The translations under genes and the position numbers were made by a program. A stretch of DNA of 64,000 nucleotides from Variovorax saccharolyticus (GTDB lineage Bacteria > Pseudomonadota > Gammaproteobacteria > Burkholderiales > Burkholderiaceae_C). Of this stretch, positions 1 through 64,000 are shown in pieces. A model generated the notes under the pieces. It saw only the letters and a program-made list of their open reading frames with translations, made no database searches and was not told the origin of the DNA. Position 1 is the stretch's first letter. Each line of letters begins with the position of its first letter. The stretch spans positions 806,001 through 870,000 of the forward strand of contig NZ_JASZYT010000001.1 in assembly GCF_030316765.1 (NCBI RefSeq), in the 5' to 3' direction.

Positions 1-1415
1 TGATGCAGACCGCGCAGATCCTCGGCGGCTACTCGCTCGGCGGCGCCGACCTCTTGCGCCGCGCGATGGGCAAGAAGAAGGCCGAGGAGATGGCCGAGCA
101 CCGCGAGATCTTCCGCAAGGGCGCGGCCAAGAACGACATCGACCAGAAGAAGGCCGACGAGATCTTCGACCTGATGGAGAAGTTCGCGGGCTACGGCTTC
201 AACAAGTCGCACGCGGCCGCCTACTCGCTGCTGGCGTATCACACGGGTTGGCTCAAGGTCCACTACACGGCCGAGTTCTTCTGCGCCAACATGACGGTGG
301 AAATGGATGACACCGACAAGCTCAAGGTGTTGTTCGAGGACGCGCAGAAGAACTTCGGCATGAGCTTCGAGCCGCCGGACGTGAACCGCGGCAACTACCG
401 CTTCGAGCCGGTCGATGACCGCTCGATCCGCTACGGGCTCGGCGCCGTCAAGGGCACCGGCCAGCTCGCGGTCGAGGCGATCGTCAAGGCGCGCGAGGAG
501 GGCGGCCCGTTCACGAGCCTGTTCGACTTCTGCGTGCGCGTGGATCGCCAGCGCATCAACAAGCGCACGGTCGAGGCGCTGATCAAGGCCGGCGCCTTCG
601 ATTCGCTGCAGCAGAACCGCGCCTCGCTGGTCGCTTCGGTCGACCGCGCCTTCGAGTTCGCCAACGCGACCCAGGCCAACGTGGCGCAGGCCGACATCTT
701 CGGCGACTGCGAACACGGCTCGGCCACCCAGGAGCCCGAGCTCGTCGACGCCACGCCCTGGGGCGTCAAGGAACGGCTCACCTACGAGAAGACGGCGGTC
801 GGCTTCTATCTCTCGGGCCACCTGTTCGACGAGGTGTCGCACGAGGTGCGGCGCTTCTGCAAGCGCCAGATCGACGACCTGCTCGACAGCCGCGATCCGC
901 AAGTGATCGCGGGCATCGTGAGCGACTTCCGCGTCATCAACGGCCAGCGCGGCCGGCTCGCGATCTTCAAGCTCGACGACAAGTCGGGCGCGATCGACGC
1001 CACCGCCGACGAGGCGCTGTTCAACGCCAACCGCAACGTGCTCAAGGACGACGAACTGGTGATCGTGAGCGGCCGCCTGCAGCCCGGACGCGGCGGCTTC
1101 GAGGCCCGCTTCCAGGTGCAGCAGGTGTGGGACCTTGCCAGCGCGCGTTGCCGCTTCGGCAAGTTCCTGCGCGTCGCGGTCAACGGCAAGGCGCCGGACA
1201 TCGCGCGGCTCGTGAAGGACTTCCCGCCGCGCACCGAGCAGAGCGAGCATGGCGACCTGCAGCAGGGGCTGGGCGTGCGCCTGTCGATGGCCCGCGGCGG
1301 TGCCCAGGTCGAGCTGCAGCTGGGCGAGCGCGCGAAGTTCTTCCCCACCGACGCGGCGCTGGCCAGCTGGATGGCGCAGGCCGACGCGGGCAGGGCGGCC
1401 GTGGTCTACGAGTAG
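1..1415 (+). CDS. dnaE: DNA polymerase III alpha subunit, C-terminal part (partial at 5' end)
   Basis: This is the replicative DNA polymerase III catalytic subunit, cut by the window edge; the frame is already open at the first full codon (base 3). About 470 of the roughly 1,160 residues usual for DnaE are visible. They include the end of the fingers region (YGFNKSHAAAYSLLAYHTGW), the helix-hairpin-helix segment (visible residues about 145-205, with YGLGAVKGTG and the RQRINKRTVEALIKAGAFD stretch) and the OB-fold domain (about 300-385, starting VIAGIVSDFRVINGQRGR). The polymerase active-site aspartates lie upstream, outside the window. A PAP2 gene starts 2 nt after the stop, so the two may be cotranscribed. 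Identification is firm. Confidence 0.97.
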   Translation, partial: MQTAQILGGYSLGGADLLRRAMGKKKAEEMAEHREIFRKGAAKNDIDQKKADEIFDLMEKFAGYGFNKSHAAAYSLLAYHTGWLKVHYTAEFFCANMTVEMDDTDKLKVLFEDAQKNFGMSFEPPDVNRGNYRFEPVDDRSIRYGLGAVKGTGQLAVEAIVKAREEGGPFTSLFDFCVRVDRQRINKRTVEALIKAGAFDSLQQNRASLVASVDRAFEFANATQANVAQADIFGDCEHGSATQEPELVDATPWGVKERLTYEKTAVGFYLSGHLFDEVSHEVRRFCKRQIDDLLDSRDPQVIAGIVSDFRVINGQRGRLAIFKLDDKSGAIDATADEALFNANRNVLKDDELVIVSGRLQPGRGGFEARFQVQQVWDLASARCRFGKFLRVAVNGKAPDIARLVKDFPPRTEQSEHGDLQQGLGVRLSMARGGAQVELQLGERAKFFPTDAALASWMAQADAGRAAVVYE

Positions 1416-1417
1416 CG

Positions 1418-1978
1418 ATGGCCATGTGGTCTCTCGACCGCCAACTGTTCCTGCTGCTGAACGCCGACGCGGACGCGCATGAGTGGGTCGTCGAGTCGGG
1501 ACACCTGCTGGCGGTCCACGCCCACTGGTTCTTGCTGGCGCTCCTGCTCGGCCTCGCGCTGCACCGCTGGCGGCCGGTCGTGCGGCCGGTCCTGGTCGGT
1601 TTGCTGGCGATCGCCATCGGCAGCCTGGCCTGCGAACTCATCGCGATGGTGTGGGACCGGCCACGTCCGTTCGAGAACGGCCTCGGCATTCCGCACATGA
1701 TGCATGTCGGCAGCCCGTCCTTTCCCAGCAGCCATGCGACCGCCTACGTGGCGCTGGCCTGCTCGTTCCTGCTGGTTGCCAGATACCGCGCGGTCGGCGC
1801 CGTGCTGCTCGCGCTGGCGGGCCTCGTGAGCATCGCGCGCGTGGTGGTCGGGGTGCACTATCCGCTGGACATCGCGGTCGGCGTGGCGATCGGGTGCTTG
1901 GCAGCGATCGCTGCGCACTTCCTGATCGCACAACTGCCCGGCATTGCCAATTCCAGGTCGGATCACGAACTCCTGTAG
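1418..1978 (+). CDS. PAP2-family membrane phosphatase
   Basis: A 186-residue integral membrane phosphatase of the PAP2 / undecaprenyl-pyrophosphate phosphatase-like superfamily, which removes phosphate from lipid pyrophosphates or phosphatidic acid. Several hydrophobic helices are visible. Motif 2 is PSFPSSHAT and motif 3 is SIARVVVGVHYPLD, which supply the catalytic histidines and aspartate. Motif 1 is only partly kept: DRPRP is present, but the lysine of the usual KX6RP is replaced by a small or hydrophobic residue. The ATG lies just behind the dnaE stop and gives a normal-length protein; a longer start would run into dnaE in another frame. The substrate cannot be told from sequence; recycling of the undecaprenyl carrier is one possibility. 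Confidence 0.85.
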   Translation: MAMWSLDRQLFLLLNADADAHEWVVESGHLLAVHAHWFLLALLLGLALHRWRPVVRPVLVGLLAIAIGSLACELIAMVWDRPRPFENGLGIPHMMHVGSPSFPSSHATAYVALACSFLLVARYRAVGAVLLALAGLVSIARVVVGVHYPLDIAVGVAIGCLAAIAAHFLIAQLPGIANSRSDHELL

Positions 1979-1983
1979 GAGCT

Positions 1984-2196
1984 CTACGCCTCAACCTCCA
2001 CGTACTCGACCTGGCTGGCGGGTTCGGGGACCGGCAGGCCATCTTCGCGCAGCCCGTCGATGTGGAATGCGATCGCTTCCTTGATTTCCGCTTCGACCTC
2101 GGCGACCGTTTCCCCGGTGGCCACGCAGCCCGGAAGATCCGGAACGTAGGCAGAGTAGTTGCTCTGGGCTTTCTCGATAACGACGGCGTAGCGCAT
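1984..2196 (-). CDS. hicB: HicB-family antitoxin (orphan)
   Basis: A 70-residue protein with the HicB partial RNase H-like fold. It starts MRYAVVIEKAQSNYSAYVPD, with the family hallmark PDLPGCVATGETVAEVEAEI and a helix EAIAFHIDGLREDG. HicB proteins neutralise the HicA mRNA interferase by direct binding. This short version has no C-terminal helix-turn-helix or ribbon-helix-helix, so self-regulation through DNA binding is not evident. The gene directly upstream on the same strand is only a C-terminal stump of HicA, so the antitoxin has no intact local partner. It may be a relic or may have been retained against a HicA elsewhere. Confidence 0.85.
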   Translation of the reverse strand: MRYAVVIEKAQSNYSAYVPDLPGCVATGETVAEVEAEIKEAIAFHIDGLREDGLPVPEPASQVEYVEVEA

Positions 2197-2203
2197 AGGG
2201 ACC

Positions 2204-2323
2204 TCACGATTTCAGATCGGCTTGCTTCCGGATGCTGTTCAGGGTCCCAGGTGCGAGATCGGCGCTGGGTTTGCCCGCGACAGTCACACGGCCGGGCTTG
2301 CTCGCGTGCTTGAACTCCTGGTA
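2204..2323 (-). pseudogene. hicA: HicA toxin remnant (C-terminal half only)
   Basis: The minus-strand frame ending 7 nt before hicB encodes FKHASKPGRVTV followed by LAPGTLNSIRKQADL. This matches the C-terminal half of HicA mRNA interferases (F-KH-KPG-VTV ... GTLNSI-KQAGL). The N-terminal half, including the GSHH segment with the catalytic histidine, is missing. The residues before FKH are KAYQE, and no start codon with a ribosome binding site precedes the fragment. The fragment abuts the tolA stop (2341), so a deletion joining the end of the tol operon to the middle of hicA is the simplest reading. It is too short to appear as an ordinary gene. Confidence 0.75.
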
Positions 2324-2340
2324 CGCCTTTGCAGGCGGGC

Positions 2341-3308
2341 TCAGCGCTTCGGCCGCAGCGTCACGATCAGCCGTGGCGGCACCGTGCCGTCGATGTCGCG
2401 CGGCAGCTTTTCGGTCTTCTGCAAGGCGCGCAGGGCGGCGTCGTCCCAGTTCGCGAGCCCGCTCGACTTGACCAGCTGCGGGGTGCCGACGATGGTGCCG
2501 TCGGGTGCCAGCCGGACATCGAACTCGGCGCCCGGATTGCCGCTCACCAGGTCGGCATCGGGAAACACGACATTGGGCCGCACCGCCGCGGCGACCTTGC
2601 CGCCATAGCTGCCCGAAGGGCCCGACGACCTGGCCGCCGTGCCTTCGCCGCCCGAGCCGGCCATTGCCTGCATGCGCTTCAGAGTGGCCGCGCGGTCGGC
2701 CGCGGCCTGCGCCGCCTGCTTGGCCTCGGCTTCCTTCTTCTTCGCGGCTTCGGCCTGCTTGGCGGCCTCGGCCTCCTGCTTGCGCTTCTGGTCGGCGAGC
2801 TTCTTCTGCTCTTCCTTCTTGCGCTCGGCCTCGTCCTCGGCGCGCTCGCGGGCCTCGGCCTCGCGCTTTTCCTGGGCCGCCTTCTTGGCCGCCTCGAGCT
2901 TCTTCTGCTGCTGGGCCTGCTGCTCGAGTTCGCGCTCGCGCTCTTTCTGCTCCTTGAGCTTCTTTTCGCGCTCGAGGGCGATGTCGGGCTGTTTCGGCAC
3001 CGGCGTCGGGTCCGGCGGCCTGACCGCCTGGGGCGGTGGCGGGGGCGGCGGAGGGGGTGGTGGGGCCGGCGTCGGGGTCGGCGGCGGCGGCACGGGGACC
3101 GGCGCCACGGCGCGCGGCGCGGCCTGCTGCACGGTGGTCGACCACAGCTCGGCCTCGACCGCATCGTTCTCGGCCTCGCGCCGCCAGCTCACGCCCCAGG
3201 TCAGGGCCGCGATCAGCAAGGCGTGGGCGATCAGCGCCAGCACCACGGCGCGCGGCGTGCCGCGCTGCGGCGGCGGAGCGAATTCGGGACGGTCGGCGGC
3301 CAGCGACA

Positions 3309-3309
<1 letters not shown>
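2341..3309 (-). CDS. tolA: Tol-Pal system protein TolA
   Basis: TolA bridges the inner membrane TolQR motor and the outer membrane during division and envelope maintenance. The 322-residue protein has one N-terminal transmembrane helix (AVVLALIAHALLIAALTWGV), a proline-rich stretch that includes eleven consecutive prolines, and a long Lys/Glu/Ala-rich helical rod (about residues 100-210). It ends in a TolA/TonB-type C-terminal domain (from about NVVFPDADLVSGNPGAEF to IVTLRPKR). The ATG overlaps the tolR stop as TGATG, which decides the start; a GTG one codon earlier is the alternative. It is normally followed by tolB and pal, which are not here. Confidence 0.93.
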
Positions 3310-3746
<437 letters not shown>

Positions 3747-3762
3747 GGTGCGGTGCTCCGGT

Positions 3763-4476
3763 TCAGCGGCCGGCCGGGGTCACCGTCGCCGGGCTCACGT
3801 GGGCCGTCAGGTTGCGCTGCAGGATGTTCGAGAACTCTTCGATGAAGGTCTCGAGGGCGATCGCGATCTTGTCGATCTCGCGGGCGAAGCGGTTGTAGGC
3901 GACGACCGCCGGGATCGCCGCGAACAGGCCGATCGCGGTGGCGACCAGCGCCTCGGCGATGCCGGGCGCCACGGTGGAGAGCGTCACCTGCGCCAGTGCC
4001 GCGAGGCCGGTGAAGGCATGCATGATCCCCCAGACCGTGCCGAACAGGCCCACATAGGGCGAGACCGAGCCGACCGTGGCGAGGAAGGACAGGTTCTGCT
4101 CGACCGCATCGAGCTCGCGCTGGTAGCTGGCGCGCATGGCGCGGCGCGAGCCGTCGAGCAGGGTGCCGGTGTCGGACACGTGGCGCTCGCGCAGCTTCTG
4201 GTATTCGCGCATGCCGGAGGCGAAGATGCGCTCCATCGGGCCGGCGAACTTGGCGTTCTGGGCCGCCGAGGAAAACAGCTCGTTGAGGCTGGTGCCGGAC
4301 CAGAAGTCGCGCTCGAACTCCTCGTTGAGCGAGCGGGTGCGCTTGAGCGCGAAGTACTTGCGGAAGATGGCCGCCCAGCTGGCGACGGACACCACGATCA
4401 GCAGCAGCACCACGAGCTGCACCGGCAGGCTGGCGTGGAGCAGGAGGGAGAGTATCGACAGGTCTTGTTGATTCAT
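3763..4476 (-). CDS. tolQ: Tol-Pal system protein TolQ (ExbB/TolQ family)
   Basis: TolQ is the three-helix proton channel subunit of the Tol motor. The 237-residue protein starts MNQQDLSILSLLLHASLPVQ with the first membrane helix. A cytoplasmic loop follows, and then the paired helices NLSFLATVGSVSPYVGLFGT and GIAEALVATAIGLFAAIPAV that are the family signature. The start overlaps the ybgC stop as ATGA, and the length is normal for the family. It is cotranscribed with ybgC, tolR and tolA. Confidence 0.95.
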   Translation of the reverse strand: MNQQDLSILSLLLHASLPVQLVVLLLIVVSVASWAAIFRKYFALKRTRSLNEEFERDFWSGTSLNELFSSAAQNAKFAGPMERIFASGMREYQKLRERHVSDTGTLLDGSRRAMRASYQRELDAVEQNLSFLATVGSVSPYVGLFGTVWGIMHAFTGLAALAQVTLSTVAPGIAEALVATAIGLFAAIPAVVAYNRFAREIDKIAIALETFIEEFSNILQRNLTAHVSPATVTPAGR

Positions 4477-4925
4477 GGCTTGAGAGGTTGAGACATGGAG
4501 CCCGCGAAGCGCTCGAGGGTTCCCGAAACCTGGCGCGGGATGCGTGCGGGCCGCAGGCTGGCCGCATCGACCCAGCCGATGCGGATCGTGCCTTCGCACA
4601 GCAGGGCAGGGCCCGATGCTGCGTCTTGCTCCGAATTTGATAGCACGCGCTGGGCGATTATCAGTGACGCCGAGCCGATTTGACGCAGCTCGGCTGTAAC
4701 CAGCAGTTCGTCGTCGAGCCGGGCCGGACGGTGGTACTTGAGCTGCGTCTCGCTGACCACGAAGATGCCGCCCGTGTCCTCGCGCAGCTGGCGCTGGGCG
4801 ATGCCCAGGGAGCGCAGCCACTCGGTGCGGGCGCGCTCCATGAACTTCAGGTAGTTGGCATAGAACACGATGCCACCGGCATCGGTGTCCTCCCAGTAGA
4901 CGCGGATGGGCAGCGCGAAGCTCAT
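4473..4925 (-). CDS. ybgC: Tol-Pal-associated acyl-CoA thioesterase YbgC
   Basis: A 150-residue hotdog-fold thioesterase of the YbgC/YbaW family, always the first gene of the tol operon in proteobacteria. The catalytic motif is visible near the N-terminus as RVYWEDTDAGGIVFYANYLKFMERAR, which contains the conserved aspartate (EDTDAGGIVFYANYL). It cleaves acyl-CoA or acyl-ACP thioesters; its exact role in envelope maintenance is not settled. The start is 4 nt past the aminotransferase stop and gives the canonical MSFALPIRVYWEDTD beginning. A longer frame upstream is antisense-like and was not used. Confidence 0.93.
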   Translation of the reverse strand: MSFALPIRVYWEDTDAGGIVFYANYLKFMERARTEWLRSLGIAQRQLREDTGGIFVVSETQLKYHRPARLDDELLVTAELRQIGSASLIIAQRVLSNSEQDAASGPALLCEGTIRIGWVDAASLRPARIPRQVSGTLERFAGSMSQPLKP

Positions 4926-4929
4926 TCGG

Positions 4930-6129
4930 TCAGGCGGCAACGGCGGCGCCGGCCCAGGCGCGCAGGCGGGCCACCGACTCCTCGAGGTGCGCCATCGAAC
5001 TGGCGGTCGAGAAGCGGATGAAGCGTCCGGTCTGGTCGCTGCCGAAGTCGCGTCCGGGCGTGACCGCGACATGGGCCTGCTTCATGGCCTCGAAGGCGAA
5101 ATCCCAGCTGCCGTCGATGCCGAGCTTCTCGGCCAACGTGGAGCAGTCGGCCCAGGCGTAGAAGGCACCGTCGGGCATCACCGGCACCTGGAGCCCCAGC
5201 GCGTTCAGCTGCGGGATGAACCAGTCGCGGCGCGCCTTGAACTGCGCCCGCCGACGCTCGTACTCGGCGATGCTGTCGGCCTCGAAGCAGGCCAGCGCCG
5301 CGTATTGGGACACGGTGCTGGCGCAGATGAACAGGTTCTGCGCCAGACGTTCGATCGCCGGCACCAGCGCATCGGGCACCACCAGCCAGCCGAGCCGCCA
5401 GCCGGTCATGTTGAAGTACTTGCTGAAGCTGTTGATGCTGATGACCTGGTCGTCGATCGCCAGCGCGGTCTGGCCGAACTGGTCGTCGTAGGAAAGCCCC
5501 AGGTAGATCTCGTCGATCAGCGTGATGCCGCCGCGGGCGCTCACGACCTCGTGGATGCGGCGCAGTTCGTCGGGCGCGATCGAGGTGCCGGTCGGGTTCG
5601 ACGGCGAGGCCAGCAGCACGCCGCGGGTGCGCTCGGTCCAGGCCGCTTCGACCTTGGCGGCGCTGAGCTGGAAGCGCTCGGCCGCGGTGGTCGGCACCAG
5701 CACCGCGCGGCCGTCGGCCGCGGTCACGAAGTGGCGGTTGCAGGGGTAGCTCGGGTCGGGCAGCAGCATCTCGTCGCCGGCCTCGATCAGGGCCAGGCAG
5801 GCCAGCTGGAGCGCGGCCGAGGCGCCGGCCGTGATGACGATGCGGCGGGCCGGCACGTCGACCTTGAAGCGCTCGGCGTACCAGCCGCTGATGCGTTCGC
5901 GCAGGTGGTCGAGGCCGGTGGCCTGGGTGTACTGCGTGGCGCCGGCACGCACCGCGCGCGCGGCCGCTTCCTGCACCAGCGGCGGCGCCGTGAAGTCGGG
6001 CTCGCCGATGTTCAGGAAGATCATCGGCCGGTCGGTGTGGGCGACTTCCCGCGCCAGCTTCGACGCCGCCTTCGCCACTTCCATGACATAGAAGGGCTCG
6101 ATCCGTTCGGCTCGCTGCGAAATCCTCAT
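4930..6129 (-). CDS. Pyridoxal-phosphate-dependent aminotransferase (class I/II)
   Basis: A 399-residue fold-type I aminotransferase. Visible family elements are the substrate-binding [13 protein letters not shown], the PLP phosphate-binding turn [11 protein letters not shown], the ring-stacking [11 protein letters not shown] and the DEIYLGLSY aspartate. The Schiff-base lysine lies in [20 protein letters not shown], and the substrate-carboxylate arginine is near RFIRFSTA. Overall it resembles aspartate/alanine aminotransferase-like proteins; the amino donor cannot be assigned. The start overlaps the nusB stop by ATGA, and ybgC begins 4 nt after its end, so it sits inside the rib-nusB-tol transcript. 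Confidence 0.9.
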
Positions 6130-6659
6130 GGCTTCGCCTTGCCCGACAAGCGGTCCGCCTCCACCTCGTCGGGACGCAGTTGGGGCGCCAGGCCATTGAG
6201 CACCGCATTCACGTACTTGTGGCCGTCGGTGCCGCCGAATTCTTTCGCCAGCTCGATGCACTCGTTGAGCACCACGCGCCAGGGCACGTCCAGGCAATGC
6301 TTGAACTCGTAGACGCCGATCCACATCACGCCGTGCTCGATCGGCGAGATCTCCTCGAGCTTGCGGTCGAGCAGCGGCACGATCAGGGCGTCGAGCTCGT
6401 CGGCGCTTTCGATGGATCCGTGCAGCAGCGCGTCGTAGTGCGCCGCGTCGGCCTTGTGGAAGCCGGCCAGGTCACGCGTGAACTGGTCGATCGAGGCGGC
6501 GTCGTTGCGCCCCACCAGGTGCTGGTAGAGGGCCTGCAAGGCGAACTCGCGGGCCCGGCTGCGGTTCGACTTGGCGGCGGCCTTGCGCGCCCCGGTGCTG
6601 GTGAGCCCGGTGCGGGTCTGGCGCGGCTTGCCGCTGGGTGCTTGGGTGTCGTCGGTCAT
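6126..6659 (-). CDS. nusB: Transcription antitermination factor NusB
   Basis: NusB binds boxA RNA with NusE (ribosomal protein S10) during rRNA transcription. The 177-residue protein has an extended, basic N-terminal tail (first ~30 residues) and then the all-helical core beginning [20 protein letters not shown]. The conserved C-terminal elements [20 protein letters not shown] and [15 protein letters not shown] follow. It overlaps ribH upstream and the aminotransferase downstream by 4 nt each. The ribH-nusB pairing is the common proteobacterial arrangement. Confidence 0.96.
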
Positions 6660-7120
6660 GAAAGGGTGGCGAGCAGCTGCGCCATCTCGACGGCCACGCG
6701 CGCGGCGTCGCGGCCCTTGTCGGTCTGTCGTGCCACGGCCTGCTCGAGGTTCTCGGTGGTCAGGATCGCGTTGGCGATCGGGATGCGGTAGTCGAGCGCC
6801 AGCCGGCTCACGCTGGCGCCGGACTCGTTGGCCACCAGTTCGAAGTGGTAGGTCTCGCCGCGGATGATGCAGCCCAGCGCGATCAGGGCGTCGTAGCTTT
6901 CGCGCTCGGCCAGCGCCTGCAGCGCGACCGGGACTTCGAGCGCGCCGGGCACGCTCAGGTGTTCGATGTCGGCATCGGCGACGCCGAGTGCCGCGAGTTC
7001 GTCCCGGCAGGCCTTGGCCAGCGCGTCCGTGATCTCTTCGTTGAAACGCGCCTGCACGATCCCGATGCGCAGGCCCTTGCCGTCGAGCGCGACGTCGGCG
7101 CCCTTGTTCGCGTGTTGCAT
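6656..7120 (-). CDS. ribH: 6,7-dimethyl-8-ribityllumazine synthase
   Basis: RibH condenses 5-amino-6-ribitylaminouracil with 3,4-dihydroxy-2-butanone 4-phosphate to give lumazine, the penultimate riboflavin step. The 154-residue protein shows [15 protein letters not shown], the substrate-binding [13 protein letters not shown], the [19 protein letters not shown] segment and the [16 protein letters not shown] region typical of lumazine synthases. The histidine of GETYHFE corresponds to the catalytic one. Its start overlaps the ribBX stop by one base (TGATG) and its end overlaps nusB. Confidence 0.96.
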
Positions 7121-8280
7121 CAGAGTTGTTCTTTCGTGATGTAGCCGGCGATCTCGAGCCCGTAGCCTGCGGCCATGCTCGGCATGCGGCGCGGCGTGCC
7201 GAGCAGATTCATCTTGTGGACGCCGCACTCGCGCAGGATCTGGGCGCCGATGCCGTAGCTGCGCAGGTCCATGCGGCCGCGTTCGGGCGCCTGCGCCGGC
7301 CGCGCCGTGCCGTCGAACTGCGACAGCAGCTCGGCGCCGGTCTCGCCGCAGTTCAGCAGCACCGCCACGCCCTTGCCCTGGGCCGCGAGATGCGCCAGGC
7401 TGGCGTCGAGGCTCCACGAGTGCAGCGCGCGGTTGAGTTCGAGCGCGTCGAGCACCGACAGCGGTTCGTGCACGCGCACGTCGACCGTGTCGTCGACGCT
7501 CCACTTGCCGCGCACCAGTGCCAGGTGGACGCCGTTGCTGGGCTTGTCCTTGAAGGCGTGGGCCGTGAACGGGCCCCAGGCGGTCTGGATCTCCCGGCAG
7601 CCGACCTTCTCGACCAGGGTCTCGGTGCGGCTGCGGTGTTCGATCAGGGCGGCGATGGTGCCGATCTTGATGTCGTGCTCGGCCGCGAACAGCTGCAGGT
7701 CGGGCAGGCGCGCCATCGTGCCGTCCTCGTTCATCACCTCGCAGATCACCGATGCCGGCGAGCAGCCGGCCATGGCCGCCAGGTCGCAGCCGGCCTCGGT
7801 ATGGCCGGCCCGCATCAGCACGCCGCCGTCGACCGCCTGCAGCGGGAAGATGTGGCCCGGCTGGACCAGGTCGGCCGCGACCGCGTCGGGCGCCACCGCG
7901 GCCTGGACCGTGCGCGAACGATCGGCGGCCGAGATGCCGGTGGTCACGCCCTCGGCGGCTTCGATCGAGACCGTGAAGGCGGTCGAGTGCTTGGCGCCGT
8001 TGCGCGCCACCATCGGCGGCAGTTGCAGCCGCTCGCACATTTCGCGCGAGAGCGTGAGGCAGATCAAGCCGCGCGCATGGCGGGCCATGAAGTTGATCGC
8101 CTCGGGCGTGACATGGTCGGCGGCCAGCACGATGTCGCCTTCGTTCTCGCGGTCTTCCTCGTCGACCAGGATCACCATGCGGCCGGCGCGCAGCTCGGCC
8201 ACGATGTCTTCGACCGGGGATATCGGTGCGGGCGCACGGCCGCTGCGCGGGGCGCCGATCGGCGTGACGGATGCATTCAT
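7120..8280 (-). CDS. ribBX: RibBX: 3,4-dihydroxy-2-butanone-4-phosphate synthase with degenerate GTP cyclohydrolase II-like domain
   Basis: The N-terminal ~210 residues are a complete DHBP synthase. They include [19 protein letters not shown] with the acidic metal loop, and the [12 protein letters not shown] motif. The C-terminal ~170 residues resemble GTP cyclohydrolase II (RibA). However, the zinc-binding cysteine cluster of active RibA (C-X-GD...RCDCG) is not there; the corresponding stretch reads [20 protein letters not shown]. This is the RibBX architecture described in proteobacteria, where the second domain has no cyclohydrolase activity. A genuine ribA should therefore lie elsewhere. 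The gene overlaps ribE upstream (4 nt) and ribH downstream (1 nt). Confidence 0.92.
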
Positions 8281-8930
8281 GGGAGCTTGTCTTGGGTTGG
8301 AGTTTGGATGGCGCCGGCCTGGAGCATGCGCTCCACGTAGCGGGCGACGGTGTCGATCTCGAGGTTGACCCGGCTGCCTGCCGAGAGGCCGCCCAGCGCG
8401 GTGTTCTCGACCGTGTGCGGGATCAGGTTGATGCTGACCTCGCTGCCGTCGGCGACGTCGCTGACGCTGTTGACCGTGAGGCTGACGCCGTTGATCGTGA
8501 TCGAGCCCTTGTAGGCCAGGAAGCGCGCCAGCGCGTGCGGTGCGAGCACGCGCAGCTCCCAGCTTTCGCCGACCGGCTCGAAGCGGCGCACCGTGCCGAT
8601 GCCGTCGACGTGGCCGGACACGATGTGGCCGCCGAGCCGGTCGCTGGCACGCAGCGCCTTCTCGAGGTTGACCCGTGTCTGCGCCTCCGACAGGCCGGCG
8701 GTCTTGTCTAGCGATTCGGCCGAGATGTCGATGGTGAACAGCTTTTGCGCCGGGTCGAGCGTGGTGACGGTCATGCAGGCGCCGTTGAGCGCGATGCTGT
8801 CGCCGAGCCCGACGTCGTCGAGATAGCCGTCGGGCACCGCAATGCTGAGACGCTTGCCGTGGGAGGAAGAACTGCCGAGGTCGTGGACGGCGGCGATGCG
8901 CCCCACGCCGGTGATGATTCCGGTGAACAT
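8277..8930 (-). CDS. ribE: Riboflavin synthase (alpha chain)
   Basis: Catalyses dismutation of two lumazine molecules to riboflavin. The 217-residue protein has the diagnostic [12 protein letters not shown] start and two tandem lumazine-binding barrels. These show the repeated motifs [13 protein letters not shown] and [15 protein letters not shown], with [14 protein letters not shown] between them and [12 protein letters not shown] in the second barrel. The length is normal for trimeric riboflavin synthases. It follows ribD by 43 nt and overlaps ribBX by 4 nt. Confidence 0.96.
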
Positions 8931-8973
8931 CGCCGCATTTTCGCAGAGATGCGGCAGGCTCCCGGCCGGAGGC

Positions 8974-10119
8974 CTAAAACTTGTCCCGGCCGGCGACGCG
9001 GGCGACGATCCGGAGATCGGGCCCGACTGCGTCGAAGGAGGTGAATTCGAGCGCCATGACGTCGGTCAGCGCGCTCAGCGCGCCGCCTGCGTAAGGCCGG
9101 CTGGCGATGCCGAGGCCATCGCCGATGAACTTGGGCGCCAGGTACAGCAGGATCTCGTCGACCAGCCCTTCTCGCATCAGCGAGCCATTGAGCTTGTGGC
9201 CGGCCTCGACATGCAGCTCGTTGACTTCGCGCCGGGCCAGGTCGCCGAGCAGGGCGGCCAGGTCGACCTTGCCGTCGGCGTTGGCCAGGCAGTGCACGCT
9301 GGCGCCGCGGGCTTCGAGCGCCCGCGCCTTGACGTCGTCGCGCTCGGCGGCATAGATCCAGACCGGGCGCTCGATCTCGAACAGCCGCGCGTCGGGCGGC
9401 GTCTGCAGGCGGCTGTCGACGATCACCAGCGGCGGCTGGCGCGTCGTTTCGACCAGCCGGACGTCGAGCCGCGGGTCGTCCTCGATCACCGTGCCCACCC
9501 CGGTCAGGATGGCGCCGGCGCGGGCGCGCCAGGCGTGGCCGTCGGTGCGCGCCTTTTCGGAGGTGATCCATTGGCTGGTGCCGTTTTCGAGCGCGGTCTT
9601 GCCATCGAGCGAAGCTGCGGCCTTGAGACGGACCCAGGGCGACTTGCGGGCCATCCGGCTGAAGAATCCGAGGTTGAGCTCGCGCGCCTCGGCGGCCAGC
9701 TGCCCGATCTGGACGTCGACGCCGGCGGCGCGCAGGCGTTCGAAGCCCTGGCCCGCGACCAGCGGATTCGGGTCGGCGATCGAAGCCACGACCCTGCGGA
9801 TGCCGGCCTCGACCAACGCATCGCAGCAGGGGCCGGTGCGGCCGTGGTGGGCGCAGGGCTCGAGCGTCACGAAAGCGGTCGCGCCGGCCGTCGATGCGCC
9901 GCGCGCCGCGGCATCGCGCAGCGCCATCACCTCGGCGTGCGGGCCACCGGTGCGTTGGGTATGTCCGCTGCCGACGATCCGGCCGTCGGCGGCCAGGATG
10001 ACGCAGCCGACGGCCGGATTCGGGGGCGCCGTGGTGCTGGCCGCGCGGGCCAGCGACAGGGCCAGGCGCATCGCTTCGTCGGCGGTCAATGGCGAACTCG
10101 GGGCAGGCGTCGGGGTCAT
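8974..10119 (-). CDS. ribD: Bifunctional diaminohydroxyphosphoribosylaminopyrimidine deaminase / 5-amino-6-(5-phosphoribosylamino)uracil reductase
   Basis: RibD performs the second and third steps of riboflavin synthesis. The 381-residue protein has an N-terminal cytidine-deaminase-like zinc domain: the HAEVMAL motif carries the catalytic glutamate, and PCAHHGRTGPCCDALV carries the zinc cysteines. The C-terminal reductase domain (from about residue 160) shows RLKAAASLDGKTAL, SEKARTDGHAWRARAGAI and GVGTVIEDDPRLDVR. The start was chosen at the ATG giving MTPTPAPSS; an in-frame ATG 12 codons earlier is possible but overlaps the pilE end. It is 17 nt downstream of the pilin gene, with no terminator seen between them. 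Confidence 0.94.
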   Translation of the reverse strand: MTPTPAPSSPLTADEAMRLALSLARAASTTAPPNPAVGCVILAADGRIVGSGHTQRTGGPHAEVMALRDAAARGASTAGATAFVTLEPCAHHGRTGPCCDALVEAGIRRVVASIADPNPLVAGQGFERLRAAGVDVQIGQLAAEARELNLGFFSRMARKSPWVRLKAAASLDGKTALENGTSQWITSEKARTDGHAWRARAGAILTGVGTVIEDDPRLDVRLVETTRQPPLVIVDSRLQTPPDARLFEIERPVWIYAAERDDVKARALEARGASVHCLANADGKVDLAALLGDLARREVNELHVEAGHKLNGSLMREGLVDEILLYLAPKFIGDGLGIASRPYAGGALSALTDVMALEFTSFDAVGPDLRIVARVAGRDKF

Positions 10120-10136
10120 GCGAAGGAGGGGTGTTT

Positions 10137-10565
10137 TCAGCGGTTCCAGCATTCCGCCTGGAGTTCGTCCGCAGCGCCGGCGGCGGCGAGCCCGCGCACA
10201 CCGGCGTGGTCGAGTGTGTAGCCGCCGCACCGGTCGCCGGCTTGGGTGCCCAGAGGAAGTGCGGTCAAAGTGTAGCCGCTGCCCTGGGCGTCGGCGGGCT
10301 CGAAGACGATCCGGTAGCTGCCCGAAGGGACGGACCGCAGGCTTTCGGGAAAGTCCGCGGGGTCGTCTGGATAGCGGCCGGTGGCGGTCGCTGCGCGCTC
10401 GAGCCAGTGTGCCGCCTGCAGCAGCCCGGCGCGGGCCTCCGCGCGCAGAGCGCGCTGCACATGGGCCTGGTAGCTGGGCAGTGCCAGCGCCGCCAGGATG
10501 GCGACCAGCGCCAGCACCACCAGCAGTTCGATCAGCGTGAAGCCGGGCTGCCAGCGGCGCGTCAT
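10137..10565 (-). CDS. pilE: Type IV pilin-like protein PilE (minor pilin)
   Basis: A 142-residue prepilin with a short basic leader MTRRWQPG, cleaved before phenylalanine, and then the class III signal/helix FTLIELLVVLALVAILAALA with Glu5 present. Two cysteines near the C-terminus (GDRC and QAEC) could form the D-region disulphide. It is the last gene of the minor-pilin cluster, in the place occupied by pilE in the Pseudomonas fimU-pilV-W-X-Y1-E operon. The start overlaps the pilY1 stop as ATGA. It is probably a minor or initiating pilin at the pilus tip rather than the major pilin. Confidence 0.88.
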   Translation of the reverse strand: MTRRWQPGFTLIELLVVLALVAILAALALPSYQAHVQRALRAEARAGLLQAAHWLERAATATGRYPDDPADFPESLRSVPSGSYRIVFEPADAQGSGYTLTALPLGTQAGDRCGGYTLDHAGVRGLAAAGAADELQAECWNR

Positions 10566-12724
10566 TGCAGTTGCCGCCAACCCGGGCGCAGCAGGATGCT
10601 CCCCAGGCGTTGCATCGGCGGCGCCACCGCCTGGCCGGGCGCGGAGATCGATCTCTCGAGCCGGTCGCTCCGGATGCCGATGCCGAGGCCGGTTTCCAGC
10701 CGCGAAGGCTGGCCGCCGATGGCGGCCGGCAGGTGGGCGTAGAGCGTCGACCGGGGCGCCGAGCCGTTGTGGATGTCGAGTGTGGTGCGAAAGCGCCTGG
10801 CGGGCGTCGGCGGCAGGTCGAGGCTGCTGCCGGGCGCAGGCACCTGGCTCCAGACATCGATCAGGTCGCCCTCGAACCAGCCCGGGTTCTGCAGCACGCG
10901 CTCGCCCGGCAGTGGCAGGTCGAGGAACCAGCCACGCCGCGCTTCGCTGCCGGCGTACGGCACCGGCCGCGATGACACGGTGCCGGCGCCGTGGGCGTCG
11001 TCCAGCTGCACGCTCTGGGCGACCAGGCCCGTGCGCCCGTTGGCGACGGGCCCCCGGCCGGTGCCGAAGCGCGGTGCCGGTTCGCCGGCCTGGCCGGCCG
11101 TGGCATGGCGCAGGATCGGCGTGTCGTCGTGGATCCCGTAGATCGTCTGTCCCTGGAGACCCGGACCGTCGGCGGGCGCGTTTCGACGGCCGGTGCCGAA
11201 GGCCACGATCAGACCGCCTTGCGGATGGGCCTTCCAGACCGGCGCCGCGGTGATCGGCTGGCGAATGGCCGCGGACGCGTCGCGCGCCACGAACAGCGGA
11301 GCGCCGTCGAACGCGGTCTTCCAGCTTCCTGCGGTTGCCGCGCGGAGGTCGAACTTCCACAGGTTGCCGAGCAGGTCGCCCGCGTAGGCGACATCGGCCG
11401 TGCCGTTGCCGTCGAGATCGATCAGCCGCGGCACGCCGAGCCCGTTGCCCGGGCCGGGGGCGGCGCTGATGCCGAGCAACTCGCGGTTGCGGTCGAGGTA
11501 CTGGACCAGCAGCACCGCGGCCCCGCTGGCGCTGCGCTCGCCGTTGCCGATCACCAGCGCCCAGCGGCCGTCGTTCATGGGGGTGATCTGGCGGCTGATC
11601 GAAGGATCGCCGGCTTCGGTCGCGGGCTCGCCCATGATCTCGCCGATGTCGTCGTCCAGGCTCGTGGCCGCGCTGCGATCCAGCACGACCACGCGTTCGG
11701 CGCGGGTTCGAGCGAACGCCGCCGGGTCGGTGACGTCGAGCACGAAGTAGCCCCTGCCGCCGGCGCCGAGGAAGCCGGCGAGGTAGCTACGCCAGCCGCC
11801 GGGATCGCGTGTGCCCGGCGCGCCCAGGTACAGGTCGCCGACCAGGGGCGAGCCGTCGACCAGCGGCGCTGGCCGCCAGTCCGGACGGGTGAGTCGGGCC
11901 AACCGGGCGTGCAGGCCTTCAGGGACGTAGGCGATTCTTTCCTCGCCGGTGCTGGCGTCGAAGCCGTGCAGCATGCCGTCGCCGGCGCCCACGTAAAGCA
12001 TTGGCGGGCGCGCGGCCAGGGCGCGGCGGAAGCCGGCGTGGTCTTCGGTCGAGTAGGCCGCGGCCGGCGCCGGTTGGTGCCAGAGCCTGGAATTCACGAT
12101 CTCGCCATGTCGGGAGCTGCGGCGCCGCAGCGGCCCGCCCGGATTTCCCCCTTGCTCCTTGCCGCGGTCGCCGCGCAGGTAGGCCAGGCGGTCCTTGGCG
12201 TTGGCCTCCGCAGCGGCAGGGTCCGATGCGCCGTCTTCTGGGTCCATGAGCGCCGACTGCTGGGCCGGCGACAGCGAAGCCCATTCCCAGGGAATGCCGA
12301 CGGCGGGCACACCGCTGCCGGTGCTGCGGGCCGAAAGCACGACGCGGGCCGCCGGCCAGTCGTCGCCGTGGGCGTCCATGACGGAGGCGGTGGAACGGGG
12401 CCGCGCGGGGCGGGCGGGCTCGGCGTCGGTGGCGGCGGTCGCCGGCAGTTCGCCCCACAGTCCGCGCGCATCCGCTGTCGGGCTGCCGGGCCGGAGCGCG
12501 TAGCCGGTGACCGATCCGGTCCAGCCGGCGGTGTCATAGCCGGCCGCGAACAGCGCAGCCGCATGGCGGTCCGAGCGCGCACTGGCGGCCAGCGAACTCA
12601 GGTGCGCCGTGGTCCGCTGCGTTGGCGGCGAGCCCGGTGGCGCGTCGAGCACCTCTGCGGTGGCGGCGGCGGCCCCGATGGCCGTGGCGAATGCCGAGGC
12701 CTGCTTCACAAGTGCCCGTCTCAT
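10562..12724 (-). CDS. pilY1: PilY1-like type IV pilus tip/biogenesis protein, short form
   Basis: A 720-residue protein whose C-terminal two thirds match the PilY1/PilC beta-propeller domain. Recognisable parts are MLYVGAGDGMLHGFDASTGE, DGRWALVIGNGERS and the calcium-loop-like DLDGNGTADVAYAGD. Earlier, residues ~45-75 (FAAGYDTAGWTGSVTGYAL) match the segment just before the propeller in longer PilY1 proteins. The usual N-terminal von Willebrand-type A region is absent; family members commonly exceed 1,000 residues. The N-terminus MRRALVKQASAFATAIGAAA looks like a weak export signal. Upstream sequence is a complete pilX, so no frameshifted N-terminal piece is hidden there. It would act at the pilus tip in retraction control and adhesion. 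Confidence 0.85.
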   Translation of the reverse strand: MRRALVKQASAFATAIGAAAATAEVLDAPPGSPPTQRTTAHLSSLAASARSDRHAAALFAAGYDTAGWTGSVTGYALRPGSPTADARGLWGELPATAATDAEPARPARPRSTASVMDAHGDDWPAARVVLSARSTGSGVPAVGIPWEWASLSPAQQSALMDPEDGASDPAAAEANAKDRLAYLRGDRGKEQGGNPGGPLRRRSSRHGEIVNSRLWHQPAPAAAYSTEDHAGFRRALAARPPMLYVGAGDGMLHGFDASTGEERIAYVPEGLHARLARLTRPDWRPAPLVDGSPLVGDLYLGAPGTRDPGGWRSYLAGFLGAGGRGYFVLDVTDPAAFARTRAERVVVLDRSAATSLDDDIGEIMGEPATEAGDPSISRQITPMNDGRWALVIGNGERSASGAAVLLVQYLDRNRELLGISAAPGPGNGLGVPRLIDLDGNGTADVAYAGDLLGNLWKFDLRAATAGSWKTAFDGAPLFVARDASAAIRQPITAAPVWKAHPQGGLIVAFGTGRRNAPADGPGLQGQTIYGIHDDTPILRHATAGQAGEPAPRFGTGRGPVANGRTGLVAQSVQLDDAHGAGTVSSRPVPYAGSEARRGWFLDLPLPGERVLQNPGWFEGDLIDVWSQVPAPGSSLDLPPTPARRFRTTLDIHNGSAPRSTLYAHLPAAIGGQPSRLETGLGIGIRSDRLERSISAPGQAVAPPMQRLGSILLRPGWRQLQ

Positions 12725-12727
12725 GGC

Positions 12728-13333
12728 TCAGGACCTCGTCTTCTTGCGCACCAGCGTGCTCTGGATCACGGCTTGCGTCGCTGGCTTGCGTCCCTTGCCC
12801 ACGGCCGTGACCCGGTAGATGTACGGCTGGTCGGCATCGGGGGCCAGCCGCTCGGCCTCGCCGCCTGCCGTCGCCGCCGAAGTGTCGTAGTGCAGCAGTT
12901 CGACCCAGTACCAGCCCTGCGTCCGCGAAACCGCGACCTTCTTCATGGCCTCGAGTGCCGCGCGATCGCCCCAGAAGCGCGGCGGAATCCGGTCGGGGAT
13001 GCAAAGGCCTGCGGCGCACGAAGGGGTGGACGTGCCGAGCCGGGCCTGCAGGGCGATCAGTTCGGCACGGCTTCGGGGGTAGGTGTGCCGGTCGTTCGAA
13101 GCCGCCGCGGGCAGGCTCGAATCCTCGCGCCGGATCTCGGATTCGGCCTCGCGAAGGAGCGCCTGCGCCCCCTCGAGCGCGCGCTGGTAGTCGCTCTCGT
13201 TGCCGGTCGCCGCCTCGTCCAGCAGCGCCGTGCGCGAGGCCGTGAGCACCAGCAGCGTGGCCAGCAGCGCCGTGACCATCACGACCGGCAGCGAGAAGCC
13301 GGCTTGCGATCGTGCGATGGGCGTGGCGAGCAT
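12728..13333 (-). CDS. pilX: Minor pilin assembly protein PilX
   Basis: A 201-residue prepilin-type protein. The leader MLATPIARSQAG is followed by FSLPVVMVTALLATLLVLTA, in which Glu5 is replaced, as is usual for PilX. Downstream are a helical stalk and a domain with cysteines (PSCAAGLCIPDR), ending in YIYRVTAVGKGRKPATQAVI, typical of PilX C-termini. PilX helps form the tip priming complex with PilV, PilW, PilY1 and PilE. It sits between pilW and pilY1, with spacings of 9 and 3 nt. Confidence 0.88.
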   Translation of the reverse strand: MLATPIARSQAGFSLPVVMVTALLATLLVLTASRTALLDEAATGNESDYQRALEGAQALLREAESEIRREDSSLPAAASNDRHTYPRSRAELIALQARLGTSTPSCAAGLCIPDRIPPRFWGDRAALEAMKKVAVSRTQGWYWVELLHYDTSAATAGGEAERLAPDADQPYIYRVTAVGKGRKPATQAVIQSTLVRKKTRS

Positions 13334-13342
13334 GCGTCCGCC

Positions 13343-14131
13343 CTACCGGGTCCGCAGGTGAAAGAGGTTGCGAAAGACCAGGTGCGTTCGGCCGCCGTGC
13401 GGTCTGTCGTCGCCGGCGCAGCCGCGGTAGGACCCGGTGGCCTTCGGGCCCTGCTCGTCGCCGCGCAGGTCGAGGCAGATCTCGATCGCGGTCACGGAGG
13501 ACCAGAGATTCGCGGCTTGGACCTCGCTGGCGTCCATGTGCCGGATGCCGGCGCCGCTGTCGACCCGGTAGTCGACCTGGAAATCGGCGACGTTGCCGAT
13601 CACGGGCTGCGAGGTCTTGATGCCGCGGCACAGCAGTTGTCCCTTGGCGTCGAGCGAAAAGGCGGCGCGGACCTGCTCCTGCTCCTGGTTGTCGACATTG
13701 GTCCCGGTGCAGTCGTATTGGGCCCAGTTCCTCGGCGAGCCGCTGCCTGCGGGCCAGCGGCCTCGCGCGTAGCCGATCGATACGCTGTCGGACCGGCCAC
13801 CCGCGCCTTCGGTGCCGGCGACCGAAGGCGCGGTTTCGCCAGGCCCCGCGGGCTCGACGCCGAAGGCGTGGAGCCCGGTGGCTTCGTCGCGCCAGGGCTC
13901 CAGCGTGCTCGCCTGGCGCAACTGCTGGCCGATGACCTGCAGCGCATGCGAGCCCTGCTGCTGCAACTGGCTCAGGTCGCTGATGCTGGCGGCCGCGCTG
14001 CGGGTCAGCAGCAGCGTGGAGAAGGCGGTGGCGATCACGAGCAGGCCGACCGCCATGCCGGCCAGCAGTTCGACCAGGCTCAGGCCGCATTGCCGGCGGC
14101 GCGGGCCTGCATGGGGGTCAAGGACTGACAT
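13343..14131 (-). CDS. pilW: Minor pilin assembly protein PilW
   Basis: A 262-residue protein with prepilin leader MSVLDPHAGPRRRQCG and hydrophobic helix LSLVELLAGMAVGLLVIATA (Glu5 kept). A long C-terminal domain follows, containing NWAQYDCTGTNV and ending HLVFRNLFHLRTR, characteristic of PilW proteins. The ATG chosen puts a plausible cleavage site after residue 16 and overlaps pilV by 14 nt. A longer frame upstream would lie wholly within pilV. It is part of the tip complex of type IV pili. Confidence 0.88.
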   Translation of the reverse strand: MSVLDPHAGPRRRQCGLSLVELLAGMAVGLLVIATAFSTLLLTRSAAASISDLSQLQQQGSHALQVIGQQLRQASTLEPWRDEATGLHAFGVEPAGPGETAPSVAGTEGAGGRSDSVSIGYARGRWPAGSGSPRNWAQYDCTGTNVDNQEQEQVRAAFSLDAKGQLLCRGIKTSQPVIGNVADFQVDYRVDSGAGIRHMDASEVQAANLWSSVTAIEICLDLRGDEQGPKATGSYRGCAGDDRPHGGRTHLVFRNLFHLRTR

Positions 14132-14672
14132 GGCCGAGATGACAAAGGAGCCCGGCGGGGCAGCGCACGCCGGCCACAAGGGGACCGGCATTGAACGGGG
14201 CGTCGAACGCTGCGTCGGACCCCGCACGCGCGCTGCCGCGCCAGGCGACCATCACGCCCAGCGTCCGCGCATCCATGGGCGGCGGATCGGGGCTCGTCTC
14301 GAACACCATGCCGCGGCCCTGGGGCAGGGTGGCCGCAATGGCCTGTTTCCAGCCGACGATGTCCAGCCGCGCGAGCGTGGCGGCGTCGCATGCGGCGTCG
14401 CGGCAGGCTGGCGACGGTGCCGGCAGCTCCCACTGGCCGGCCTCGGCCGGCAAGGGGCGCATCCCGAGGGGATGGGCGCGGATGCGTTCGCCCAGGTCCT
14501 CGATCAGGCGGATCGCTTGGGCGCGATGAACGGTGGTCCGGGCATCGGCCAGCGCACGAAGCTGCACGCCGAGCAGGCCGAAGGCGACCAAGGCCAGCAG
14601 GGTCAGCGAGACCAGTGATTCGAGCAGCGTGATGCCCTGCTGCAGGTGCGGGCGGCCGGCGCGGTTCAGCAT
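14118..14672 (-). CDS. pilV: Minor pilin PilV
   Basis: A 184-residue protein. Its leader MLNRAGRPHLQQG is followed by ITLLESLVSLTLLALVAFGL, carrying the conserved Glu5 and the long hydrophobic N-terminal helix of type IV minor pilins. The helix continues LGVQLRALADARTTVHRAQA, typical of PilV. Two cysteine pairs (ACRDAACDA and VRCPAGLLC) may stabilise the globular head. It overlaps fimT by 7 nt and pilW by 14 nt. Confidence 0.88.
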   Translation of the reverse strand: MLNRAGRPHLQQGITLLESLVSLTLLALVAFGLLGVQLRALADARTTVHRAQAIRLIEDLGERIRAHPLGMRPLPAEAGQWELPAPSPACRDAACDAATLARLDIVGWKQAIAATLPQGRGMVFETSPDPPPMDARTLGVMVAWRGSARAGSDAAFDAPFNAGPLVAGVRCPAGLLCHLGHVSP

Positions 14673-15232
14673 CTGTCGGTGCCGTGAAGGGTCTGGAGCC
14701 GGCCAGCGGACGACATGCACATGACCCTCGCGGCCTTGTCGTCGCTGCTGCGCTCGGGCCTCAGCGTGAAGCGGAAGGCGCCCAGGTTGTGAAAGCGGCC
14801 CGAGCGGTTGAGGTTCAGGTAGGTCGAAGGGGCGGCGACGCTGACCGTCGCCTGTACGCCGCGGGGCGCCGGCCAGGCCTGGATCAAGGCCTCGCCGGGG
14901 TCGTGCCGCCCGTTGCCGTCGGTGTCGGCGAACAGCGTCCAGCCGCAGCTCCAGTCCTGCTCGCTCGCCGGCGTGCATCCGCCGCCCGAAGCCCGGCGCA
15001 GCGTGACGCCGCCGCCGCGCCGGATGGCCTCCGATCGCGCCGTGTAGAGGGCGGAACGCAGGCCTTCCTCGGCAGCGCGCAGGCGGTAGCGCTCGAGGGT
15101 CCGGCCGAAGCCCGGCATCGCGAGCCCGGCCAGGACCGCAACGATCGCGAGCACCGCCAGCACCTCGACCAGCGTGAAGCCGGACATCGGCGCGACGGGC
15201 GCGAAACGGGAAAGGGGGGCGGACTCGGGCAT
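14666..15232 (-). CDS. fimT: Minor pilin FimT/FimU (GspH family)
   Basis: A 188-residue GspH/FimT-family prepilin. The cleavage motif is MSG before FTLVEVLAVLAIVAVLAGLA, followed by the family stretch RSALYTARSEAIRRGGGVTL and the turn FADTDGNGRHDPGEALI. The ATG at 15232 gives an 18-residue leader; an ATG at 15187 would leave only MSG, which is too short for a prepilin leader. It is the first gene of the pilus chain. The 140 nt before it hold no convincing promoter box that I can point to. Confidence 0.86.
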   Translation of the reverse strand: MPESAPLSRFAPVAPMSGFTLVEVLAVLAIVAVLAGLAMPGFGRTLERYRLRAAEEGLRSALYTARSEAIRRGGGVTLRRASGGGCTPASEQDWSCGWTLFADTDGNGRHDPGEALIQAWPAPRGVQATVSVAAPSTYLNLNRSGRFHNLGAFRFTLRPERSSDDKAARVMCMSSAGRLQTLHGTDRC

Positions 15233-15372
15233 GACGGCCCGGATGCTAGAAGGCGTCGCGCCGTCCGTGGCGGCCAGGCGCCTGCCGGGCCGCACGCGCG
15301 GGCGAGCGGTGGCTGGCTGCTCCGCTGTGACGATTCAGGACGAAGTTGGCGGCAAGCTGACCCGCCGTGAGC

Positions 15373-15816
15373 TCAGATGTCCCTGAGCAACTGCCTGAAT
15401 TCGTCGACGTCCTCGAAGCTGCGGTACACCGACGCGAAGCGCACGTAGGCCACCTTGTCGAGTTTCTTGAGCTCCCGCATGACCAGTTCCCCGACCTTGG
15501 TCGATTCGATCTCGCGCCAGCCGCTGGACAGCAGCTTCTGCTCGATGCGCAGCAGCGCGTTGTCGATCTGCTCGATGCTCACGGGGCGCTTGCGCAGCGC
15601 CAGCATCATCGAGGCGCGCACCTTGCCGGTGTCGAAATCGGCCCGGCTGCCGTCCTTCTTGACGACCACCGGAAAGTTGACGTCCGGCCGCTCGTAGGTG
15701 GTGAAGCGCTTGTCGCAGCCACCGCACTGGCGCCGGCGGCGCACGAAGTCGCCGTCTTCCGAGACCCGGGTCTCCATGACCTGGGTTTCCAGATGACCGC
15801 AGAAGGGGCACTTCAT
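15373..15816 (-). CDS. nrdR: Transcriptional repressor NrdR
   Basis: NrdR represses ribonucleotide reductase genes, sensing ATP/dATP through an ATP-cone. The 147-residue protein has the N-terminal zinc ribbon MKCPFCGH...[17 protein letters not shown] (four cysteines) and the ATP-cone from about residue 49 ([20 protein letters not shown] to [14 protein letters not shown]). Length and sequence are canonical. It lies 15 nt behind glyA on the same strand, a common betaproteobacterial pairing, so it is probably cotranscribed with glyA from the ZTP-controlled leader. Confidence 0.97.
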
Positions 15817-15831
15817 GCGCTGTCGTGCCGG

Positions 15832-17076
15832 TTACTTGTAGACCGGGAAGCGGCTCGTGAGCGCATGCACCTTGGCCCGCACGGCGTCGATGTTCGCCGT
15901 GTCGCGCGGGTTCTCGAGCACGTCGGCGATCAGGTTGGCGGTGGCGCGCGCTTCCTCGTCCTTGAAGCCGCGGGTGGTCATCGCCGGCGTGCCGATGCGC
16001 ACGCCGCTGGTCACCATCGGCTTCTCGGGGTCGTTCGGGATCGCGTTCTTGTTGATCGTCATGTGGGCGGCGCCCAGCACGGCTTCGGCTTCCTTGCCGG
16101 TGATGCCCTTGGCGCGCAGGTCGACCAGCATCACGTGGCTTTCGGTGCGGCCGCTGACGATGCGCAGGCCGCGCTCGGTCAGCGTCTCGGCGACGATCCG
16201 GGCATTGGTCACGACCTGCTGCTGGTAGGTCTTGAACTCGGGCGAGAGCGCTTCCTTGAAGGCCACGGCCTTGGCCGCGATCACGTGCATCAGCGGGCCG
16301 CCCTGCAGGCCCGGGAAGATGGCGCTGTTGATCGCCTTCTCGTGCTGGGCCTTCATCAGGATGATGCCGCCGCGCGGTCCGCGCAGGCTCTTGTGGGTGG
16401 TCGAGGTGACGACGTCGGCGTGCGGCACCGGATTCGGGTAGACGCCTGCGGCCACCAGGCCGGCGTAGTGGGCGATGTCGACCATGAAGATCGCGCCGAT
16501 GTCCTTCGCCACCTTGGCGAAGCGCTCGAAGTCGATCCGCAGCGAGTAGGCCGAGGCGCCCGCGATGATCAGCTTGGGCATGTGCTCGTGGGCCTTGCGC
16601 TCCATCGCGTCGTAGTCGATGGCTTCGTTGGCGTCCAGGCCGTAGCTCACGACGTTGAACCACTTGCCGCTCATGTTGAGCGGCATGCCGTGGGTCAGGT
16701 GGCCGCCTTCGGCCAGGCTCATGCCCATGATCGTGTCGCCGGGCTTCAGGAAGGCCAGCATGACGGCTTCGTTGGCCGAGGCGCCGCAATGCGGCTGCAC
16801 GTTGGCGGCGTCGGCGCCGAAGATCTGCTTGATGCGGTCGATGGCCAGCTGCTCGGCCACGTCGACGTGCTCGCAGCCGCCGTAATAGCGCTTGCCCGGA
16901 TAACCCTCGGCGTACTTGTTGGTGAGCTGCGAGCCCTGGGCGGCCATGACGGCCGGCGAGGCGTAGTTCTCGCTCGCGATCAGCTCGATGTGATGTTCCT
17001 GGCGGGCGTTTTCGGCCTGGATGGCAGCCCAGATTTCAGGATCGGTCTGTTCGACCAGGATGTTGCGGTGGTACAT
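15832..17076 (-). CDS. glyA: Serine hydroxymethyltransferase
   Basis: GlyA converts serine and tetrahydrofolate to glycine and 5,10-methylene-tetrahydrofolate, the main one-carbon source. The 414-residue protein shows [20 protein letters not shown], the YGGCEHVD loop, the PLP region [20 protein letters not shown] with the Schiff-base lysine, and [14 protein letters not shown]. Translation starts at the ATG with the ribosome binding site AAGGA at 17082-17086. The leader carries a ZTP riboswitch (17121-17239), which links expression to folate and one-carbon status. nrdR follows after 15 nt. Confidence 0.98.
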
Positions 17077-17098
17077 GGCAGTCCTTCAAGACGATGGT

Positions 17099-17121
17099 CC
17101 TTGTTCTTCAACCAAACAAGG
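17099..17121 (-). promoter_or_regulatory. Hairpin between ZTP aptamer and glyA ribosome binding site (candidate expression platform)
   Basis: On the minus strand CCTTGTT, a 9-nt loop and AACAAGG form a 7-bp hairpin. It starts at the 3' edge of the aptamer and ends 12 nt before the AAGGA ribosome binding site. No U-run follows, so if it is the switching element it more likely acts on translation than as an intrinsic terminator. The pairing is seen in the sequence; the switching role is inference. Confidence 0.45.
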
Positions 17122-17239
17122 GCTGCCCAGGCGAACGGCTGATCACCCGCAAACGAACCGCGGGCGGCACGCTTCCCAGTGGTAGTCCACGTCAGCGCAA
17201 TGCACCTGAAAAGGGTTGCGCCTATCGCCAGTCGCGTGC
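17121..17239 (-). promoter_or_regulatory. ZTP (pfl) riboswitch upstream of glyA
   Basis: The glyA leader contains, in the right order, the conserved blocks of the pfl/ZTP aptamer. On the minus strand these are GCGACTGGCG near 17226-17235, the hairpin GTGGACTACCACTGGGAAGC near 17171-17190, and CCGTTCGCCTGGGCAGCC at 17121-17138. The last holds the GCCTGGGC element of the 3' subdomain. ZTP riboswitches sense 5-aminoimidazole-4-carboxamide riboside triphosphate, an alarmone of 10-formyl-tetrahydrofolate shortage, and are known in front of glyA and purine/folate genes. A good -10 box lies so that the transcript would begin right at the aptamer. Confidence 0.85.
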
Positions 17240-17245
17240 TGGCCG

Positions 17246-17251
17246 AGTGTA
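17246..17251 (-). promoter_or_regulatory. Candidate -10 box for the glyA-nrdR transcript
   Basis: TACACT on the minus strand would place the transcription start near 17239, exactly at the 5' edge of the ZTP aptamer. No close match to TTGACA is found 16-18 nt upstream (GGGCGA at 17-nt spacing), so the assignment rests on the -10 box and its position. Confidence 0.4.
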
Positions 17252-17281
17252 GCCGACGCCGCGAGCCGTCGCCCAAAGACC

Positions 17282-17360
17282 TGGGCCGCCGCCGGGCCGC
17301 CCCAAGGCGGACTGCACCCCCTCGGGGGGCAGCGACGACACGCAGTGCGGCGCGTGGGGG
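17282..17360. repeat. GC-rich intergenic multi-hairpin element
   Basis: Between glyA and the lytic transglycosylase gene lies a run of short inverted repeats: CCGCC/GGCGG around CCAA (about 17298-17310), CTGCACCCCC/GGGGGGCAG (about 17312-17332) and CACGC/GCGTG (about 17339-17355). The composition and layout resemble extragenic elements that recur in Comamonadaceae genomes. That resemblance is from memory and was not tested. It immediately follows the transglycosylase stop and might terminate or protect that transcript. Confidence 0.5.
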
Positions 17361-18200
17361 CTAGGAATCGCCCAGCAGAGCGACCTGCGGGTCGGGTTCG
17401 GCGCGCTTGGGCGCCGCCGGCGGCGCCACCACCTGGACCGGGTTGGCCCGGGTTGCCGGTGCCGGCGTGGTGGTGGGCGGCGTGCGGCCGGCCGCCACCT
17501 GCCGCAGCCGCTCGTGCTCGGCCAGCACCTTGCCGGCATAGCCGCCGTCATCGGCCAGGTTGGCGGCGCCGACGTAGTAGCGCAGGCCGCCCTCGAGCGA
17601 GCCGGCGCGGGCGATGCATTCCTGCAGCACCTTGACGCCGACGCGCATGTTGGTCACCGGATCGAAGGCGGTGAGGGTGCCGCCCGCGCTTTCGTACTTC
17701 TCGCCGTGGACGCGCGTCATGACCTGCATCAGGCCCTGGGCGCCGACCTGGCTCTGGGCGAAGGGATTGAAGCTCGATTCGACCGCCATGATGGCCAGGA
17801 TCAGCGTCGGGTCGAGCTTGGTCTTCTTGCCGAGCTCGAAAGCCTCGGCGACCAGCACGCTCAGCGGCTCGGCAGCGACGCGGTACTTCTTGCTGAGCCA
17901 GTAGGCGACCGCGGCCTGCGGCTTCGGCAGCACGTGCGGACTGGCGGCGGTGGTCCGGTCGATCGCGGTGGGCTCGAGGTCGGTGGCCTCGGGCGCGGGC
18001 TTGCGCGATTGCAGCCAGCCCATCAGCTGTTCTTCGCCGGTCTGCCGCAGATCCGGCCGGGCGGCCAGTGCCAGCACGGCGAACACGATCGCCAGGCCGA
18101 GCAGCGCGAAGCTGTTGTGGGTGATCTCGAAGAAGCCGTCGACCACATCGGACACGAAGGTCCGTAGCCCGCGGGCAGTGGCATCTAACGCCTGTTTCAT
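17361..18200 (-). CDS. Membrane-anchored lytic transglycosylase (SLT domain)
   Basis: A 279-residue protein with one N-terminal membrane helix (FALLGLAIVFAVLALAA, residues about 27-45) and a soluble-lytic-transglycosylase domain (about 105-215). The catalytic glutamate lies in ILAIMAVESSFNPFAQS, and QVGAQGLMQVMTRVHGEKY follows. The C-terminal ~60 residues are proline- and alanine-rich. Such enzymes cut glycan strands of peptidoglycan with formation of 1,6-anhydromuramyl ends. The ATG at 18200 has AGGAAG about 6 nt upstream. It is preceded by a long leader and a strong promoter at 18391-18419. It stands alone, downstream of no other gene on this strand. Confidence 0.9.
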   Translation of the reverse strand: MKQALDATARGLRTFVSDVVDGFFEITHNSFALLGLAIVFAVLALAARPDLRQTGEEQLMGWLQSRKPAPEATDLEPTAIDRTTAASPHVLPKPQAAVAYWLSKKYRVAAEPLSVLVAEAFELGKKTKLDPTLILAIMAVESSFNPFAQSQVGAQGLMQVMTRVHGEKYESAGGTLTAFDPVTNMRVGVKVLQECIARAGSLEGGLRYYVGAANLADDGGYAGKVLAEHERLRQVAAGRTPPTTTPAPATRANPVQVVAPPAAPKRAEPDPQVALLGDS

Positions 18201-18390
18201 CGCTCTTCCTTTCTGTGCGGCACCTGCTCGCAACGCCACGAAGGGCGAAGCAGCAAGGAAGCGGCGCTTGGATTGGTACGAATCAGGTCCGCGCGAAGAA
18301 TGGGAGAGGGCGCGGCCGCCTGATCAAGCCGGCGGATGCCGGCAGCGGATTCGGAGGTTCCGGCCGCTTGGCGGCGCGGGAAAGGTGGGC

Positions 18391-18419
18391 ATTCTAGGAG
18401 TGGCTAAATACACAGTCAA
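18391..18419 (-). promoter_or_regulatory. Sigma-70 promoter for the lytic transglycosylase gene
   Basis: On the minus strand TTGACT (18414-18419) and TAGAAT (18391-18396) are separated by exactly 17 nt, close to the sigma-70 consensus. The predicted start near 18384 would give an untranslated leader of about 180 nt before the transglycosylase ATG. It is the best housekeeping promoter match I found in the window. Confidence 0.65.
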
Positions 18420-18546
18420 GAATAAGAACTACATTCTATATTCCAATTTAGATGTAAAAAATGTATGAATTAGTGCACGAATCGAAGGCGGAAAGTCCAT
18501 TGAAAACCCGATTTGCAATCCCCGCCGCCAGCGCGTACGCTGAAAC

Positions 18547-18564
18547 CGCCTGAGCTATCAGGCG
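18547..18564. repeat. Perfect inverted repeat CGCCTGA-N4-TCAGGCG
   Basis: Seven paired bases flank a 4-nt loop. Read on the minus strand it is followed by GGTTT, so it is at most a weak terminator-like hairpin. It could equally be a binding site or extragenic repeat; nothing else in the region decides this. Confidence 0.45.
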
Positions 18565-18793
18565 TCTACCAAGGTCCAGTGGCCCGAGGAGAAATCCGAG
18601 GGTTCAGCGGCTGAGGCCCAACGGTGGCAATCCCTTGCTGCCAGCATGACCGGAACGATTGAACTTCCGGTCGAGCGAAAAGATGGCATGGGCGTTGCGC
18701 CCGCCATCGAGCCCGGAGGCCTGACTTCGCGTCGAGCCGCCGGGCTTTCTGTTTATGGGAAGCGCACGGCGTTTGGGGCACACTCCCTCCTCG

Positions 18794-21700
18794 ATGAATG
18801 CTGCTTTGCTGAAACAGAACAAATGGGTGCGGCGCGGAGCTCTGGCGCTGCTGATTCTGCTGGGGGTCTGGCTGGTCGCCTGGCTGGCCGTGCCGCCGAT
18901 CGTGAAGGGGCAGGTCCAGAAGATCGCCAGCGAGAAGCTCGGCCGGCAGGTCACGGTGGGCAAGATCGAGTTCAAGCCCTGGACGCTCGAACTCGCGGTC
19001 AACGACCTGCGCATCGCCACCGCCGACGGCAGCCAGCCCCAGGTGGCCGTGAAGCGGCTCTACCTCGACGCCGAGCTGCAGTCGATCCTGCGGCTGGCGC
19101 CCGTGATCGACGCGGTCCGCATCGAGGCGCCAGCCATCCAGCTGACGCATCTGGCCGATGGCCGCTACGACATCGACGACATCATCGCCAAGCTGACGCC
19201 GGCGCCGGAGCCGCCCGATGCGCCCAAGAAGGAGGCGCCGCGTTTCGCCATCTACAACATCGCGATCACCGACGGCGCGGTCGATTTCACCGACCAGACC
19301 GTCGAGCGCAGGCACGAGCTGCGCGAATTCGCGCTCAGCGTGCCTTTTCTCAGCAACCTGGCCTCGCAGCGCGAGATCAAGACCGAGCCCAAGCTGGCTT
19401 TCGTCCTGAACGGCAGCAAGTTCGACTCCGCCGCCGAATCGACCCCCTTTGCCGAACACCGCAAGACCGACGCCCACATCAGCTTCCAGGCCCTCGACCT
19501 GGTGCCCTACCTGGGTTACATCCCGGGCGGCCTGCCGGTGGCGCTGCAGGCAGGCAAGCTCGATGCCGACCTGAAGATCAATTTCGAGCAGGCGGCGGCG
19601 GCCGGGCTCAAGATCACCGGCAGCATCGCTGCCAACGGCATCAAGATGGCGGATTCGCAGGGCCGCGACCTGCTGGGCTTCGACTCGCTCAAGATCGCGC
19701 TGGCCGATGTCCGGCCGCTGGAGCGCGTGGTGCACCTGAGCGAAGTGGCGCTGGCCGGGCCCGATCTGGTCGTCGCGCGCGATGCGGCCGGCCGCCTCAA
19801 CCTGCTGGCGACCGACCGCGCCACCGGCGCCACCCAGAAGGTGGCATCGGTCCCGGCCCCGGCGCCCGACGACGCCGCCAAGCCGGCTGCGCCACCGGCC
19901 TGGCGGGTCCAGGTCGACAAGGTGGCGCTGTCCGACGGCCAGATCGGCTGGCGCGACCACACCACCCAGCCCAACGCCGCCATCGACGTCAAGCAGCTGG
20001 CGATCGAGGTCCAGGGCGTCGCCTGGCCGATGGAGAAGCCGGCCACCTTCAGCGGCTCGACCTCGGTCGGCGGCGCCCCGCTCAAGTTCAGCGGCGAAGC
20101 CACCGACAAGCGGGCCCTGGTGGTCACCGAGATCGAGGCGCTGCCGCTGTCGCTGGCCGCGCCCTACCTGGCCCAGAGCCTCGAGCCCTCGCTCGACGGC
20201 AAGCTCAGCGGCAAGGTCGACGTCGAGTGGACGAACCCCGATCTCAAGTTCAAGGCTCGCAGCGTGATCGCCGAGGGGCTCGCCCTGACCCAGGAAAAGA
20301 CCGCGCTGGCCAGCGTCGGCCGTTTCGAACTGGTCGACGCCGAAGCCGACATGACGAAGCACACCCTGACGATCGCTTCGTTCACGGCCTCGAACCCGAA
20401 AGTGCGGATCGAGCGCGACAACGAGAAGCGCTGGATGTTCGAGCGCTGGCTCAAGGCGCCGGCGGGCGGCAGCCCGGGCGCGACCGAGGACGCCAAGGTC
20501 GCTGCGCCCAAGGATCCGAAGGCGGCACCGGCGGGCGCCAACACGCGGCCATGGCAGTTGAACATTGCCACCTTGGCGGTCGACAACGCCACCCTGTCCT
20601 ATGCCGACAACGCCAGTGCGACCCCGGTGGCCTTCGAGATCAGCGCGCTCCAGTTGAAGGCGCAAAAGCTGGCGCCGAACACGGACACCGTGTCGCCGCT
20701 CAAGCTGTCCGGGCGCATCGCCGCCGGGCGGGCCGAGGCGGGGCGCTTCGAGTACGACGGCAACCTGGTCCTCAAGCCGATCGCGGCCGAAGGCCGGCTG
20801 CTGGTGGCGTCGCTGCCGGCACACGCCTTCAAGGCCTACTACGCCGACGCACTCAATATAGACATACGCCGTGCTTTCGCCAGCTACCGGGGCACGGTCA
20901 AGGTCGCGACCCTGCCCGCCGGCCTGAACCTGCGCCTGGTCGGCGACACGGCGGTGGACGACTTCCGTGCCAACAGCGGGGTGCTGACCCAGGCCCCGGG
21001 CCTGTCGACCAACCGCCAGCTGCTGAGCTGGAAAACACTGGGCCTGCGCGGCCTGCAGGTGAACATGGTGCCCGGCGAGCCGCTCAAGGTCGATGTGGGC
21101 GAGACCTCGCTGACCGACTTCTTCGCCCGCGTGATCATCGATCCCACCGGCAAGCTGAATCTGCTGTACCTGGTCAAGAAGCCCGGGCAGGCCGTGGAAG
21201 CGGAGGCGGCTGCCACCGAGGTCGAAACCAAGCGCAGCCTGGGCGGCACCACGACGACCACCAGCCGTCCGCGCAGCGCGCGCGCACGCGGCCCGGCGCC
21301 GCCCGCGCCGCCGCAGGAACTGATGGTCGGCGGCGCGCCCGATGCGCCGGCGCCGGTGGCTGCCGCGGCACCCGCCGCGGCGGACAGCGGACCGGCGCCG
21401 CTGATCAACTTCGGCCCGATCAGCCTGGTCAACGGCAAGATCGACTTCTCCGACTTGTTCATCAAGCCCAATTACTCGGCCGACCTGACTGAGCTGACCG
21501 GCAAGCTGAGCGCCTTCTCGTCCAGGCCCCAGGGCGACAAGCCGGCCCTGGCCGACCTCGAACTGCGCGGCAAGGCCCAGCAGACGGCATCGCTGGAGAT
21601 CACCGGCAAGCTCAATCCGCTGGCCAAGCCGCTCGAACTCGACATCACGGCCCGCATGAAGGAGCTCGACCTGCCGCCGCTGTCGCCCTACACGATCCGC

Positions 21701-22594
21701 TTTGCGGGCCATGGCATCGAGCGCGGCAAGCTCAGCATGGACGTCAACTACAAGATCGCCCCGGACGGCACCCTGACCGCCGCGAACAAGGTGGTGCTGA
21801 ACCAGTTGCAGTTCGGCGAGCCGGTGGAAGGTGCGCCCGCCAGCCTGCCGGTGCGGCTGGCGGTGGCGCTGCTGGCCGACCGCAACGGCGTCATCGACAT
21901 CGACCTGCCGCTGCGCGGGTCGATCAACGACCCGGAGTTCAGCGTCGGCCCCCTGATCCTGAAGGCGATCGTCAACCTGCTCGCGAAGGCGGTCACCGCG
22001 CCGTTCGCGCTGCTGACCGGCGGCTTCGGCGGCGGCGGCGGCGAGTCCAGCACGATCGCCTTCGCGCCGGGCAGTTCGGAGCTTTCCCAGGAAGCCAAGG
22101 ACAACCTCGACAAGGTGGCCAAGGCCTTGAACGACAGGCCGGGCCTGCGGATGACCGTGGTCGGGACCTCCAGCCTCGACAAGGAGCGCGACGCCTATCA
22201 GCGCCAGCGCCTGCGCGCGATGACGCAGGCCGAGAAGCGCCGCGCCGCGGTGCGGGCCGGCAAGGATGCCGCCGAGGTCGGCCCGGTCAGCGATGCCGAG
22301 TACCCGGAGCTGCTGACCGCGGTCTACAAGCGCTCGGAAGTCACGAAGCCGCGCAACATGGTCGGGCTGGCCAAGGACCTGCCGGTGCCCGAAATGGAAA
22401 ACCTGCTGCTGGCCAGCATCGCGGTCGACGAGGAGTCGATGCGGCAGCTGGCGGTGGAACGCGGCGTCGCGGCGCGCGATTACCTGCTGGCGCAGAAGCT
22501 TTCGAGCGAACGCCTGTTCCTCGGCGCGGTGCGGACCCAGGCCGAAGGAAACGACTGGAAACCCGGCGCCGAACTGAAACTGGCGACCCGTTGA
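18794..22594 (+). CDS. Large DUF748 (AsmA-like) envelope protein with OmpA-like C-terminal region
   Basis: A 1,266-residue protein with an N-terminal membrane anchor (ALALLILLGVWLVAWLAV) and the DUF748 hallmark VPPIVKGQVQKIASEKLGRQ plus KIEFKPWTLELAVNDL. A very long AsmA-like beta-rich periplasmic body follows. The conserved NGVIDIDLPLRGSINDPEFS and LLAKAVTAPFALLTGGF stretch lies near residues 1030-1080. The last ~180 residues start STIAFAPGSSELSQEAKDNL and look like an OmpA/MotB-type peptidoglycan-binding fold. AsmA-like proteins are thought to help lipid traffic between the membranes. The ATG at 18794 puts the basic segment KQNKWVRR directly before the anchor; an ATG 13 codons earlier is possible. 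No partner genes adjoin it. Confidence 0.85.
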   Translation: MNAALLKQNKWVRRGALALLILLGVWLVAWLAVPPIVKGQVQKIASEKLGRQVTVGKIEFKPWTLELAVNDLRIATADGSQPQVAVKRLYLDAELQSILRLAPVIDAVRIEAPAIQLTHLADGRYDIDDIIAKLTPAPEPPDAPKKEAPRFAIYNIAITDGAVDFTDQTVERRHELREFALSVPFLSNLASQREIKTEPKLAFVLNGSKFDSAAESTPFAEHRKTDAHISFQALDLVPYLGYIPGGLPVALQAGKLDADLKINFEQAAAAGLKITGSIAANGIKMADSQGRDLLGFDSLKIALADVRPLERVVHLSEVALAGPDLVVARDAAGRLNLLATDRATGATQKVASVPAPAPDDAAKPAAPPAWRVQVDKVALSDGQIGWRDHTTQPNAAIDVKQLAIEVQGVAWPMEKPATFSGSTSVGGAPLKFSGEATDKRALVVTEIEALPLSLAAPYLAQSLEPSLDGKLSGKVDVEWTNPDLKFKARSVIAEGLALTQEKTALASVGRFELVDAEADMTKHTLTIASFTASNPKVRIERDNEKRWMFERWLKAPAGGSPGATEDAKVAAPKDPKAAPAGANTRPWQLNIATLAVDNATLSYADNASATPVAFEISALQLKAQKLAPNTDTVSPLKLSGRIAAGRAEAGRFEYDGNLVLKPIAAEGRLLVASLPAHAFKAYYADALNIDIRRAFASYRGTVKVATLPAGLNLRLVGDTAVDDFRANSGVLTQAPGLSTNRQLLSWKTLGLRGLQVNMVPGEPLKVDVGETSLTDFFARVIIDPTGKLNLLYLVKKPGQAVEAEAAATEVETKRSLGGTTTTTSRPRSARARGPAPPAPPQELMVGGAPDAPAPVAAAAPAAADSGPAPLINFGPISLVNGKIDFSDLFIKPNYSADLTELTGKLSAFSSRPQGDKPALADLELRGKAQQTASLEITGKLNPLAKPLELDITARMKELDLPPLSPYTIRFAGHGIERGKLSMDVNYKIAPDGTLTAANKVVLNQLQFGEPVEGAPASLPVRLAVALLADRNGVIDIDLPLRGSINDPEFSVGPLILKAIVNLLAKAVTAPFALLTGGFGGGGGESSTIAFAPGSSELSQEAKDNLDKVAKALNDRPGLRMTVVGTSSLDKERDAYQRQRLRAMTQAEKRRAAVRAGKDAAEVGPVSDAEYPELLTAVYKRSEVTKPRNMVGLAKDLPVPEMENLLLASIAVDEESMRQLAVERGVAARDYLLAQKLSSERLFLGAVRTQAEGNDWKPGAELKLATR

Positions 22595-22683
22595 CCCACC
22601 CCGCCGCAAGTCGGTGAAAATGGAGCCATGCGCCGGCCATTGCCGGCGCCTCGCTTTTCCCTACAGATAACGACATTCGCTCA

Positions 22684-25512
22684 GTGACCTCAACTTCCTC
22701 CAAGCCTCACGACCTCCAGTCCCTCGACACCTTGACCGGAGGAGCCTTCACCGCGCCGACCTCGGGCGAGCGCGCCCAGCGCATCCGGGATTGGCTCGCG
22801 GCCAATCCGTCGCCCGAGCAGATGCAGGACGTCTTCAAGGAGCTGAGCGGACGCGACAAGGGCGCCGCCCGGCTGCTGCGCGAGAAGCTCGACGAGCTCA
22901 AGCGCGCCAAGGGCCAGGAGGCGATCGCGGTCGAATGGACCCACAAGGCCGAGGCCCTTTTGGCCCAGCCGAAGCTCAACATCGCCGATGCGCTGGCCTG
23001 GCAGCGCGACGCCGCCAAGGCCGGCGCGCCGCTGTCGCGCGAACCGCTGGCGGGGCTGAAGGCCCGGCTGGCCGAGCGCGTCAAGGGCATCGAGGACCTG
23101 CAGCACCGGGCCCAGGTCCACCGCGAGGCGGCGGTGCTGCTGGCCCAGCGCTTCGAAGTGCTGTCGACCAAGAGCTGGCGCGATGCGCAGGGCGTCGAAG
23201 AGGCGCTGCGCGCCGACGTGGCGCACTGGCAGCAGCAGGCGGCCGAGATCGCCGCCGACCCGAATTGGAGCAGCCTCGACGCCCGCTTCGCGCCGCAGCT
23301 CGAATCCTCCAAGGCGCAGCTGCTGGTGGTGTCCGACGCTTTCAACGGTGCGCTGGCGCTGGCCGTGGCCGCCGCCGCAGACGCCGCCGCGCCGCTGCCG
23401 CCGGTGCCGGTCTGGGCCGACGAACTGCGGGTGGCGCGCGGCGGCACGCCCGAGGCCGCTCCGGCTGCGCCGGCCAAGCCGGCCGCGCCCAAGGTCGATC
23501 CCGAGAAGCGCGCCGCGGCGCAGGATGCGGTACAGGCCGCGCTCGCCAAGCTGGAGCAGGAAACCGCGGAAGGCCATGGCAAGGCCAGTGCCGGCGCGGC
23601 GGCTGCGCTGCGCGCGGTGCTGAAGGAACACGGCAAGCTGGTCGAGGCACCGCTCGAGGCCCGGGTCCATGCGGCCCTGGTGGCTGCGGGCGAGCTCGAA
23701 GGCTGGCAGCGCTGGAGCGCCGACAAGGTGCGCGAAGACCTGGTCGCCAAGGCCGAAGGGCTGCTCAAGCGGCCCGAAGGCCAGGCGCTGGGCGGCCGCA
23801 AGATGCAGGAAACCCTGCGCGCCCTGCGCGAGCAATGGAAGCAGGCCGACCAGGGCGGCGTGCCCAATCACGCGCTCTGGAAGCGTTTCGACGAAGCCTG
23901 CAACGAGGCCCACAAGGTGGTCGAGGCGTGGCTCGAGAAGGTCCGCGCCGATGCGGCCGAGCACCGCGCACTGCGCACCGCGCTGATCGAAGAGGTCAAG
24001 GCCTGGGCGGCCGAGCATGCCCAGGCGTCCGACCTCAAGGCGCACAACCGCGCGCTGCACCAGTTCGCCGATCGCTGGCGCGACGCCGGCCATGTCGGCG
24101 AGAAGGTGTTCGCCGAGCTGCAGGGTCAATGGAACGAGGCCTTCGGTGCCGCCCGCGCGCCCTTCGAGGCGGCCCAGAAGGCCAGCGTCGAGCGCCGCCA
24201 GGCCATGATCGCCGAGGCCGCCGAGCTCGGCGCCGCCCCGATGCTGCGCATCGACGCCGTCAAGGCGCTGCAGCAACGCTGGCAGCACGAGGCCCAGTCG
24301 GTGCCGCTCGACCGTCGCCACGAGCAGAAGCTCTGGGATGCCTTCCGGGCGCCGATCGACGAAGCTTTCAACCGCAAGACCGTCGAGCGCGAGAAGGCCG
24401 CTTCGGCCATGAGCGAGCACGATCGCCATGTTCTGAACGCGTCCAAGGCGCTCGACGCCGCCAACAGCACCGGCGATGCCCAGAAGATCCGCGCCGCGGT
24501 GGCGCAGCTCGAAGCTGCCTTGCGCGGCGAAGCGCCGCCGCCGGCACCTCAGCCCGCACCTCAGCCGGCAGCGCCGGTGGCGGGCGCCGACGGTCCCGCC
24601 GTGGGTGCGACCGAGGTCGTGGCACCGGGCCAGGCCGCCGCCGAATTCGGCGAGAGCGCCGAACAGGCGCCCGGGCCGGAGGACGCCGAGGCGCTGCCGG
24701 TCGCCGAACGCACCGACGCACCCGCTTCCGACAGCCTGGTGGCGCCGGCCGATGGCGCCGATCCCTCGGCCCGCTCCGATGCCGGGGCTGAAGCACCCGC
24801 GGCACCGCCCAAGCCCGCACCGAAGCCGGTGATCGCGGTGCGCGGCGACGATCGCCCCGGCAACAAGAAGGCCGAAGCAGTGCCCGCCGGGCGCGGCAAG
24901 TTCGGCGACCGTCGCGACAGCCGCGGCCCTGGCGGCCCTGGCGGACGCCCCAACGACCGCCCGGGGCGGCCTGGCGGCGACCGGGGTGCCCCGGCCGGAG
25001 GCGGACGCTTCGGTGATCGCCCGCCACGCTTCGAAGACCGCGGTCCCCGGTTGGGCGATGCCGCCTTCAGGGCCCAGCGCGAGGCGCTGGAACGGGCCGA
25101 CTTCGCGCTGCGCAAGCTGGCGTCGCAGGCCCATGGCGAGGCGCTCACCCAGGTGCTCGGTGCCTGGGAGAAGCGCGATGCCGCGCAACTGCCCAGCGTC
25201 CAGGAACTGGGCCGCGCAGTGACGCCGGCGGTGCGCAGCAGCTGGTCGCAAGCCATTGGCTCGGCGCCTGCCGCGCAGTCCACGGACGCCGCCGAAGCCT
25301 TGCTGCGGCTCGAGATGGCAGCCGAAGTCCCGACGCCGGCCGACCAGATCGAAGCCCGTCGCGCCCTGCAGCTCAAGCTGCTGACGCGGCGCGGCGACCC
25401 GACGCCCGAGCAGACCTGGGGCCAGGATGCAGGCAAGGTGCTGGCCGCCAGCCACGACCCGGCGTCCGCCCGGCGCCTGCAGAACGCACTCAAGGCGCTG
25501 CTGCGCAAGTAA
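22684..25512 (+). CDS. DUF349 domain-containing protein with RGG-like segment
   Basis: A 942-residue, alanine-rich, largely helical protein. The DUF349-type repeats are in the middle (about residues 360-580). Examples are LREQWKQADQGGVPNHALWK followed by RFDEACNEAHKVVE, then DRWRDAGHVGEKVFAELQGQ and LQQRWQHEAQSVPLDRRHEQ. A proline/alanine-rich linker follows, then a glycine/arginine-rich, disordered-looking stretch (about 740-800: GRGKFGDRRDSRGPGGPGGR and similar). A last helical domain ends the protein. The function of DUF349 is not known to me. The start is a GTG (MTSTSSKPHD); no ATG nearby fits as well. It has no export signal, so it is probably cytoplasmic. It is separated from its neighbours and may be monocistronic. 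Confidence 0.85.
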   Translation: MTSTSSKPHDLQSLDTLTGGAFTAPTSGERAQRIRDWLAANPSPEQMQDVFKELSGRDKGAARLLREKLDELKRAKGQEAIAVEWTHKAEALLAQPKLNIADALAWQRDAAKAGAPLSREPLAGLKARLAERVKGIEDLQHRAQVHREAAVLLAQRFEVLSTKSWRDAQGVEEALRADVAHWQQQAAEIAADPNWSSLDARFAPQLESSKAQLLVVSDAFNGALALAVAAAADAAAPLPPVPVWADELRVARGGTPEAAPAAPAKPAAPKVDPEKRAAAQDAVQAALAKLEQETAEGHGKASAGAAAALRAVLKEHGKLVEAPLEARVHAALVAAGELEGWQRWSADKVREDLVAKAEGLLKRPEGQALGGRKMQETLRALREQWKQADQGGVPNHALWKRFDEACNEAHKVVEAWLEKVRADAAEHRALRTALIEEVKAWAAEHAQASDLKAHNRALHQFADRWRDAGHVGEKVFAELQGQWNEAFGAARAPFEAAQKASVERRQAMIAEAAELGAAPMLRIDAVKALQQRWQHEAQSVPLDRRHEQKLWDAFRAPIDEAFNRKTVEREKAASAMSEHDRHVLNASKALDAANSTGDAQKIRAAVAQLEAALRGEAPPPAPQPAPQPAAPVAGADGPAVGATEVVAPGQAAAEFGESAEQAPGPEDAEALPVAERTDAPASDSLVAPADGADPSARSDAGAEAPAAPPKPAPKPVIAVRGDDRPGNKKAEAVPAGRGKFGDRRDSRGPGGPGGRPNDRPGRPGGDRGAPAGGGRFGDRPPRFEDRGPRLGDAAFRAQREALERADFALRKLASQAHGEALTQVLGAWEKRDAAQLPSVQELGRAVTPAVRSSWSQAIGSAPAAQSTDAAEALLRLEMAAEVPTPADQIEARRALQLKLLTRRGDPTPEQTWGQDAGKVLAASHDPASARRLQNALKALLRK

Positions 25513-25562
25513 GAGGGTAAGAGGCAGGCCGGTCGTCCCGGGCGGGGCGGCCGGTTTCAGCG

Positions 25563-26360
25563 TCAGCGCCGGGGCTGCGGCGCGTTGAAGAAGGCGTCGA
25601 ACAGGTCCACCAAGGCCGGGAAGTCGGCCTGCAGCGCCGCGCGGTTCACGAAGTAGGCCTCGCAGGCGACGGCGAAGAACTCCGCAGGCGACTGCGCCCC
25701 ATAGGAATCGAGCCAGGGCTCTTCGCCCCCGAAGCGCTCGGCGACGATGGCCTTCTCGCGCAGGGCCTCGTAGGCCGGCTGCAGCACCGCGAACCAGGCG
25801 GCGCGGGCCTCTCTGGCACTGCGCGTGCCGAGAAAGCCCGGCGGCAGCGGCGGACAGCCGTCGGCCTCGCCTTGCGCCATGTCGATCTTGTGGGCGAACT
25901 CGTGGATCACGACGTTGTAGCCCTCGGTGCGCGTGATGCTGCTGGCCAGCACGTCCTGCCAGCTCAGCATCACCGGCCCGCGGTCCATGGCTTCGCCGGC
26001 GACGACCTCGTCGTAGTGGTGGACCACGCCGCTGGCGTCGGTGGTGGTGCGATGGGCCACCACTTCCGACGGGTGCACCACGATGCCGACGAAATCGCCG
26101 TACCAGCGCAGGCCGCCCTTCAGGTGCAGCACCGGCAGCACCGCCTGCGCGGCGATCGCCAGCGCGACCTCGTCGGTGATCGCGAAGCCTTGGGCGCCGT
26201 GGAATTCCTTGTCGCGCAGGAATTCGGCCGCCAGCGTGCGCAGGCGCTCCTGCTCCGCGGCCGTGCGTTCGGCCAGGAAGGGGTAGCGGGTCAGCGTGGC
26301 CTGCCAGGCGGCGTCGGGCAGGCGAGGGGGCGCGCGCAGCCTGCGCAGCCAGCCGAACAT
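25563..26360 (-). CDS. mtfA: Zinc-dependent peptidase MtfA family
   Basis: A 265-residue protein of the MtfA (DUF980, peptidase family M90) type. The zinc motif is VVIHEFAHKIDMAQGEADG (HEXXH), and the third-ligand glutamate probably lies in SPAEFFAVACEAYFVNRAAL. Other conserved features are LRDKEFHGAQGFAITDEVAL and the TEGYNVVIHEF context. In Escherichia coli MtfA binds the Mlc repressor and has aminopeptidase activity; whether that holds here is unknown. Its ATG overlaps the lpxH stop by one base (TGATG), so the two are translationally coupled. Confidence 0.9.
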   Translation of the reverse strand: MFGWLRRLRAPPRLPDAAWQATLTRYPFLAERTAAEQERLRTLAAEFLRDKEFHGAQGFAITDEVALAIAAQAVLPVLHLKGGLRWYGDFVGIVVHPSEVVAHRTTTDASGVVHHYDEVVAGEAMDRGPVMLSWQDVLASSITRTEGYNVVIHEFAHKIDMAQGEADGCPPLPPGFLGTRSAREARAAWFAVLQPAYEALREKAIVAERFGGEEPWLDSYGAQSPAEFFAVACEAYFVNRAALQADFPALVDLFDAFFNAPQPRR

Positions 26361-27118
26361 CAGCGCAGGTCGACGCGCTGGGCGCCCGCGCTCGACAGGC
26401 ACAGCAGCTGGGCGCGCGGTGGGTGCGCCGCGGCATCCCAGTCGCTCAGCACGACGCGGCGCAGTCCCTGCCCGAGGTCGTGGTTCGCCGGACGGTGCGT
26501 GTGGCCGTGCACCAGCGTGCGGGCGCCGGCCTGCTGCAGCCAGTCGCGCGCGGCATCGGCATCGACATCGGCCCAGACCACGTCGGGGCTGCGCTTGCGG
26601 TCTTCGCTCTGGGCCCGCACCGAACGCGCCAGCGTGCGGCGCTCTTCGAGCGGACGGGCCAGCAGCGCCTGCTGCCATTCGGGTGCGCGCACCTGGGCGC
26701 GAAAGCGCAGGTACTCGGTGTCTTCGAGGCACAGCGCGTCGCCATGGCTCAGCAGCCAGCGCTCGCCGTGCAGCACCAGCACGGTCGGGTCGGCCACCAG
26801 CGTCATGCCGCAGCGCGCCGCGAAATCGGCACCGAGCAGGAAATCGCGATTGCCGTGCATGAAGTAGAGCGGCCGGCGAGCCGACGCCGCCCGCAGCACC
26901 TCGGCGCATTGCGCCTCGAAGCCGGGCAGGGTGGCAGCGTCGTCACCGACCCAGACCTCGAACAGGTCGCCGAGGATGAAGACGGCATCCGCCGGTGTGG
27001 TGTCGAGATAGCCGCGCCAGGCGTCGACGGTGGCCGGCTCCGACGCCTGCAGGTGCAGGTCGGAGATCAGGTCGACCGTGCGCCACGCGGGCGGCGCGAC
27101 GATCTCGGCGAATGCCAT
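26360..27118 (-). CDS. lpxH: UDP-2,3-diacylglucosamine diphosphatase
   Basis: LpxH hydrolyses UDP-2,3-diacylglucosamine to lipid X plus UMP in lipid A synthesis at the inner membrane. The 252-residue protein carries all metallophosphoesterase motifs in order: LISDLHLQ, ILGDLFEVWVGDD, MHGNRDFLLG, LSHGDALCLED and VHGHTHRPANH. The inserted helical lid (about residues 125-165, EYLRFRAQVRAPEWQQALLA) is typical of LpxH. It starts 6 nt after ppiB and overlaps mtfA by one base, making a ppiA-like/ppiB-lpxH-mtfA group. Confidence 0.95.
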   Translation of the reverse strand: MAFAEIVAPPAWRTVDLISDLHLQASEPATVDAWRGYLDTTPADAVFILGDLFEVWVGDDAATLPGFEAQCAEVLRAASARRPLYFMHGNRDFLLGADFAARCGMTLVADPTVLVLHGERWLLSHGDALCLEDTEYLRFRAQVRAPEWQQALLARPLEERRTLARSVRAQSEDRKRSPDVVWADVDADAARDWLQQAGARTLVHGHTHRPANHDLGQGLRRVVLSDWDAAAHPPRAQLLCLSSAGAQRVDLR

Positions 27119-27124
27119 GCCGGC

Positions 27125-27634
27125 TCAGGCCTTGACGACGGCCTTCTCGATCACGACGTCCTCGAGCGGCACGTCGTCGTGGAAGCCCTTGCGGCCGGTC
27201 TTGACGGCCTTGATGCCATCGACGACTTCCTTGCCGCCGACCACCTTGCCGAACACCGCGTAGCCCCAGCCCTGGGCCGACGGTGCCGTGTGGTTCAGGA
27301 AGCCGTTGTCGGCGACGTTGATGAAGAACTGCGCGGTGGCCGAGTGGGGCGCGTTGGTGCGCGCCATGGCGACCGTGTAGTTGTCGTTCTTGAGGCCGTT
27401 GTTGGCTTCGTTCTGGATCTCGGCGCCGGTCGGCTTCTGGCTCATGCCGGGCTCGAAGCCGCCGCCCTGCACCATGAAGCCGGGAATGACGCGGTGGAAC
27501 ACGGTGTTGTCGTAGTGGCCCTTGGTCACGTACTCGAGGAAGTTGGCGACGGTCTTGGGCGCCTTGGCCTCGTCGAGTTCGAGCGTGATGATGCCCTTGT
27601 CCTTGATGTGCAGTTCGACTTGGGGGTTGCTCAT
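27125..27634 (-). CDS. ppiB: Cytoplasmic peptidyl-prolyl cis-trans isomerase (cyclophilin)
   Basis: A 169-residue single-domain cyclophilin without export signal ([20 protein letters not shown]). Catalytic-site elements are [20 protein letters not shown], the [18 protein letters not shown] block and [20 protein letters not shown]. It catalyses proline isomerisation during folding. It lies 16 nt behind a second, exported cyclophilin on the same strand; the two are clearly related and look like an old tandem duplication. Confidence 0.95.
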
Positions 27635-27650
27635 GGCTGTGTTCCTTTGC

Positions 27651-28238
27651 TTATTTCGCCAGGGTGGCGGACTGGATGGTGATGGTTTCGAGCGGCACGT
27701 CCTGCATGCCGCCCTTGTTGCCGGTGCGCGCGGCGCGGATCTTGTCGACCACCTCGGTGCCGGAGACCACCTTGCCGAACACCGTGTAGCCGTGGCCGTC
27801 GGGGTTGGGTGCGTCGAGCATCGCGTTGTCCTTCACGTTGATGAAGAACTGCGCGGTGGCCGAATTCGGGTCGGAGGTGCGCGCCATGGCGATCGTGTAC
27901 TTGTCGTTCTTGAGGCCGTTCTTGGCCTCGAGCGGGATCGGCGCGCGGGTCGGCTTCTGCTTCAGGTCGGAGGTGAAGCCGCCGCCCTGGATCATGAAGC
28001 CGTCGATGACGCGGTGGAACACCGTGCCGTCGTACTGCTTGTCCTTGACGTACTGCAGGAAGTTGTCGACCGTCTTGGGCGCCTTGTCGGGGGCCAGCTC
28101 GATCACGATGTCGCCGGCCGAGGTGGCGAGCTTGACGCGCGGCGCGTTCTGGGCCCATCCGGGCGCGGCAGTGGCGCCGAGGGCCAGCGTGGCAGCCAGG
28201 GCGAGGGCCCGGCGGCGCGACAGGACTTGTAGATTCAC
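27651..28238 (-). CDS. Exported peptidyl-prolyl cis-trans isomerase (cyclophilin)
   Basis: A 195-residue cyclophilin with an N-terminal signal peptide ([24 protein letters not shown]), so it is probably periplasmic. Core motifs are [40 protein letters not shown] and [20 protein letters not shown]. The start is a GTG giving [12 protein letters not shown]. It was chosen because it directly precedes the basic region of the signal peptide; the longer upstream frame overlaps the TPR gene. The ribosome binding site is weak. Relative to ppiB it has the same core plus the export signal. Confidence 0.9.
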
Positions 28239-28287
28239 GGGTGGATCGCTTTCGGGTGAGTGCGCCGCAGCGCGTTCTGGAAAGGGG

Positions 28288-28878
28288 TCAGTTGCGCACC
28301 GGCTTGCGCACCGGCGGGGTGGCTGGCGGCAGGGCGTCCGGGGCCGGGGCGCCGAACATCTGGCGCACCAGCGCGAGCTTGGGCGGCACCGTGGCATTGC
28401 CAGCCTCCAGCTTCAGCGCGCGGCCGTAGGACTGGGCGGCCAGGCGCGCGTACACGTCGCCGAGGTTCTCGTGCGCGGTCGCGTAGTCGGGGTTGAGCTT
28501 GATCGCCATCTCGAGCGCGGCGCGCGCCTTGTCGAACTGGCTCTGGGACGCGTAGAGCGCGGCCAGGTTGTTGTAGGGCTCGGGCAGTTCGGGGAAGTCC
28601 TGGGTCAGTGCGGTGAAGACCACCACCGCGTCCGCCTGCTTGCCCTGCTCGGTCAGGATCACGCCGCGCAGGAAGCGCATCTGCGGGTCGCGCGGCTTGC
28701 TGGCGATGTAGGCATCGGCCTTCGCCAGCGCCTCCGCCGCCTTGTTCTGCCGCAGCAGGGTGTTGACGTCGGCGTAGTCGTCGGCCTGGGCGGCGCCGGC
28801 CACCAGGGCGAACAGGAGCGCTGCGACGACGCGGCAGGAGCGGAAATGGAAGAGGGGGGAGGAAGCGGCGTGCTGCAT
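28288..28878 (-). CDS. Exported tetratricopeptide-repeat protein
   Basis: A 196-residue protein. Its hydrophobic export signal (VVAALLFALVAGAAQADD) is followed by about three TPR-like helical pairs, for example FLRGVILTEQGKQADAVVVF, PYNNLAALYASQSQFDKARA and AHENLGDVYARLAAQSYGRA. The C-terminal tail is proline-rich. TPR arrays mediate protein contacts; no enzymatic motif is present. The ATG giving MQHAASSPL was chosen; an upstream ATG would add 39 residues that run through the likely promoter region of the divergent cysS. It precedes the exported cyclophilin by 49 nt and may work in the same envelope-folding context. Confidence 0.82.
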   Translation of the reverse strand: MQHAASSPLFHFRSCRVVAALLFALVAGAAQADDYADVNTLLRQNKAAEALAKADAYIASKPRDPQMRFLRGVILTEQGKQADAVVVFTALTQDFPELPEPYNNLAALYASQSQFDKARAALEMAIKLNPDYATAHENLGDVYARLAAQSYGRALKLEAGNATVPPKLALVRQMFGAPAPDALPPATPPVRKPVRN

Positions 28879-28943
28879 GGAGCCTCGAGAGTAAGAGGAG
28901 ACGGGCCTCGTAAACACGCGGAAAACATCCGGCGGTGGCCGTT

Positions 28944-28949
28944 TATACT
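28944..28949 (+). promoter_or_regulatory. Candidate -10 box for cysS
   Basis: TATACT lies in the 191-nt divergent region, about 120 nt before the cysS ATG. There is no good -35 match at 16-18 nt spacing, so this is tentative. The same AT-rich spot (TTTATA) could serve the minus-strand TPR gene. Confidence 0.3.
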
Positions 28950-29069
28950 GGGCGCCATTGTAGCCGAGGGGGCATTTCCAGCCGCTCGTCGCCACACCCC
29001 CGTCACCCCTGAAAAACCCCCATCGATCGCCCGTTCCGGTACGCGCGCGAATCGACGTTTCCGAGCCTC

Positions 29070-30446
29070 ATGAGTCTTCGCATCTACAACACGCTGTCGC
29101 GTGAACTGGAGGAATTTTCCCCATTGCAGCCGGGCAAGGTGCGCATGTACGTGTGCGGCATGACGGTCTACGACTACTGCCACCTGGGCCATGCCCGCTC
29201 GATGATCGCCTTCGACGTGGTGCAGCGCTGGCTCAAGGCTTCGGGCCTGGCGGTCGATTACGTGCGCAACATCACCGACATCGACGACAAGATCATCCGC
29301 CGCGCGGTCGAGAACGGCGAGAGCATCCGGGCCCTGACCGATCGCATGATCGACGCCCTGCACGAGGATGCCGACGCGCTGGGCATCGAACGGCCTACAC
29401 ACGAGCCGCGCGCGACGGAGTTCATTCCGCAGATGCTCTCGATGATCTCCACGCTCGAGCACAAGGGGCTGGCCTATCGTTCGCCCAACGGCGACGTCAA
29501 TTTTGCGGTGCGCAAGTTCCCCGGCTACGGCAAGCTGAGCGGCAAGTCGCTCGACGAACTGCATGCCGGCGAGCGCGTCGCCGTGCTCGACGGCAAGGAC
29601 GACCCGCTCGACCCGGTGCTCTGGAAGAGCGCCAAGGCCACCGAGCCCGAAGAGGTGAAGTGGGCGAGCGAATTCGGCCCCGGGCGGCCCGGCTGGCACA
29701 TCGAGTGCTCGGCCATGGCCTGCCAGCTGCTCGGCGAGACGCTGGACATCCATGGCGGCGGCGCCGACTTGCAGTTTCCGCACCACGAGAACGAGATCGC
29801 CCAGAGTGAAGGTGCCACCGGCAAGCCGCTGGCCCGCACCTGGATGCACAACGGCTTCATCAACATCGACGACGAGAAGATGTCCAAGAGCCTGGGCAAC
29901 TTCTTCCTGATCCGCGACGTGCTGAAGGAGTTCGATGCCGAGACCATCCGCTTCTTTGTCGTCCGGGCCCACTATCGCAGCCCGCTCAACTACAGCGACG
30001 TGCACCTCAACGATGCACGCAATTCGCTGCGACGGCTCTACAACGCGCTGGCCCTGGTGCCGGCCTTGCCGGTGGCGATCGACTGGAACAACGCCCATGC
30101 CGCGCGCTTCAAGGCGGCGATGGACGAGGACTTCGGCACCCCCGAGGCGGTGGCCGTGCTGTTCGACCTGGCCGGTGAAGTCAACCGCACCCAATCGCGC
30201 GAGACCGCGGGCCTGCTGAAAGCCCTGGCGGCCTGCCTGAACCTGCTGCAATCCGACCCGCAGGCTTTCCTGCAGGCCGGCAGCACGCTCGACGAGGCGA
30301 CCATCCAGGCCCTGATCAAGCAGCGTGCCGACGCCAAGGCGGCGAAGAATTTCGCCGAGGCCGACCGCATCCGCAACGAACTGCTGGCCCAGGGCATCGT
30401 GCTGAAGGACTCGGCGAGCGGCACCACCTGGACCTCGGCGCAGTGA
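29070..30446 (+). CDS. cysS: Cysteinyl-tRNA synthetase
   Basis: Charges tRNA-Cys. The 458-residue class I synthetase shows the zinc cysteine and HIGH-like motif in [20 protein letters not shown], the [15 protein letters not shown] zinc site, [20 protein letters not shown], and the KMSKS loop in [18 protein letters not shown]. The helical anticodon-binding domain occupies the C-terminal third. Length is normal. The AlkA-like gene overlaps the last 4 nt (GTGA). Confidence 0.98.
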
Positions 30447-31114
30447 GCGCCGCCGCCCGAACCATGGCCGCTGCCAGGGAGCCGATCGTCCAGGTCTTCA
30501 CGCCCGACTACTGGGAGGAGGCCTGCAGGCACCTGGCGCGCAAAGACCGCGTCATGAAGCGGCTCATTCCGCGCTTCGGCGACGTTCGCCTGGAGTCGCG
30601 CGGCGACGCCTTCACGACTCTGGCGCGCAGCATCGTCGGCCAGCAGGTGTCGGTCAAGGCGGCCCAGACCGTCTGGAGCCGCTTCCTCGAACTGCCGCGC
30701 AAGCTGACGCCGGCCAGCGTGCTGAAGCTCAAGGTCGACGACATGCGTGCCGCCGGCCTGTCGGTGCGCAAGGTCGAGTACCTGGTCGACCTGGCGATCC
30801 ACTTCGACTCGGGCGCGGTGCACGTCAACGCCTGGGACGGCATGTCCGACGAGATGATCATCGCGGAACTGGTCGCGATCCGCGGAATCTCACGCTGGAC
30901 CGCCGAGATGTTCCTGATTTTTCACCTGATGCGGCCCAACGTGCTGCCGCTCGACGACCCGGGGCTGATCACCGGCATCAGCCAGAACTATTTTTCCGGC
31001 GATCCGGTCAGCCGCAGCGACGCCCGCGAGGTCGCAGCCGCCTGGGCGCCGTATTGCAGTGTCGCGACTTGGTATATTTGGCGATCGCTCGACCCGCTAC
31101 CGGTCGCATATTGA
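30443..31114 (+). CDS. DNA-3-methyladenine glycosylase, AlkA/HhH-GPD type
   Basis: A 223-residue base-excision glycosylase. The helix-hairpin-helix is [20 protein letters not shown], followed by the catalytic aspartate region [13 protein letters not shown]. The upstream [20 protein letters not shown] and the [16 protein letters not shown] segment are typical of AlkA relatives. It has no iron-sulphur cluster cysteines and no N-terminal AlkA beta-domain, so it is the short glycosylase-only form. It would remove alkylated purines. The GTG start overlapping the cysS stop is preferred for coupling; an ATG 7 codons later is the alternative. Confidence 0.88.
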
Positions 31115-31130
31115 ATAACAGGAGAAGACG

Positions 31131-32111
31131 TTGGCGAAACGAACCTTTCTCGACTTCGAGCAGCCCGTGGCCGAGCTCGAAAGCAAGATCGAAGAACTGC
31201 GTTATGTCCAGACCGAATCGGCGGTCGACATCTCTGAAGAAATCGATCAGCTGGGCAAGAAGAGCCTGCAGCTCACCAAGGATATCTACAGCGACCTGAC
31301 GCCCTGGCAGATCACCAAGATCGCCCGGCATCCGGAGCGCCCGTACACGCTCGACTACGTGAACGAGATCTTCACCGATTTCGTCGAACTCCACGGCGAC
31401 CGGCATTTCTCGGACGACCTCTCGATCGTCGGCGGCCTGGCCCGCTTCAACGGCACGCCCTGCATGGTGCTGGGCCACCAGAAGGGCCGCGACACCAAGG
31501 AGCGCACCGCGCGCAACTTCGGCATGAGCAAGCCCGAGGGCTACCGCAAGGCGCTGCGGCTCATGAAGACAGCCGAGAAGTTCAAGCTGCCGGTCTTCAC
31601 CTTCGTCGACACGCCCGGTGCCTACCCGGGCATCGACGCCGAGGAGCGCGGCCAGTCCGAGGCCATCGGCCGCAACATCTTCGAGATGGCGCAGCTCGAG
31701 GTGCCGATCATCGTCACGATCATCGGCGAGGGCGGCTCCGGCGGCGCGCTGGCGATCTCGGTCGGTGACCAGCTGGTGATGCTGCAGTACTCGATCTACT
31801 CGGTGATCAGCCCCGAAGGCTGCGCCTCGATCCTCTGGAAGACCAGCGATCGGGCGCAGGAAGCGGCCGACGCGCTGGGCATCACGGCGCACCGCCTCAA
31901 GGCGCTGGGCCTGGTCGACAAGATCGTCAACGAACCGGTCGGCGGCGCCCACCGCGACCATCGCCAGATGGCCGCCTTCCTCAAGCGGGCGCTCAACGAT
32001 TCCTTCCGCCAGGTGGGCGACATGTCGGTCAAGGACCTGCTGAACCGCCGCTACGAGCGGCTGCAGAGCTACGGCCGCTTCGCCGATACCAAGGCCGACA
32101 GCAGCAAGTAG
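31131..32111 (+). CDS. accA: Acetyl-CoA carboxylase, carboxyltransferase alpha subunit
   Basis: AccA and AccD transfer the carboxyl group from carboxybiotin to acetyl-CoA, the first step of fatty acid synthesis. The 326-residue protein begins [20 protein letters not shown]. It shows the carboxyltransferase core [37 protein letters not shown] and [12 protein letters not shown]. The start is a TTG: the ribosome binding site AGGAGA ends 6 nt before it, and no other start fits that spacing and the family N-terminus. It lies 16 nt behind the glycosylase and 19 nt before tilS. Confidence 0.97.
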
Positions 32112-32130
32112 GGCGCGGAGCGCCGGAAGC

Positions 32131-33084
32131 ATGGAAAATCCGGCGGCCCAGGCCCTTGCGTCCTGGGCGGAGGCTCCGTTGCCGCTGGCCATCGCCTACA
32201 GCGGCGGCGCCGACTCGACCGCGCTGCTGCATGCGGCCGCTGCCCGCTGGCCGGGGCGGGTGCACGCGCTGCACGTGCACCACGGGCTGCAGCAGGCGGC
32301 CGATGGCTTCGAAGCCCACTGCGTCGCTGCCTGCGCAGCGCTCGGCGTCCCCTTGCATTCGGGCCGTGTCGATGCCCGTCATGCGGCCGGCGAGAGTCCC
32401 GAGGATGCCGCCCGCCGGGCCCGTTACGCCACCCTGGCGACGCTGGCGTTGGCCCAGGGCCTGCGGCACGTGGCGCTGGCGCAGCACGCCGACGATCAGG
32501 TCGAGACCATGCTGATCGCGCTCAGCCGCGGTGCCGGACTCGACGGCCTGGCCGGGATGCCGCGCCAGATCGCGCGCCACGGCGTGAGCTTCCATCGCCC
32601 GCTGCTGGAAGTGCATGCCGAGGCGCTGCGCGCCTGGCTGGCCGCGGCTGGCGTGGCCCATGTCGACGATCCGACCAATGCCGAACTGCGCTACACCCGC
32701 AACCGCATCCGCGGGCAGGTGCTGCCGGCGCTCGGGCTGGCGCTGCCGCAGTTCCGTGAGACCTTCGCCCGCTCGGCGCGCAATGCGGCCCGGGCCTCGG
32801 CCCTCTTGGCCGAGGTCGCCGCGGCGGATCTTGCGGCAGCCGGCTCGCCGCCGGCGCTGGCGGTCCTGCGCGCGCTGTCGCCGGAGCGGCTCGCGAACGC
32901 CTTGCGCCACTGGCTCAAGCGCGACCACGCAGCGGTGCCGAGCGAGGCCCAGTTGCAGGAACTGCTGAACCAGATCGCGGCCTGCGGCACGCGCGGCCAC
33001 CATATCCGCCTCAAGATCGCGGCCGGAAGGGTCGAGCGCGAGGGCCCGGTGCTGCGTTGGTACAATGCTTCGCCCTTGTCGTAG
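32131..33084 (+). CDS. tilS: tRNA(Ile)-lysidine synthase
   Basis: TilS converts cytidine-34 of the CAU-anticodon isoleucine tRNA to lysidine. The 317-residue protein has the PP-loop IAYSGGADSTALLHAA near residue 20 and the LQHADDQ-type motif ALAQHADDQVETMLIALSRG. HVDDPTNAELRYTRNRIRGQ, which recognises the substrate, follows. The C-terminal extension of E. coli TilS is missing or short, which is common in betaproteobacteria. An extended -10 box for lysC lies in its last codons. Confidence 0.94.
   Translation: MENPAAQALASWAEAPLPLAIAYSGGADSTALLHAAAARWPGRVHALHVHHGLQQAADGFEAHCVAACAALGVPLHSGRVDARHAAGESPEDAARRARYATLATLALAQGLRHVALAQHADDQVETMLIALSRGAGLDGLAGMPRQIARHGVSFHRPLLEVHAEALRAWLAAAGVAHVDDPTNAELRYTRNRIRGQVLPALGLALPQFRETFARSARNAARASALLAEVAAADLAAAGSPPALAVLRALSPERLANALRHWLKRDHAAVPSEAQLQELLNQIAACGTRGHHIRLKIAAGRVEREGPVLRWYNASPLS
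33058..33066 (+). promoter_or_regulatory. Extended -10 promoter candidate for lysC
   Basis: TGGTACAAT is an extended -10 element (TG-N-TACAAT) inside the 3' end of tilS. It would start a transcript near 33073 with a leader of about 80 nt before lysC. No clear -35 box is seen, as is acceptable for extended -10 promoters. Confidence 0.4.
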
Positions 33085-33153
33085 CCCGCAGCCCAAGCGC
33101 TGAATTCGGCCGGCCCTTCGGGCATCCGACTCTTTCTCTTTGACTTTTCACCG

Positions 33154-34422
33154 ATGGCATTGATCGTTCATAAATACGGCGGCACGTCGATGGGCTCTAC
33201 CGAGCGCATCCGGAATGTCGCCAAACGCGTTGCCAAGTGGGCGCGCGCCGGCCATCAGATGGTCGTGGTCCCGAGCGCCATGAGCGGCGAGACCAATCGC
33301 CTGCTTGGCCTGGCCAAGGAACTGGCGCCCGCCAGCCCCGGCGCCGACCACAACCGCGAACTCGACATGCTGGCCTCCACCGGCGAACAGGCTTCGTCCG
33401 CCCTGCTGGCGATCGCGCTGCAGGCCGAGGGCCTGCAGGCGGTGAGCTACGCGGGCTGGCAGGTCCAGGTCAAGACCGACAGTGCCTACACCAAGGCGCG
33501 CATCGAGAGCATCGACGACGCGCGCGTGCGTGCCGACCTCGACGCCGGCCGCGTGGTGGTCATCACCGGCTTCCAGGGCGTGGACGAGGGCGGCAACATC
33601 ACCACCCTCGGTCGCGGCGGCAGCGACACCTCGGCGGTGGCGATCGCGGCGGCGCTGAAGGCCCATGAGTGCCTGACCTTCACCGACGTCGACGGCGTCT
33701 ACACCACCGACCCGCGCGTCGAGCCCGACGCCCGCCGGCTGAAGACCGTGAGCTTCGAGGAGATGCTCGAGATGGCGAGCCTGGGCTCCAAGGTGCTGCA
33801 GATCCGCTCGGTCGAATTCGCCGGCAAGTACAAGGTGCCGCTGCGCGTGCTGTCCAGCTTCACGCCCTGGGACATCGACATCGAGGAAGAAGCCAAGTCC
33901 GGCACCCTCATCACTTTCGAGGAAGACGAAAACATGGAAAAAGCCGTCGTATCCGGCATTGCCTTCAACCGCGACGAGGCCAAGATCTCGGTGCTCGGCG
34001 TGCCCGACAAGCCGGGTATCGCGTACCACATCCTCGGTGCGGTGGCCGACGCCAACATCGAGGTCGACGTCATCATCCAGAACCTGAGCAAGGACGGCCG
34101 CACCGACTTCAGCTTCACGGTGCACCGCAACGACTACGCCCGCGCGGTCGATCTGCTCAAGGCCAAGGTGCTGCCGACGCTGGGCGCGGCCGACATCGTC
34201 GGCGACACCAAGATCTGCAAGGTCAGCATCGTCGGCATCGGCATGCGCAGCCACGTCGGCGTGGCGAGCAAGATGTTCCGCGTGCTGAGCGAAGAGGGCA
34301 TCAACATCCAGATGATCTCGACCAGCGAGATCAAGACCTCGGTCGTGATCGACGAGAAATACATGGAGCTCGCGGTCCGGGCGTTGCACAAAGCCTTCGA
34401 TCTGGACCAACCCGAGAGCTGA
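33154..34422 (+). CDS. lysC: Aspartate kinase (aspartokinase)
   Basis: Phosphorylates aspartate, the first step to lysine, methionine and threonine. The 422-residue protein has the kinase signature MALIVHKYGGTSMGSTERIR and ATP-site elements ITTLGRGGSDTSAVAIAAAL and FTDVDGVYTTDPR. Two ACT regulatory domains occupy the C-terminal third (VSILGVPDKPGIA-like VLGVPDKPGIAYHILGAVAD and VSIVGIGMRSHVGVASKMFR). This is the monofunctional, feedback-regulated class. A methionine at the start of the ACT part (MEKAVVSGIAF, codon at 33934) could allow a separate regulatory subunit as in alpha2beta2 aspartokinases, but I see no strong ribosome binding site for it. Confidence 0.97.
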   Translation: MALIVHKYGGTSMGSTERIRNVAKRVAKWARAGHQMVVVPSAMSGETNRLLGLAKELAPASPGADHNRELDMLASTGEQASSALLAIALQAEGLQAVSYAGWQVQVKTDSAYTKARIESIDDARVRADLDAGRVVVITGFQGVDEGGNITTLGRGGSDTSAVAIAAALKAHECLTFTDVDGVYTTDPRVEPDARRLKTVSFEEMLEMASLGSKVLQIRSVEFAGKYKVPLRVLSSFTPWDIDIEEEAKSGTLITFEEDENMEKAVVSGIAFNRDEAKISVLGVPDKPGIAYHILGAVADANIEVDVIIQNLSKDGRTDFSFTVHRNDYARAVDLLKAKVLPTLGAADIVGDTKICKVSIVGIGMRSHVGVASKMFRVLSEEGINIQMISTSEIKTSVVIDEKYMELAVRALHKAFDLDQPES

Positions 34423-34425
34423 ACG

Positions 34426-34434
34426 TGGCATAAT
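34426..34434 (+). promoter_or_regulatory. Extended -10 promoter for tRNA-Ser
   Basis: TGGCATAAT (TG-N-CATAAT) ends 10 nt before the mature tRNA 5' end, just behind the lysC stop. The expected start (~34441) gives a very short 5' leader, as is usual for tRNA genes. A -35 box is not evident. Confidence 0.5.
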
Positions 34435-34444
34435 CGACGGCTCA

Positions 34445-34537
34445 GGAACTGTGACCGAGTGGCCGAAGGTGCTCCCCTGCTAAGGGAGTATGGGGTGTAG
34501 AGCCTCATCGAGGGTTCGAATCCCTCCGGTTCCGCCA
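34445..34537 (+). tRNA. tRNA-Ser (anticodon GCU)
   Basis: A complete 93-nt serine tRNA including encoded CCA. The acceptor stem pairs GGAACTG with CGGTTCC, followed by discriminator G. The anticodon stem CTCCC/GGGAG holds the loop CTGCTAA with anticodon GCT at 34479-34481. A long variable arm typical of class II tRNAs follows, and the T-loop is TTCGAAT. It reads AGC and AGU codons. A short-leader promoter precedes it and an intrinsic terminator follows. Confidence 0.98.
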
Positions 34538-34562
34538 GACATCGTCCAAGACGATCCCGAAA

Positions 34563-34595
34563 AGCCCCGACGCTGACTCAGCGCCGGGGCTTTTT
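34563..34595 (+). terminator. Intrinsic terminator after tRNA-Ser (possibly bidirectional)
   Basis: AGCCCCG and CGCTGA pair with TCAGCG and CGGGGCT around a tiny loop, with one bulged mismatch, followed by TTTTTC. The AAAA just upstream gives TTTT on the other strand, so it could stop transcription from both sides. Confidence 0.9.
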
Positions 34596-34707
34596 CTTTG
34601 GGAGCGCCTCCATAATCGCCTTGCGAACCCCGGGCCGATGCCGGTCCGGCCAGGCACCGCCCAGGGTGTCGGGTGGGGAGCCAGGAGGGCGCCACAGCGC
34701 GATCCGG

Positions 34708-35265
34708 ATGCGTGCATCGAACATTGAACCGGCATGGAACGGCGTCTCGAAGTTCCTGCACTGGCTGGTTGCGCTGCTGATCTTCACGCAGTTCGCGCTC
34801 GGCTGGCTGGCCGCGACCTGGCGGTTGTCGCCGACCAAGCTCGAGCTCTTCGTCTGGCACAAGTCGGTCGGCATGGTGGTGCTGGGGCTCGTCGTCCTGC
34901 GGCTCGCATGGCGGCTGGCCACCCGCGCGCCGCCGCTTCCGGCCGGCATGCCGGGCTGGGAGCGGGCCGCGGCTCGCACCAGCCACGTGCTGCTCTACGT
35001 CGCCATGCTCGGCATGCCGATCACCGGCTGGGTCGTCAGCTCCGCCTCGGGCGTGCCGTTCCGGGTCTTCCGGCGCATCGCGCTGCCTTCGATCGCGCCG
35101 GTCGACAAGCACATCGCCGATGTCGCGTCGCTCGTGCATCTCTGGCTGGGCCTGCTGCTGGCGGCGCTCCTGCTGGTGCACATCGGGGCGGCACTGCGCC
35201 ACCACTTCATCCAGAGGGACGAGGTGCTGATCCGCATGCTGCCGGCAAGGAGGCTGCCGAAATGA
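34708..35265 (+). CDS. Cytochrome b561
   Basis: A 185-residue, four-helix membrane cytochrome of the bacterial b561 family. Candidate haem-ligating histidines are visible in FLHWLVALLIFTQFALGWL, LFVWHKSVGMVVLGLVV, SLVHLWLGLLLAALLLVHIG and the following RHHF. It passes electrons between quinols and periplasmic partners or superoxide. The start giving MRASNIEPAWNG was preferred because it matches the usual short N-terminus; the AGGAGG at 34683 lies too far upstream (about 20 nt) to be decisive. yceI follows with an ATGA overlap, the familiar b561-YceI pairing. Confidence 0.92.
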   Translation: MRASNIEPAWNGVSKFLHWLVALLIFTQFALGWLAATWRLSPTKLELFVWHKSVGMVVLGLVVLRLAWRLATRAPPLPAGMPGWERAAARTSHVLLYVAMLGMPITGWVVSSASGVPFRVFRRIALPSIAPVDKHIADVASLVHLWLGLLLAALLLVHIGAALRHHFIQRDEVLIRMLPARRLPK

Positions 35266-35822
35266 AATGGCCGGCCCGTGTCCTCGTGCTGCTTGCCTCG
35301 GCCGCTTTCGGGGTCGTCCACGCGACCGACTGGCGCATGGATCCCTCGGCCAGCCGCCTGGAGTTCATCGCCAGGTTCGAGACCGTGCCGGCGCCGGGTG
35401 TGTTCAAGGACTTCGACGTCCGTGCCCGCTTCGACCCGCAGTCGCCCGCCGACGGCCGGCTCGATGTGTTCATCCGGGTGGCCGGTGCGGACATGGCCAG
35501 TGCCGACATCAACAAGGCGATCGCCGGGGCCGAGTGGTTCGACGTCGCCAGGTACCCGCAGGCGGAGTTCCGCGCCACCGAGATCGCGCGGGCCGCTCAA
35601 CGCTTCGTGGCGCGCGGCACCTTGACGCTGAAGGGCGTGCAGCAGCCGGTCGAGGTGCCTTTCGAATGGACCCCGGCCGGCGAGGGCGCGACGATGGTCG
35701 GCGAGTTCGTGGTCAAGCGGGCGCCGTTTCGTATCGGCACCGGCGAATGGGCGGCGACCGACGTGATCGGCCCCGATGTGGTGATCAAGTTCCGCGTCCG
35801 TCTGCGCAAGGCCGAGCGATGA
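35262..35822 (+). CDS. yceI: YceI-family periplasmic protein
   Basis: A 186-residue secreted protein. Its signal peptide (MKWPARVLVLLASAAFGVVH, cut near ATD) is followed by a YceI lipocalin-like barrel: DWRMDPSASRLEFIARFETV, GADMASADINKAIAGAEWFD and ARGTLTLKGVQQPVEVPFEW. Members bind polyisoprenoid lipids such as ubiquinone-8. The ribosome binding site AAGGAGG lies 8 nt before the ATG. It is coupled to the cytochrome b561 gene upstream and to a second YceI-like lipoprotein gene downstream by 4-nt overlaps. Confidence 0.92.
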   Translation: MKWPARVLVLLASAAFGVVHATDWRMDPSASRLEFIARFETVPAPGVFKDFDVRARFDPQSPADGRLDVFIRVAGADMASADINKAIAGAEWFDVARYPQAEFRATEIARAAQRFVARGTLTLKGVQQPVEVPFEWTPAGEGATMVGEFVVKRAPFRIGTGEWAATDVIGPDVVIKFRVRLRKAER

Positions 35823-36559
35823 CTGCCAGGCTGCGCCAGCGGCAAGTGGCGGTGCTGCTCGCACTGCTGCTGGCCGGCTGCGCGCAGCCCGGCCGCGAGC
35901 CGGCGCCGGCGCCGATCGCCGCCACGGCCCCGGCGACCGAGGCTTCGATGCGACAGTTCTACGAGACGCTTGCGGCGCAGGGGCGTCCGGTCTATCGCGT
36001 GGCCGGCGCGCAGTCGCTGGTCGTGATCACGGTGCGGCGCGGCGGTTCGCTCGCGCGCCTGGGCCACGACCACGTGGTGGCCAGCCATGCGGTGCAGGGA
36101 TGGATCGCGCCGGATGCGGGCCGCGCCGATCTTCGCGCGCCGCTGGCGGAACTCGCGGTCGACGAACCGGCGCTGCGCGACGAGGCCGGCCTGGACACCC
36201 GGCCGAGCGCATCCGACATCGCCGCGACGCGCGCCAACCTGCTCGACAAGGTGCTCGATGTGCAGCGCTTTCCCTACGCGCTGATCCGCGTCGCCAGCGC
36301 AACCGCCGCGGCGCCCGGCGTGCGCCTGGATGTGGAGCTCACGCTGCGCGGCCTGACCCGGAGCTTCGCGGTGCCGGCGTTGGTGAAGGCTGGCGGCGAC
36401 ACGCTGGAGGTCGGCGGCAGCTTCGAGTTCGACCAGTCGAGTTTCGGCATCGTGCCCTTTTCGATCCTCGGCGGCGCGGTGCAGGTGCAGGACCGGTTGA
36501 GCCTGCGCTTCGCGATCCGCGCCTTGCGCGTCGCGCGGCCGGGCGAGCTTGCGGATTGA
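35819..36559 (+). CDS. YceI-like lipoprotein
   Basis: A 246-residue lipoprotein (lipobox LLLAGC, cysteine at residue 21) with a YceI-like domain. Diagnostic parts are the SLARLGHDHVVASHAVQGWI strand pair, DIAATRANLLDKVLDVQRFP, and the C-terminal FDQSSFGIVPFSILGGAVQV plus QDRLSLRFAIRA. It is a divergent paralogue of the preceding YceI rather than a copy. Anchored to the outer membrane, it may hand a lipid or quinone to or from the b561/YceI pair. It overlaps the previous gene by 4 nt. Confidence 0.85.
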   Translation: MTARLRQRQVAVLLALLLAGCAQPGREPAPAPIAATAPATEASMRQFYETLAAQGRPVYRVAGAQSLVVITVRRGGSLARLGHDHVVASHAVQGWIAPDAGRADLRAPLAELAVDEPALRDEAGLDTRPSASDIAATRANLLDKVLDVQRFPYALIRVASATAAAPGVRLDVELTLRGLTRSFAVPALVKAGGDTLEVGGSFEFDQSSFGIVPFSILGGAVQVQDRLSLRFAIRALRVARPGELAD

Positions 36560-36564
36560 CGCCC

Positions 36565-37146
36565 ATGGCAGGCCGGACCTTCGCGACCCTGGTGGCCATG
36601 GCGCTGCTGCTGGCCGGCTGGCCGGGCGCGGGCCGCGAGGCGATGGCCCAGCAGGTCGACATCACTGCTGCGCATCGCGGCGAGCTGATCACCGTCACGG
36701 CATCGGCGGAGTTGCAGGTCGATTCGCACACGGTGTGGGATGTGATTTCCGACTACGACCATCTGGCCGAATTCATCCCCTTCATGAGCCGTTCGAAGGT
36801 GGTGAAGCGCGAAGGCGACCGGCTGCAGGTCGACATGGCCGGGGAGGTGGTCTTCCTGATCTTCCGGCAACCGGTCGATGCGCGGCTGGAGGTGGTCGAG
36901 ACGCCGCCGCGGCGCATCGTTGCGCGTGCCGTCAGCGGCAACCTCCGCAGCATGGAAGGGCGCTACGCGGTCGAGCCCTTGCCCTCGGGCCTGGTGCGGC
37001 TGTCCTATACGGGCAGCCTGACGCCCGAGTTCCCGGTGCCGCCGGTGCTCGGCGCCGTGTTCGTGAGGATGGTCATCACGCGGCAGTTCAGCGCCATGGT
37101 GGCGGAGATCGTGCGCCGCGACGCGGCTGCGCGCGGTGCGCGCTGA
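36565..37146 (+). CDS. Exported SRPBCC (polyketide cyclase/dehydrase-type) protein
   Basis: A 193-residue protein with a signal-like N-terminus (FATLVAMALLLAGWPGAGREA) and a START-like SRPBCC fold. Typical elements are SAELQVDSHTVWDVISDYDH followed by LAEFIPFMSRSKVVKREGD, then RSMEGRYAVEPLPSGLVRLS. Such domains hold hydrophobic ligands; the export signal suggests a periplasmic role. It lies 5 nt behind the YceI-like lipoprotein and so completes a four-gene group built around lipid or quinone binding. Its ligand is unknown. Confidence 0.82.
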   Translation: MAGRTFATLVAMALLLAGWPGAGREAMAQQVDITAAHRGELITVTASAELQVDSHTVWDVISDYDHLAEFIPFMSRSKVVKREGDRLQVDMAGEVVFLIFRQPVDARLEVVETPPRRIVARAVSGNLRSMEGRYAVEPLPSGLVRLSYTGSLTPEFPVPPVLGAVFVRMVITRQFSAMVAEIVRRDAAARGAR

Positions 37147-37179
37147 GTGCTCGAACCACCTGCCGGGTAACATCCCGCC

Positions 37180-37347
37180 ATGCCCGAACTCACCCTCGAA
37201 CTCGCCTCCGCCGTCGCCGTGATCTTTGCCGCCATCATGACCGTCGGCTTCGCATGGCGTGAACGCAAGTGGGGCCCGGCGCTCATGATGGTCGGCATCG
37301 TGGGCTTCCTGGCGATCATCGCGTACGGGGTGGTGCCGCGGTTCTGA
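37180..37347 (+). CDS. Small two-helix membrane protein (55 residues)
   Basis: A short frame encodes 55 residues with two hydrophobic helices (LASAVAVIFAAIMTVGFAW and ALMMVGIVGFLAIIAYGVV) joined by the charged loop RERKWGP. It begins MPELTLE and lies 33 nt after the SRPBCC gene, facing ppk2. The base composition and codon use match the neighbours, and no gene overlaps it. I do not recognise a named family; comparable tiny membrane proteins are often annotated only as hypothetical. Confidence 0.65.
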   Translation: MPELTLELASAVAVIFAAIMTVGFAWRERKWGPALMMVGIVGFLAIIAYGVVPRF

Positions 37348-37372
37348 CGCCGCAGCCGGGAGCCGCAGCCCG

Positions 37373-38179
37373 CTATTCGACGATCAGGCCGCTCAGTGCC
37401 GGGTCGGCGTCGGGCACCCGCAGCTTCATGCCCTTGAGCGTCTTCACCAGCAAGCGGGCGACCATCAGGTTGCGATGCCGCTTGCTGTCAGCCGGGATCA
37501 CGTGCCAGGGCGCGTCCTCGGTCGAGGTCGCGACCAGCGCCTTCTCGTAGGCGGCCTGGTAGGCGTCCCACTTCTTGCGGACCTCGAGATCGGCGAGCGA
37601 GAACTTCCAGTGCTTGTCGGCCTCGTCGATCCGGGCCTGCAGGCGCACCCGCTGCTCGTTCTTGCTGATGTGGAGCATGCACTTCACGATCACGGTGCCG
37701 GTTTCGGTGAGAAGCCGTTCGAAGTCGTTGATGCGCGCATAGCGCCGCCGGGTCTGCTCCTTGTCTATGAAGCCTTCGACCACCGGCACCAGCACGTCTT
37801 CGTAGTGGCTGCGGTTCCAGACGGTGATCTCGCCGGCGCGCGGCACCACGGCATGGCAGCGCCACAGGAAGTCGCGGGCCCGCTCTTCCTCGGTCGGGGC
37901 CTTGAAGGCCGTGACCTTCACGCCCAAGGGCGAAGTGCGCGAGAACACCCAGCGGATGGTGCCGTCCTTGCCGCTGGTGTCCAGGCCCTGCAGCACCAGC
38001 AGCAGCTTGCGCCGGCCCTCGGCATGCAGCAGGTTCTGCAGCTTGTCGAGTTCGATGGCCAGCGTGTCGAGTTCTTCGCGCTGCGAGTCCTCGCCGCCTT
38101 CGAGAAAAGGCGTGGCGGCGGGATCGATGCGGTCCAGCCTGAACTTGCTGCCGACGCGGTACTTCGAAAAGCTGGCCAT
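37373..38179 (-). CDS. ppk2: Polyphosphate kinase 2 family protein
   Basis: A 268-residue PPK2-type polyphosphate:nucleotide phosphotransferase. The P-loop is LQGLDTSGKDGTIRWVF, the Walker B/lid region RSHYEDVLVPVVEGF, and DFLWRCHAVVPRAGEITVWN precedes it. PPK2 enzymes make or use polyphosphate with nucleoside mono- or diphosphates; the class cannot be set here. The ATG has AAGGAA 8 nt upstream, which fixes the start; an ATG six codons earlier is weaker. It follows the Hsp15-like gene by 14 nt and converges on the small membrane protein gene. Confidence 0.92.
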   Translation of the reverse strand: MASFSKYRVGSKFRLDRIDPAATPFLEGGEDSQREELDTLAIELDKLQNLLHAEGRRKLLLVLQGLDTSGKDGTIRWVFSRTSPLGVKVTAFKAPTEEERARDFLWRCHAVVPRAGEITVWNRSHYEDVLVPVVEGFIDKEQTRRRYARINDFERLLTETGTVIVKCMLHISKNEQRVRLQARIDEADKHWKFSLADLEVRKKWDAYQAAYEKALVATSTEDAPWHVIPADSKRHRNLMVARLLVKTLKGMKLRVPDADPALSGLIVE

Positions 38180-38193
38180 GGTCGGGGGTTCCT

Positions 38194-38634
38194 TCATTCG
38201 TCGTCGTCGGGTGAAAGGGATGCGCTCCAGCGGTTGTCCCAATCGGCGCCGCGCCGGGCGCCGTCGAGTTCGCGCCGGTCGCGCTTGGTCGGCCGGCCCT
38301 GCTCGATGGACAGCGCCGGTTCGCTGCCGAGCCGGCGCTGTTCGCGGGCCGCCGCCTGGGCCGCGAGGCTTTCGGCGGTCTCCTCGTAGAGCTGCTGGGC
38401 GACCGGGGCCGGGCCGCGCTGGCCGCTGATGCCGCGCACCGACACCACGCGCGACAGGCTGCCGAGCCGCATCGTCACGGTGTCGCCCACCTTGACCTCG
38501 CGCGAGGCCTTGGCGATGTCGCCATTGACCTGCACGCGGTTCTTGCCGATCTCGTCGGCGGCCAGCGAGCGCGTCTTGAAGAAGCGCGCGGCCCAGAGCC
38601 ATTTGTCGATGCGGATGCGGTCCATGTCAGCCAT
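38194..38634 (-). CDS. hslR: Hsp15-like RNA-binding S4 domain protein
   Basis: A 146-residue protein. Its S4 domain occupies the first ~65 residues (RIRIDKWLWAARFFKTRSLA, then GKNRVQVNGDIAKASREVKV) and a basic C-terminal tail carries KRDRRELDG. Hsp15 binds free 50S subunits carrying nascent chains after heat shock. Two in-frame starts exist, MADMDRIRID (used here, overlapping tctE by 8 nt) and MDRIRID three codons later; neither has a clear ribosome binding site. It sits downstream of tctDE but is functionally unrelated to it. Confidence 0.88.
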   Translation of the reverse strand: MADMDRIRIDKWLWAARFFKTRSLAADEIGKNRVQVNGDIAKASREVKVGDTVTMRLGSLSRVVSVRGISGQRGPAPVAQQLYEETAESLAAQAAAREQRRLGSEPALSIEQGRPTKRDRRELDGARRGADWDNRWSASLSPDDDE

Positions 38635-40039
38635 TGTCGCGCGCCAGCGGGATTCGCACGACGGCGTCGAGGCCGGCTGCCTGTACGCCGGATTCCCGGT
38701 TCTGAAGCGCAATGCTTCCGCCCAGCGCCAGCACGATCTCCCGGCAGATCGCCAGGCCCAGGCCGGAGCCGCTGCCCACGTCGCCGGCGGCGAAGGGCGC
38801 GAACAGGCGCTGGCGCAGTTCGTCGGAGATGCCGGGGCCCGCGTCGCTGACCCGCAGCAGCGCCGCATCGCCGGCCGCCTGCACGCTGACCGTCAACGGT
38901 GCGCCGACCGGGCTGTGCTTGATCGCGTTGTGCAGCAGGTTGCGCGTGAGCTCCTGGAGCATCCAGAGGTGGGCGCGCACCCAGACGGGCGCCGGGCTCG
39001 TGGAGAGTTCGAAGTCGAGTTCCTTGTCGGCCACCAGCGGCGACAGGTCGAGCGCCACGGCGCGCACCGCCTCGGCGAGGTCCAGCGTGACCGACTCCGG
39101 CTGCTGGCGCAGCTGCTCGACCTTGGCCAGCGAGAGCATCTGGTTGGCGAGCGCGGTCGCGCGCTCGACGGTCTCGCTGATCTCGCCCAGCGCCTGGCCG
39201 GGCGGCACGTCGCCGCGGCGGGCCGACTGCACCTGCGCCTTGAGCACCGCGAGCGGCGTGCGCAGCTGGTGCGCGCTGTCCCGCACGAAGCGCTTCTGGT
39301 GGTCGAGCAGGCGCTGCAGGCGGCCCATGACCTGGGTCGTGGCGTCGATCAGCGGGCGCAGCTCGCGCGGCGCATCGGGGGCGTCGATCGGCGACAGGTC
39401 GTCGGCGGCGCGGGCCTGGATCGCTTCGCCGAGCGCGCGCACCGGACGCGTCGCGCGCTGCACCACGATCACGGTGACGGCGGCGATCACGCCCAGCAGC
39501 ACGAGCTGGCGCCAGAGCGTGTCGACCAGCAGCTTGCGCGCCAGGGTCTCGCGCAGCTCCAGGGTCTCGGCCACCTGGACCACCGCCATGCCGCGGCCGC
39601 GGGCGCTGGCGACCGGCTGCAGCAGCACCGCCACGCGCACCGGCATGTCGCGGAACTCGGCATCGTAGAAGTCGACCAGCGCCGCGTAGGGCGGCCGGTC
39701 CGGCAGCTTGCCGCGCCAGAAGGGCAGCTCGGCGAAGCCCGACACCATCTCGCCGTCCAGCCCCGAGACCCGGTAGTACATGCGGCTCTGGTTGTCGGCC
39801 TCGAAGGCCTCCAGCGCCGAGTAGGGGACCATGGCGCGCAGCAGCGCCGCCTCGTCGTAGCCCTCGACGTCGAGCTGCTCGCCGATGGTCTTGGCCGAGG
39901 CCAGCAGGGTGCGGTCGTAGGCGGTGGTGGCGGCCGCGAGACTCTGGCGGTAGAGGCTCACGCTGTTGATGACGATGAACAGCGCGATCGGCGCCAGGAT
40001 GCCGAGCAGCAGGCGGGCGCGCAGCGAGGCGGCCCGCAT
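38627..40039 (-). CDS. tctE: Sensor histidine kinase, TctE-like
   Basis: A 470-residue membrane kinase. It has an N-terminal helix (LLLGILAPIALFIVINSVSL), a periplasmic sensor region of the TctE type (about residues 30-170, with NQSRMYYRVSGLDGEMVSGF), and a second helix (LVLLGVIAAVTVIVV). HAMP-like and dimerisation domains with the phospho-acceptor His near 257 (DSAHQLRTPLAVL) come next. The ATPase follows with NLLHNAIKHSP, DAGPGI and GSGSGLGLAICREI. It presumably senses a carboxylate and signals to TctD. It overlaps tctD by one base, and the pair is divergent from tctCBA, the classical layout. Confidence 0.9.
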   Translation of the reverse strand: MRAASLRARLLLGILAPIALFIVINSVSLYRQSLAAATTAYDRTLLASAKTIGEQLDVEGYDEAALLRAMVPYSALEAFEADNQSRMYYRVSGLDGEMVSGFAELPFWRGKLPDRPPYAALVDFYDAEFRDMPVRVAVLLQPVASARGRGMAVVQVAETLELRETLARKLLVDTLWRQLVLLGVIAAVTVIVVQRATRPVRALGEAIQARAADDLSPIDAPDAPRELRPLIDATTQVMGRLQRLLDHQKRFVRDSAHQLRTPLAVLKAQVQSARRGDVPPGQALGEISETVERATALANQMLSLAKVEQLRQQPESVTLDLAEAVRAVALDLSPLVADKELDFELSTSPAPVWVRAHLWMLQELTRNLLHNAIKHSPVGAPLTVSVQAAGDAALLRVSDAGPGISDELRQRLFAPFAAGDVGSGSGLGLAICREIVLALGGSIALQNRESGVQAAGLDAVVRIPLARDNG

Positions 40040-40719
40040 CACGCCTCTTCGCGCAGCAGGTAGCCCAGGCCGCGCAGCGTCATCAGCGTGGCGCCGGTGG
40101 CCGCGAGCTTCTTGCGCAGCCGGTACACCACGACCTCGACGGCCTCGTACTGCACGTCGGCTTCGCCGGGGAAGACCAGTTCGAACAGCCGCTCCTTGCT
40201 GACCGCGTGACCGGGCTTGACCATCAGGGCCTTCAGCAGGGCCAGCTCGCGCGGGGTCAGCTCGAGCACCTCGGCGCGATGGTAGATGGCGCCGCTGTCG
40301 GGCTCGTAGCGCAGGCCGCCGACCTCCGGCAGGCGTGGCGCCGCATCGGCGCCCGCGCCCTGGTGGCGCCGCTTCAGGGCCCGGATGCGGGCCTCGAGTT
40401 CGTCGAGGTCGAAGGGCTTGGGCAGGTAGTCGTCGGCACCGGCATTCAGTCCCACGATGCGGTCGCCGACGGTGCCGCGAGCGGTCAGCAGGAGCACCGG
40501 CGTGCGCAGCCCCGCGGCCCGGGCCTGGGCCAGCACCTGAAGGCCGTCGAGGCCGGGCAGGCTCAGGTCGAGCGCGACCACGTCGGGTTCGAGCGCTTGC
40601 CACTGGGCCAGCGCCTGGGCGCCGTCGCCGCAGATACGGACGTCGATCTGGCGCCGCCCGAGCGTGCGCTGCAGGGTGGTTTGCATCGACGGGTCGTCTT
40701 CGACTAGCAGCAGCTTCAT
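40039..40719 (-). CDS. tctD: OmpR-family response regulator, TctD-like
   Basis: A 226-residue response regulator. The receiver carries acidic residues EDD at 7-9, phospho-acceptor Asp51 (VVALDLSLPGLDGL) and Lys101 (DDYLPKPFDL). The winged-helix output domain begins near 130 (LELTPRELALLKALMVKPGH to VVYRLRKKLAATGATLMTLR). It should activate the divergent tctCBA operon. A pair of GACAGC direct repeats spaced 11 bp apart lies in the shared control region and is a candidate site. The start giving MKLLLVEDD was chosen; an earlier ATG adds 14 unlikely residues. Confidence 0.9.
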   Translation of the reverse strand: MKLLLVEDDPSMQTTLQRTLGRRQIDVRICGDGAQALAQWQALEPDVVALDLSLPGLDGLQVLAQARAAGLRTPVLLLTARGTVGDRIVGLNAGADDYLPKPFDLDELEARIRALKRRHQGAGADAAPRLPEVGGLRYEPDSGAIYHRAEVLELTPRELALLKALMVKPGHAVSKERLFELVFPGEADVQYEAVEVVVYRLRKKLAATGATLMTLRGLGYLLREEA

Positions 40720-40752
40720 GGCGCGATTTTCGGTGTTTACCCCAAGGCAGTG

Positions 40753-40769
40753 GACAGCCAACTGACAGC
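40753..40769. promoter_or_regulatory. Candidate TctD operator (direct repeat, 11-bp period)
   Basis: In the 111-nt tctD-tctC divergent region GACAGC occurs at 40753-40758 and again at 40764-40769, one helical turn apart. OmpR-family regulators usually bind such tandem direct repeats. A related GTCAGC follows at 40791. The repeat is seen directly; its role is inference. Confidence 0.4.
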
Positions 40770-40830
40770 GGGGCGGCGCATCATAGCGGCGTCAGCTGCC
40801 ACCCGGCTGCCCACATCCAAGGAGACATGC

Positions 40831-41790
40831 ATGCGTCGCGATACCTTTCTGAAGTCCCTGGCCGCATTGGCCGCCACCGGAGCCCTGCCGTTGTCGGCCT
40901 GGGCCGCACCCAACGTCAAGATGATGATCCCCGCCAATCCCGGCGGCGGCTGGGACACGACCGGGCGGGCGCTGGGCAAGGCGCTGACCGACGGCAAGCT
41001 GGCCGACACCGTCACCTATGACAACAAGGGCGGCGCTGCCGGCGCGCTGGGCCTGGCCCAGTTCGTCAACGGTTCCAAGGGCGACCCGAACGCGATGATG
41101 ATCATGGGCGCCGTGATGCTCGGCGGCATCATCACCGGCAAGCCGCCCGTGAGCCTGTCGCAGGCGACGCCGATCGCCCGCATCACGAGCGAATACAACG
41201 TCTTCGTGCTGCCCGCGAGTTCGCCCCTGAAGACCATGAAGGACGTGGTCGAGCAACTCAAGAAGGACCCGGGCAGCGTCAAGTGGGGCGGCGGCTCGCG
41301 CGGATCCACCGAGCACATCGCGGCGGCCATGATCGCGCAGAAGGTCGGCGTCGATCCGTCGAAGATCAACTACGTCGCCTTCCGGGGCGGCGGCGAGGCG
41401 ACGGCGGCGATCCTGGGCGGCAACGTCACGGTCGGCGGCAGCGGCTTCAGCGAATTCGCCGAATACATCAATGCCGGCAAGATGCGCGCCATCGCCGTGA
41501 CTTCGGCCCAGCGGCTGCCGGGCATCAACGTGCCGACGCTGAAGGAGCAGGGCATCGACGTCGAGATCGGCAACTGGCGCGGCGTCTACGGCGCGCCCGG
41601 CATCACGCCCGAGCAGCGCAAGGCGCTGACCGACATGGTGCTGGCGGCGCTCAAGACGCCGACCTGGGGCGAGGCCATGAAAAAGAACGACTGGACCCCC
41701 GCCGTGCTGTCGGGCGAGGCCTTCGCCAAGTTCGTCGACGACGAGTTCGCGAGCCTGCGCGCGACCATGGTCAAGTCGGGCATGGTGTGA
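40831..41790 (+). CDS. tctC: Tripartite tricarboxylate transporter substrate-binding protein
   Basis: A 319-residue periplasmic binding protein. Its signal peptide (MRRDTFLKSLAALAATGALP, cut after SAWA) is followed by the TctC/Bug fold: MIPANPGGGWDTTGRALGKA, YDNKGGAAGALGLAQFV and WGGGSRGSTEHIAAAMIAQK. Ligands of this family are di- and tricarboxylates and related acids. AAGGAG 6 nt before the ATG fixes the start. A strong terminator lies between tctC and tctB, so the binding protein is probably made in excess over the membrane parts. Confidence 0.94.
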   Translation: MRRDTFLKSLAALAATGALPLSAWAAPNVKMMIPANPGGGWDTTGRALGKALTDGKLADTVTYDNKGGAAGALGLAQFVNGSKGDPNAMMIMGAVMLGGIITGKPPVSLSQATPIARITSEYNVFVLPASSPLKTMKDVVEQLKKDPGSVKWGGGSRGSTEHIAAAMIAQKVGVDPSKINYVAFRGGGEATAAILGGNVTVGGSGFSEFAEYINAGKMRAIAVTSAQRLPGINVPTLKEQGIDVEIGNWRGVYGAPGITPEQRKALTDMVLAALKTPTWGEAMKKNDWTPAVLSGEAFAKFVDDEFASLRATMVKSGMV

Positions 41791-41811
41791 GCGCCTGATT
41801 CGCACGGCAAC

Positions 41812-41845
41812 GGGCGCAGGCCGTCGATCGGCCTGCGCCCTTTTT
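41812..41845 (+). terminator. Intrinsic terminator between tctC and tctB
   Basis: A perfect 12-bp stem (GGGCGCAGGCCG with CGGCCTGCGCCC), a 5-nt loop and TTTTT follow the tctC stop by about 21 nt. It would cause partial termination inside the operon, since tctB and tctA show no obvious promoter of their own. Confidence 0.9.
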
Positions 41846-41869
41846 CCTCCCCCAGCGAGGCCCAGAATA

Positions 41870-42403
41870 ATGTCCAACATCGACTCACTCCCTCATTCAC
41901 CCCCGGCGTCGTGGCCGCAGACGCTGGTCGGCGCCGGGGTTCTCGTCACCGGGCTGGCGCTGGCCTTCGGTGCACTGAGCATCTCGTCCGAGGCCGGCTA
42001 CGGCGGCGTCGGGCCCAACTTCCTGCCCTGGCTGGTGTCGATCGCGCTGACCGTCTGCGGCGCCTGGATCATCTGGGAAGCGCGCACCGGCGGCTTCCGC
42101 GAGATGGACGAGCCCTCGGGCGCGGTCCAGCCCTACTGGGCCGGCTTCGTCTGGGTATCGGCCGGGCTGCTGCTGAACGCGGCGCTGATCACCAGCATCG
42201 GCTTCATCCTGAGCTGCACGCTGTGCTATCTGCTCGCGGTGCAGGGGCTGCGCCGCGCCAACGGGCAGGCGGCCGTCAACTCGCCGCGCACCTGGTTCAT
42301 CGACATCCTGACCGGCCTCTTGATCTCGGCGCCGGTGTTCTGGATGTTCACGAAGTTCCTGGCGATCAACCTGCCGGGCCTGACCAGCACCGGATGGATC
42401 TGA
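41870..42403 (+). CDS. tctB: Tripartite tricarboxylate transporter small membrane subunit
   Basis: A 177-residue protein with four predicted helices (ASWPQTLVGAGVLVTGLALA, FLPWLVSIALTVCGAWIIW, AGFVWVSAGLLLNAALITSI and LLISAPVFWMFTKFLAINL), matching TctB in size and in the conserved VGPNFLPWLV segment. TctB pairs with TctA in the secondary transporter. It sits 79 nt after tctC, behind the terminator, and 1 nt before tctA. Confidence 0.92.
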   Translation: MSNIDSLPHSPPASWPQTLVGAGVLVTGLALAFGALSISSEAGYGGVGPNFLPWLVSIALTVCGAWIIWEARTGGFREMDEPSGAVQPYWAGFVWVSAGLLLNAALITSIGFILSCTLCYLLAVQGLRRANGQAAVNSPRTWFIDILTGLLISAPVFWMFTKFLAINLPGLTSTGWI

Positions 42404-42404
42404 C

Positions 42405-43919
42405 ATGGAAATCTTCAACGCATTGATGCACGGTTTCGCGCTGGCGATCACGCCCGCGAACCTTCTCTGGTGCCTGGTCGGCTGTGCCCTGGGCACGGCG
42501 GTCGGCGTGTTGCCCGGCATCGGCCCGGCGGTGGCGGTGGCGATGCTGCTGCCGATCACCGGCAAGGTCGACGTCACGGCCTCGATGATCTTCTTCTCGG
42601 GCATCTACTACGGCGCCATGTACGGCGGCTCGACCACCTCGATCCTGCTCAACACGCCCGGCGAGACCGCCAGCATGGTGACCGCGATGGAGGGCAACAA
42701 GATGGCCAAGAGCGGGCGCGCGGGTGCCGCGCTCGCGACCGCGGCGATCGGCTCCTTCGTCGCCGGCACCATCGCCACGGTGGTCGTGACCTTGTTCGCG
42801 CCCTTCGTCGCCGAGTTCGCGGTCAAGCTCGGCCCGCCCGAGTATTTCCTGCTCATGCTGCTGGCCTTCACCACCGTGAGCGCGGTGCTCGGCAAGAGCA
42901 CGCTGCGCGGCATGACGGCGCTGTTCATCGGCCTCGCGGCCGGCTGCATCGGTCTCGACCAGATCTCGGGCCAGGGCCGCTACACCGGCGGCATTCCCGA
43001 ACTGCTCGACGGCATCGAGATCGTGCTGGTGGCGGTGGGCCTGTTCGCGGTGGCCGAGGTGCTCTATGCCGTGCTCTACGAAGGCCGTGTGGTCGAGGGC
43101 CAGAACAAGCTGAGCCGGGTCCACATGACGGCGCGCGACTGGAAGCGCTCGATCCCGGCCTGGCTGCGCGGCACCGCGATCGGCACTCCCTTCGGCTGCA
43201 TCCCGGCCGGCGGCACCGAGATCCCGACCTTCCTGAGCTACGCCACCGAAAAGAAGCTGGCCAAGGATTCGGATGCCAAGGCCGAGTTCGGCACCAAGGG
43301 CGCGATCGAAGGCGTGGCCGGCCCCGAGGCCGCCAACAACGCCACCGTGACCGCGGCACTGATCCCGCTGCTGACGCTGGGCATCCCGACCTCGAACACC
43401 ACCGCCATCCTGCTCGGTGCCTTCCAGAACTACGGCATCCAGCCCGGGCCGCAGCTGTTCACGACCTCGGCCGCGCTGGTGTGGGCGCTGATCGCCTCGC
43501 TCTACATCGGCAACGTGATGCTGCTGGTGCTGAACCTGCCGATGGTGGGCCTGTGGGTGAAGCTGCTCAAGATCCCGAAGCCGCAGCTCTATGCGGGCAT
43601 CCTGATCTTCGCCACGGTCGGTGCCTACGGCATGCGCCAGAGCGCGTTCGACCTGGTGCTGCTCTACGCCATCGGCGTGCTCGGCGTCGTGATGCGGCGA
43701 TTCGACTTTCCGACCGCGCCGGTGGTGGTCGGCATGATCCTCGGGCCGCTGGCCGAGGCTCAACTGCGCAATGCGATGTCGATCGGCGAAGGCAGTGCGG
43801 CGGTGTTCTTCCAGCGGCCGATGTCGATCGTGCTGGTGATCGTGGTGCTGGCCGTGATGATCCTGCCGCGCGTCGCCAAGCGGCTCGGCGAGCGGCGCGC
43901 CGCGGCCTCCATCGTCTGA
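42405..43919 (+). CDS. tctA: Tripartite tricarboxylate transporter large membrane subunit
   Basis: A 504-residue, roughly twelve-helix permease. Family hallmarks are [20 protein letters not shown] near the N-terminus, [20 protein letters not shown], and the mirrored [20 protein letters not shown] plus [15 protein letters not shown] in the second half. TctA is the ion-coupled transport subunit that receives substrate from TctC. It follows tctB by one base and converges on a small exported-protein gene 25 nt further on. Confidence 0.96.
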
Positions 43920-43944
43920 AGGCCTCCTGCGGCGCGGCAGCGGC

Positions 43945-44400
43945 TCATTCCGCGGGCGTGCCCGTGTCCACCTGCGCGGTCGTGGTCTGCTTGATGGTCG
44001 ATCCCTTCAGGCGCTGGACCTCGGCCACGAACGCCGGGCCGTTGCGCATGCGTTCGTAGGCTGCGAACTGGGCGCGGTAGGCCGGGCTCGTCGGATCGAA
44101 GCTGTCCCGGTTGGCGAGCTGGCTCATACCCGACTTGATCCAGAGATTTGTGTCGGCAGCAACCTCGGCCCGGCTCATCGCGCCCGGTGCCGTGTCGGCC
44201 GGCCCCACGCGCAACTCCTGCGGTGCGCTGGCCATCGTCCGGCTCGCCGAAAAGTCGGCTGCGACGGCCGAGCGGCTGGCGGCACTGGCCGTCGTGGCGA
44301 TCGGCGCCCCGACCCACAGCTCGGCGGGCACCGTCTGGGCAAATGCGGTGGCGCTAGCCAGGGCGAGGGCGGAGACACCGAGAAGTTGCTTGGCATTCAT
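43945..44400 (-). CDS. Small exported protein of unknown function (DUF4148-like)
   Basis: A 151-residue protein with a clear signal peptide (MNAKQLLGVSALALASATAF, cut after AQ). Its middle contains SRAEVAADTNLWIKSGM, followed by PAYRAQFAAYERMRNGPAFV. The signal plus the SRAEV motif recall the short DUF4148-type periplasmic proteins common in Burkholderiales. The match is loose and no function is known. It is divergent from the Crp/Fnr gene and converges with tctA. Confidence 0.6.
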   Translation of the reverse strand: MNAKQLLGVSALALASATAFAQTVPAELWVGAPIATTASAASRSAVAADFSASRTMASAPQELRVGPADTAPGAMSRAEVAADTNLWIKSGMSQLANRDSFDPTSPAYRAQFAAYERMRNGPAFVAEVQRLKGSTIKQTTTAQVDTGTPAE

Positions 44401-44486
44401 GATGAAATCTCCCTAGGGGCTTGGATGTGCGGTCGCGGACATCGCGGCCATCACAGGCGTGACTGTGCCGGTCCGGGGCCTCGCGG

Positions 44487-44511
44487 GCTGTGCGTTTTCG
44501 CACGGCTTTTT
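44487..44511 (+). terminator. Terminator-like hairpin in the leader of the Crp/Fnr gene (or an operator)
   Basis: GCTGTGCG, loop TTTT, CGCACGGC form an 8-bp stem followed directly by TTTTT, 34 nt before the ATG of the downstream regulator. As RNA it is a textbook intrinsic terminator; no plus-strand gene ends here, so it would be an attenuator or the end of a short RNA. As DNA its core GTGCG-N4-CGCAC resembles the twofold-symmetric sites bound by Crp-type proteins. Confidence 0.6.
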
Positions 44512-44544
44512 GCAAACCGTTCGACACGTACGCAGAGGTCTGCC

Positions 44545-45249
44545 ATGACGCTCCAACGTTCCAGCCTCGGCCTGCAGCAGATCGCGCTGCTGCAGGGCCT
44601 CCCGGCCGAACGGCTCGACCGGCTCGCGCAGTGCTGCCAATGGCGGAGCCTGCCGGCCGGCATGCCCGTGCTGTTGCGCTCGGAGCGCAAGAGCGACGTC
44701 TATTTCCTGGTCTCGGGCGCCTTGCGGGTGACCTCTTACGCGGCCAACGGCCGGCAAGTCACTTTCCGCGACCCGCAGGAGGGCGAGCATTTCGGCGACA
44801 TCTCGGCCATCGACGGCCAGCCGCGATCGGCCGACGTCGTCACGCTCAAGCCCAGCGTGGTCGCCAGCCTGGACCGCGAGGACTTCCTCGCGCTGCTGCG
44901 CGACGAGCCGGTGGTCGCCGAGCGCGTCATGCGGGGGCTGGCGGCGCTGGTGCGGCAGTTGTCGGACCGGGTCATCGACCTCAGCACGCTCGGCGTGCAG
45001 AACCGCGTGCATGCCGAACTGCTGCGGCTGGCGCGGCTGGCCGGCGTCGACTTCAACCGGGCGCGGCTGGAGCCGGTGCCGACCCACGCCGAACTCGCCA
45101 GCCGCATCGGCACCAATCGCGAGCAGGTGACGCGGGAGCTCAATGCATTGCGCCGCGATGGTTTGCTGGCCAAGGAGGGCAAGGCGCTGCTGGTGCCCGA
45201 CGTGGCCCGGCTGGCGGCGCTGGTGGCGGAGGTGCGGGGCTTCGACTGA
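44545..45249 (+). CDS. Crp/Fnr-family transcriptional regulator
   Basis: A 234-residue protein. It has an N-terminal cyclic-nucleotide-binding-type barrel (about residues 15-130, with VYFLVSGALRVTSYAANGRQ and GEHFGDISAIDGQPRSADV) and a C-terminal winged helix. The recognition helix is in THAELASRIGTNREQVTREL, followed by NALRRDGLLAKEGKALLVPD. No N-terminal cysteine cluster for an Fnr-type iron-sulphur centre is present. The GDISAIDGQPRSA loop resembles that of cAMP-binding members; the ligand is not certain. The upstream hairpin at 44487-44511 may regulate it. Confidence 0.9.
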   Translation: MTLQRSSLGLQQIALLQGLPAERLDRLAQCCQWRSLPAGMPVLLRSERKSDVYFLVSGALRVTSYAANGRQVTFRDPQEGEHFGDISAIDGQPRSADVVTLKPSVVASLDREDFLALLRDEPVVAERVMRGLAALVRQLSDRVIDLSTLGVQNRVHAELLRLARLAGVDFNRARLEPVPTHAELASRIGTNREQVTRELNALRRDGLLAKEGKALLVPDVARLAALVAEVRGFD

Positions 45250-45265
45250 GCCTCGCGGCCGGGGC

Positions 45266-45922
45266 TCAGTCGCCCGATCTCCAGGCCGGCAGCTTCCAGC
45301 CGGTGTGCAGCGCGCCGAGGCGCAGCAAGATCGCGACCGCCGCACCGGCGGTCAATCCGGCCCAGTCGGGCGCCTGCAATGCGTCGACGCCGACGATCAC
45401 CCAGGCGCCCGCGAAGGAGCAGATCGCGTACGGCTGGTGGTCGCTGAAGGCGCGCGGGATCTCGTTGCAGACGATGTCGCGCAGCACGCCGCCGAACACC
45501 GCGGTCATCATGCCCATCAGCACTGCGACGATCGGCGGCATCGAGGCGTCGAGTGCGATCTGCGTGCCGGTGGCGGTGAAGAGGCCCAGGCCCAGTGCGT
45601 CGGGCCATTGCATCGCGCGTTCGGTGAGCGCGAAATGGCGGTCGCGCAAGAACAGCATGGCCGCCACGCACAGGGCCAGCAAAAGCCACAGCCAGCCGGC
45701 GTGCTCGACCCAGAAGAAGGGCCGGCGGTCGAGCAGCACGTCGCGCAGGGTGCCGCCGCCAAAGGCCGCGAGCCCGGCCACCATGACCACGCCCACCGCG
45801 TCGAGGCGCTTGCGTGCCGCCTCGATCAGGCCGGAGATGGCGAAGGCCAGGGTCGCCGCCGCCTCGATCGCGATCTGCGCATTGGAGAGCGACAGGACGT
45901 TGGAGAGCGGCAGGCTTTGCAT
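45266..45922 (-). CDS. TRIC-family (UPF0126/YadS) membrane protein
   Basis: A 218-residue protein with about seven membrane helices in two repeats. Each repeat carries the family signature: AAFGGGTLRDVLLDRRPFFW in the first half and TAVFGGVLRDIVCNEIPRAF in the second. Bacterial homologues of trimeric intracellular cation channels form homotrimeric cation pores; in vivo roles in bacteria are unclear. It starts 6 nt behind the YcnI-PCu(A)C fusion gene, so it belongs to that transcript, and converges with the Crp/Fnr gene. Confidence 0.9.
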   Translation of the reverse strand: MQSLPLSNVLSLSNAQIAIEAAATLAFAISGLIEAARKRLDAVGVVMVAGLAAFGGGTLRDVLLDRRPFFWVEHAGWLWLLLALCVAAMLFLRDRHFALTERAMQWPDALGLGLFTATGTQIALDASMPPIVAVLMGMMTAVFGGVLRDIVCNEIPRAFSDHQPYAICSFAGAWVIVGVDALQAPDWAGLTAGAAVAILLRLGALHTGWKLPAWRSGD

Positions 45923-45928
45923 GGCGAC

Positions 45929-46813
45929 TCAGTTGTGCACGTGACCCTGCGATTCCGTCGCGGCGCCGGGCGGTGCCCCGACCGGAACCTGGACCTCGAG
46001 CGAACTCTTGGCGCCCCTGGCGTCCTCGAAGCGCAAGGTCATCGGGATGCTGCCGCCCTTGGCGATCGGCTGCTTCAGGTCCATCAGCATCACGTGCATG
46101 CCGCTGGGCTTGAGCTCGACGGTCTGGCGCGGCGGCAGCTCGAGGCCGCTGGTGAGCTCGCGCATCTTCATGGTGTCGCCTTCCATCTTCATCTCGTGCA
46201 CTTCGGCCACGCCGGCCGCCGGGGTGGAGGCGCCCACCAGCCGGGCGCCCGAAGGGGCCGTGAGCTTCATGAAGGCGCCGGTGCCGCTCTGGCCCGGCAC
46301 GGTCTGGCGCACCCAGGCATCGCGCACATCGACCGCCGCGACGCCGGCCGGCAGCACGTCGAGGCGGGCGGCCGGCGACGCCAGCTTGGCGGTCGAGCCG
46401 GCGACCGGCAACTGGGCCCAGTCGGCACTGCCGACGTCGCAGCTCTGCAGCACCTTGAAGTAGAGGGTGCCGGGCTTGTCGGTCAGCTTGCCGCGCACGA
46501 TGAACTCGGTGCGTTCGGCGGCGGGCAGGGCGCTTTGGGGGGAGTCGGCTTTCCAGGACACCTCGCGCGGCTGGGCGGTCAAGGTCCAGCCCTTGCGCGG
46601 CTGGGCCTGGGCCAGCGTGAAGCCCTCGGGCAGCTGGACCCGGATGCCGGTCGTGGCCTTGGCGTCGGTGCAGGCATGCCCGACTCTGAAGGCGGCCTCG
46701 TAGTCGCTCCCGGCCGCGGCGCCGCCGGCGGGAAGCGTGACGTGGGCCAGGGCGGCGGTGCTGCAGAGGGCGGCGCAGGCGGCCAGGGATTGGAGGGTGT
46801 GGGGGTGGGTCAT
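45929..46813 (-). CDS. YcnI (DUF1775)-PCu(A)C copper chaperone fusion
   Basis: A 294-residue exported protein built from two copper domains. After the signal peptide (cut after STAALA) the mature chain would begin HVTLPAGGAAAG, the N-terminal histidine being the copper ligand of YcnI proteins. The DUF1775 domain runs to about 160 (GIRVQLPEGFTLAQAQPRKG, EFIVRGKLTDKPG). The second half is PCu(A)C: AWVRQTVPGQSGTGAFMKL, then the metal ligands in VAEVHEMKMEGDTMKM and PSGMHVMLMDLK. The C-terminus ends in ESQGHVHN, which may add histidines. It should bind and deliver periplasmic copper, for example to cytochrome oxidase. A strong AAGGAG precedes the ATG, right beside a hairpin repeat. Confidence 0.88.
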   Translation of the reverse strand: MTHPHTLQSLAACAALCSTAALAHVTLPAGGAAAGSDYEAAFRVGHACTDAKATTGIRVQLPEGFTLAQAQPRKGWTLTAQPREVSWKADSPQSALPAAERTEFIVRGKLTDKPGTLYFKVLQSCDVGSADWAQLPVAGSTAKLASPAARLDVLPAGVAAVDVRDAWVRQTVPGQSGTGAFMKLTAPSGARLVGASTPAAGVAEVHEMKMEGDTMKMRELTSGLELPPRQTVELKPSGMHVMLMDLKQPIAKGGSIPMTLRFEDARGAKSSLEVQVPVGAPPGAATESQGHVHN

Positions 46814-46828
46814 TGGTGGCTCCTTTAA

Positions 46829-46886
46829 TCAGTTGAGGACAGAGCAAAAACTGCTGCGCAGTTTCTTGGTCTGTCCCGCAAGGTTC
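46829..46886. repeat. Tandem hairpin repeat, copy 1
   Basis: A 58-nt unit running from TCAGTTGAGGACAGAG to CTGTCCCGCAAGGTTCT. Inside it AACTGC-TGC-GCAGTT and the outer GGACAGA/TCTGTCC pair into one long imperfect hairpin. It lies directly before the ribosome binding site of the fusion gene. It is nearly identical to the copy at 46890-46945. Confidence 0.85.
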
Positions 46887-46889
46887 TAG

Positions 46890-46945
46890 TCAGTTGAGGA
46901 CAGAGCAAAACTGCTGCGCAGTTGTTGGTCTGTCCCGCAAGGTCT
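46890..46945. repeat. Tandem hairpin repeat, copy 2
   Basis: A 56-nt near copy of the preceding unit, differing by a few bases and two single-base length changes around the central stem. Its end touches the stop codon of the TonB-dependent receptor gene, so the receptor reading frame stops exactly where the repeat array begins. Confidence 0.85.
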
Positions 46946-49275
46946 CAGAGATCCCAGCGCAATTCGGCGGTGTAAGTGCGCTGCGGGTAGGGGTGGAAGT
47001 TCCAGTATTGGTAGTTGTTGGCATTGTCGATCCCGAAGGCGGCGGACCACTGCTTGTCGATCTGATAGCGCACGCGCAGGTCGACCGTGAAGTACCTGCT
47101 GGCGCCGAAGTAGGCGAAGCCGTTGACGTCGCTGTTGTCGAGCGTCGAGTACTGCTTGCCGCTGTAGCGCGCCGCCGCGGTGAACGCCCAGCGGGCATCC
47201 GGCTTGTAGGTGGCGAACACGGTCGAGCGCCAGCGCGGCACGCGCGGCTGCCATTTGCCCACCGAGGCCGGGTTGAGCGCATTGGCCACGGTCTTCGAAT
47301 CGGCGAAGGTCAGGCTGCCTCCCAGATCGAGCCCGCGCATCCACACGTCCTGGCCGGTGTAGGCCAGCTCGAAGCCGTTGGTGCGCACGCGTTCGATGTT
47401 CGTGACGCGCGTGATGCTGGTGTTGGGGATCAGCTGGTTGAAGAGCGCATCCTCGGTGGTCTCGTGGAACAGCGTGGCGCGCGCGATGCCGTTGCCGAGG
47501 TCTTTTTCGGCGCTGAGCTCGGCGGTCCAGGACTTCTCCGGCTTGAGGAACGGGTCGTTGATGAAGGACAGCGCCCCCCCGGTGGTGGCGCCGTAGAGCT
47601 CGCCCACGGTCGGATAGCGCACGGCGCGGCCGATCGAGCCCTTGAGCACCGTGTCAGGCGTCAACTGGTAGGCCAGTGCGCCCTTGGGCGAGAGGTCCGA
47701 CTCGCTGCGCGACGCGTAGGCGAGGTAGTTCGCCGCGGTCGCGGTGAAGCCGTTGCTGGCCTGCCAGTCTTCCGCGCGCAGGCCCAGCACGGCCTTCCAG
47801 TTCGGTGCGAAGGACCAGCTGTCCTGGGCCCATGCGGCGATGGTCTCGGTGTTGCCGCCGACGTTGCTGACCAGCGTGCCGGAAGGGCCGTTGATCCAGT
47901 TGCCGATCGCGTTGGTCTTGAGGATGCCGAGCTTGTAGGCGGCGCGCGCGGCGCCGAAGTCCACGATGTGGGCCCCCGATATGCCTTGCGGCCGCCAGGT
48001 GCCCTTGGCCGCGAGCGTGTTCCAGCCGGTGGTCCCGCCCTGGTCCTGCACGGTTCCGGCGCCGCCGAACTCGGCCAGTGGCGGTGCCACCGTGGGCGCG
48101 CGCTGGATGTCGGTCGCGTAGTCGTAAAGGCTCGCGGCCACCTCCCAGTCCCATTCGCCCTTGGTGTTGCTCTTGACCGAGAGTCCGTGCATGTAGTGGG
48201 TCTGCTCGTCGTTGGTGAGCGGGAATGCAGTCGGCCCGAGCGTGAAGCTGCGCCCGAGGATATTGATCGCCCCGGTGTACACCGGCCGGCCGGCGCTGTT
48301 GCTGAGGAAGGTCGCGGGCCGGCCTTCGGCGTCGTTCTGCCAATAGCCCAGGGTGTAGCTGGCGGTCACCGTGGGCGAGATGTCGTAGGCCAGCTTGATC
48401 TTGGCGTGGTCCTGCAGCGTGTGGTACTGGGTGCCGGTGCCCAGGATGTACCAGGGCGTGTTGGTGGTGTTCAGGCCCGGCACGAAGCCGACCACCGGCG
48501 TGCCGCCGCGGCCGGGCGTGCCCGACGCGACGGTTGCGGTCGTGAAGGTCTGCGGCTGGCCCTGGCTGTCGGTGCGATTGAGGTTGATCCACCAGCTCCA
48601 GTCGCCGCTGCGGCTGCCGAGCGAGGCGCTGGTCTGCCAGCTGTTGAAGGTCTCGTTCGTGTTGTAGAGGTCGTTCGGCTGCGACGAGTAGCCGGCCTTG
48701 ACGTGGGCCTCGAACTGGGTCGGCTTGCGCGTCACGTAGTCGACCACGGCGCCGGCCGAGTTGCCCGGGTAGGCGGCCGAGAAGGGGCCGTACATGACGT
48801 CGACGCGTTCGATCTCCTCGGGCGTCACCAGGCCCCAGCGCGGCGCGTAGTTGGTGCCGTTGGAGATGCCGTTGCCGAGGTAGTTCGACAGCAGGATGCC
48901 GTCGGCGTAGACCGCCGAGCGGGCGCTGTTGCCGGTGCCCGAGGCGCGGGTGGAGAGGATCGCGTGGTTGTAGTCGCCGATGTAGCGCTTGCGCACCAGC
49001 AGGCTGGGCAGGTACTTGAGCGCATCCTCGCTGTCGGTGGCGTTGATGCGGGTCTCGATCTCCTCGCGGGTCATGCTCTCGATGGTGGTCGGGATCTGGG
49101 TCGGCAGCGAGCTCGGCGGGCCGCCGGTCACGGTGACGACGCCGAGCGAGCGGGATCGCTCGGCGGCCTCGTCGGCCGCTGCAGCGCCCTGCGCATCCTG
49201 CGCCAGGGCGGGCAGCGCCCACCACGGAAATGCCGCGCCCAGCGCGAGCGACAGCATGGTCTTGTTCTTGTTCAT
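46945..49275 (-). CDS. TonB-dependent outer membrane receptor (probably copper-related)
   Basis: A 776-residue receptor. Its signal peptide (MLSLALGAAFPWWALPALAQ) is followed by a plug domain (about 40-170: VVTVTGGPPSSLPTQIPTTI, RASGTGNSARSAVYADGIL, YGPFSAAYPGNSAGAVVDYV). A 22-strand-type barrel then ends with the C-terminal YPQRTYTAELRWDL (aromatic/hydrophobic last residue). No siderophore-specific domain is visible. Its neighbours, a DUF2946 protein upstream and the YcnI-PCu(A)C fusion downstream, argue for copper uptake. The ATG at 49275 has GGAGG close upstream. A hairpin at 49289-49306 sits just before that site. Confidence 0.9.
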   Translation of the reverse strand: MNKNKTMLSLALGAAFPWWALPALAQDAQGAAAADEAAERSRSLGVVTVTGGPPSSLPTQIPTTIESMTREEIETRINATDSEDALKYLPSLLVRKRYIGDYNHAILSTRASGTGNSARSAVYADGILLSNYLGNGISNGTNYAPRWGLVTPEEIERVDVMYGPFSAAYPGNSAGAVVDYVTRKPTQFEAHVKAGYSSQPNDLYNTNETFNSWQTSASLGSRSGDWSWWINLNRTDSQGQPQTFTTATVASGTPGRGGTPVVGFVPGLNTTNTPWYILGTGTQYHTLQDHAKIKLAYDISPTVTASYTLGYWQNDAEGRPATFLSNSAGRPVYTGAINILGRSFTLGPTAFPLTNDEQTHYMHGLSVKSNTKGEWDWEVAASLYDYATDIQRAPTVAPPLAEFGGAGTVQDQGGTTGWNTLAAKGTWRPQGISGAHIVDFGAARAAYKLGILKTNAIGNWINGPSGTLVSNVGGNTETIAAWAQDSWSFAPNWKAVLGLRAEDWQASNGFTATAANYLAYASRSESDLSPKGALAYQLTPDTVLKGSIGRAVRYPTVGELYGATTGGALSFINDPFLKPEKSWTAELSAEKDLGNGIARATLFHETTEDALFNQLIPNTSITRVTNIERVRTNGFELAYTGQDVWMRGLDLGGSLTFADSKTVANALNPASVGKWQPRVPRWRSTVFATYKPDARWAFTAAARYSGKQYSTLDNSDVNGFAYFGASRYFTVDLRVRYQIDKQWSAAFGIDNANNYQYWNFHPYPQRTYTAELRWDL

Positions 49276-49288
49276 GGGGAACCTCCTC

Positions 49289-49306
49289 GGCACCCCTTCC
49301 GGTGCC
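49289..49306 (-). promoter_or_regulatory. Hairpin next to the receptor ribosome binding site
   Basis: GGCACC and GGTGCC pair around a 6-nt loop, ending at the edge of the GAGGAGG ribosome binding site of the receptor gene. It might modulate translation. A second inverted repeat (GCGCCC/GGGCGC, 49334-49349) lies further upstream. No U-run is attached to either. Confidence 0.35.
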
Positions 49307-49373
49307 ACCGCATTGCTGGAAACGCGCAGCGATGCGCCCTCCAGGGCGCCCGCGCGTCAGGTCTGGAGCAAGC

Positions 49374-49730
49374 TCAGGAGAGAGGAGGTCCGCGCGCCGG
49401 CAGCGGCGCCGCGGTCGCCGCGGCGATGCGCGCGGCGGGAATCGGCTGGAGCGCGTGGCCCAGCGGAAGCAGAGCCGGCAGCCGCACGGCCGGCAGCGCG
49501 GGTGGCGGTGCGCCGGCCGTCAGGCACAGCGGGCAGTCGAGGTGGCCGGCGGCCGGCGCCTGGGCGCCGTCGTCGGTCAGGACCACCAGCATGGTGGCGC
49601 CGGCGGCCGAGCAGACGACTTCCATCGGCTTCGGCTGCACCAGCGGCGATGCCACTGCGACGCCCAGCGACAGCACGAACCACGCCAGCACGAAGCTGGC
49701 GAGGAAGCGGGCGCGGCGCAGGGCGGACAT
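49374..49730 (-). CDS. DUF2946 family protein
   Basis: A 118-residue protein with an N-terminal membrane or export helix (FLASFVLAWFVLSLGVAVAS) and the family motif CSAAG followed by HLDCPLCLTAGAPP, which places a histidine and two cysteines as possible metal ligands. The C-terminal third is proline/alanine-rich. DUF2946 genes are often found beside TonB-dependent copper receptors and PCu(A)C proteins, as here. It ends 98 nt before the receptor start. The start is uncertain by a few codons because no strong ribosome binding site is visible. Confidence 0.82.
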   Translation of the reverse strand: MSALRRARFLASFVLAWFVLSLGVAVASPLVQPKPMEVVCSAAGATMLVVLTDDGAQAPAAGHLDCPLCLTAGAPPPALPAVRLPALLPLGHALQPIPAARIAAATAAPLPARGPPLS

Positions 49731-49788
49731 GGACAGGATTATGCGGCTCGGGCGACCGGCTTGGGAGCCTGGTGCGGGCGCCCGAGGC

Positions 49789-50142
49789 TCAGCGCGAGGG
49801 CGGGTCGGCCGGCACCACCGTGGTCGAACGGCGCGAGCGCACCGTGTCGGTCGCGCCCGGCACCGGCGCGCCTTCGGGTGCCACCACGGTGGCTCGGCGG
49901 TCGGGGGTGCGGGTCGTGACGTTGGCCGGCGGCCCGCCGCGCGCGCGGTCCAGCGCGATGCCGGCGTCGCGCACGCAGGCCTCGCGTTCGGGCGTCGGCA
50001 GCTTGCCGCTGTTGCACACGGCCAGTTGCCGCTCATGGCGTTCCTGGGCCTGCTGCAGGTCGGTCGGGGTCTGGGCCGAGGCGCCGAGTGCGGCAGACAG
50101 CAGGGCGCCGGAGGCCGCGGCGCGGAAAACGAGTCGAGTCAT
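49789..50142 (-). CDS. Small exported protein of unknown function
   Basis: A 117-residue protein with a signal peptide (AAASGALLSAALGASAQ). A short domain follows with two cysteines in LAVCNSGKLPTPEREACVRD, which could form a disulphide, and then a proline/arginine-rich, probably disordered tail (TVVAPEGAPVPGATDTVRSR). I do not recognise a function. Related short QERHERQLAVCNSGK-type proteins occur in Burkholderiales. It lies between the RND operon and the DUF2946 gene on the same strand and could belong to either transcript. Confidence 0.7.
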   Translation of the reverse strand: MTRLVFRAAASGALLSAALGASAQTPTDLQQAQERHERQLAVCNSGKLPTPEREACVRDAGIALDRARGGPPANVTTRTPDRRATVVAPEGAPVPGATDTVRSRRSTTVVPADPPSR

Positions 50143-50172
50143 GGTGTGGCTCCGTCGATGGACGGGGCTAGT

Positions 50173-53100
50173 CTATCCCGCGCCCTGGTCCGCGTCCGGC
50201 TTCGGTTCGGCTGCTGCGGGCTTGCCGCGCAGCCGCCGTACCGTGCGCCGGATCCAGCCCTCGACGTCGTCGACATAGGTGAACACCGCCGGCACCACCA
50301 GCAGGCTCAGCACGGTCGAGGTGATCAGCCCGCCGATCACCGCCATCGCCATCGGCGAGCGGAAGCTGGAGTCGGCGGCGCCGAGCCCGACCGCGATCGG
50401 CAGCATGCCGGCGCCCATCGCCAGCGTGGTCATGATGATCGGCCGGGCCCGCTTGTGGCAGGCATCGCGCAGCGCGTCCCAGCGCGACAGGCCGTGCTCG
50501 CGGCGCGCGACGATCGCGTATTCGACCAGCAGGATCGAGTTCTTGGTCGCAATGCCCATCAGCATGATGAGCCCGATCAGCGAGGGCATCGACAGCGCCT
50601 TCTGTCCGATCAGCAGGCCGACGAAGGCGCCGCCCAGCGCCAGCGGCAGCGCGCACAGGATCGTGATCGGATGCAGGAAGTCCTTGAACAGCAGCACCAG
50701 CACGATGTAGATGCACAGCACGCCGGTCAGCATCGCGAGGCCGAAGCTCGCGAACAGCTCGGTCATGACCTCGGCGTCGCCGACCTCGGCAACGCGCACG
50801 CCCGGGGGCAGGCCGCGGATCGAGGGCAGGTTCATGGCCGCGTCCTTGGCGTCGCCGAGGCCGACGCCCGACAGCTCGATCTCGAAGTTGACGTTGCGCG
50901 TGCGGTCGTAGCGGTCGATCACGGCCGGGCCGCCCTCGACCGTGAGCGCCGCCACCTGTCCCAGCATCACCGGGCCCCGCGCGCCGGGCACGGCGAGGCG
51001 TTCGAGCAGCGCGAGATTCTGCCGCGCCGAATCCTCGAGCTTGACCACGATCGGCACCTGTCGCTGCGCCAGGTTGAGCTTGGGCAGGTTCTGGTCGTAG
51101 TCGCCGAGCGTGGCGACGCGCAGCGTCTCGGCGATCGCCGAGCTCGTCACGCCGAGGTCGGCGGCGCGCGCGAAGTCGGGCCTGACCGCGATCTCGGGCC
51201 GGATCAGGCTGGCGGTCGAGGTGATGTTGCCGAGGCCGGGGATGGTGCGCAGGTCGCGCTCGACCGCGCGCGCCGCGGTGGTCAGTGCGGCCGGGTCGTC
51301 GCCGCTCAGCGCCAGGATGTACTTCTCGCCCGAGCCGCCCAGGCCCACGGTGCTGCGCACGCCGGGCAGCGATTCGAGCGCGGCGCGGATCTGGTTCTCG
51401 ATCACCTGCTTGCGCGGCCGGTCGCCGCGCGGGTCGAGCTGGATCGTGAGCGTGGCCTTGCGCGTCTCGGGCGTGCCGAAGTTCGCGAACGGGTCGCCGC
51501 CCGCGCTGCCGCCGCCGACCGTGGTGTAGACGCTGCGCACATGGTCGATCGCCATCAGGCGCCGGCGCGTTTCCTCGGCGGTGGCGGTGGTCTGGGCCAA
51601 GGTGGCGCCGGGCGCGAGCGACAGGTAGACCTGCGTCTGCGAGTTGTCGTCGGGCGGGATGAAGCCGGTCTTGAGCAGCGGGATCATCGCCACCGAGCCG
51701 AAGAAGAAGAGGGTGGCCAGCACCATGGTCGTGAAGCGGTGCTTCAGGCACCACTCGGCCATCCGCATGTAGATCGCCAGCCAGCGCGGCTCCTTTTCCT
51801 CGCCGACGATCGGCTTCAGCAGATAGGCCGCCATCATCGGCGTCAGCACCCGGGCAACGACCAGCGAGGCGAAGACCGCCAGCGAGGCGGTCCAGCCGAA
51901 CTGCTTGAAGAACTTGCCGGCCACGCCGCTCATGAAGGCGGTCGGCAGGAACACCGCGATCAGGGTGAAGGTGGTGGCGATCACCGCCAGGCCGATCTCG
52001 TCGGCCGCCTCCATGGCCGCCTGATAGGGCGTCTTGCCCATGCGCAGGTGGCGCACGATGTTCTCGACCTCGACGATCGCGTCATCGACCAGGATGCCGA
52101 CCACCAGCGACAGCGCCAGCAGCGAGATCACGTTGACCGAGAAGCCCAGCAGGTACATGCCGGCGAAGGCCGGGATCACCGACATCGGCAGCGCCACCGC
52201 CGAGATGAAGGTGGCGCGCCAGTCGCGCAGGAACAGCCAGACCACGATCACGGCCAGGATCGCGCCCTCGTAGAGCAGGTGCAGCGAGCCCTGGTATTCC
52301 TCCTCGACCGGGGCGACGAAGTTGAAGGCCTCGGTGAGCTGGAGATCGGGGTGCTGGGCGCGCATCTCGGCCAGCGCCTTCTGGATCGCGGCGCCGACCT
52401 CGACCTCGCTGGCGCCGCGGCTGCGCGCCACCTCGAAGCCGACCACCGGCCGGCCGTCCAGCAGGGCGGCGGCGCGCGGTTCGGCGATGGTGTCGCTGAT
52501 GCGGGCGACTTCGTCGAGGCGGATGCGGCGGCCGTCGGTCAGCGCGATCTGCATGGCGGCGAGCTGGTCGGCCGACTGCACCGTGGCCAGCGTGCGCACC
52601 GGCTGCTCGCTGCCGCCGACGTCGGCGCGGCCGCCCGCGCTCTCGGTCTGCACCAGCCGCAGCTGGCGCGAGATGTCGGCCGCAGTGGCGCCGAGCGCCT
52701 GCAGCTTGGCCGGATCGAGGTCCACATGCACCTGGCGCGTGACGCCGCCCACGCGGTTCACCGCGCCGACGCCGGGCAGCGCCAGCAGCTTCTTGGTGAT
52801 GTCGTTGTCGACGAACCAGGACAGCGCCTCGGCGTCCATCTTGGCGGACGCGATCGTGAAGGCCAGCACCGGCTGGGCCGCGAAGTCGAGCTTGGTGACC
52901 ACCGGATCGCGGACGTCGGCCGGCAGGTCGGCGCGCACCCGCTGCACCGCCGAGCGCACGTCGTCGACCGCCTCCTGCACCGGCTTCTCGAGCCGGAACT
53001 CGACGATCAGCGTGGCGGCGCCGTCCTGCACCTTGGTCGTGATGTGCTTCAGGCCCTGGATGGTGGCGATCGAGTTCTCGAGCTTGCGCGCGACATCGTT

Positions 53101-53280
53101 CTCGAGCTGCGAGGGCGAGGCGCCCGGCAGCGCCGCCGAGACCGTCACGGTCGGCAGGTCGATGTCGGGGAAGTTCTGCACCTTCATCGCGTTGAAGGAC
53201 AACAGACCCGCGAAGGTCAGCAGCACGAACAGCATCACCGCCGGGATCGGGTTGCGGATGGACCAGGCCGAGACGTTCAT
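50173..53280 (-). CDS. RND-family efflux transporter, inner membrane pump
   Basis: A 1,035-residue resistance-nodulation-division pump with twelve helices and two large periplasmic loops. The start is MNVSAWSIRNPIPAVMLFVL. Proton-relay residues are visible in helix 4 (GILVDDAIVEVENIVRHL, two adjacent aspartates) and helix 10 (MGIATKNSILLVEYAIVARR, lysine). Sequence features such as LPTVTVSAALPGASPSQLEN place it in the hydrophobe/amphiphile exporter (HAE) group rather than heavy-metal exporters. With the adaptor and outer membrane factor upstream it forms a complete tripartite pump. The substrate cannot be predicted. Confidence 0.94.
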   Translation of the reverse strand: MNVSAWSIRNPIPAVMLFVLLTFAGLLSFNAMKVQNFPDIDLPTVTVSAALPGASPSQLENDVARKLENSIATIQGLKHITTKVQDGAATLIVEFRLEKPVQEAVDDVRSAVQRVRADLPADVRDPVVTKLDFAAQPVLAFTIASAKMDAEALSWFVDNDITKKLLALPGVGAVNRVGGVTRQVHVDLDPAKLQALGATAADISRQLRLVQTESAGGRADVGGSEQPVRTLATVQSADQLAAMQIALTDGRRIRLDEVARISDTIAEPRAAALLDGRPVVGFEVARSRGASEVEVGAAIQKALAEMRAQHPDLQLTEAFNFVAPVEEEYQGSLHLLYEGAILAVIVVWLFLRDWRATFISAVALPMSVIPAFAGMYLLGFSVNVISLLALSLVVGILVDDAIVEVENIVRHLRMGKTPYQAAMEAADEIGLAVIATTFTLIAVFLPTAFMSGVAGKFFKQFGWTASLAVFASLVVARVLTPMMAAYLLKPIVGEEKEPRWLAIYMRMAEWCLKHRFTTMVLATLFFFGSVAMIPLLKTGFIPPDDNSQTQVYLSLAPGATLAQTTATAEETRRRLMAIDHVRSVYTTVGGGSAGGDPFANFGTPETRKATLTIQLDPRGDRPRKQVIENQIRAALESLPGVRSTVGLGGSGEKYILALSGDDPAALTTAARAVERDLRTIPGLGNITSTASLIRPEIAVRPDFARAADLGVTSSAIAETLRVATLGDYDQNLPKLNLAQRQVPIVVKLEDSARQNLALLERLAVPGARGPVMLGQVAALTVEGGPAVIDRYDRTRNVNFEIELSGVGLGDAKDAAMNLPSIRGLPPGVRVAEVGDAEVMTELFASFGLAMLTGVLCIYIVLVLLFKDFLHPITILCALPLALGGAFVGLLIGQKALSMPSLIGLIMLMGIATKNSILLVEYAIVARREHGLSRWDALRDACHKRARPIIMTTLAMGAGMLPIAVGLGAADSSFRSPMAMAVIGGLITSTVLSLLVVPAVFTYVDDVEGWIRRTVRRLRGKPAAAEPKPDADQGAG

Positions 53281-53289
53281 GGCGGCTCC

Positions 53290-54447
53290 TTACTTCGCGG
53301 CCTCGACCGCGGGCTTGGCACCGGCCGGCGGCGGCTCGACCACGCGCACCAGGTCGCCGTCGTTCAGGAAGCCGGCGCCCTGGACCACCACCCGGGCATC
53401 GGCCGGCAGCGGGGTCGTGATCTCGACCCGGTCGCCGACGCGGCGGCCGGTCTCGACCTTGAGCTGCGCGACCCGGTTGTCGGGCTGCAGCAGCAGCAGG
53501 TAGTTGAAGCCGTCGCGCGGCACCACCGAGGCCTGGGGCACGGTCAAGGCGCTGGTGCGGCCGAGCTGGAAATCGCCGCGCGCGAACATGCCGGCCTTGA
53601 GGCCGGTGTTCTGCAGCACGTTCGGGATGTCGACGTAGACCAGCGCGGCGCGGGTCTGCGGATCGACCGTCGGCGCGATGCTGCGGACCTTGCCGCTGAC
53701 CTGGGCGCCGCTGGCGCTGGTGATCACGGCCGGCGTGCCGACCGCGATGCGGCCGAGTTCGGAGGAAGTGACCTCGGCGCGCCATTCGAGCCGGCCCTGG
53801 CGCACCATGCGGAACAGCTCGGTGCCGGCGGCGACCACGCTGCCGACGGTGGCGGTGCGGGCCGAGATCACGCCGTCGTCGGGCGCCAGCACCTGCGTGT
53901 TGCGGCCGCGCACCTGCTGCGCGGCCAGCACCGCCTCGGCCGCCTCGACCCTTGCCTTGGCAGTCTGCTCGGCCGTCTGGTACTGGTTGATCTGCTGCTG
54001 GCTCATCGCGCCGGTGGCCTGCAGCGTGCGTGCGCGCGCCGCGGTGCCGGTGGCGTCGGCGGCGGTGGCGCGGGCCTCGGCCAGCGAGGCCTTGGCCTGG
54101 GCCACGTCGGCCTGCACGGATTCGGGCGAGAAGGTCGCGAGCACCTGGCCCTTCCTGACCAGGTCGCCGACGTTGACCCGCACCTCGGCCAGCTTGAGGC
54201 CGTTCGATTCGGAGCCGATGCTGGCCTCCTGCCAGGCGGCGACATTGCCGTTGGCCGCCAGCGTGACGCTGAGTTCGCTGGTCTCGGGCTTGGCGACCGT
54301 GACGGTCAGCGAGGGCCGGGCGGCGGCTTCGGGCTTTTTCTCGGGCGCGGCGGCGGACTTGCCGCGCATCAGCCAGAAGGCGGCGGCGACCAGGACCAGC
54401 AGGGCGGCCAGCACGACGAGGAGGGTGGAACGCTTCATTCTTTTCAT
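53290..54447 (-). CDS. RND efflux periplasmic adaptor subunit (membrane fusion protein)
   Basis: A 385-residue adaptor. It has an N-terminal anchor (LLVVLAALLVLVAAAFWLM), a lipoyl-like half-domain (NGNVAAWQEASIGSESNGLK, VRVNVGDLVRKGQVLATFSP), a helical hairpin (AKASLAEARATAADATG to AEAVLAAQQVRGRN) and the second lipoyl half (VLAPDDGVISARTATVGSVV). A beta-barrel domain to the end is followed by a short proline-rich tail. It links the pump to the outer membrane factor. It overlaps the outer membrane factor gene by 4 nt and lies 9 nt before the pump gene. A second in-frame ATG three codons in is possible. Confidence 0.93.
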   Translation of the reverse strand: MKRMKRSTLLVVLAALLVLVAAAFWLMRGKSAAAPEKKPEAAARPSLTVTVAKPETSELSVTLAANGNVAAWQEASIGSESNGLKLAEVRVNVGDLVRKGQVLATFSPESVQADVAQAKASLAEARATAADATGTAARARTLQATGAMSQQQINQYQTAEQTAKARVEAAEAVLAAQQVRGRNTQVLAPDDGVISARTATVGSVVAAGTELFRMVRQGRLEWRAEVTSSELGRIAVGTPAVITSASGAQVSGKVRSIAPTVDPQTRAALVYVDIPNVLQNTGLKAGMFARGDFQLGRTSALTVPQASVVPRDGFNYLLLLQPDNRVAQLKVETGRRVGDRVEITTPLPADARVVVQGAGFLNDGDLVRVVEPPPAGAKPAVEAAK

Positions 54448-55925
54448 GGCGACGGTGCGGAGGCAGGGGCCGTAGAGGCCAGGGATTCGGGCCGCGTCCA
54501 GCCGCCGCCCATGGCGCGGTAGAGCGAGACCCAGGCTTCGGCGCGCTCGCGCTGCAGCGCGACGCGGGCGGTCTGCGAGACGAACAGGGTGCGCCTTGCA
54601 TCCTCGAGGTCGAAGAGGCTTGCCAGACCGGTGTTGAAGCGGGCCTGGGTGGCGTCGAAGGAGGTCTGGTAGTTCCGCACCGCGGTGTCGGCATCGGCCG
54701 CGCGCTCGCTGGTGCTCTGCAGGTTGATCAGCGCCTGTTCGACTTCGCTCACCGCGCGCCGCACGCTGGCGCGATAGAGCGACACCGACTCTTCGTAGCG
54801 GCCCTTGGCGGCGTCATAGTTGGCTGCCAGGGTGCCGCCGTCGAAGATCGGGACGTTGAGCGCCAGCGGTCCGAGGGTCCAGGTGTCCAGGGTTTCGCTG
54901 AAGCCGCCGCCGCGCACCTTCAGCACGGCGATCGATCCCTGGAGCGACAGGCGCGGGAAGCGCTGAGCCAGCGCCGCGCCGGCCTCGGCGCTCGCCGCTG
55001 AGACGTCGAGTTCGGCCGCGTAGACGTCCGGCCGCTGCGCCAGCGCCTCGGCCGGCACGCTGTAGACCGCCTGCACGGCGGGCAGCGTGACGTCGATCGG
55101 GGCGGCGGCGAGCCGGCGCGCCAGTACCGTTCCCTCGATGCCGGTCAGCGCCACCAGCGCCTGCTGCTGCACGCTGCACAGCGCGCGCTGCTGGGTCAGC
55201 CTGCCGGCCGCCTCGGCGGCGCTGGCGCGGGCCAGCGCGGCATCGGCGGGCGCGGTGAAGCCGGCCTGCGCCGACAGCTCGGTCAGGCGCGCGGACTCGG
55301 CGCGCGACTGCGCGTCGGAGGTCGACACCACCAGCTGGCGCCGGCAGGCCCGCTCGGCGAGGTAGGCGTTGGCAGTCTCGGCGGCGACCGAGACCCGGGC
55401 GTCGTGCCAGCGGGCGTCGGCGCCCGCATAGCGCGACTGGGTGGCGTCGCGGCTGGCGCGAAGGCCGCCGAAGAGGTCGATCTCCCAGCTCGACTGCAGG
55501 CCGGCCTGCTGCGTGGTGAGCGGGGGGATGTCGGTGCCGGTGCTGCCGGTCGAGAAGCCCGAGGTGGGCGAATTGCCGCGGCTGGCCGACAGCGAGCCGT
55601 TGAGGTTCGGCACCAGCGCAGCGCCGGCCGCGACCCGCGAGGCGCGGGCTTCGCCGATGCGCGCCTGGGCGCTGGCCACGGTCGGGCTGGCGGCCTCGGC
55701 GGCGACGATCAGCTCGACCAGCAGCGGGTCGTTGAGTTGCCGCCACCATTCGGCCAGCGAGGGCATGGAGCCGCCGTGGGGCAGGGCGGCGGTGCCGGCC
55801 GGCAGCGGCGTCTGCCATTGCGCCGGCGTCGGCGCCGCGACCTGTTCGGGCGGCCGCGGAACGGCGCAGGCGGCGAGCAGCAGGGGAGCGGCGAGACAAA
55901 GCGCGGGGAGCCGGGAGTTCCTCAT
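54444..55925 (-). CDS. RND efflux outer membrane lipoprotein (NodT/OprM family)
   Basis: A 493-residue TolC-type channel. It is a lipoprotein (LCLAAPLLLAACAVPRPPEQ, cysteine near residue 20). Two duplicated outer-membrane-efflux repeats are recognisable from WWRQLNDPLLVELIVAAEAA and SSWEIDLFGGLRASRDATQS, then RPDVYAAELDVSAASAEAGA and NVPIFDGGTLAANYDAAKGR. The C-terminus is SLYRAMGGGWTR, the usual end of the family. It is the first gene of the efflux operon. The start at MRNSRLPAL directly precedes the lipoprotein signal; the longer frame upstream is not supported. Confidence 0.94.
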   Translation of the reverse strand: MRNSRLPALCLAAPLLLAACAVPRPPEQVAAPTPAQWQTPLPAGTAALPHGGSMPSLAEWWRQLNDPLLVELIVAAEAASPTVASAQARIGEARASRVAAGAALVPNLNGSLSASRGNSPTSGFSTGSTGTDIPPLTTQQAGLQSSWEIDLFGGLRASRDATQSRYAGADARWHDARVSVAAETANAYLAERACRRQLVVSTSDAQSRAESARLTELSAQAGFTAPADAALARASAAEAAGRLTQQRALCSVQQQALVALTGIEGTVLARRLAAAPIDVTLPAVQAVYSVPAEALAQRPDVYAAELDVSAASAEAGAALAQRFPRLSLQGSIAVLKVRGGGFSETLDTWTLGPLALNVPIFDGGTLAANYDAAKGRYEESVSLYRASVRRAVSEVEQALINLQSTSERAADADTAVRNYQTSFDATQARFNTGLASLFDLEDARRTLFVSQTARVALQRERAEAWVSLYRAMGGGWTRPESLASTAPASAPSP

Positions 55926-56187
55926 GAGATTCCGCAAGAAAGGTGTGACGTCGCGTGGCGACGGGTCGTTTCGCCAGGGCGTCGGCAGGCGGCCGGTGGG
56001 CCGCGCAAGGGGCGCAGCATAGCAAGCCCCGGTGGGTCGCCCTGTAGTCGCGCACCGCAACTTCGAAAGCCACCGATGGTAGTGAATCGGCCGGGCCGAA
56101 TCGTGCGATCCAGGACCTGTCCGATGTTTGCTGCGCACTGGAATCTTCCGATTCGGCAGTCGAATTGATCGGCGCTACGATCCCGCC
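55926..56187. other. Divergent control region between efflux operon and sigma-54 regulator
   Basis: The 262-nt region separates the minus-strand efflux genes from the plus-strand regulator. I see no gene and no strong sigma-70 promoter on either strand. A small inverted repeat ATTCG-N5-CGAAT occurs near 56150-56165, about 25 nt before the regulator ATG, and could be an operator. Confidence 0.4.
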
Positions 56188-57723
56188 ATGCCCTCCGCCA
56201 CCGCCGCACCCCCCGCCTTGCCGCTCGATGCCGAAGGCATCCTCGCGCTCGCTGCGCGCTCGATGTTCCATCTGTTCTCCAGCATCAGCCAGGGCATGTT
56301 CCTGGTCGACCGGGGCGGGCGCATCGTGTGGGTCAACGAGGGCTACCGGCGTTTCCTGCCGGCGCTGGGCTTCTCGTCGATCGACCAGTTCCTCGGCCAT
56401 CGGGTCGAGGACGTCATTCCCAACACCCAGATGCGCCGCGTGCTCGACACCGGCGAGCCGATCCTGATCGACCTGCTGACCAACAAGGCCGGCACCTTCG
56501 TGGTCAGCCGGATCCCGCTGCGCGAGGAGCGCGAGGGCGATGCCGGCGCCACGCCGGGCGAGGTGATCGGCGCCATCGGCATCGTGCTCTTCGACCATCC
56601 CGAGACCACGCTGCAGCCGCTGATCAGCAAGTTCGCGCTGCTGCAGCGCGACCTCGACGACGCCCGGCGCGAGCTCGCGAGCCAGCGCGCCAATCCGCTC
56701 TACCAGCAGTCGGCCGACGGCCAGCGGCGCTCCAAGTACACCTTCGCGAGCTTCATCGGCAGCAGCCCGGCCGCGGTGGAGGTCAAGCGCCACGCACGGC
56801 GCGCGGCGCAGTCGTCGAGCCCGGTGCTGCTGCTCGGCGAGACCGGCACCGGCAAGGAACTGCTGGCCCACGCGATCCATGCCGCCTCGGCGCGGGCCGG
56901 CGGCATGTTCGTCAGCGTCAACATCGCGGCCGTGCCCGACACCTTGCTCGAGGCCGAGTTCTTCGGCGTCGCGCCCGGCGCCTTCACCGGCGCCGACCGC
57001 AAGGCGCGCGAGGGCAAGTTCAAGCTGGCCGACGGCGGCACGCTGTTCCTGGACGAGATCGGCGACATGCCGCTGGGCCTGCAGGCCAAGCTGCTGCGTG
57101 CGCTGCAGGAGGGCGAGATCGAGCCGCTGGGCTCCAACAAGCTGGTGCCCTTCGATGCCCGCGTGATCGCCGCCACTTCGCGCGACCTCGCGGCGCTGGT
57201 CAGGGAAGGGCGCTTTCGCGAAGACCTCTACTACCGCCTCAACGTGCTGCCGGTGCGCGTGCCGCCGCTGCGCGAGCGCCGCGCCGATATCCCGGCGCTG
57301 GTCGAGGTGCTGGGCGAGGACATGGCGCTGCGCAGCGGCGAGGCCCCGCCCGAACTCGCGCCCGACGCGCTGGCGCTGCTGGCGGCGCAGCACTGGCGCG
57401 GCAACATCCGGGAGCTGCGCAACGTGCTCGAGCAGGTGACCATGCGCAGCGACTCCCAGCGCATCGACGCCGCCCAGCTCGAGCGCATCCTGCGCGAGGC
57501 CGGGCAGGAGAAGATCGCCGCGCCCGAGCCGCTGCCGAGCGAGGCCGCCGATTCGGCCGAGGGTGCGGCGCTGCTGCGGCCGCTGGCGCAGCAGGTGGCC
57601 GAGCTCGAGCGGCGGGCGATCGCCGCCGCGATGGCCGCGACCGGCGGCAACAAGCTGGCGAGTTCGCGGCTGCTGGGCATCTCGCGCGCCACGCTCTACG
57701 AACGTCTGGAAAACCCTGAATAA
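56188..57723 (+). CDS. Sigma-54-dependent enhancer-binding regulator with PAS-like sensor
   Basis: A 511-residue transcription activator. Residues about 25-150 form a PAS-like sensor (SMFHLFSSISQGMFLVDRGG, RIVWVNEGYRRFLPALGF). The AAA+ domain (about 190-420) has Walker A GETGTGKE (217-224), the sigma-54 contact loop GAFTGA (264-269), Walker B GTLFLDEIGD (284-293) and RADIPALVEVL. The C-terminal Fis-type helix-turn-helix ends AATGGNKLASSRLLGISRAT. It therefore activates only sigma-54 promoters. One with the right spacing lies just downstream, before the Liv-type importer, with a long palindrome between. The ATG at 56188 was chosen over an upstream one 20 codons earlier. Confidence 0.93.
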   Translation: MPSATAAPPALPLDAEGILALAARSMFHLFSSISQGMFLVDRGGRIVWVNEGYRRFLPALGFSSIDQFLGHRVEDVIPNTQMRRVLDTGEPILIDLLTNKAGTFVVSRIPLREEREGDAGATPGEVIGAIGIVLFDHPETTLQPLISKFALLQRDLDDARRELASQRANPLYQQSADGQRRSKYTFASFIGSSPAAVEVKRHARRAAQSSSPVLLLGETGTGKELLAHAIHAASARAGGMFVSVNIAAVPDTLLEAEFFGVAPGAFTGADRKAREGKFKLADGGTLFLDEIGDMPLGLQAKLLRALQEGEIEPLGSNKLVPFDARVIAATSRDLAALVREGRFREDLYYRLNVLPVRVPPLRERRADIPALVEVLGEDMALRSGEAPPELAPDALALLAAQHWRGNIRELRNVLEQVTMRSDSQRIDAAQLERILREAGQEKIAAPEPLPSEAADSAEGAALLRPLAQQVAELERRAIAAAMAATGGNKLASSRLLGISRATLYERLENPE

Positions 57724-57738
57724 AAAATATGCAACTGA

Positions 57739-57773
57739 CTGAAACTTGGACAGTTCGTCTGTCCTGATTTCAG
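57739..57773. promoter_or_regulatory. Palindromic upstream activating site candidate for the sigma-54 regulator
   Basis: A 35-bp, two-tier palindrome: CTGAAA, 3 nt, GGACAG, 5 nt, CTGTCC, 3 nt, TTTCAG. Its centre (57756) is about 97 bp before the predicted start of the importer promoter, a normal distance for an enhancer-binding protein site. It also lies just behind the regulator stop and is followed by TCTTTCC. It could therefore in part act as a weak terminator hairpin; the two readings are not exclusive. Confidence 0.6.
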
Positions 57774-57826
57774 TCTTTCCAGAGCGAAACCAAGGGAAAG
57801 TCCTTTGTTTTCAAGGCGATGGAGGC

Positions 57827-57842
57827 TGGCACGAACTGTGCA
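57827..57842 (+). promoter_or_regulatory. Sigma-54 promoter of the Liv-type importer operon
   Basis: TGGCACG, 4 nt, GTGCA matches the -24/-12 consensus TGGCACG-N4-TTGCA with one mismatch, and the invariant GG-N10-GC spacing is exact (GG 57828-57829, GC 57840-57841). The start would be near 57853, about 20 nt before the ATG, with ribosome binding site AGGAGA between. An enhancer-binding regulator is encoded immediately upstream. Confidence 0.75.
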
Positions 57843-57873
57843 ATATTCAGCCATCACCTTCAGGAGACAAAGA

Positions 57874-59064
57874 ATGCAACGTCGCTACCTCGTCGCGCTG
57901 GCCACCCTGGCCACCGCAGGTGCCCTGGCCCTCCCGGCCTGGGCCCAGTCCAACGAGATCAAGATCGCCCACATCTACAGCAAGACCGGTCCGCTGGAAG
58001 CCTACGGCAAGCAGACCCAGACCGGCTTCATGATGGGCCTGGACTACGCGACCGGCGGCACCATGACCGTCAACGGCAAGAAGATCGTCGTCATCGAGAA
58101 GGACGACCAGGGCAAGCCCGACCTCGGCAAGTCGCTGCTCGCCGCAGCCTACGCCGACGACAAGGCGGCGCTGGCGGTCGGCCCGACCTCTTCGGGCGTG
58201 GCGCTGGCGATGCTGCCGGTGGCCGAGGAATACAAGAAGATCCTGCTGGTCGAGCCCGCCGTGGCCGACTCGATCACCGGCGACAAGTGGAACAAGTACA
58301 TCTTCCGCACCGGCCGCAACAGCTCGCAGGACGCGATCTCGAACGCGGTCGCGGTCGACAAGGCCGGCGTCACGGTCGCCACGCTGGCGCAGGACAACGC
58401 CTTCGGCCGCGACGGCGTGAAGGCTTTCGGCAGCGCGCTGAAGAAGGCCAAGCTGGTCCATGAGGAATACCTGCCGCCGGCCACCACCGACTTCACCGCA
58501 GGTGCGCAGCGGTTGATCGACAAGCTCAAGGACCAGCCGGGCCGCAAGATCATCTGGATCGTGTGGGCCGGCGCCGGCAACCCCTTCAAGATCGTCGACC
58601 TCGACCTGAAGCGCTATGGCATCGAGATCGCGACCGGCGGCAACATCCTGCCCGCCATGGCGGCCTACAAGGCGCTGCCGGGCATGGAAGGCGCGGCCTA
58701 CTACTACTTCGGCATTCCGAAGAACCCGGTCAACGAGGCCATGGTCTCGATGCACTACAAGGAATTCAAGACGCCGCCGGACTTCTTCACGGCCGGCGGC
58801 TTCTCGGCCGCGATGGCGATCGTGACCGCGCTCAAGAAGACCGGCGGCGACACCAGCACCAACAAGCTGATCACGGCCATGGAAGGCATGAGCTTCGACA
58901 CGCCCAAGGGCAAGATGACCTTCCGCAAGGAAGACCACCAGGCGATGCAGTCGATGTACCACTTCAAGATCAAGGTCGATCCCGCGTTCGCGTGGGGCGT
59001 GCCGGAGCTGGTGCACGAGATCAAGCCTGAAGAGATGGACATCCCCATCAAGAATAAACGCTGA
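57874..59064 (+). CDS. ABC transporter substrate-binding protein (branched-chain amino acid type)
   Basis: A 396-residue periplasmic binding protein of the LivJ-like (type I fold) family. The signal peptide is MQRRYLVALATLATAGALAL, cut after PAWA; the mature part starts EIKIAHIYSKTGPLEAYGKQ. Other typical parts are AVGPTSSGVALAMLPVAEEY and FRTGRNSSQDAISNAVAVDK. This family carries amino acids but also aromatic acids, amides and other small organics; the ligand cannot be told. It is the first gene after the sigma-54 promoter, and AGGAGA is about 7 nt before the ATG. A hairpin-rich stretch separates it from the ATPase genes. Confidence 0.93.
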   Translation: MQRRYLVALATLATAGALALPAWAQSNEIKIAHIYSKTGPLEAYGKQTQTGFMMGLDYATGGTMTVNGKKIVVIEKDDQGKPDLGKSLLAAAYADDKAALAVGPTSSGVALAMLPVAEEYKKILLVEPAVADSITGDKWNKYIFRTGRNSSQDAISNAVAVDKAGVTVATLAQDNAFGRDGVKAFGSALKKAKLVHEEYLPPATTDFTAGAQRLIDKLKDQPGRKIIWIVWAGAGNPFKIVDLDLKRYGIEIATGGNILPAMAAYKALPGMEGAAYYYFGIPKNPVNEAMVSMHYKEFKTPPDFFTAGGFSAAMAIVTALKKTGGDTSTNKLITAMEGMSFDTPKGKMTFRKEDHQAMQSMYHFKIKVDPAFAWGVPELVHEIKPEEMDIPIKNKR

Positions 59065-59070
59065 CCCCCA

Positions 59071-59160
59071 GGTTGCCCGGCACTTCGTGTCCGGGCGCCC
59101 ACCCCCTTTCAGGGGGCAACACCAGCGGCCCGGCAAAAGCCGGTTCCGCGGTGTTCCACC
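59071..59160. repeat. Three-hairpin intergenic element
   Basis: Three inverted repeats follow one another: GCCCGG/CCGGGC (59075-59096), CCCCCT/AGGGGG (59102-59116) and a long one, AACACC...GCGG...CCGGC around AAAA with its mirror to GGTGTT (59118-59155). No U-run follows. It resembles the extragenic hairpin elements common in Comamonadaceae genomes (from memory, untested). It lies inside the operon and may stabilise the binding-protein message. Confidence 0.55.
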
Positions 59161-59198
59161 AACACGGCCTGGCTGCGCCGGCCGAGTTCATACCTCCC

Positions 59199-59966
59199 AT
59201 GCTTGAAACTACTGATCTCACCATCCGCTTCGGCGGACACGTGGCGGTGAATGCTGTCTCCTGCGCGTTCGCGCCGGGCACGCTCACTGCGATCGTCGGT
59301 CCCAACGGGGCCGGCAAGACCACGTACTTCAACCTGATCTCGGGGCAGCTCAAGGCCTCCGCGGGCACGGTGTCGCTCGACGGCCAACTGCTGTCGGGAC
59401 TGCCGGCCTCGGCGCGCACGCGGGCCGGGCTCGGCCGGGCGTTCCAGCTGACCAACCTGTTCCCGAACCTCTCGGTGCTCGAGAACGTGCGGCTCGCGGT
59501 GCAGGCGACGCGCGAGGGCGCGCATCGGCGCGGCCTCAACCTGTGGAGCATCTGGAGCGACCACCGCGCCTTGACCGAGCGCGCCGACCAGATCCTGGCC
59601 GACGTGGCGCTGAAGTCGAAGGAGCACGCGACCGTGGCTAGCCTGCCGCACGGCGACCAACGCAAGCTCGAGGTGGCGCTGCTGATGGCGCTCGAACCCA
59701 AGGTCTTCATGTTCGACGAACCGACGGCGGGCATGAACGCGGCCGAGGCACCGGTGATCCTCGACCTGATCCGCAAGCTCAAGCAGGACAGGAGCAAGAC
59801 CATCCTGCTGGTCGAGCACAAGATGGACGTGGTGCGCGAACTCGCCGACCGCATCATCGTGCTGCACAACGGGCAACTGGTGGCCGACGGCGAGCCGGCC
59901 GAGGTGATCGCCTCGCCGATCGTCCAGGAAGCCTATCTGGGTGTTGCGAAGGAGGCTGCCGCATGA
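59199..59966 (+). CDS. livG: ABC transporter ATP-binding protein, LivG type
   Basis: A 255-residue ATPase. It has Walker A GPNGAGKTTYFNLISGQL, the Q-loop LGRAFQLTNLFPNLSVLENV, signature SLPHGDQRKLEVALLMALEP, Walker B KVFMFDEPTAGMN and switch histidine LLVEHKMDVV. The long loop (RREGAHRRGLNLWS-like EGAHRRGLNLWSIWSDHRAL) is typical of LivG. The start was placed at the ATG beginning MLETTDLTIRFGG; a longer frame runs through the hairpin element. It overlaps livF by 4 nt. Confidence 0.93.
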   Translation: MLETTDLTIRFGGHVAVNAVSCAFAPGTLTAIVGPNGAGKTTYFNLISGQLKASAGTVSLDGQLLSGLPASARTRAGLGRAFQLTNLFPNLSVLENVRLAVQATREGAHRRGLNLWSIWSDHRALTERADQILADVALKSKEHATVASLPHGDQRKLEVALLMALEPKVFMFDEPTAGMNAAEAPVILDLIRKLKQDRSKTILLVEHKMDVVRELADRIIVLHNGQLVADGEPAEVIASPIVQEAYLGVAKEAAA

Positions 59967-60697
59967 GCCGCATGACCACAAATCTTCTCGAGATGAAGGG
60001 CGTGCATACGCACATCGGCGCCTACCACATCCTGCACGGCGTCGACCTCGCCGTGCCGCGGGGCCAGCTCACGATGCTGCTGGGCCGCAACGGCGCCGGC
60101 AAGACCACCACGCTGCGCACGCTGATGGGCCTTTGGCATGCCTCGCAGGGCAGCGTGCGCTTCGGCGACACCGACATCACGGCGATGCGCACGCCGCAGA
60201 TCGCCGAGCTCGGCATCGCCTACGTGCCCGAGAACATGGGCATCTTCTCGGACCTCACGGTCAAGGAGAACATGCTGCTGGCGGCCCGCAAGGCGAAGAA
60301 CGCCGAGCAGATGGACGACGCACGCCTGAAGTGGATCTTCCAGCTGTTCCCGGCGGTCGAGAAGTTCTGGAACCACCCGGCGGGCAAGCTCTCGGGCGGA
60401 CAGAAGCAGATGCTTGCGGTGTCGCGCGCGATCGTCGAGCCGCGCGAACTGCTGGTCGTCGACGAGCCCAGCAAGGGCCTGGCGCCGGCCATCATCAACA
60501 ACATGATCGATGCCTTCGGCGAACTCAAGCGCAGCGGCGTGACGATCCTGCTGGTCGAGCAGAACATCAGCTTCGCCCAGCGCCTGGGCGACCAGGTGGC
60601 CGTGATGGACAACGGCCGCGTCGTGCACAGCGGCAGCATGGCCGCGTTCTCGGCCGACGAACAACTGCAGCAATCGCTGCTCGGACTGGCGCTATGA
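59963..60697 (+). CDS. livF: ABC transporter ATP-binding protein, LivF type
   Basis: A 244-residue ATPase, partner of the preceding one. It has Walker A LLGRNGAGKTTTLRTLMGLW, signature GKLSGGQKQMLAVSRAIVEP, Walker B LLVVDEPSKGLAP and the LVEQNISFAQRLGDQVAVMD switch region. SKGLAP is the LivF hallmark. It overlaps both neighbours by 4 nt, so the ATPases and permeases are translated as one coupled set. Confidence 0.94.
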   Translation: MSRMTTNLLEMKGVHTHIGAYHILHGVDLAVPRGQLTMLLGRNGAGKTTTLRTLMGLWHASQGSVRFGDTDITAMRTPQIAELGIAYVPENMGIFSDLTVKENMLLAARKAKNAEQMDDARLKWIFQLFPAVEKFWNHPAGKLSGGQKQMLAVSRAIVEPRELLVVDEPSKGLAPAIINNMIDAFGELKRSGVTILLVEQNISFAQRLGDQVAVMDNGRVVHSGSMAAFSADEQLQQSLLGLAL

Positions 60698-61677
60698 AGA
60701 ACCTCGACTTCGACTGGAAGCCGCTCGCGCTGGTGCCGGTGCTGGCACTCATCGCGCTGCCGCTCACGGGCTCGGTCTCGACCTGGCTCACGCTGACGGT
60801 GGCCGGCCTCGCGATGGGCATGATCATCTTCATCATCGCCTCGGGGCTGACGCTGATTTTCGGCCTGATGGACGTGCTCAACTTCGGCCACGGCGTGTTC
60901 ATCGCGCTCGGCGCCTTCGTCGCCAGCAGCGTGCTCGGCCTGATGGGCGACTGGACCGGCTCGGGTGAGCTGTGGCGCAATCTCGTGGCCGTGTTCCCCG
61001 CGATGCTGGTCGCCATGCTGGTGGCTGGCGCGGTCGGCCTGGCCTTCGAGCGCTTCATCGTGCGGCCCGTGTACGGCCAGCACCTGAAGCAGATCCTGAT
61101 CACGATGGGCGGCATGATCATCGGCGAGGAGCTGATCAAGGTGATCTGGGGGCCGGCGCAGATCCCGCTGCCGCTGCCCGAAGCCCTGCGCGGCTCGCTG
61201 CTGGTGGGCGACGCGGCGATCAGCAAGTACCGCATCCTCGCGGTCGTGATCGGCGCCTTCGTCTTCGGCCTGCTGGCCTGGACCCTGGGCCGCACCAAGA
61301 TCGGCCTCCTGATCCGCGCCGGCGTGCAGGACCGCGAGATGGTCGAGTCGCTGGGCTACCGCATCGGCCGGCTGTTCGTCGGCGTCTTCGTGGTCGGCAG
61401 CGCGCTGGCCGGCCTGGGCGGCGTGATGTGGGGGCTGTTCCAGCAGAACCTGATCCCGCAGATGGGCGCGCAGGTCAACGTGCTGATCTTCATCGTGATC
61501 ATCATCGGCGGGCTCGGCTCGACCGCCGGCGCGCTGATCGGCGCCTTGCTGGTCGGCCTCATGACCAACTACATCGGCTTCATCGTGCCGACGCTGACGC
61601 AGTTCGCGAGCATCTTCCTGATGGTGGCGGTGCTGCTGTGGCGTCCGCAGGGCGTCTACCCCGTGGCCAATCGTTGA
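60694..61677 (+). CDS. livH: Branched-chain-type ABC transporter permease, LivH type
   Basis: A 327-residue permease with about eight helices. The family motifs GLTLIFGLMDVLNFGHGVFI near residue 50 and GYRIGRLFVGVFVVGSALAG, then IIIGGLGSTAGALIGALLVG in the second half, identify LivH. It forms the translocation path with LivM. ATGA overlaps join it to livF. Confidence 0.94.
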   Translation: MKNLDFDWKPLALVPVLALIALPLTGSVSTWLTLTVAGLAMGMIIFIIASGLTLIFGLMDVLNFGHGVFIALGAFVASSVLGLMGDWTGSGELWRNLVAVFPAMLVAMLVAGAVGLAFERFIVRPVYGQHLKQILITMGGMIIGEELIKVIWGPAQIPLPLPEALRGSLLVGDAAISKYRILAVVIGAFVFGLLAWTLGRTKIGLLIRAGVQDREMVESLGYRIGRLFVGVFVVGSALAGLGGVMWGLFQQNLIPQMGAQVNVLIFIVIIIGGLGSTAGALIGALLVGLMTNYIGFIVPTLTQFASIFLMVAVLLWRPQGVYPVANR

Positions 61678-61687
61678 AGAGAAACCC

Positions 61688-62752
61688 ATGCTGTCCCGAC
61701 TTCTTTCCAACGACCTGCCGCGCAGCCGCCTGCTGGCCTTGCTGCTCGCAGCCCTGGTGCTGGCGCTGGCCTTCGCACCCTTCCTGTTCCCGGGCGTCAA
61801 GGCGCTCAGCGTGGCGGCCAAGATCCTGGTCTTCATCGTGCTGGTCGCGAGCTTCGACCTGCTGCTGGGCTACACCGGCATCGTGAGCTTCGCGCACACG
61901 ATGTTCTTCGGCATCGGCGCCTACGGCATCGCGATCTCGGCCAGCCGCCTGGGCGCCAACTGGGGCGCGGTGGCGGTCGGCCTCGGCGCCGCGCTGGCGA
62001 TCTCGCTGGTGCTGTCGCTCGCGATCGGCCTGTTCTCGCTGCGCGTGCGGGCGATCTTCTTCGCCATGATCACGCTGGCCGTGGCCTCGGCCTTCCAGAC
62101 CCTGGCCTCGCAGCTGTCGGACTTCACGGGCGGCGAGGATGGCCTGACCTTCAAGCTGCCGGAGCTGATCTCGCCAAGCTTCGAGTTCGCGGAAGAACCC
62201 TTCCTCGGCGTCTCGCTCGATGGCCGGCTGCTGTGCTACTACCTGCTCTTCGTCGCCACGGTGCTGCTGGTGCTGGCGCTGCTTCGGATCGTGAATTCGC
62301 CCTTCGGCCGCGTGCTGCAGGCGATCCGCGAGAACGAGTTCCGCGCCGAGGCGATCGGCTACCGCGTGGTGGTCTATCGGACCACGGCCTCGGTGCTGTC
62401 GGCGCTGTTCGCGACGCTGGCCGGCGCGATGCTCGCCATCTGGCTGCGCTACAACGGACCCGACACCTCGCTCAGCTTCGAGATCATGGTCGACGTGCTG
62501 CTGATCGTGGTGATCGGCGGCATGGGCACGATCTATGGCGCGGTGGTCGGCGCGGTGCTGTTCGTGATCGCGCAGAGCTACCTGCAGGATCTGCTGCGCA
62601 TCGGCAGCGAGGCGGCGAGCGGCATTGGCTGGCTCGCGGCGCTGCTGTCGCCCGACCGCTGGCTGCTGTGGTTGGGCGTGCTGTTCGTTCTGTCCGTCTA
62701 CTACTTTCCCACAGGCATCGTCGGCCGCCTGCGCGCGAGGGCCATGAAATGA
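61688..62752 (+). CDS. livM: Branched-chain-type ABC transporter permease, LivM type
   Basis: A 354-residue permease. Its typical LivM segments are LLLGYTGIVSFAHTMFFGIG, RVRAIFFAMITLAVASAFQT, RENEFRAEAIGYRVVVYRTT and GGMGTIYGAVVGAVLF. It lies 10 nt behind livH and overlaps the alpha/beta hydrolase gene by 4 nt. The C-terminus is short and basic (GRLRARAMK). Confidence 0.94.
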   Translation: MLSRLLSNDLPRSRLLALLLAALVLALAFAPFLFPGVKALSVAAKILVFIVLVASFDLLLGYTGIVSFAHTMFFGIGAYGIAISASRLGANWGAVAVGLGAALAISLVLSLAIGLFSLRVRAIFFAMITLAVASAFQTLASQLSDFTGGEDGLTFKLPELISPSFEFAEEPFLGVSLDGRLLCYYLLFVATVLLVLALLRIVNSPFGRVLQAIRENEFRAEAIGYRVVVYRTTASVLSALFATLAGAMLAIWLRYNGPDTSLSFEIMVDVLLIVVIGGMGTIYGAVVGAVLFVIAQSYLQDLLRIGSEAASGIGWLAALLSPDRWLLWLGVLFVLSVYYFPTGIVGRLRARAMK

Positions 62753-63624
62753 ACGCTCCAAGCTCGAACTACCTTCAGATCGCCGGCCGCGAGGTCCACT
62801 GGCTCGACTGGGGCCCGCACGATGGCCCGGTGGTGGTGGCCTGGCACGGCCTCGCGCGCACCTGCCGCGACATGGACGAGCTGGCCCGGCACTTCGCCGA
62901 GCGCGGCTTCCGCGTGATCTGCCCCGACACTATCGGCCGTGGACTGAGCCAGTGGAGCCCGGCGCCGGACGAGGAGTACCAGCTGTCCTTCTACGGCCGG
63001 CTGGCGCTCGGACTGTTCGACGCGCTGAAGCTCAGGCGCGTCCACTGGATCGGCACCTCGATGGGCGGCGCGATCGGCATGGTCTGCGCGTCGGGCCTGC
63101 TCGAGCCGACGATGAAGCCGCGCATCGCGAGCCTGGTGCTCAACGACAACGCGCCGCAGATCGCGGCGGCAGCGGTCGAGCGCATCCGTTCCTATGCCGG
63201 CCAGCCGCCGGCCTTCGACACGGTGGTCGAGCTGGAGCAGTTCTTCCGCACGGTCTACAAGCCCTACGGCTGGCTCAGCGACGCGCAGTGGCGCCGCCTG
63301 ACCGAGAGCTCGACCCGGCGCCTGCCCGACGGCCGCGTGACGCCGCACTACGACCCGGCGATGGTGCGGCAGTTCGAAGCCCATCCGGACGACTATCTGG
63401 TGTGGCAGCACTACGACGCGATCGAGGCGCCGGTCTTGTGCCTGCGCGGCGTCGACTCCGACCTGGTGCTGCCCGAGACCCTGGCCGAGATGCGCAGCCG
63501 CGGCCCCGGTGCCGCCGGCCGCCTGCAGATCATCGAGGTGCCGGGCTGCGGCCACGCGCCGGCGCTCAACGTGCCCGGCCATCTGGAGCCCGTTGAGGCC
63601 TTCGTGCGCGCTGCCGGCACGTGA
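62749..63624 (+). CDS. Alpha/beta-fold hydrolase coupled to the importer operon
   Basis: A 291-residue cytoplasmic hydrolase without signal peptide. It shows the oxyanion region VVAWHGLARTCRDMDELARH, the nucleophile elbow HWIGTSMGGAIGM (serine), a probable acid in LRGVDSDLVLPETL, and the histidine in EVPGCGHAPALNVPGH. The fold resembles esterases, lactonases and meta-cleavage hydrolases; the exact reaction is not predictable. Its ATG overlaps the livM stop by 4 nt, so it is almost surely part of the importer transcript. It probably acts on the imported compound or an early product. Confidence 0.9.
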   Translation: MNAPSSNYLQIAGREVHWLDWGPHDGPVVVAWHGLARTCRDMDELARHFAERGFRVICPDTIGRGLSQWSPAPDEEYQLSFYGRLALGLFDALKLRRVHWIGTSMGGAIGMVCASGLLEPTMKPRIASLVLNDNAPQIAAAAVERIRSYAGQPPAFDTVVELEQFFRTVYKPYGWLSDAQWRRLTESSTRRLPDGRVTPHYDPAMVRQFEAHPDDYLVWQHYDAIEAPVLCLRGVDSDLVLPETLAEMRSRGPGAAGRLQIIEVPGCGHAPALNVPGHLEPVEAFVRAAGT

Positions 63625-63674
63625 AACGCGGCGGGCAGACAATGGGCCCGCTGATTCACTCGGAGACTTCATCC

Positions 63675-64000
63675 ATGGCGCTTTCGTTCTACGACATCTC
63701 GGTCCCGGTATTCGTCCGCGGACTTGGTCAACTCTCGCATGTGCTCGACAAGGGACTGGCCCATGCGCAGGCCGCGGGCATCGATCCGGCCGATCTTGTC
63801 ATCGCGCGCCTGGCGCCCGACATGTTCACGCTGGCCGGCCAGGTGCAGAGCGCCAGCGATGCATCCAAGCTCGGCACCGCCCGCATCGCCGGCATCACGG
63901 CGCCGAGCTTTCCCGACACCGAGACCACCTACGCCGAGCTGCAGGCACGGGTCGCGAAGACGATCGAATTCCTCAACGGCGTCGACCGTGCGGGCATCGA
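63675..64000 (+). CDS. DUF1993 family protein (partial at 3' end)
   Basis: The frame starts MALSFYDISVPVFVRGLGQL and continues HVLDKGLAHAQAAGIDP, LAPDMFTLAGQVQSASDASK and ARIAGITAPSFPDTETTYAE. This matches DUF1993 proteins, four-helix-bundle relatives of DinB. About 109 of the usual ~165 residues are visible before the window ends. GGAG lies 10 nt before the ATG. It follows the hydrolase by 50 nt without a clear terminator, so it may or may not share that transcript. Function unknown. Confidence 0.85.
   Translation, partial: MALSFYDISVPVFVRGLGQLSHVLDKGLAHAQAAGIDPADLVIARLAPDMFTLAGQVQSASDASKLGTARIAGITAPSFPDTETTYAELQARVAKTIEFLNGVDRAGI

Follow-up and report, generated by a model that had tools for sequence, protein, structure and literature searches.

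A conserved sigma-54-type enhancer-promoter between an HbcR-like activator and a Liv-type importer, with a likely role in the uptake of PHB breakdown products

The stretch of DNA analysed here (the window: 64,000 nt of Variovorax saccharolyticus, contig NZ_JASZYT010000001.1, positions 806,001 to 870,000) carries the gene of a sigma-54 activator followed on the same strand by the genes of an ABC importer. The activator (56188..57723, + strand) matches Pfam PAS_4, Sigma54_activat (221 bits) and HTH_8. Its AAA+ domain, its GAFTGA motif, which the earlier note had reported and which is readable in the translation, and its C-terminal Fis-type HTH mark it as an enhancer-binding protein, and the single PAS domain completes an architecture that we call HbcR-like for reasons given below. 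The genes that follow, all on the + strand and presumably co-transcribed, encode a periplasmic binding protein (Peripla_BP_6; 57874..59064; relatives PDB 3n0x and 3nnd), a LivG-type ATPase (59199..59966), a LivF-type ATPase (59963..60697), a LivH-type permease (60763..61677) and a LivM-type permease (61688..62752). Then come an alpha/beta hydrolase (62749..63624), often conserved in the operon and, as a guess, a candidate oligomer hydrolase, and a DUF1993 protein (63669..63998; domain match) that runs off the window; in many same-genus operons read that far, a DUF1993 protein follows the hydrolase as well. One orthologous operon holds a second, different Peripla_BP_6 binding protein before the hydrolase (L078:17130-18290).

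The family resemblance of the importer is general. Against curated Liv and urea models the binding protein scores 65 of 477 and 48 of 493 bits, and LivG (197/362 bits), LivF (189/441), LivH (70/379) and LivM (89/366) are likewise all under the cut-off; as a Liv branched-chain amino acid importer, the system reaches the cut-off of no subfamily or equivalog model shown (Liv, Urt).

Between the activator and the importer genes lie the elements that had been described from the letters alone, each of them found where claimed: a 35-bp two-tier palindrome (57739-57773; CTGAAA-ctt-GGACAG-ttcgt-CTGTCC-tga-TTTCAG; dyad 57756), a sigma-54 -24/-12 element with exact GG-N10-GC spacing (TGGCACGAACTGTGCA; 57827..57842, + strand; GG 57828-57829, GC 57840-57841) and the importer ATG (57874, + strand) behind AGGAGA, about 20 nt past the expected transcription start. 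This start is predicted at 57853 (+ strand), 12 nt past the C of GC, from the -24/-12 spacing. The palindrome extends from the left half of a candidate operator, O2 (TGACTGAAACTTGGACA; 57736..57752, + strand; 9/12 matches to TGTCTG-N5-CAGACA), to the right half of a second one, O3 (TGTCCTGATTTCAGTCT; 57760..57776, + strand; 8/12 matches), which lies 24 bp after O2 and is weakly palindromic in the window. The position of a further site, O1 (57717..57733, + strand), overlaps the activator stop codon 19 bp upstream of O2; it is degenerate in the window, where by eye about 6/12 positions are kept, and clear 17-bp sites stand there in several other genera. An IHF-like site position (TTTCAAGGCGATG; 57809..57821, + strand), with two mismatches to WATCAANNNNTTR, is located between the operators and the promoter. 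Sites of enhancer-binding proteins are commonly found about 80-150 bp upstream of the start, and the candidate operator centres of the window (57744 and 57768) lie about 109 and 85 bp before the predicted start.

The window promoter matches the near-consensus TGGCAC-N5-TTGCW at 11 of 12 positions, the pattern TGGCACGN5TGCW has a single match in the window against 0.08 expected, and the genome holds one rpoN gene. Single elements do arise by chance at low rates: near-consensus -24/-12 matches number 7 in the genome and 13 in its reversed control. The probability that palindrome and -24/-12 match are both fortuitous is nevertheless negligible, as this is already contradicted by their conservation over many genera and their co-occurrence with the activator.

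At 85 of 86 loci the best GG-N10-GC element before the binding-protein gene scores 9-12 of 12 (68 loci score 11), with the proviso that these loci include many repeat reads of the same genomes; at a threshold of 9 they yield 53 distinct promoters, 43 from the same genus and 10 from elsewhere. The sole exception is a short contig (L209), on which no acceptable promoter is found (best score 6/12). Where both were correctly found in same-genus loci, the element starts 45-52 nt before the ATG. The gene order of the window recurs in Ramlibacter, Curvibacter, Hydrogenophaga, Paucibacter (with a 1.7 kb gap) and Quisquiliibacterium (without the hydrolase), and a Polaromonas contig ends inside the binding-protein gene. 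Five same-genus loci (L010, L015, L020, L022, L030) have about 270 to 700 bp of extra sequence between the activator stop codon and the operators; operators and promoter still stand together beside the importer in all five.

The promoter also tracks the activator. Activator matches at E<=1e-100 occur in 50 of 81 genomes, comprising 47/49 of the same genus (the window's included) and 3/32 others. Forty further importer loci were compared, namely 38 of the 41 from other genera (G104, G143 and G298 left out) and two paralogous places in the window's genome. Eleven of them have an activator no more than 3 kb upstream on the same strand, and 10 of these score at least 10/12, the miss being L277 with a score of 9; of the other 29, a score of at least 10 is reached by one, and this locus (L257) has an activator about 11 kb upstream and clear operators. 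Two others among the 29 (L275, L276), whose activators lie 3.9 and 5.2 kb upstream, have scores of 5 and 7. Seven of the 11 activator-bearing loci also have the hydrolase. Likewise, among 16 chosen genomes searched for the activator, the seven with it score 9-11 and the nine without it 4-8. All these co-occurrence counts ignore kinship among the genomes, and one locus (L266) is probably from the same genome as another (L068) and hence not independent. Judged by these comparisons, the promoter is conserved and follows the linked activator across genomes.

The operator calls for a different parsing from that of the earlier note, which had taken the palindrome as one 35-bp site. The symmetry itself is real: only 0.2% of 2000 dinucleotide shuffles attain the 12 complementary pairs of the best dyad found within 140 bp before the -24 box. 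In the window the inter-site arms are symmetric at 12/12 positions while O2 and O3 alone keep 3 and 2 of 6 pairs, and both facts speak for a single unit to which the activator, or a different regulator, would bind. In orthologues, the recurring element is a 17-bp palindrome, TGTCTG-N5-CAGACA, exact in TGTCTGAATTTCAGACA (L065) and TGTCTGCCGGGCAGACA (L066); in TGTCCGTAATCCGGACA (L266) and TGTATTAAATTAATACA (L064) both arms are changed and the palindrome is kept. In a MAFFT alignment of 40 same-genus promoters, picked for having O2 and aligned without using it, the strongest dyad is that of O2 (57744.0), with 0.69 of pairs complementary against a scan mean of 0.26; it is followed by 57809.5 (0.57) and, in third place, 57756.0 (0.56), the dyad of the 35-bp palindrome, with 57768.5 at 0.42. 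The 57756.0 value exceeds that of O3's own dyad (57768.0; 0.28, chance level), which again favours the single unit, but it falls below that of O2, and two copies of any palindrome are automatically symmetric about their midpoint, so the 35-bp symmetry is what two neighbouring sites would produce. Spacing argues in the same direction: the second copy begins 24 bp after the first, or, in some genera (L065, L265, L273), 34-35 bp after it. The added length is about one helical turn; it destroys the 35-bp unit and leaves the 17-bp operators intact, with O3 clearly palindromic. We consider a one-unit palindrome quite unlikely; on the aligned sequences, the element is better read as two neighbouring 17-bp candidate operators 24 bp apart, and of the two O2 is a firm palindrome. 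The symmetry seen earlier stands, and its reading as one unit is probably wrong.

The degree of conservation differs between the copies. Of the 43 distinct same-genus promoters, 40 have a site of at least 8/12 at the place of O2, -95 to -89 counted from the T of TGGCAC; base-shuffled versions average 0.8 such promoters and give 4 at most (200 rounds). Taken with the 85 of 86 promoters, this largely bears out the expectation that operator and -24/-12 boxes are conserved in loci keeping the regulator-importer pair. The three promoters lacking a site at the usual distance (L004, L005, L014) are those omitted from the MAFFT alignment; in L004 and L005 extra sequence seems, by eye, to part operator-like DNA from the promoter. 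O3 averages 7.2/12 in same-genus promoters, where its left half is kept along with a shifted CTGAA/TTCAG; it is clearly palindromic only outside the genus (e.g., L256, L273, L063). A third copy often stands 19 bp before O2 in orthologues. A dyad scan anchored on the -24 box, in which length differences of 1-2 bp were disallowed, gave no clear operator peak (best 0.42-0.46); disallowing these differences smeared the signal, and the MAFFT version resolved the operators.

None of 1000 dinucleotide shuffles attains the pair score of O2 and O3 in the window. For the first nine loci, p-values from shuffling are descriptive because the motif was defined on related sequences. In nine loci fetched after the motif had been formed, a set without L266, L277 and L279, the pair-spacing test gives p<=0.05 in six (L255, L256, L257, L265, L273, L293) and fails in three (L258, L259, L274); in L258 the 19/24 spacing is seemingly kept, by eye, with altered half-sites. 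L277 and L279, alphaproteobacterial loci with an activator, have no operator site above the listing threshold, and in L067 and in the second copy of the gene set in one genome (L200, G020) a sigma-54-like promoter is present with no recognised operator over threshold.

In the window's genome the core palindrome GGACAG-N5-CTGTCC, with at most one mismatch, occurs at 5 places (the window's alone exact) against 13 in the reversed control; being rarer than in the control, it makes no wider regulon visible by this search. The operator consensus with up to two mismatches was rejected as a regulon definer, as it is too loose: at least 83 genome places match it, against 37 in the control. Among these matches is a cluster of TGTCTGACCGTCAGACA-like repeats spread over about 800 bp (G000:C7:27414-28211). 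The same genome has nine strong sigma-54 activator matches, and NtrC sites are also palindromes of about 17 bp, which raises the question of whether a global activator such as NtrC reads the operators of what would be a nitrogen-starvation promoter. We regard this as very improbable: from genome to genome, operators and promoter go with the linked activator, the operator pair is absent at all 6 other strong -24/-12 matches of the genome, and the half-site TGTCTG differs from that of NtrC.

A bend site between enhancer and promoter is part of the classical sigma-54 layout. The IHF-like sequence WATCAANNNNTTR is found exactly in 22 of 43 distinct same-genus promoters, against 0.08 expected, starting at -18 (14 promoters) or -19 (8 promoters) relative to the -24 T; it is also exact in 6 of 19 promoters from other loci, against 0.05 expected, and in five of these six lies 17-20 nt before the T of TGGCAC. 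Given the two mismatches of the window's copy, bending there may rest on other sequence.

The relatives of the activator point to 3-hydroxybutyrate. A Pseudomonas activator (L070) finds its best match in the window's genome in the window activator, with 400 bits over residues 3-453 of 454, in a one-way search from the Pseudomonas protein; its next match there has 233 bits and starts at residue 150. The two proteins are 48% identical over 500 aligned positions. In L070 the activator is followed first by a permease-like protein, which has no NCBIfam match and looks GntP-like by eye, and then by 3-hydroxybutyrate dehydrogenase (375 bits against a cut-off of 258) and acetoacetate-CoA ligase (977 bits against 639), and from this context we infer that it is HbcR itself. 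As far as the available parts of the sources go, Pseudomonas HbcR can be activated by (R)-3-hydroxybutyrate (PMC10482368), a sigma-54 activator of bdhA is needed for growth on (R)-3-hydroxybutyrate (PMC13390443), and for PA2005 (HbcR), two residues of the PAS domain were the basis on which others gave it a role in autoinducer binding (PMC8694187). Devosia (L075) has a homologous activator before 3-hydroxybutyrate dehydrogenase (372 bits, cut-off 307) and Liv-type genes; the latter share 28-43% identity with those of the window, and the binding protein there has no match to the window's. Activator and binding protein are separated in L276 by a CoA-transferase-like gene, which stays below all cut-offs, and by a frame that looks MFS-like by eye. 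The eight genes scanned in the window operon include no 3-hydroxybutyrate dehydrogenase or ketone-body gene; as the linkage seen in L070 and L075 is thus absent from the window operon, the label HbcR-like, rather than HbcR, is used. The activator family is wider than the importer operon: activators 49-55% identical to the window's stand beside other genes in L055-L058 and L069, and around the activator of Delftia acidovorans (L061), which is 75% identical, 9 kb to each side contain no recognised importer gene.

An indication of the cargo comes from a gene that the window lacks. In L078, the frame that separates the binding-protein gene from that of LivG encodes an extracellular type-2 short-chain-length PHA depolymerase (416 bits; cut-off 280), and wherever the model (NF050059) was run on these frames they score 353-416 bits against that cut-off. 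Of the 47 same-genus genomes that have the binding-protein gene, 28 carry the depolymerase gene 200-354 bp behind it, and, conversely, 29 of the 34 same-genus depolymerase genes over the cut-off sit behind a binding-protein gene. The depolymerase gene is not found there in the window and in 18 other same-genus genomes, two of which (G001, G028) have contigs that end within 260 bp. Among the 40 further loci, five (L256, L259, L267, L268, L273; two of them without an activator) have a tblastn match to the L078 depolymerase behind the binding protein (50-71% identity). One genome carries a second copy of the whole set (L200; G020:C2:202433-211423): a divergent activator, the binding protein, the depolymerase, LivGFHM and the hydrolase. 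In L267 and L268, importer and PHA depolymerase occur with neither an activator nor a good sigma-54 promoter (scores 8 and 7), and perhaps serve the same function under other control.

With an extracellular PHA depolymerase inside the operon of so many relatives, the branched-chain amino acid cargo implied by the earlier importer label is probably wrong, and a PHB breakdown product is the more probable substrate; the gene neighbourhoods suggest that the importer takes up such products rather than amino acids. It is also conceivable that the switch works as described and the cargo is an amino acid, an amide or another organic acid, the depolymerase being an incidental neighbour. The general matches of the binding protein are indeed to branched-chain amino acid and urea families, and many relatives have the importer but lack both the depolymerase and the activator. 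Nonetheless, none of the Liv or urea models reaches its cut-off here, the depolymerase recurs at the same operon place across several genera and in both operon copies of one genome, and the activator family has the HbcR-type linkage; we therefore hold another cargo to be unlikely, if less so than the alternatives weighed above. PHB breakdown products remain the preferred cargo.

The window's own genome has no type-2 PHA depolymerase over the cut-off (best 53 bits), and its bearer would depend on fragments set free by other organisms or by a different enzyme. An activator tree covers three outgroups and 44 same-genus rows, 27 with and 17 without an adjacent depolymerase (G007, G012, G022, G028 and G036 not included); on it, presence of the gene needs three changes. 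The root of the tree is its midpoint, so the direction of gain or loss is not fixed by the counts; nevertheless, the clade of the window (G000, G023, G024), which is without the depolymerase, is nested inside a 14-row group (support 94/85) holding four rows with it, which makes loss of the depolymerase in the window's lineage likely.

These observations are compatible with the following sequence of events. PHB fragments outside the cell would be taken up by the Liv-type ABC importer, and the HbcR-like activator would sense 3-hydroxybutyrate or a related PHB breakdown product, probably by its PAS domain; the inducer could be a monomer, an oligomer or an acyl-CoA. Activator dimers would then bind 57736-57752 and 57760-57776 and assemble an AAA+ ring, and DNA bending, helped in relatives by the IHF-like site, would bring the ring into contact with sigma-54 polymerase on TGGCACGAACTGTGCA. 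Open complex formation would start transcription near 57853, raising the supply of importer and hydrolase, and the hydrolase could, at a guess, cut imported oligomers. On the strength of gene context and motifs, the locus is probably an inducible uptake operon for 3-hydroxybutyrate or short oligomers, switched by the HbcR-like activator via two operators and a sigma-54 promoter. A broader proposal can be put forward only tentatively, as somewhat short of an even bet: the Liv-type importer would be the missing PHB-product uptake system of Burkholderiales, switched in an HbcR-like manner through a phased enhancer of two to three operators and an IHF site, and the window's lineage would have kept importer and switch and lost the secreted depolymerase, turning from degrader to fragment scavenger.

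Extracellular PHB depolymerases have been much studied; to our knowledge, the entry of freed PHB monomers and oligomers into Gram-negative cells is poorly defined. Among the matches listed, the titles and opening abstract lines of openly licensed literature mention neither a Liv-type importer under sigma-54 control together with a PHA depolymerase nor a bacterial ABC importer for PHB monomers or oligomers; terms for such a locus were not found in a sigma-54 regulon comparison (PMC12316311), and the available part of PMC13373117 holds nothing bearing on a sigma-54-controlled Liv-type importer with a PHA depolymerase. The locus offers a specific candidate PHB-product importer, whose binding protein has solved homologues (3n0x, 3nnd), whose enhancer is defined and whose inducer is predicted. 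If the assignment is true, it corrects the 'branched-chain amino acid' label that general domain matching gives this binding-protein family. The genomes with and without the secreted enzyme also form a natural set for studying public-goods loss in bioplastic breakdown.

Set against known systems, the locus is likely a well-conserved enhancer-promoter of the sigma-54 type with a corrected operator and a new likely function, HbcR-like control as such being already known. The activator resembles HbcR (PA2005/PFLU2630), the RpoN-dependent regulator of (R)-3-hydroxybutyrate catabolism in Pseudomonas, in its single PAS domain, AAA+ domain and Fis-type HTH. In both the HbcR-type Pseudomonas locus and the window, GTCT-type palindromes stand upstream of a -24/-12-like element, with a spacing within the palindrome that differs, by eye, by one base. 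The Pseudomonas locus has one permease-like gene, a dehydrogenase and a ligase, whereas the window has a five-subunit ABC importer and a hydrolase, to which its relatives add the extracellular PHA depolymerase; enzymes of this type-2 short-chain-length class (NF050059) are thus found in the operon of relatives and are absent from the window's genome. Importers of the Liv/HAAT type, which handle branched-chain amino acids, amides or urea, share the subunit set and domains; they differ in that the window has a sigma-54 promoter beside a linked PAS activator and its relatives have a PHA depolymerase in the operon. Sensor kinases take part in some sigma-54 uptake switches, that of AauR/AatJQMP being one, whereas the activator of the window carries a PAS domain of its own. 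As described in the available part of the source, AauR/AatJQMP of Pseudomonas is a sigma-54-controlled ABC system for glutamate uptake (PMC7962211): it resembles the window in linking a sigma-54 activator to an ABC importer and differs in the family to which the importer belongs.
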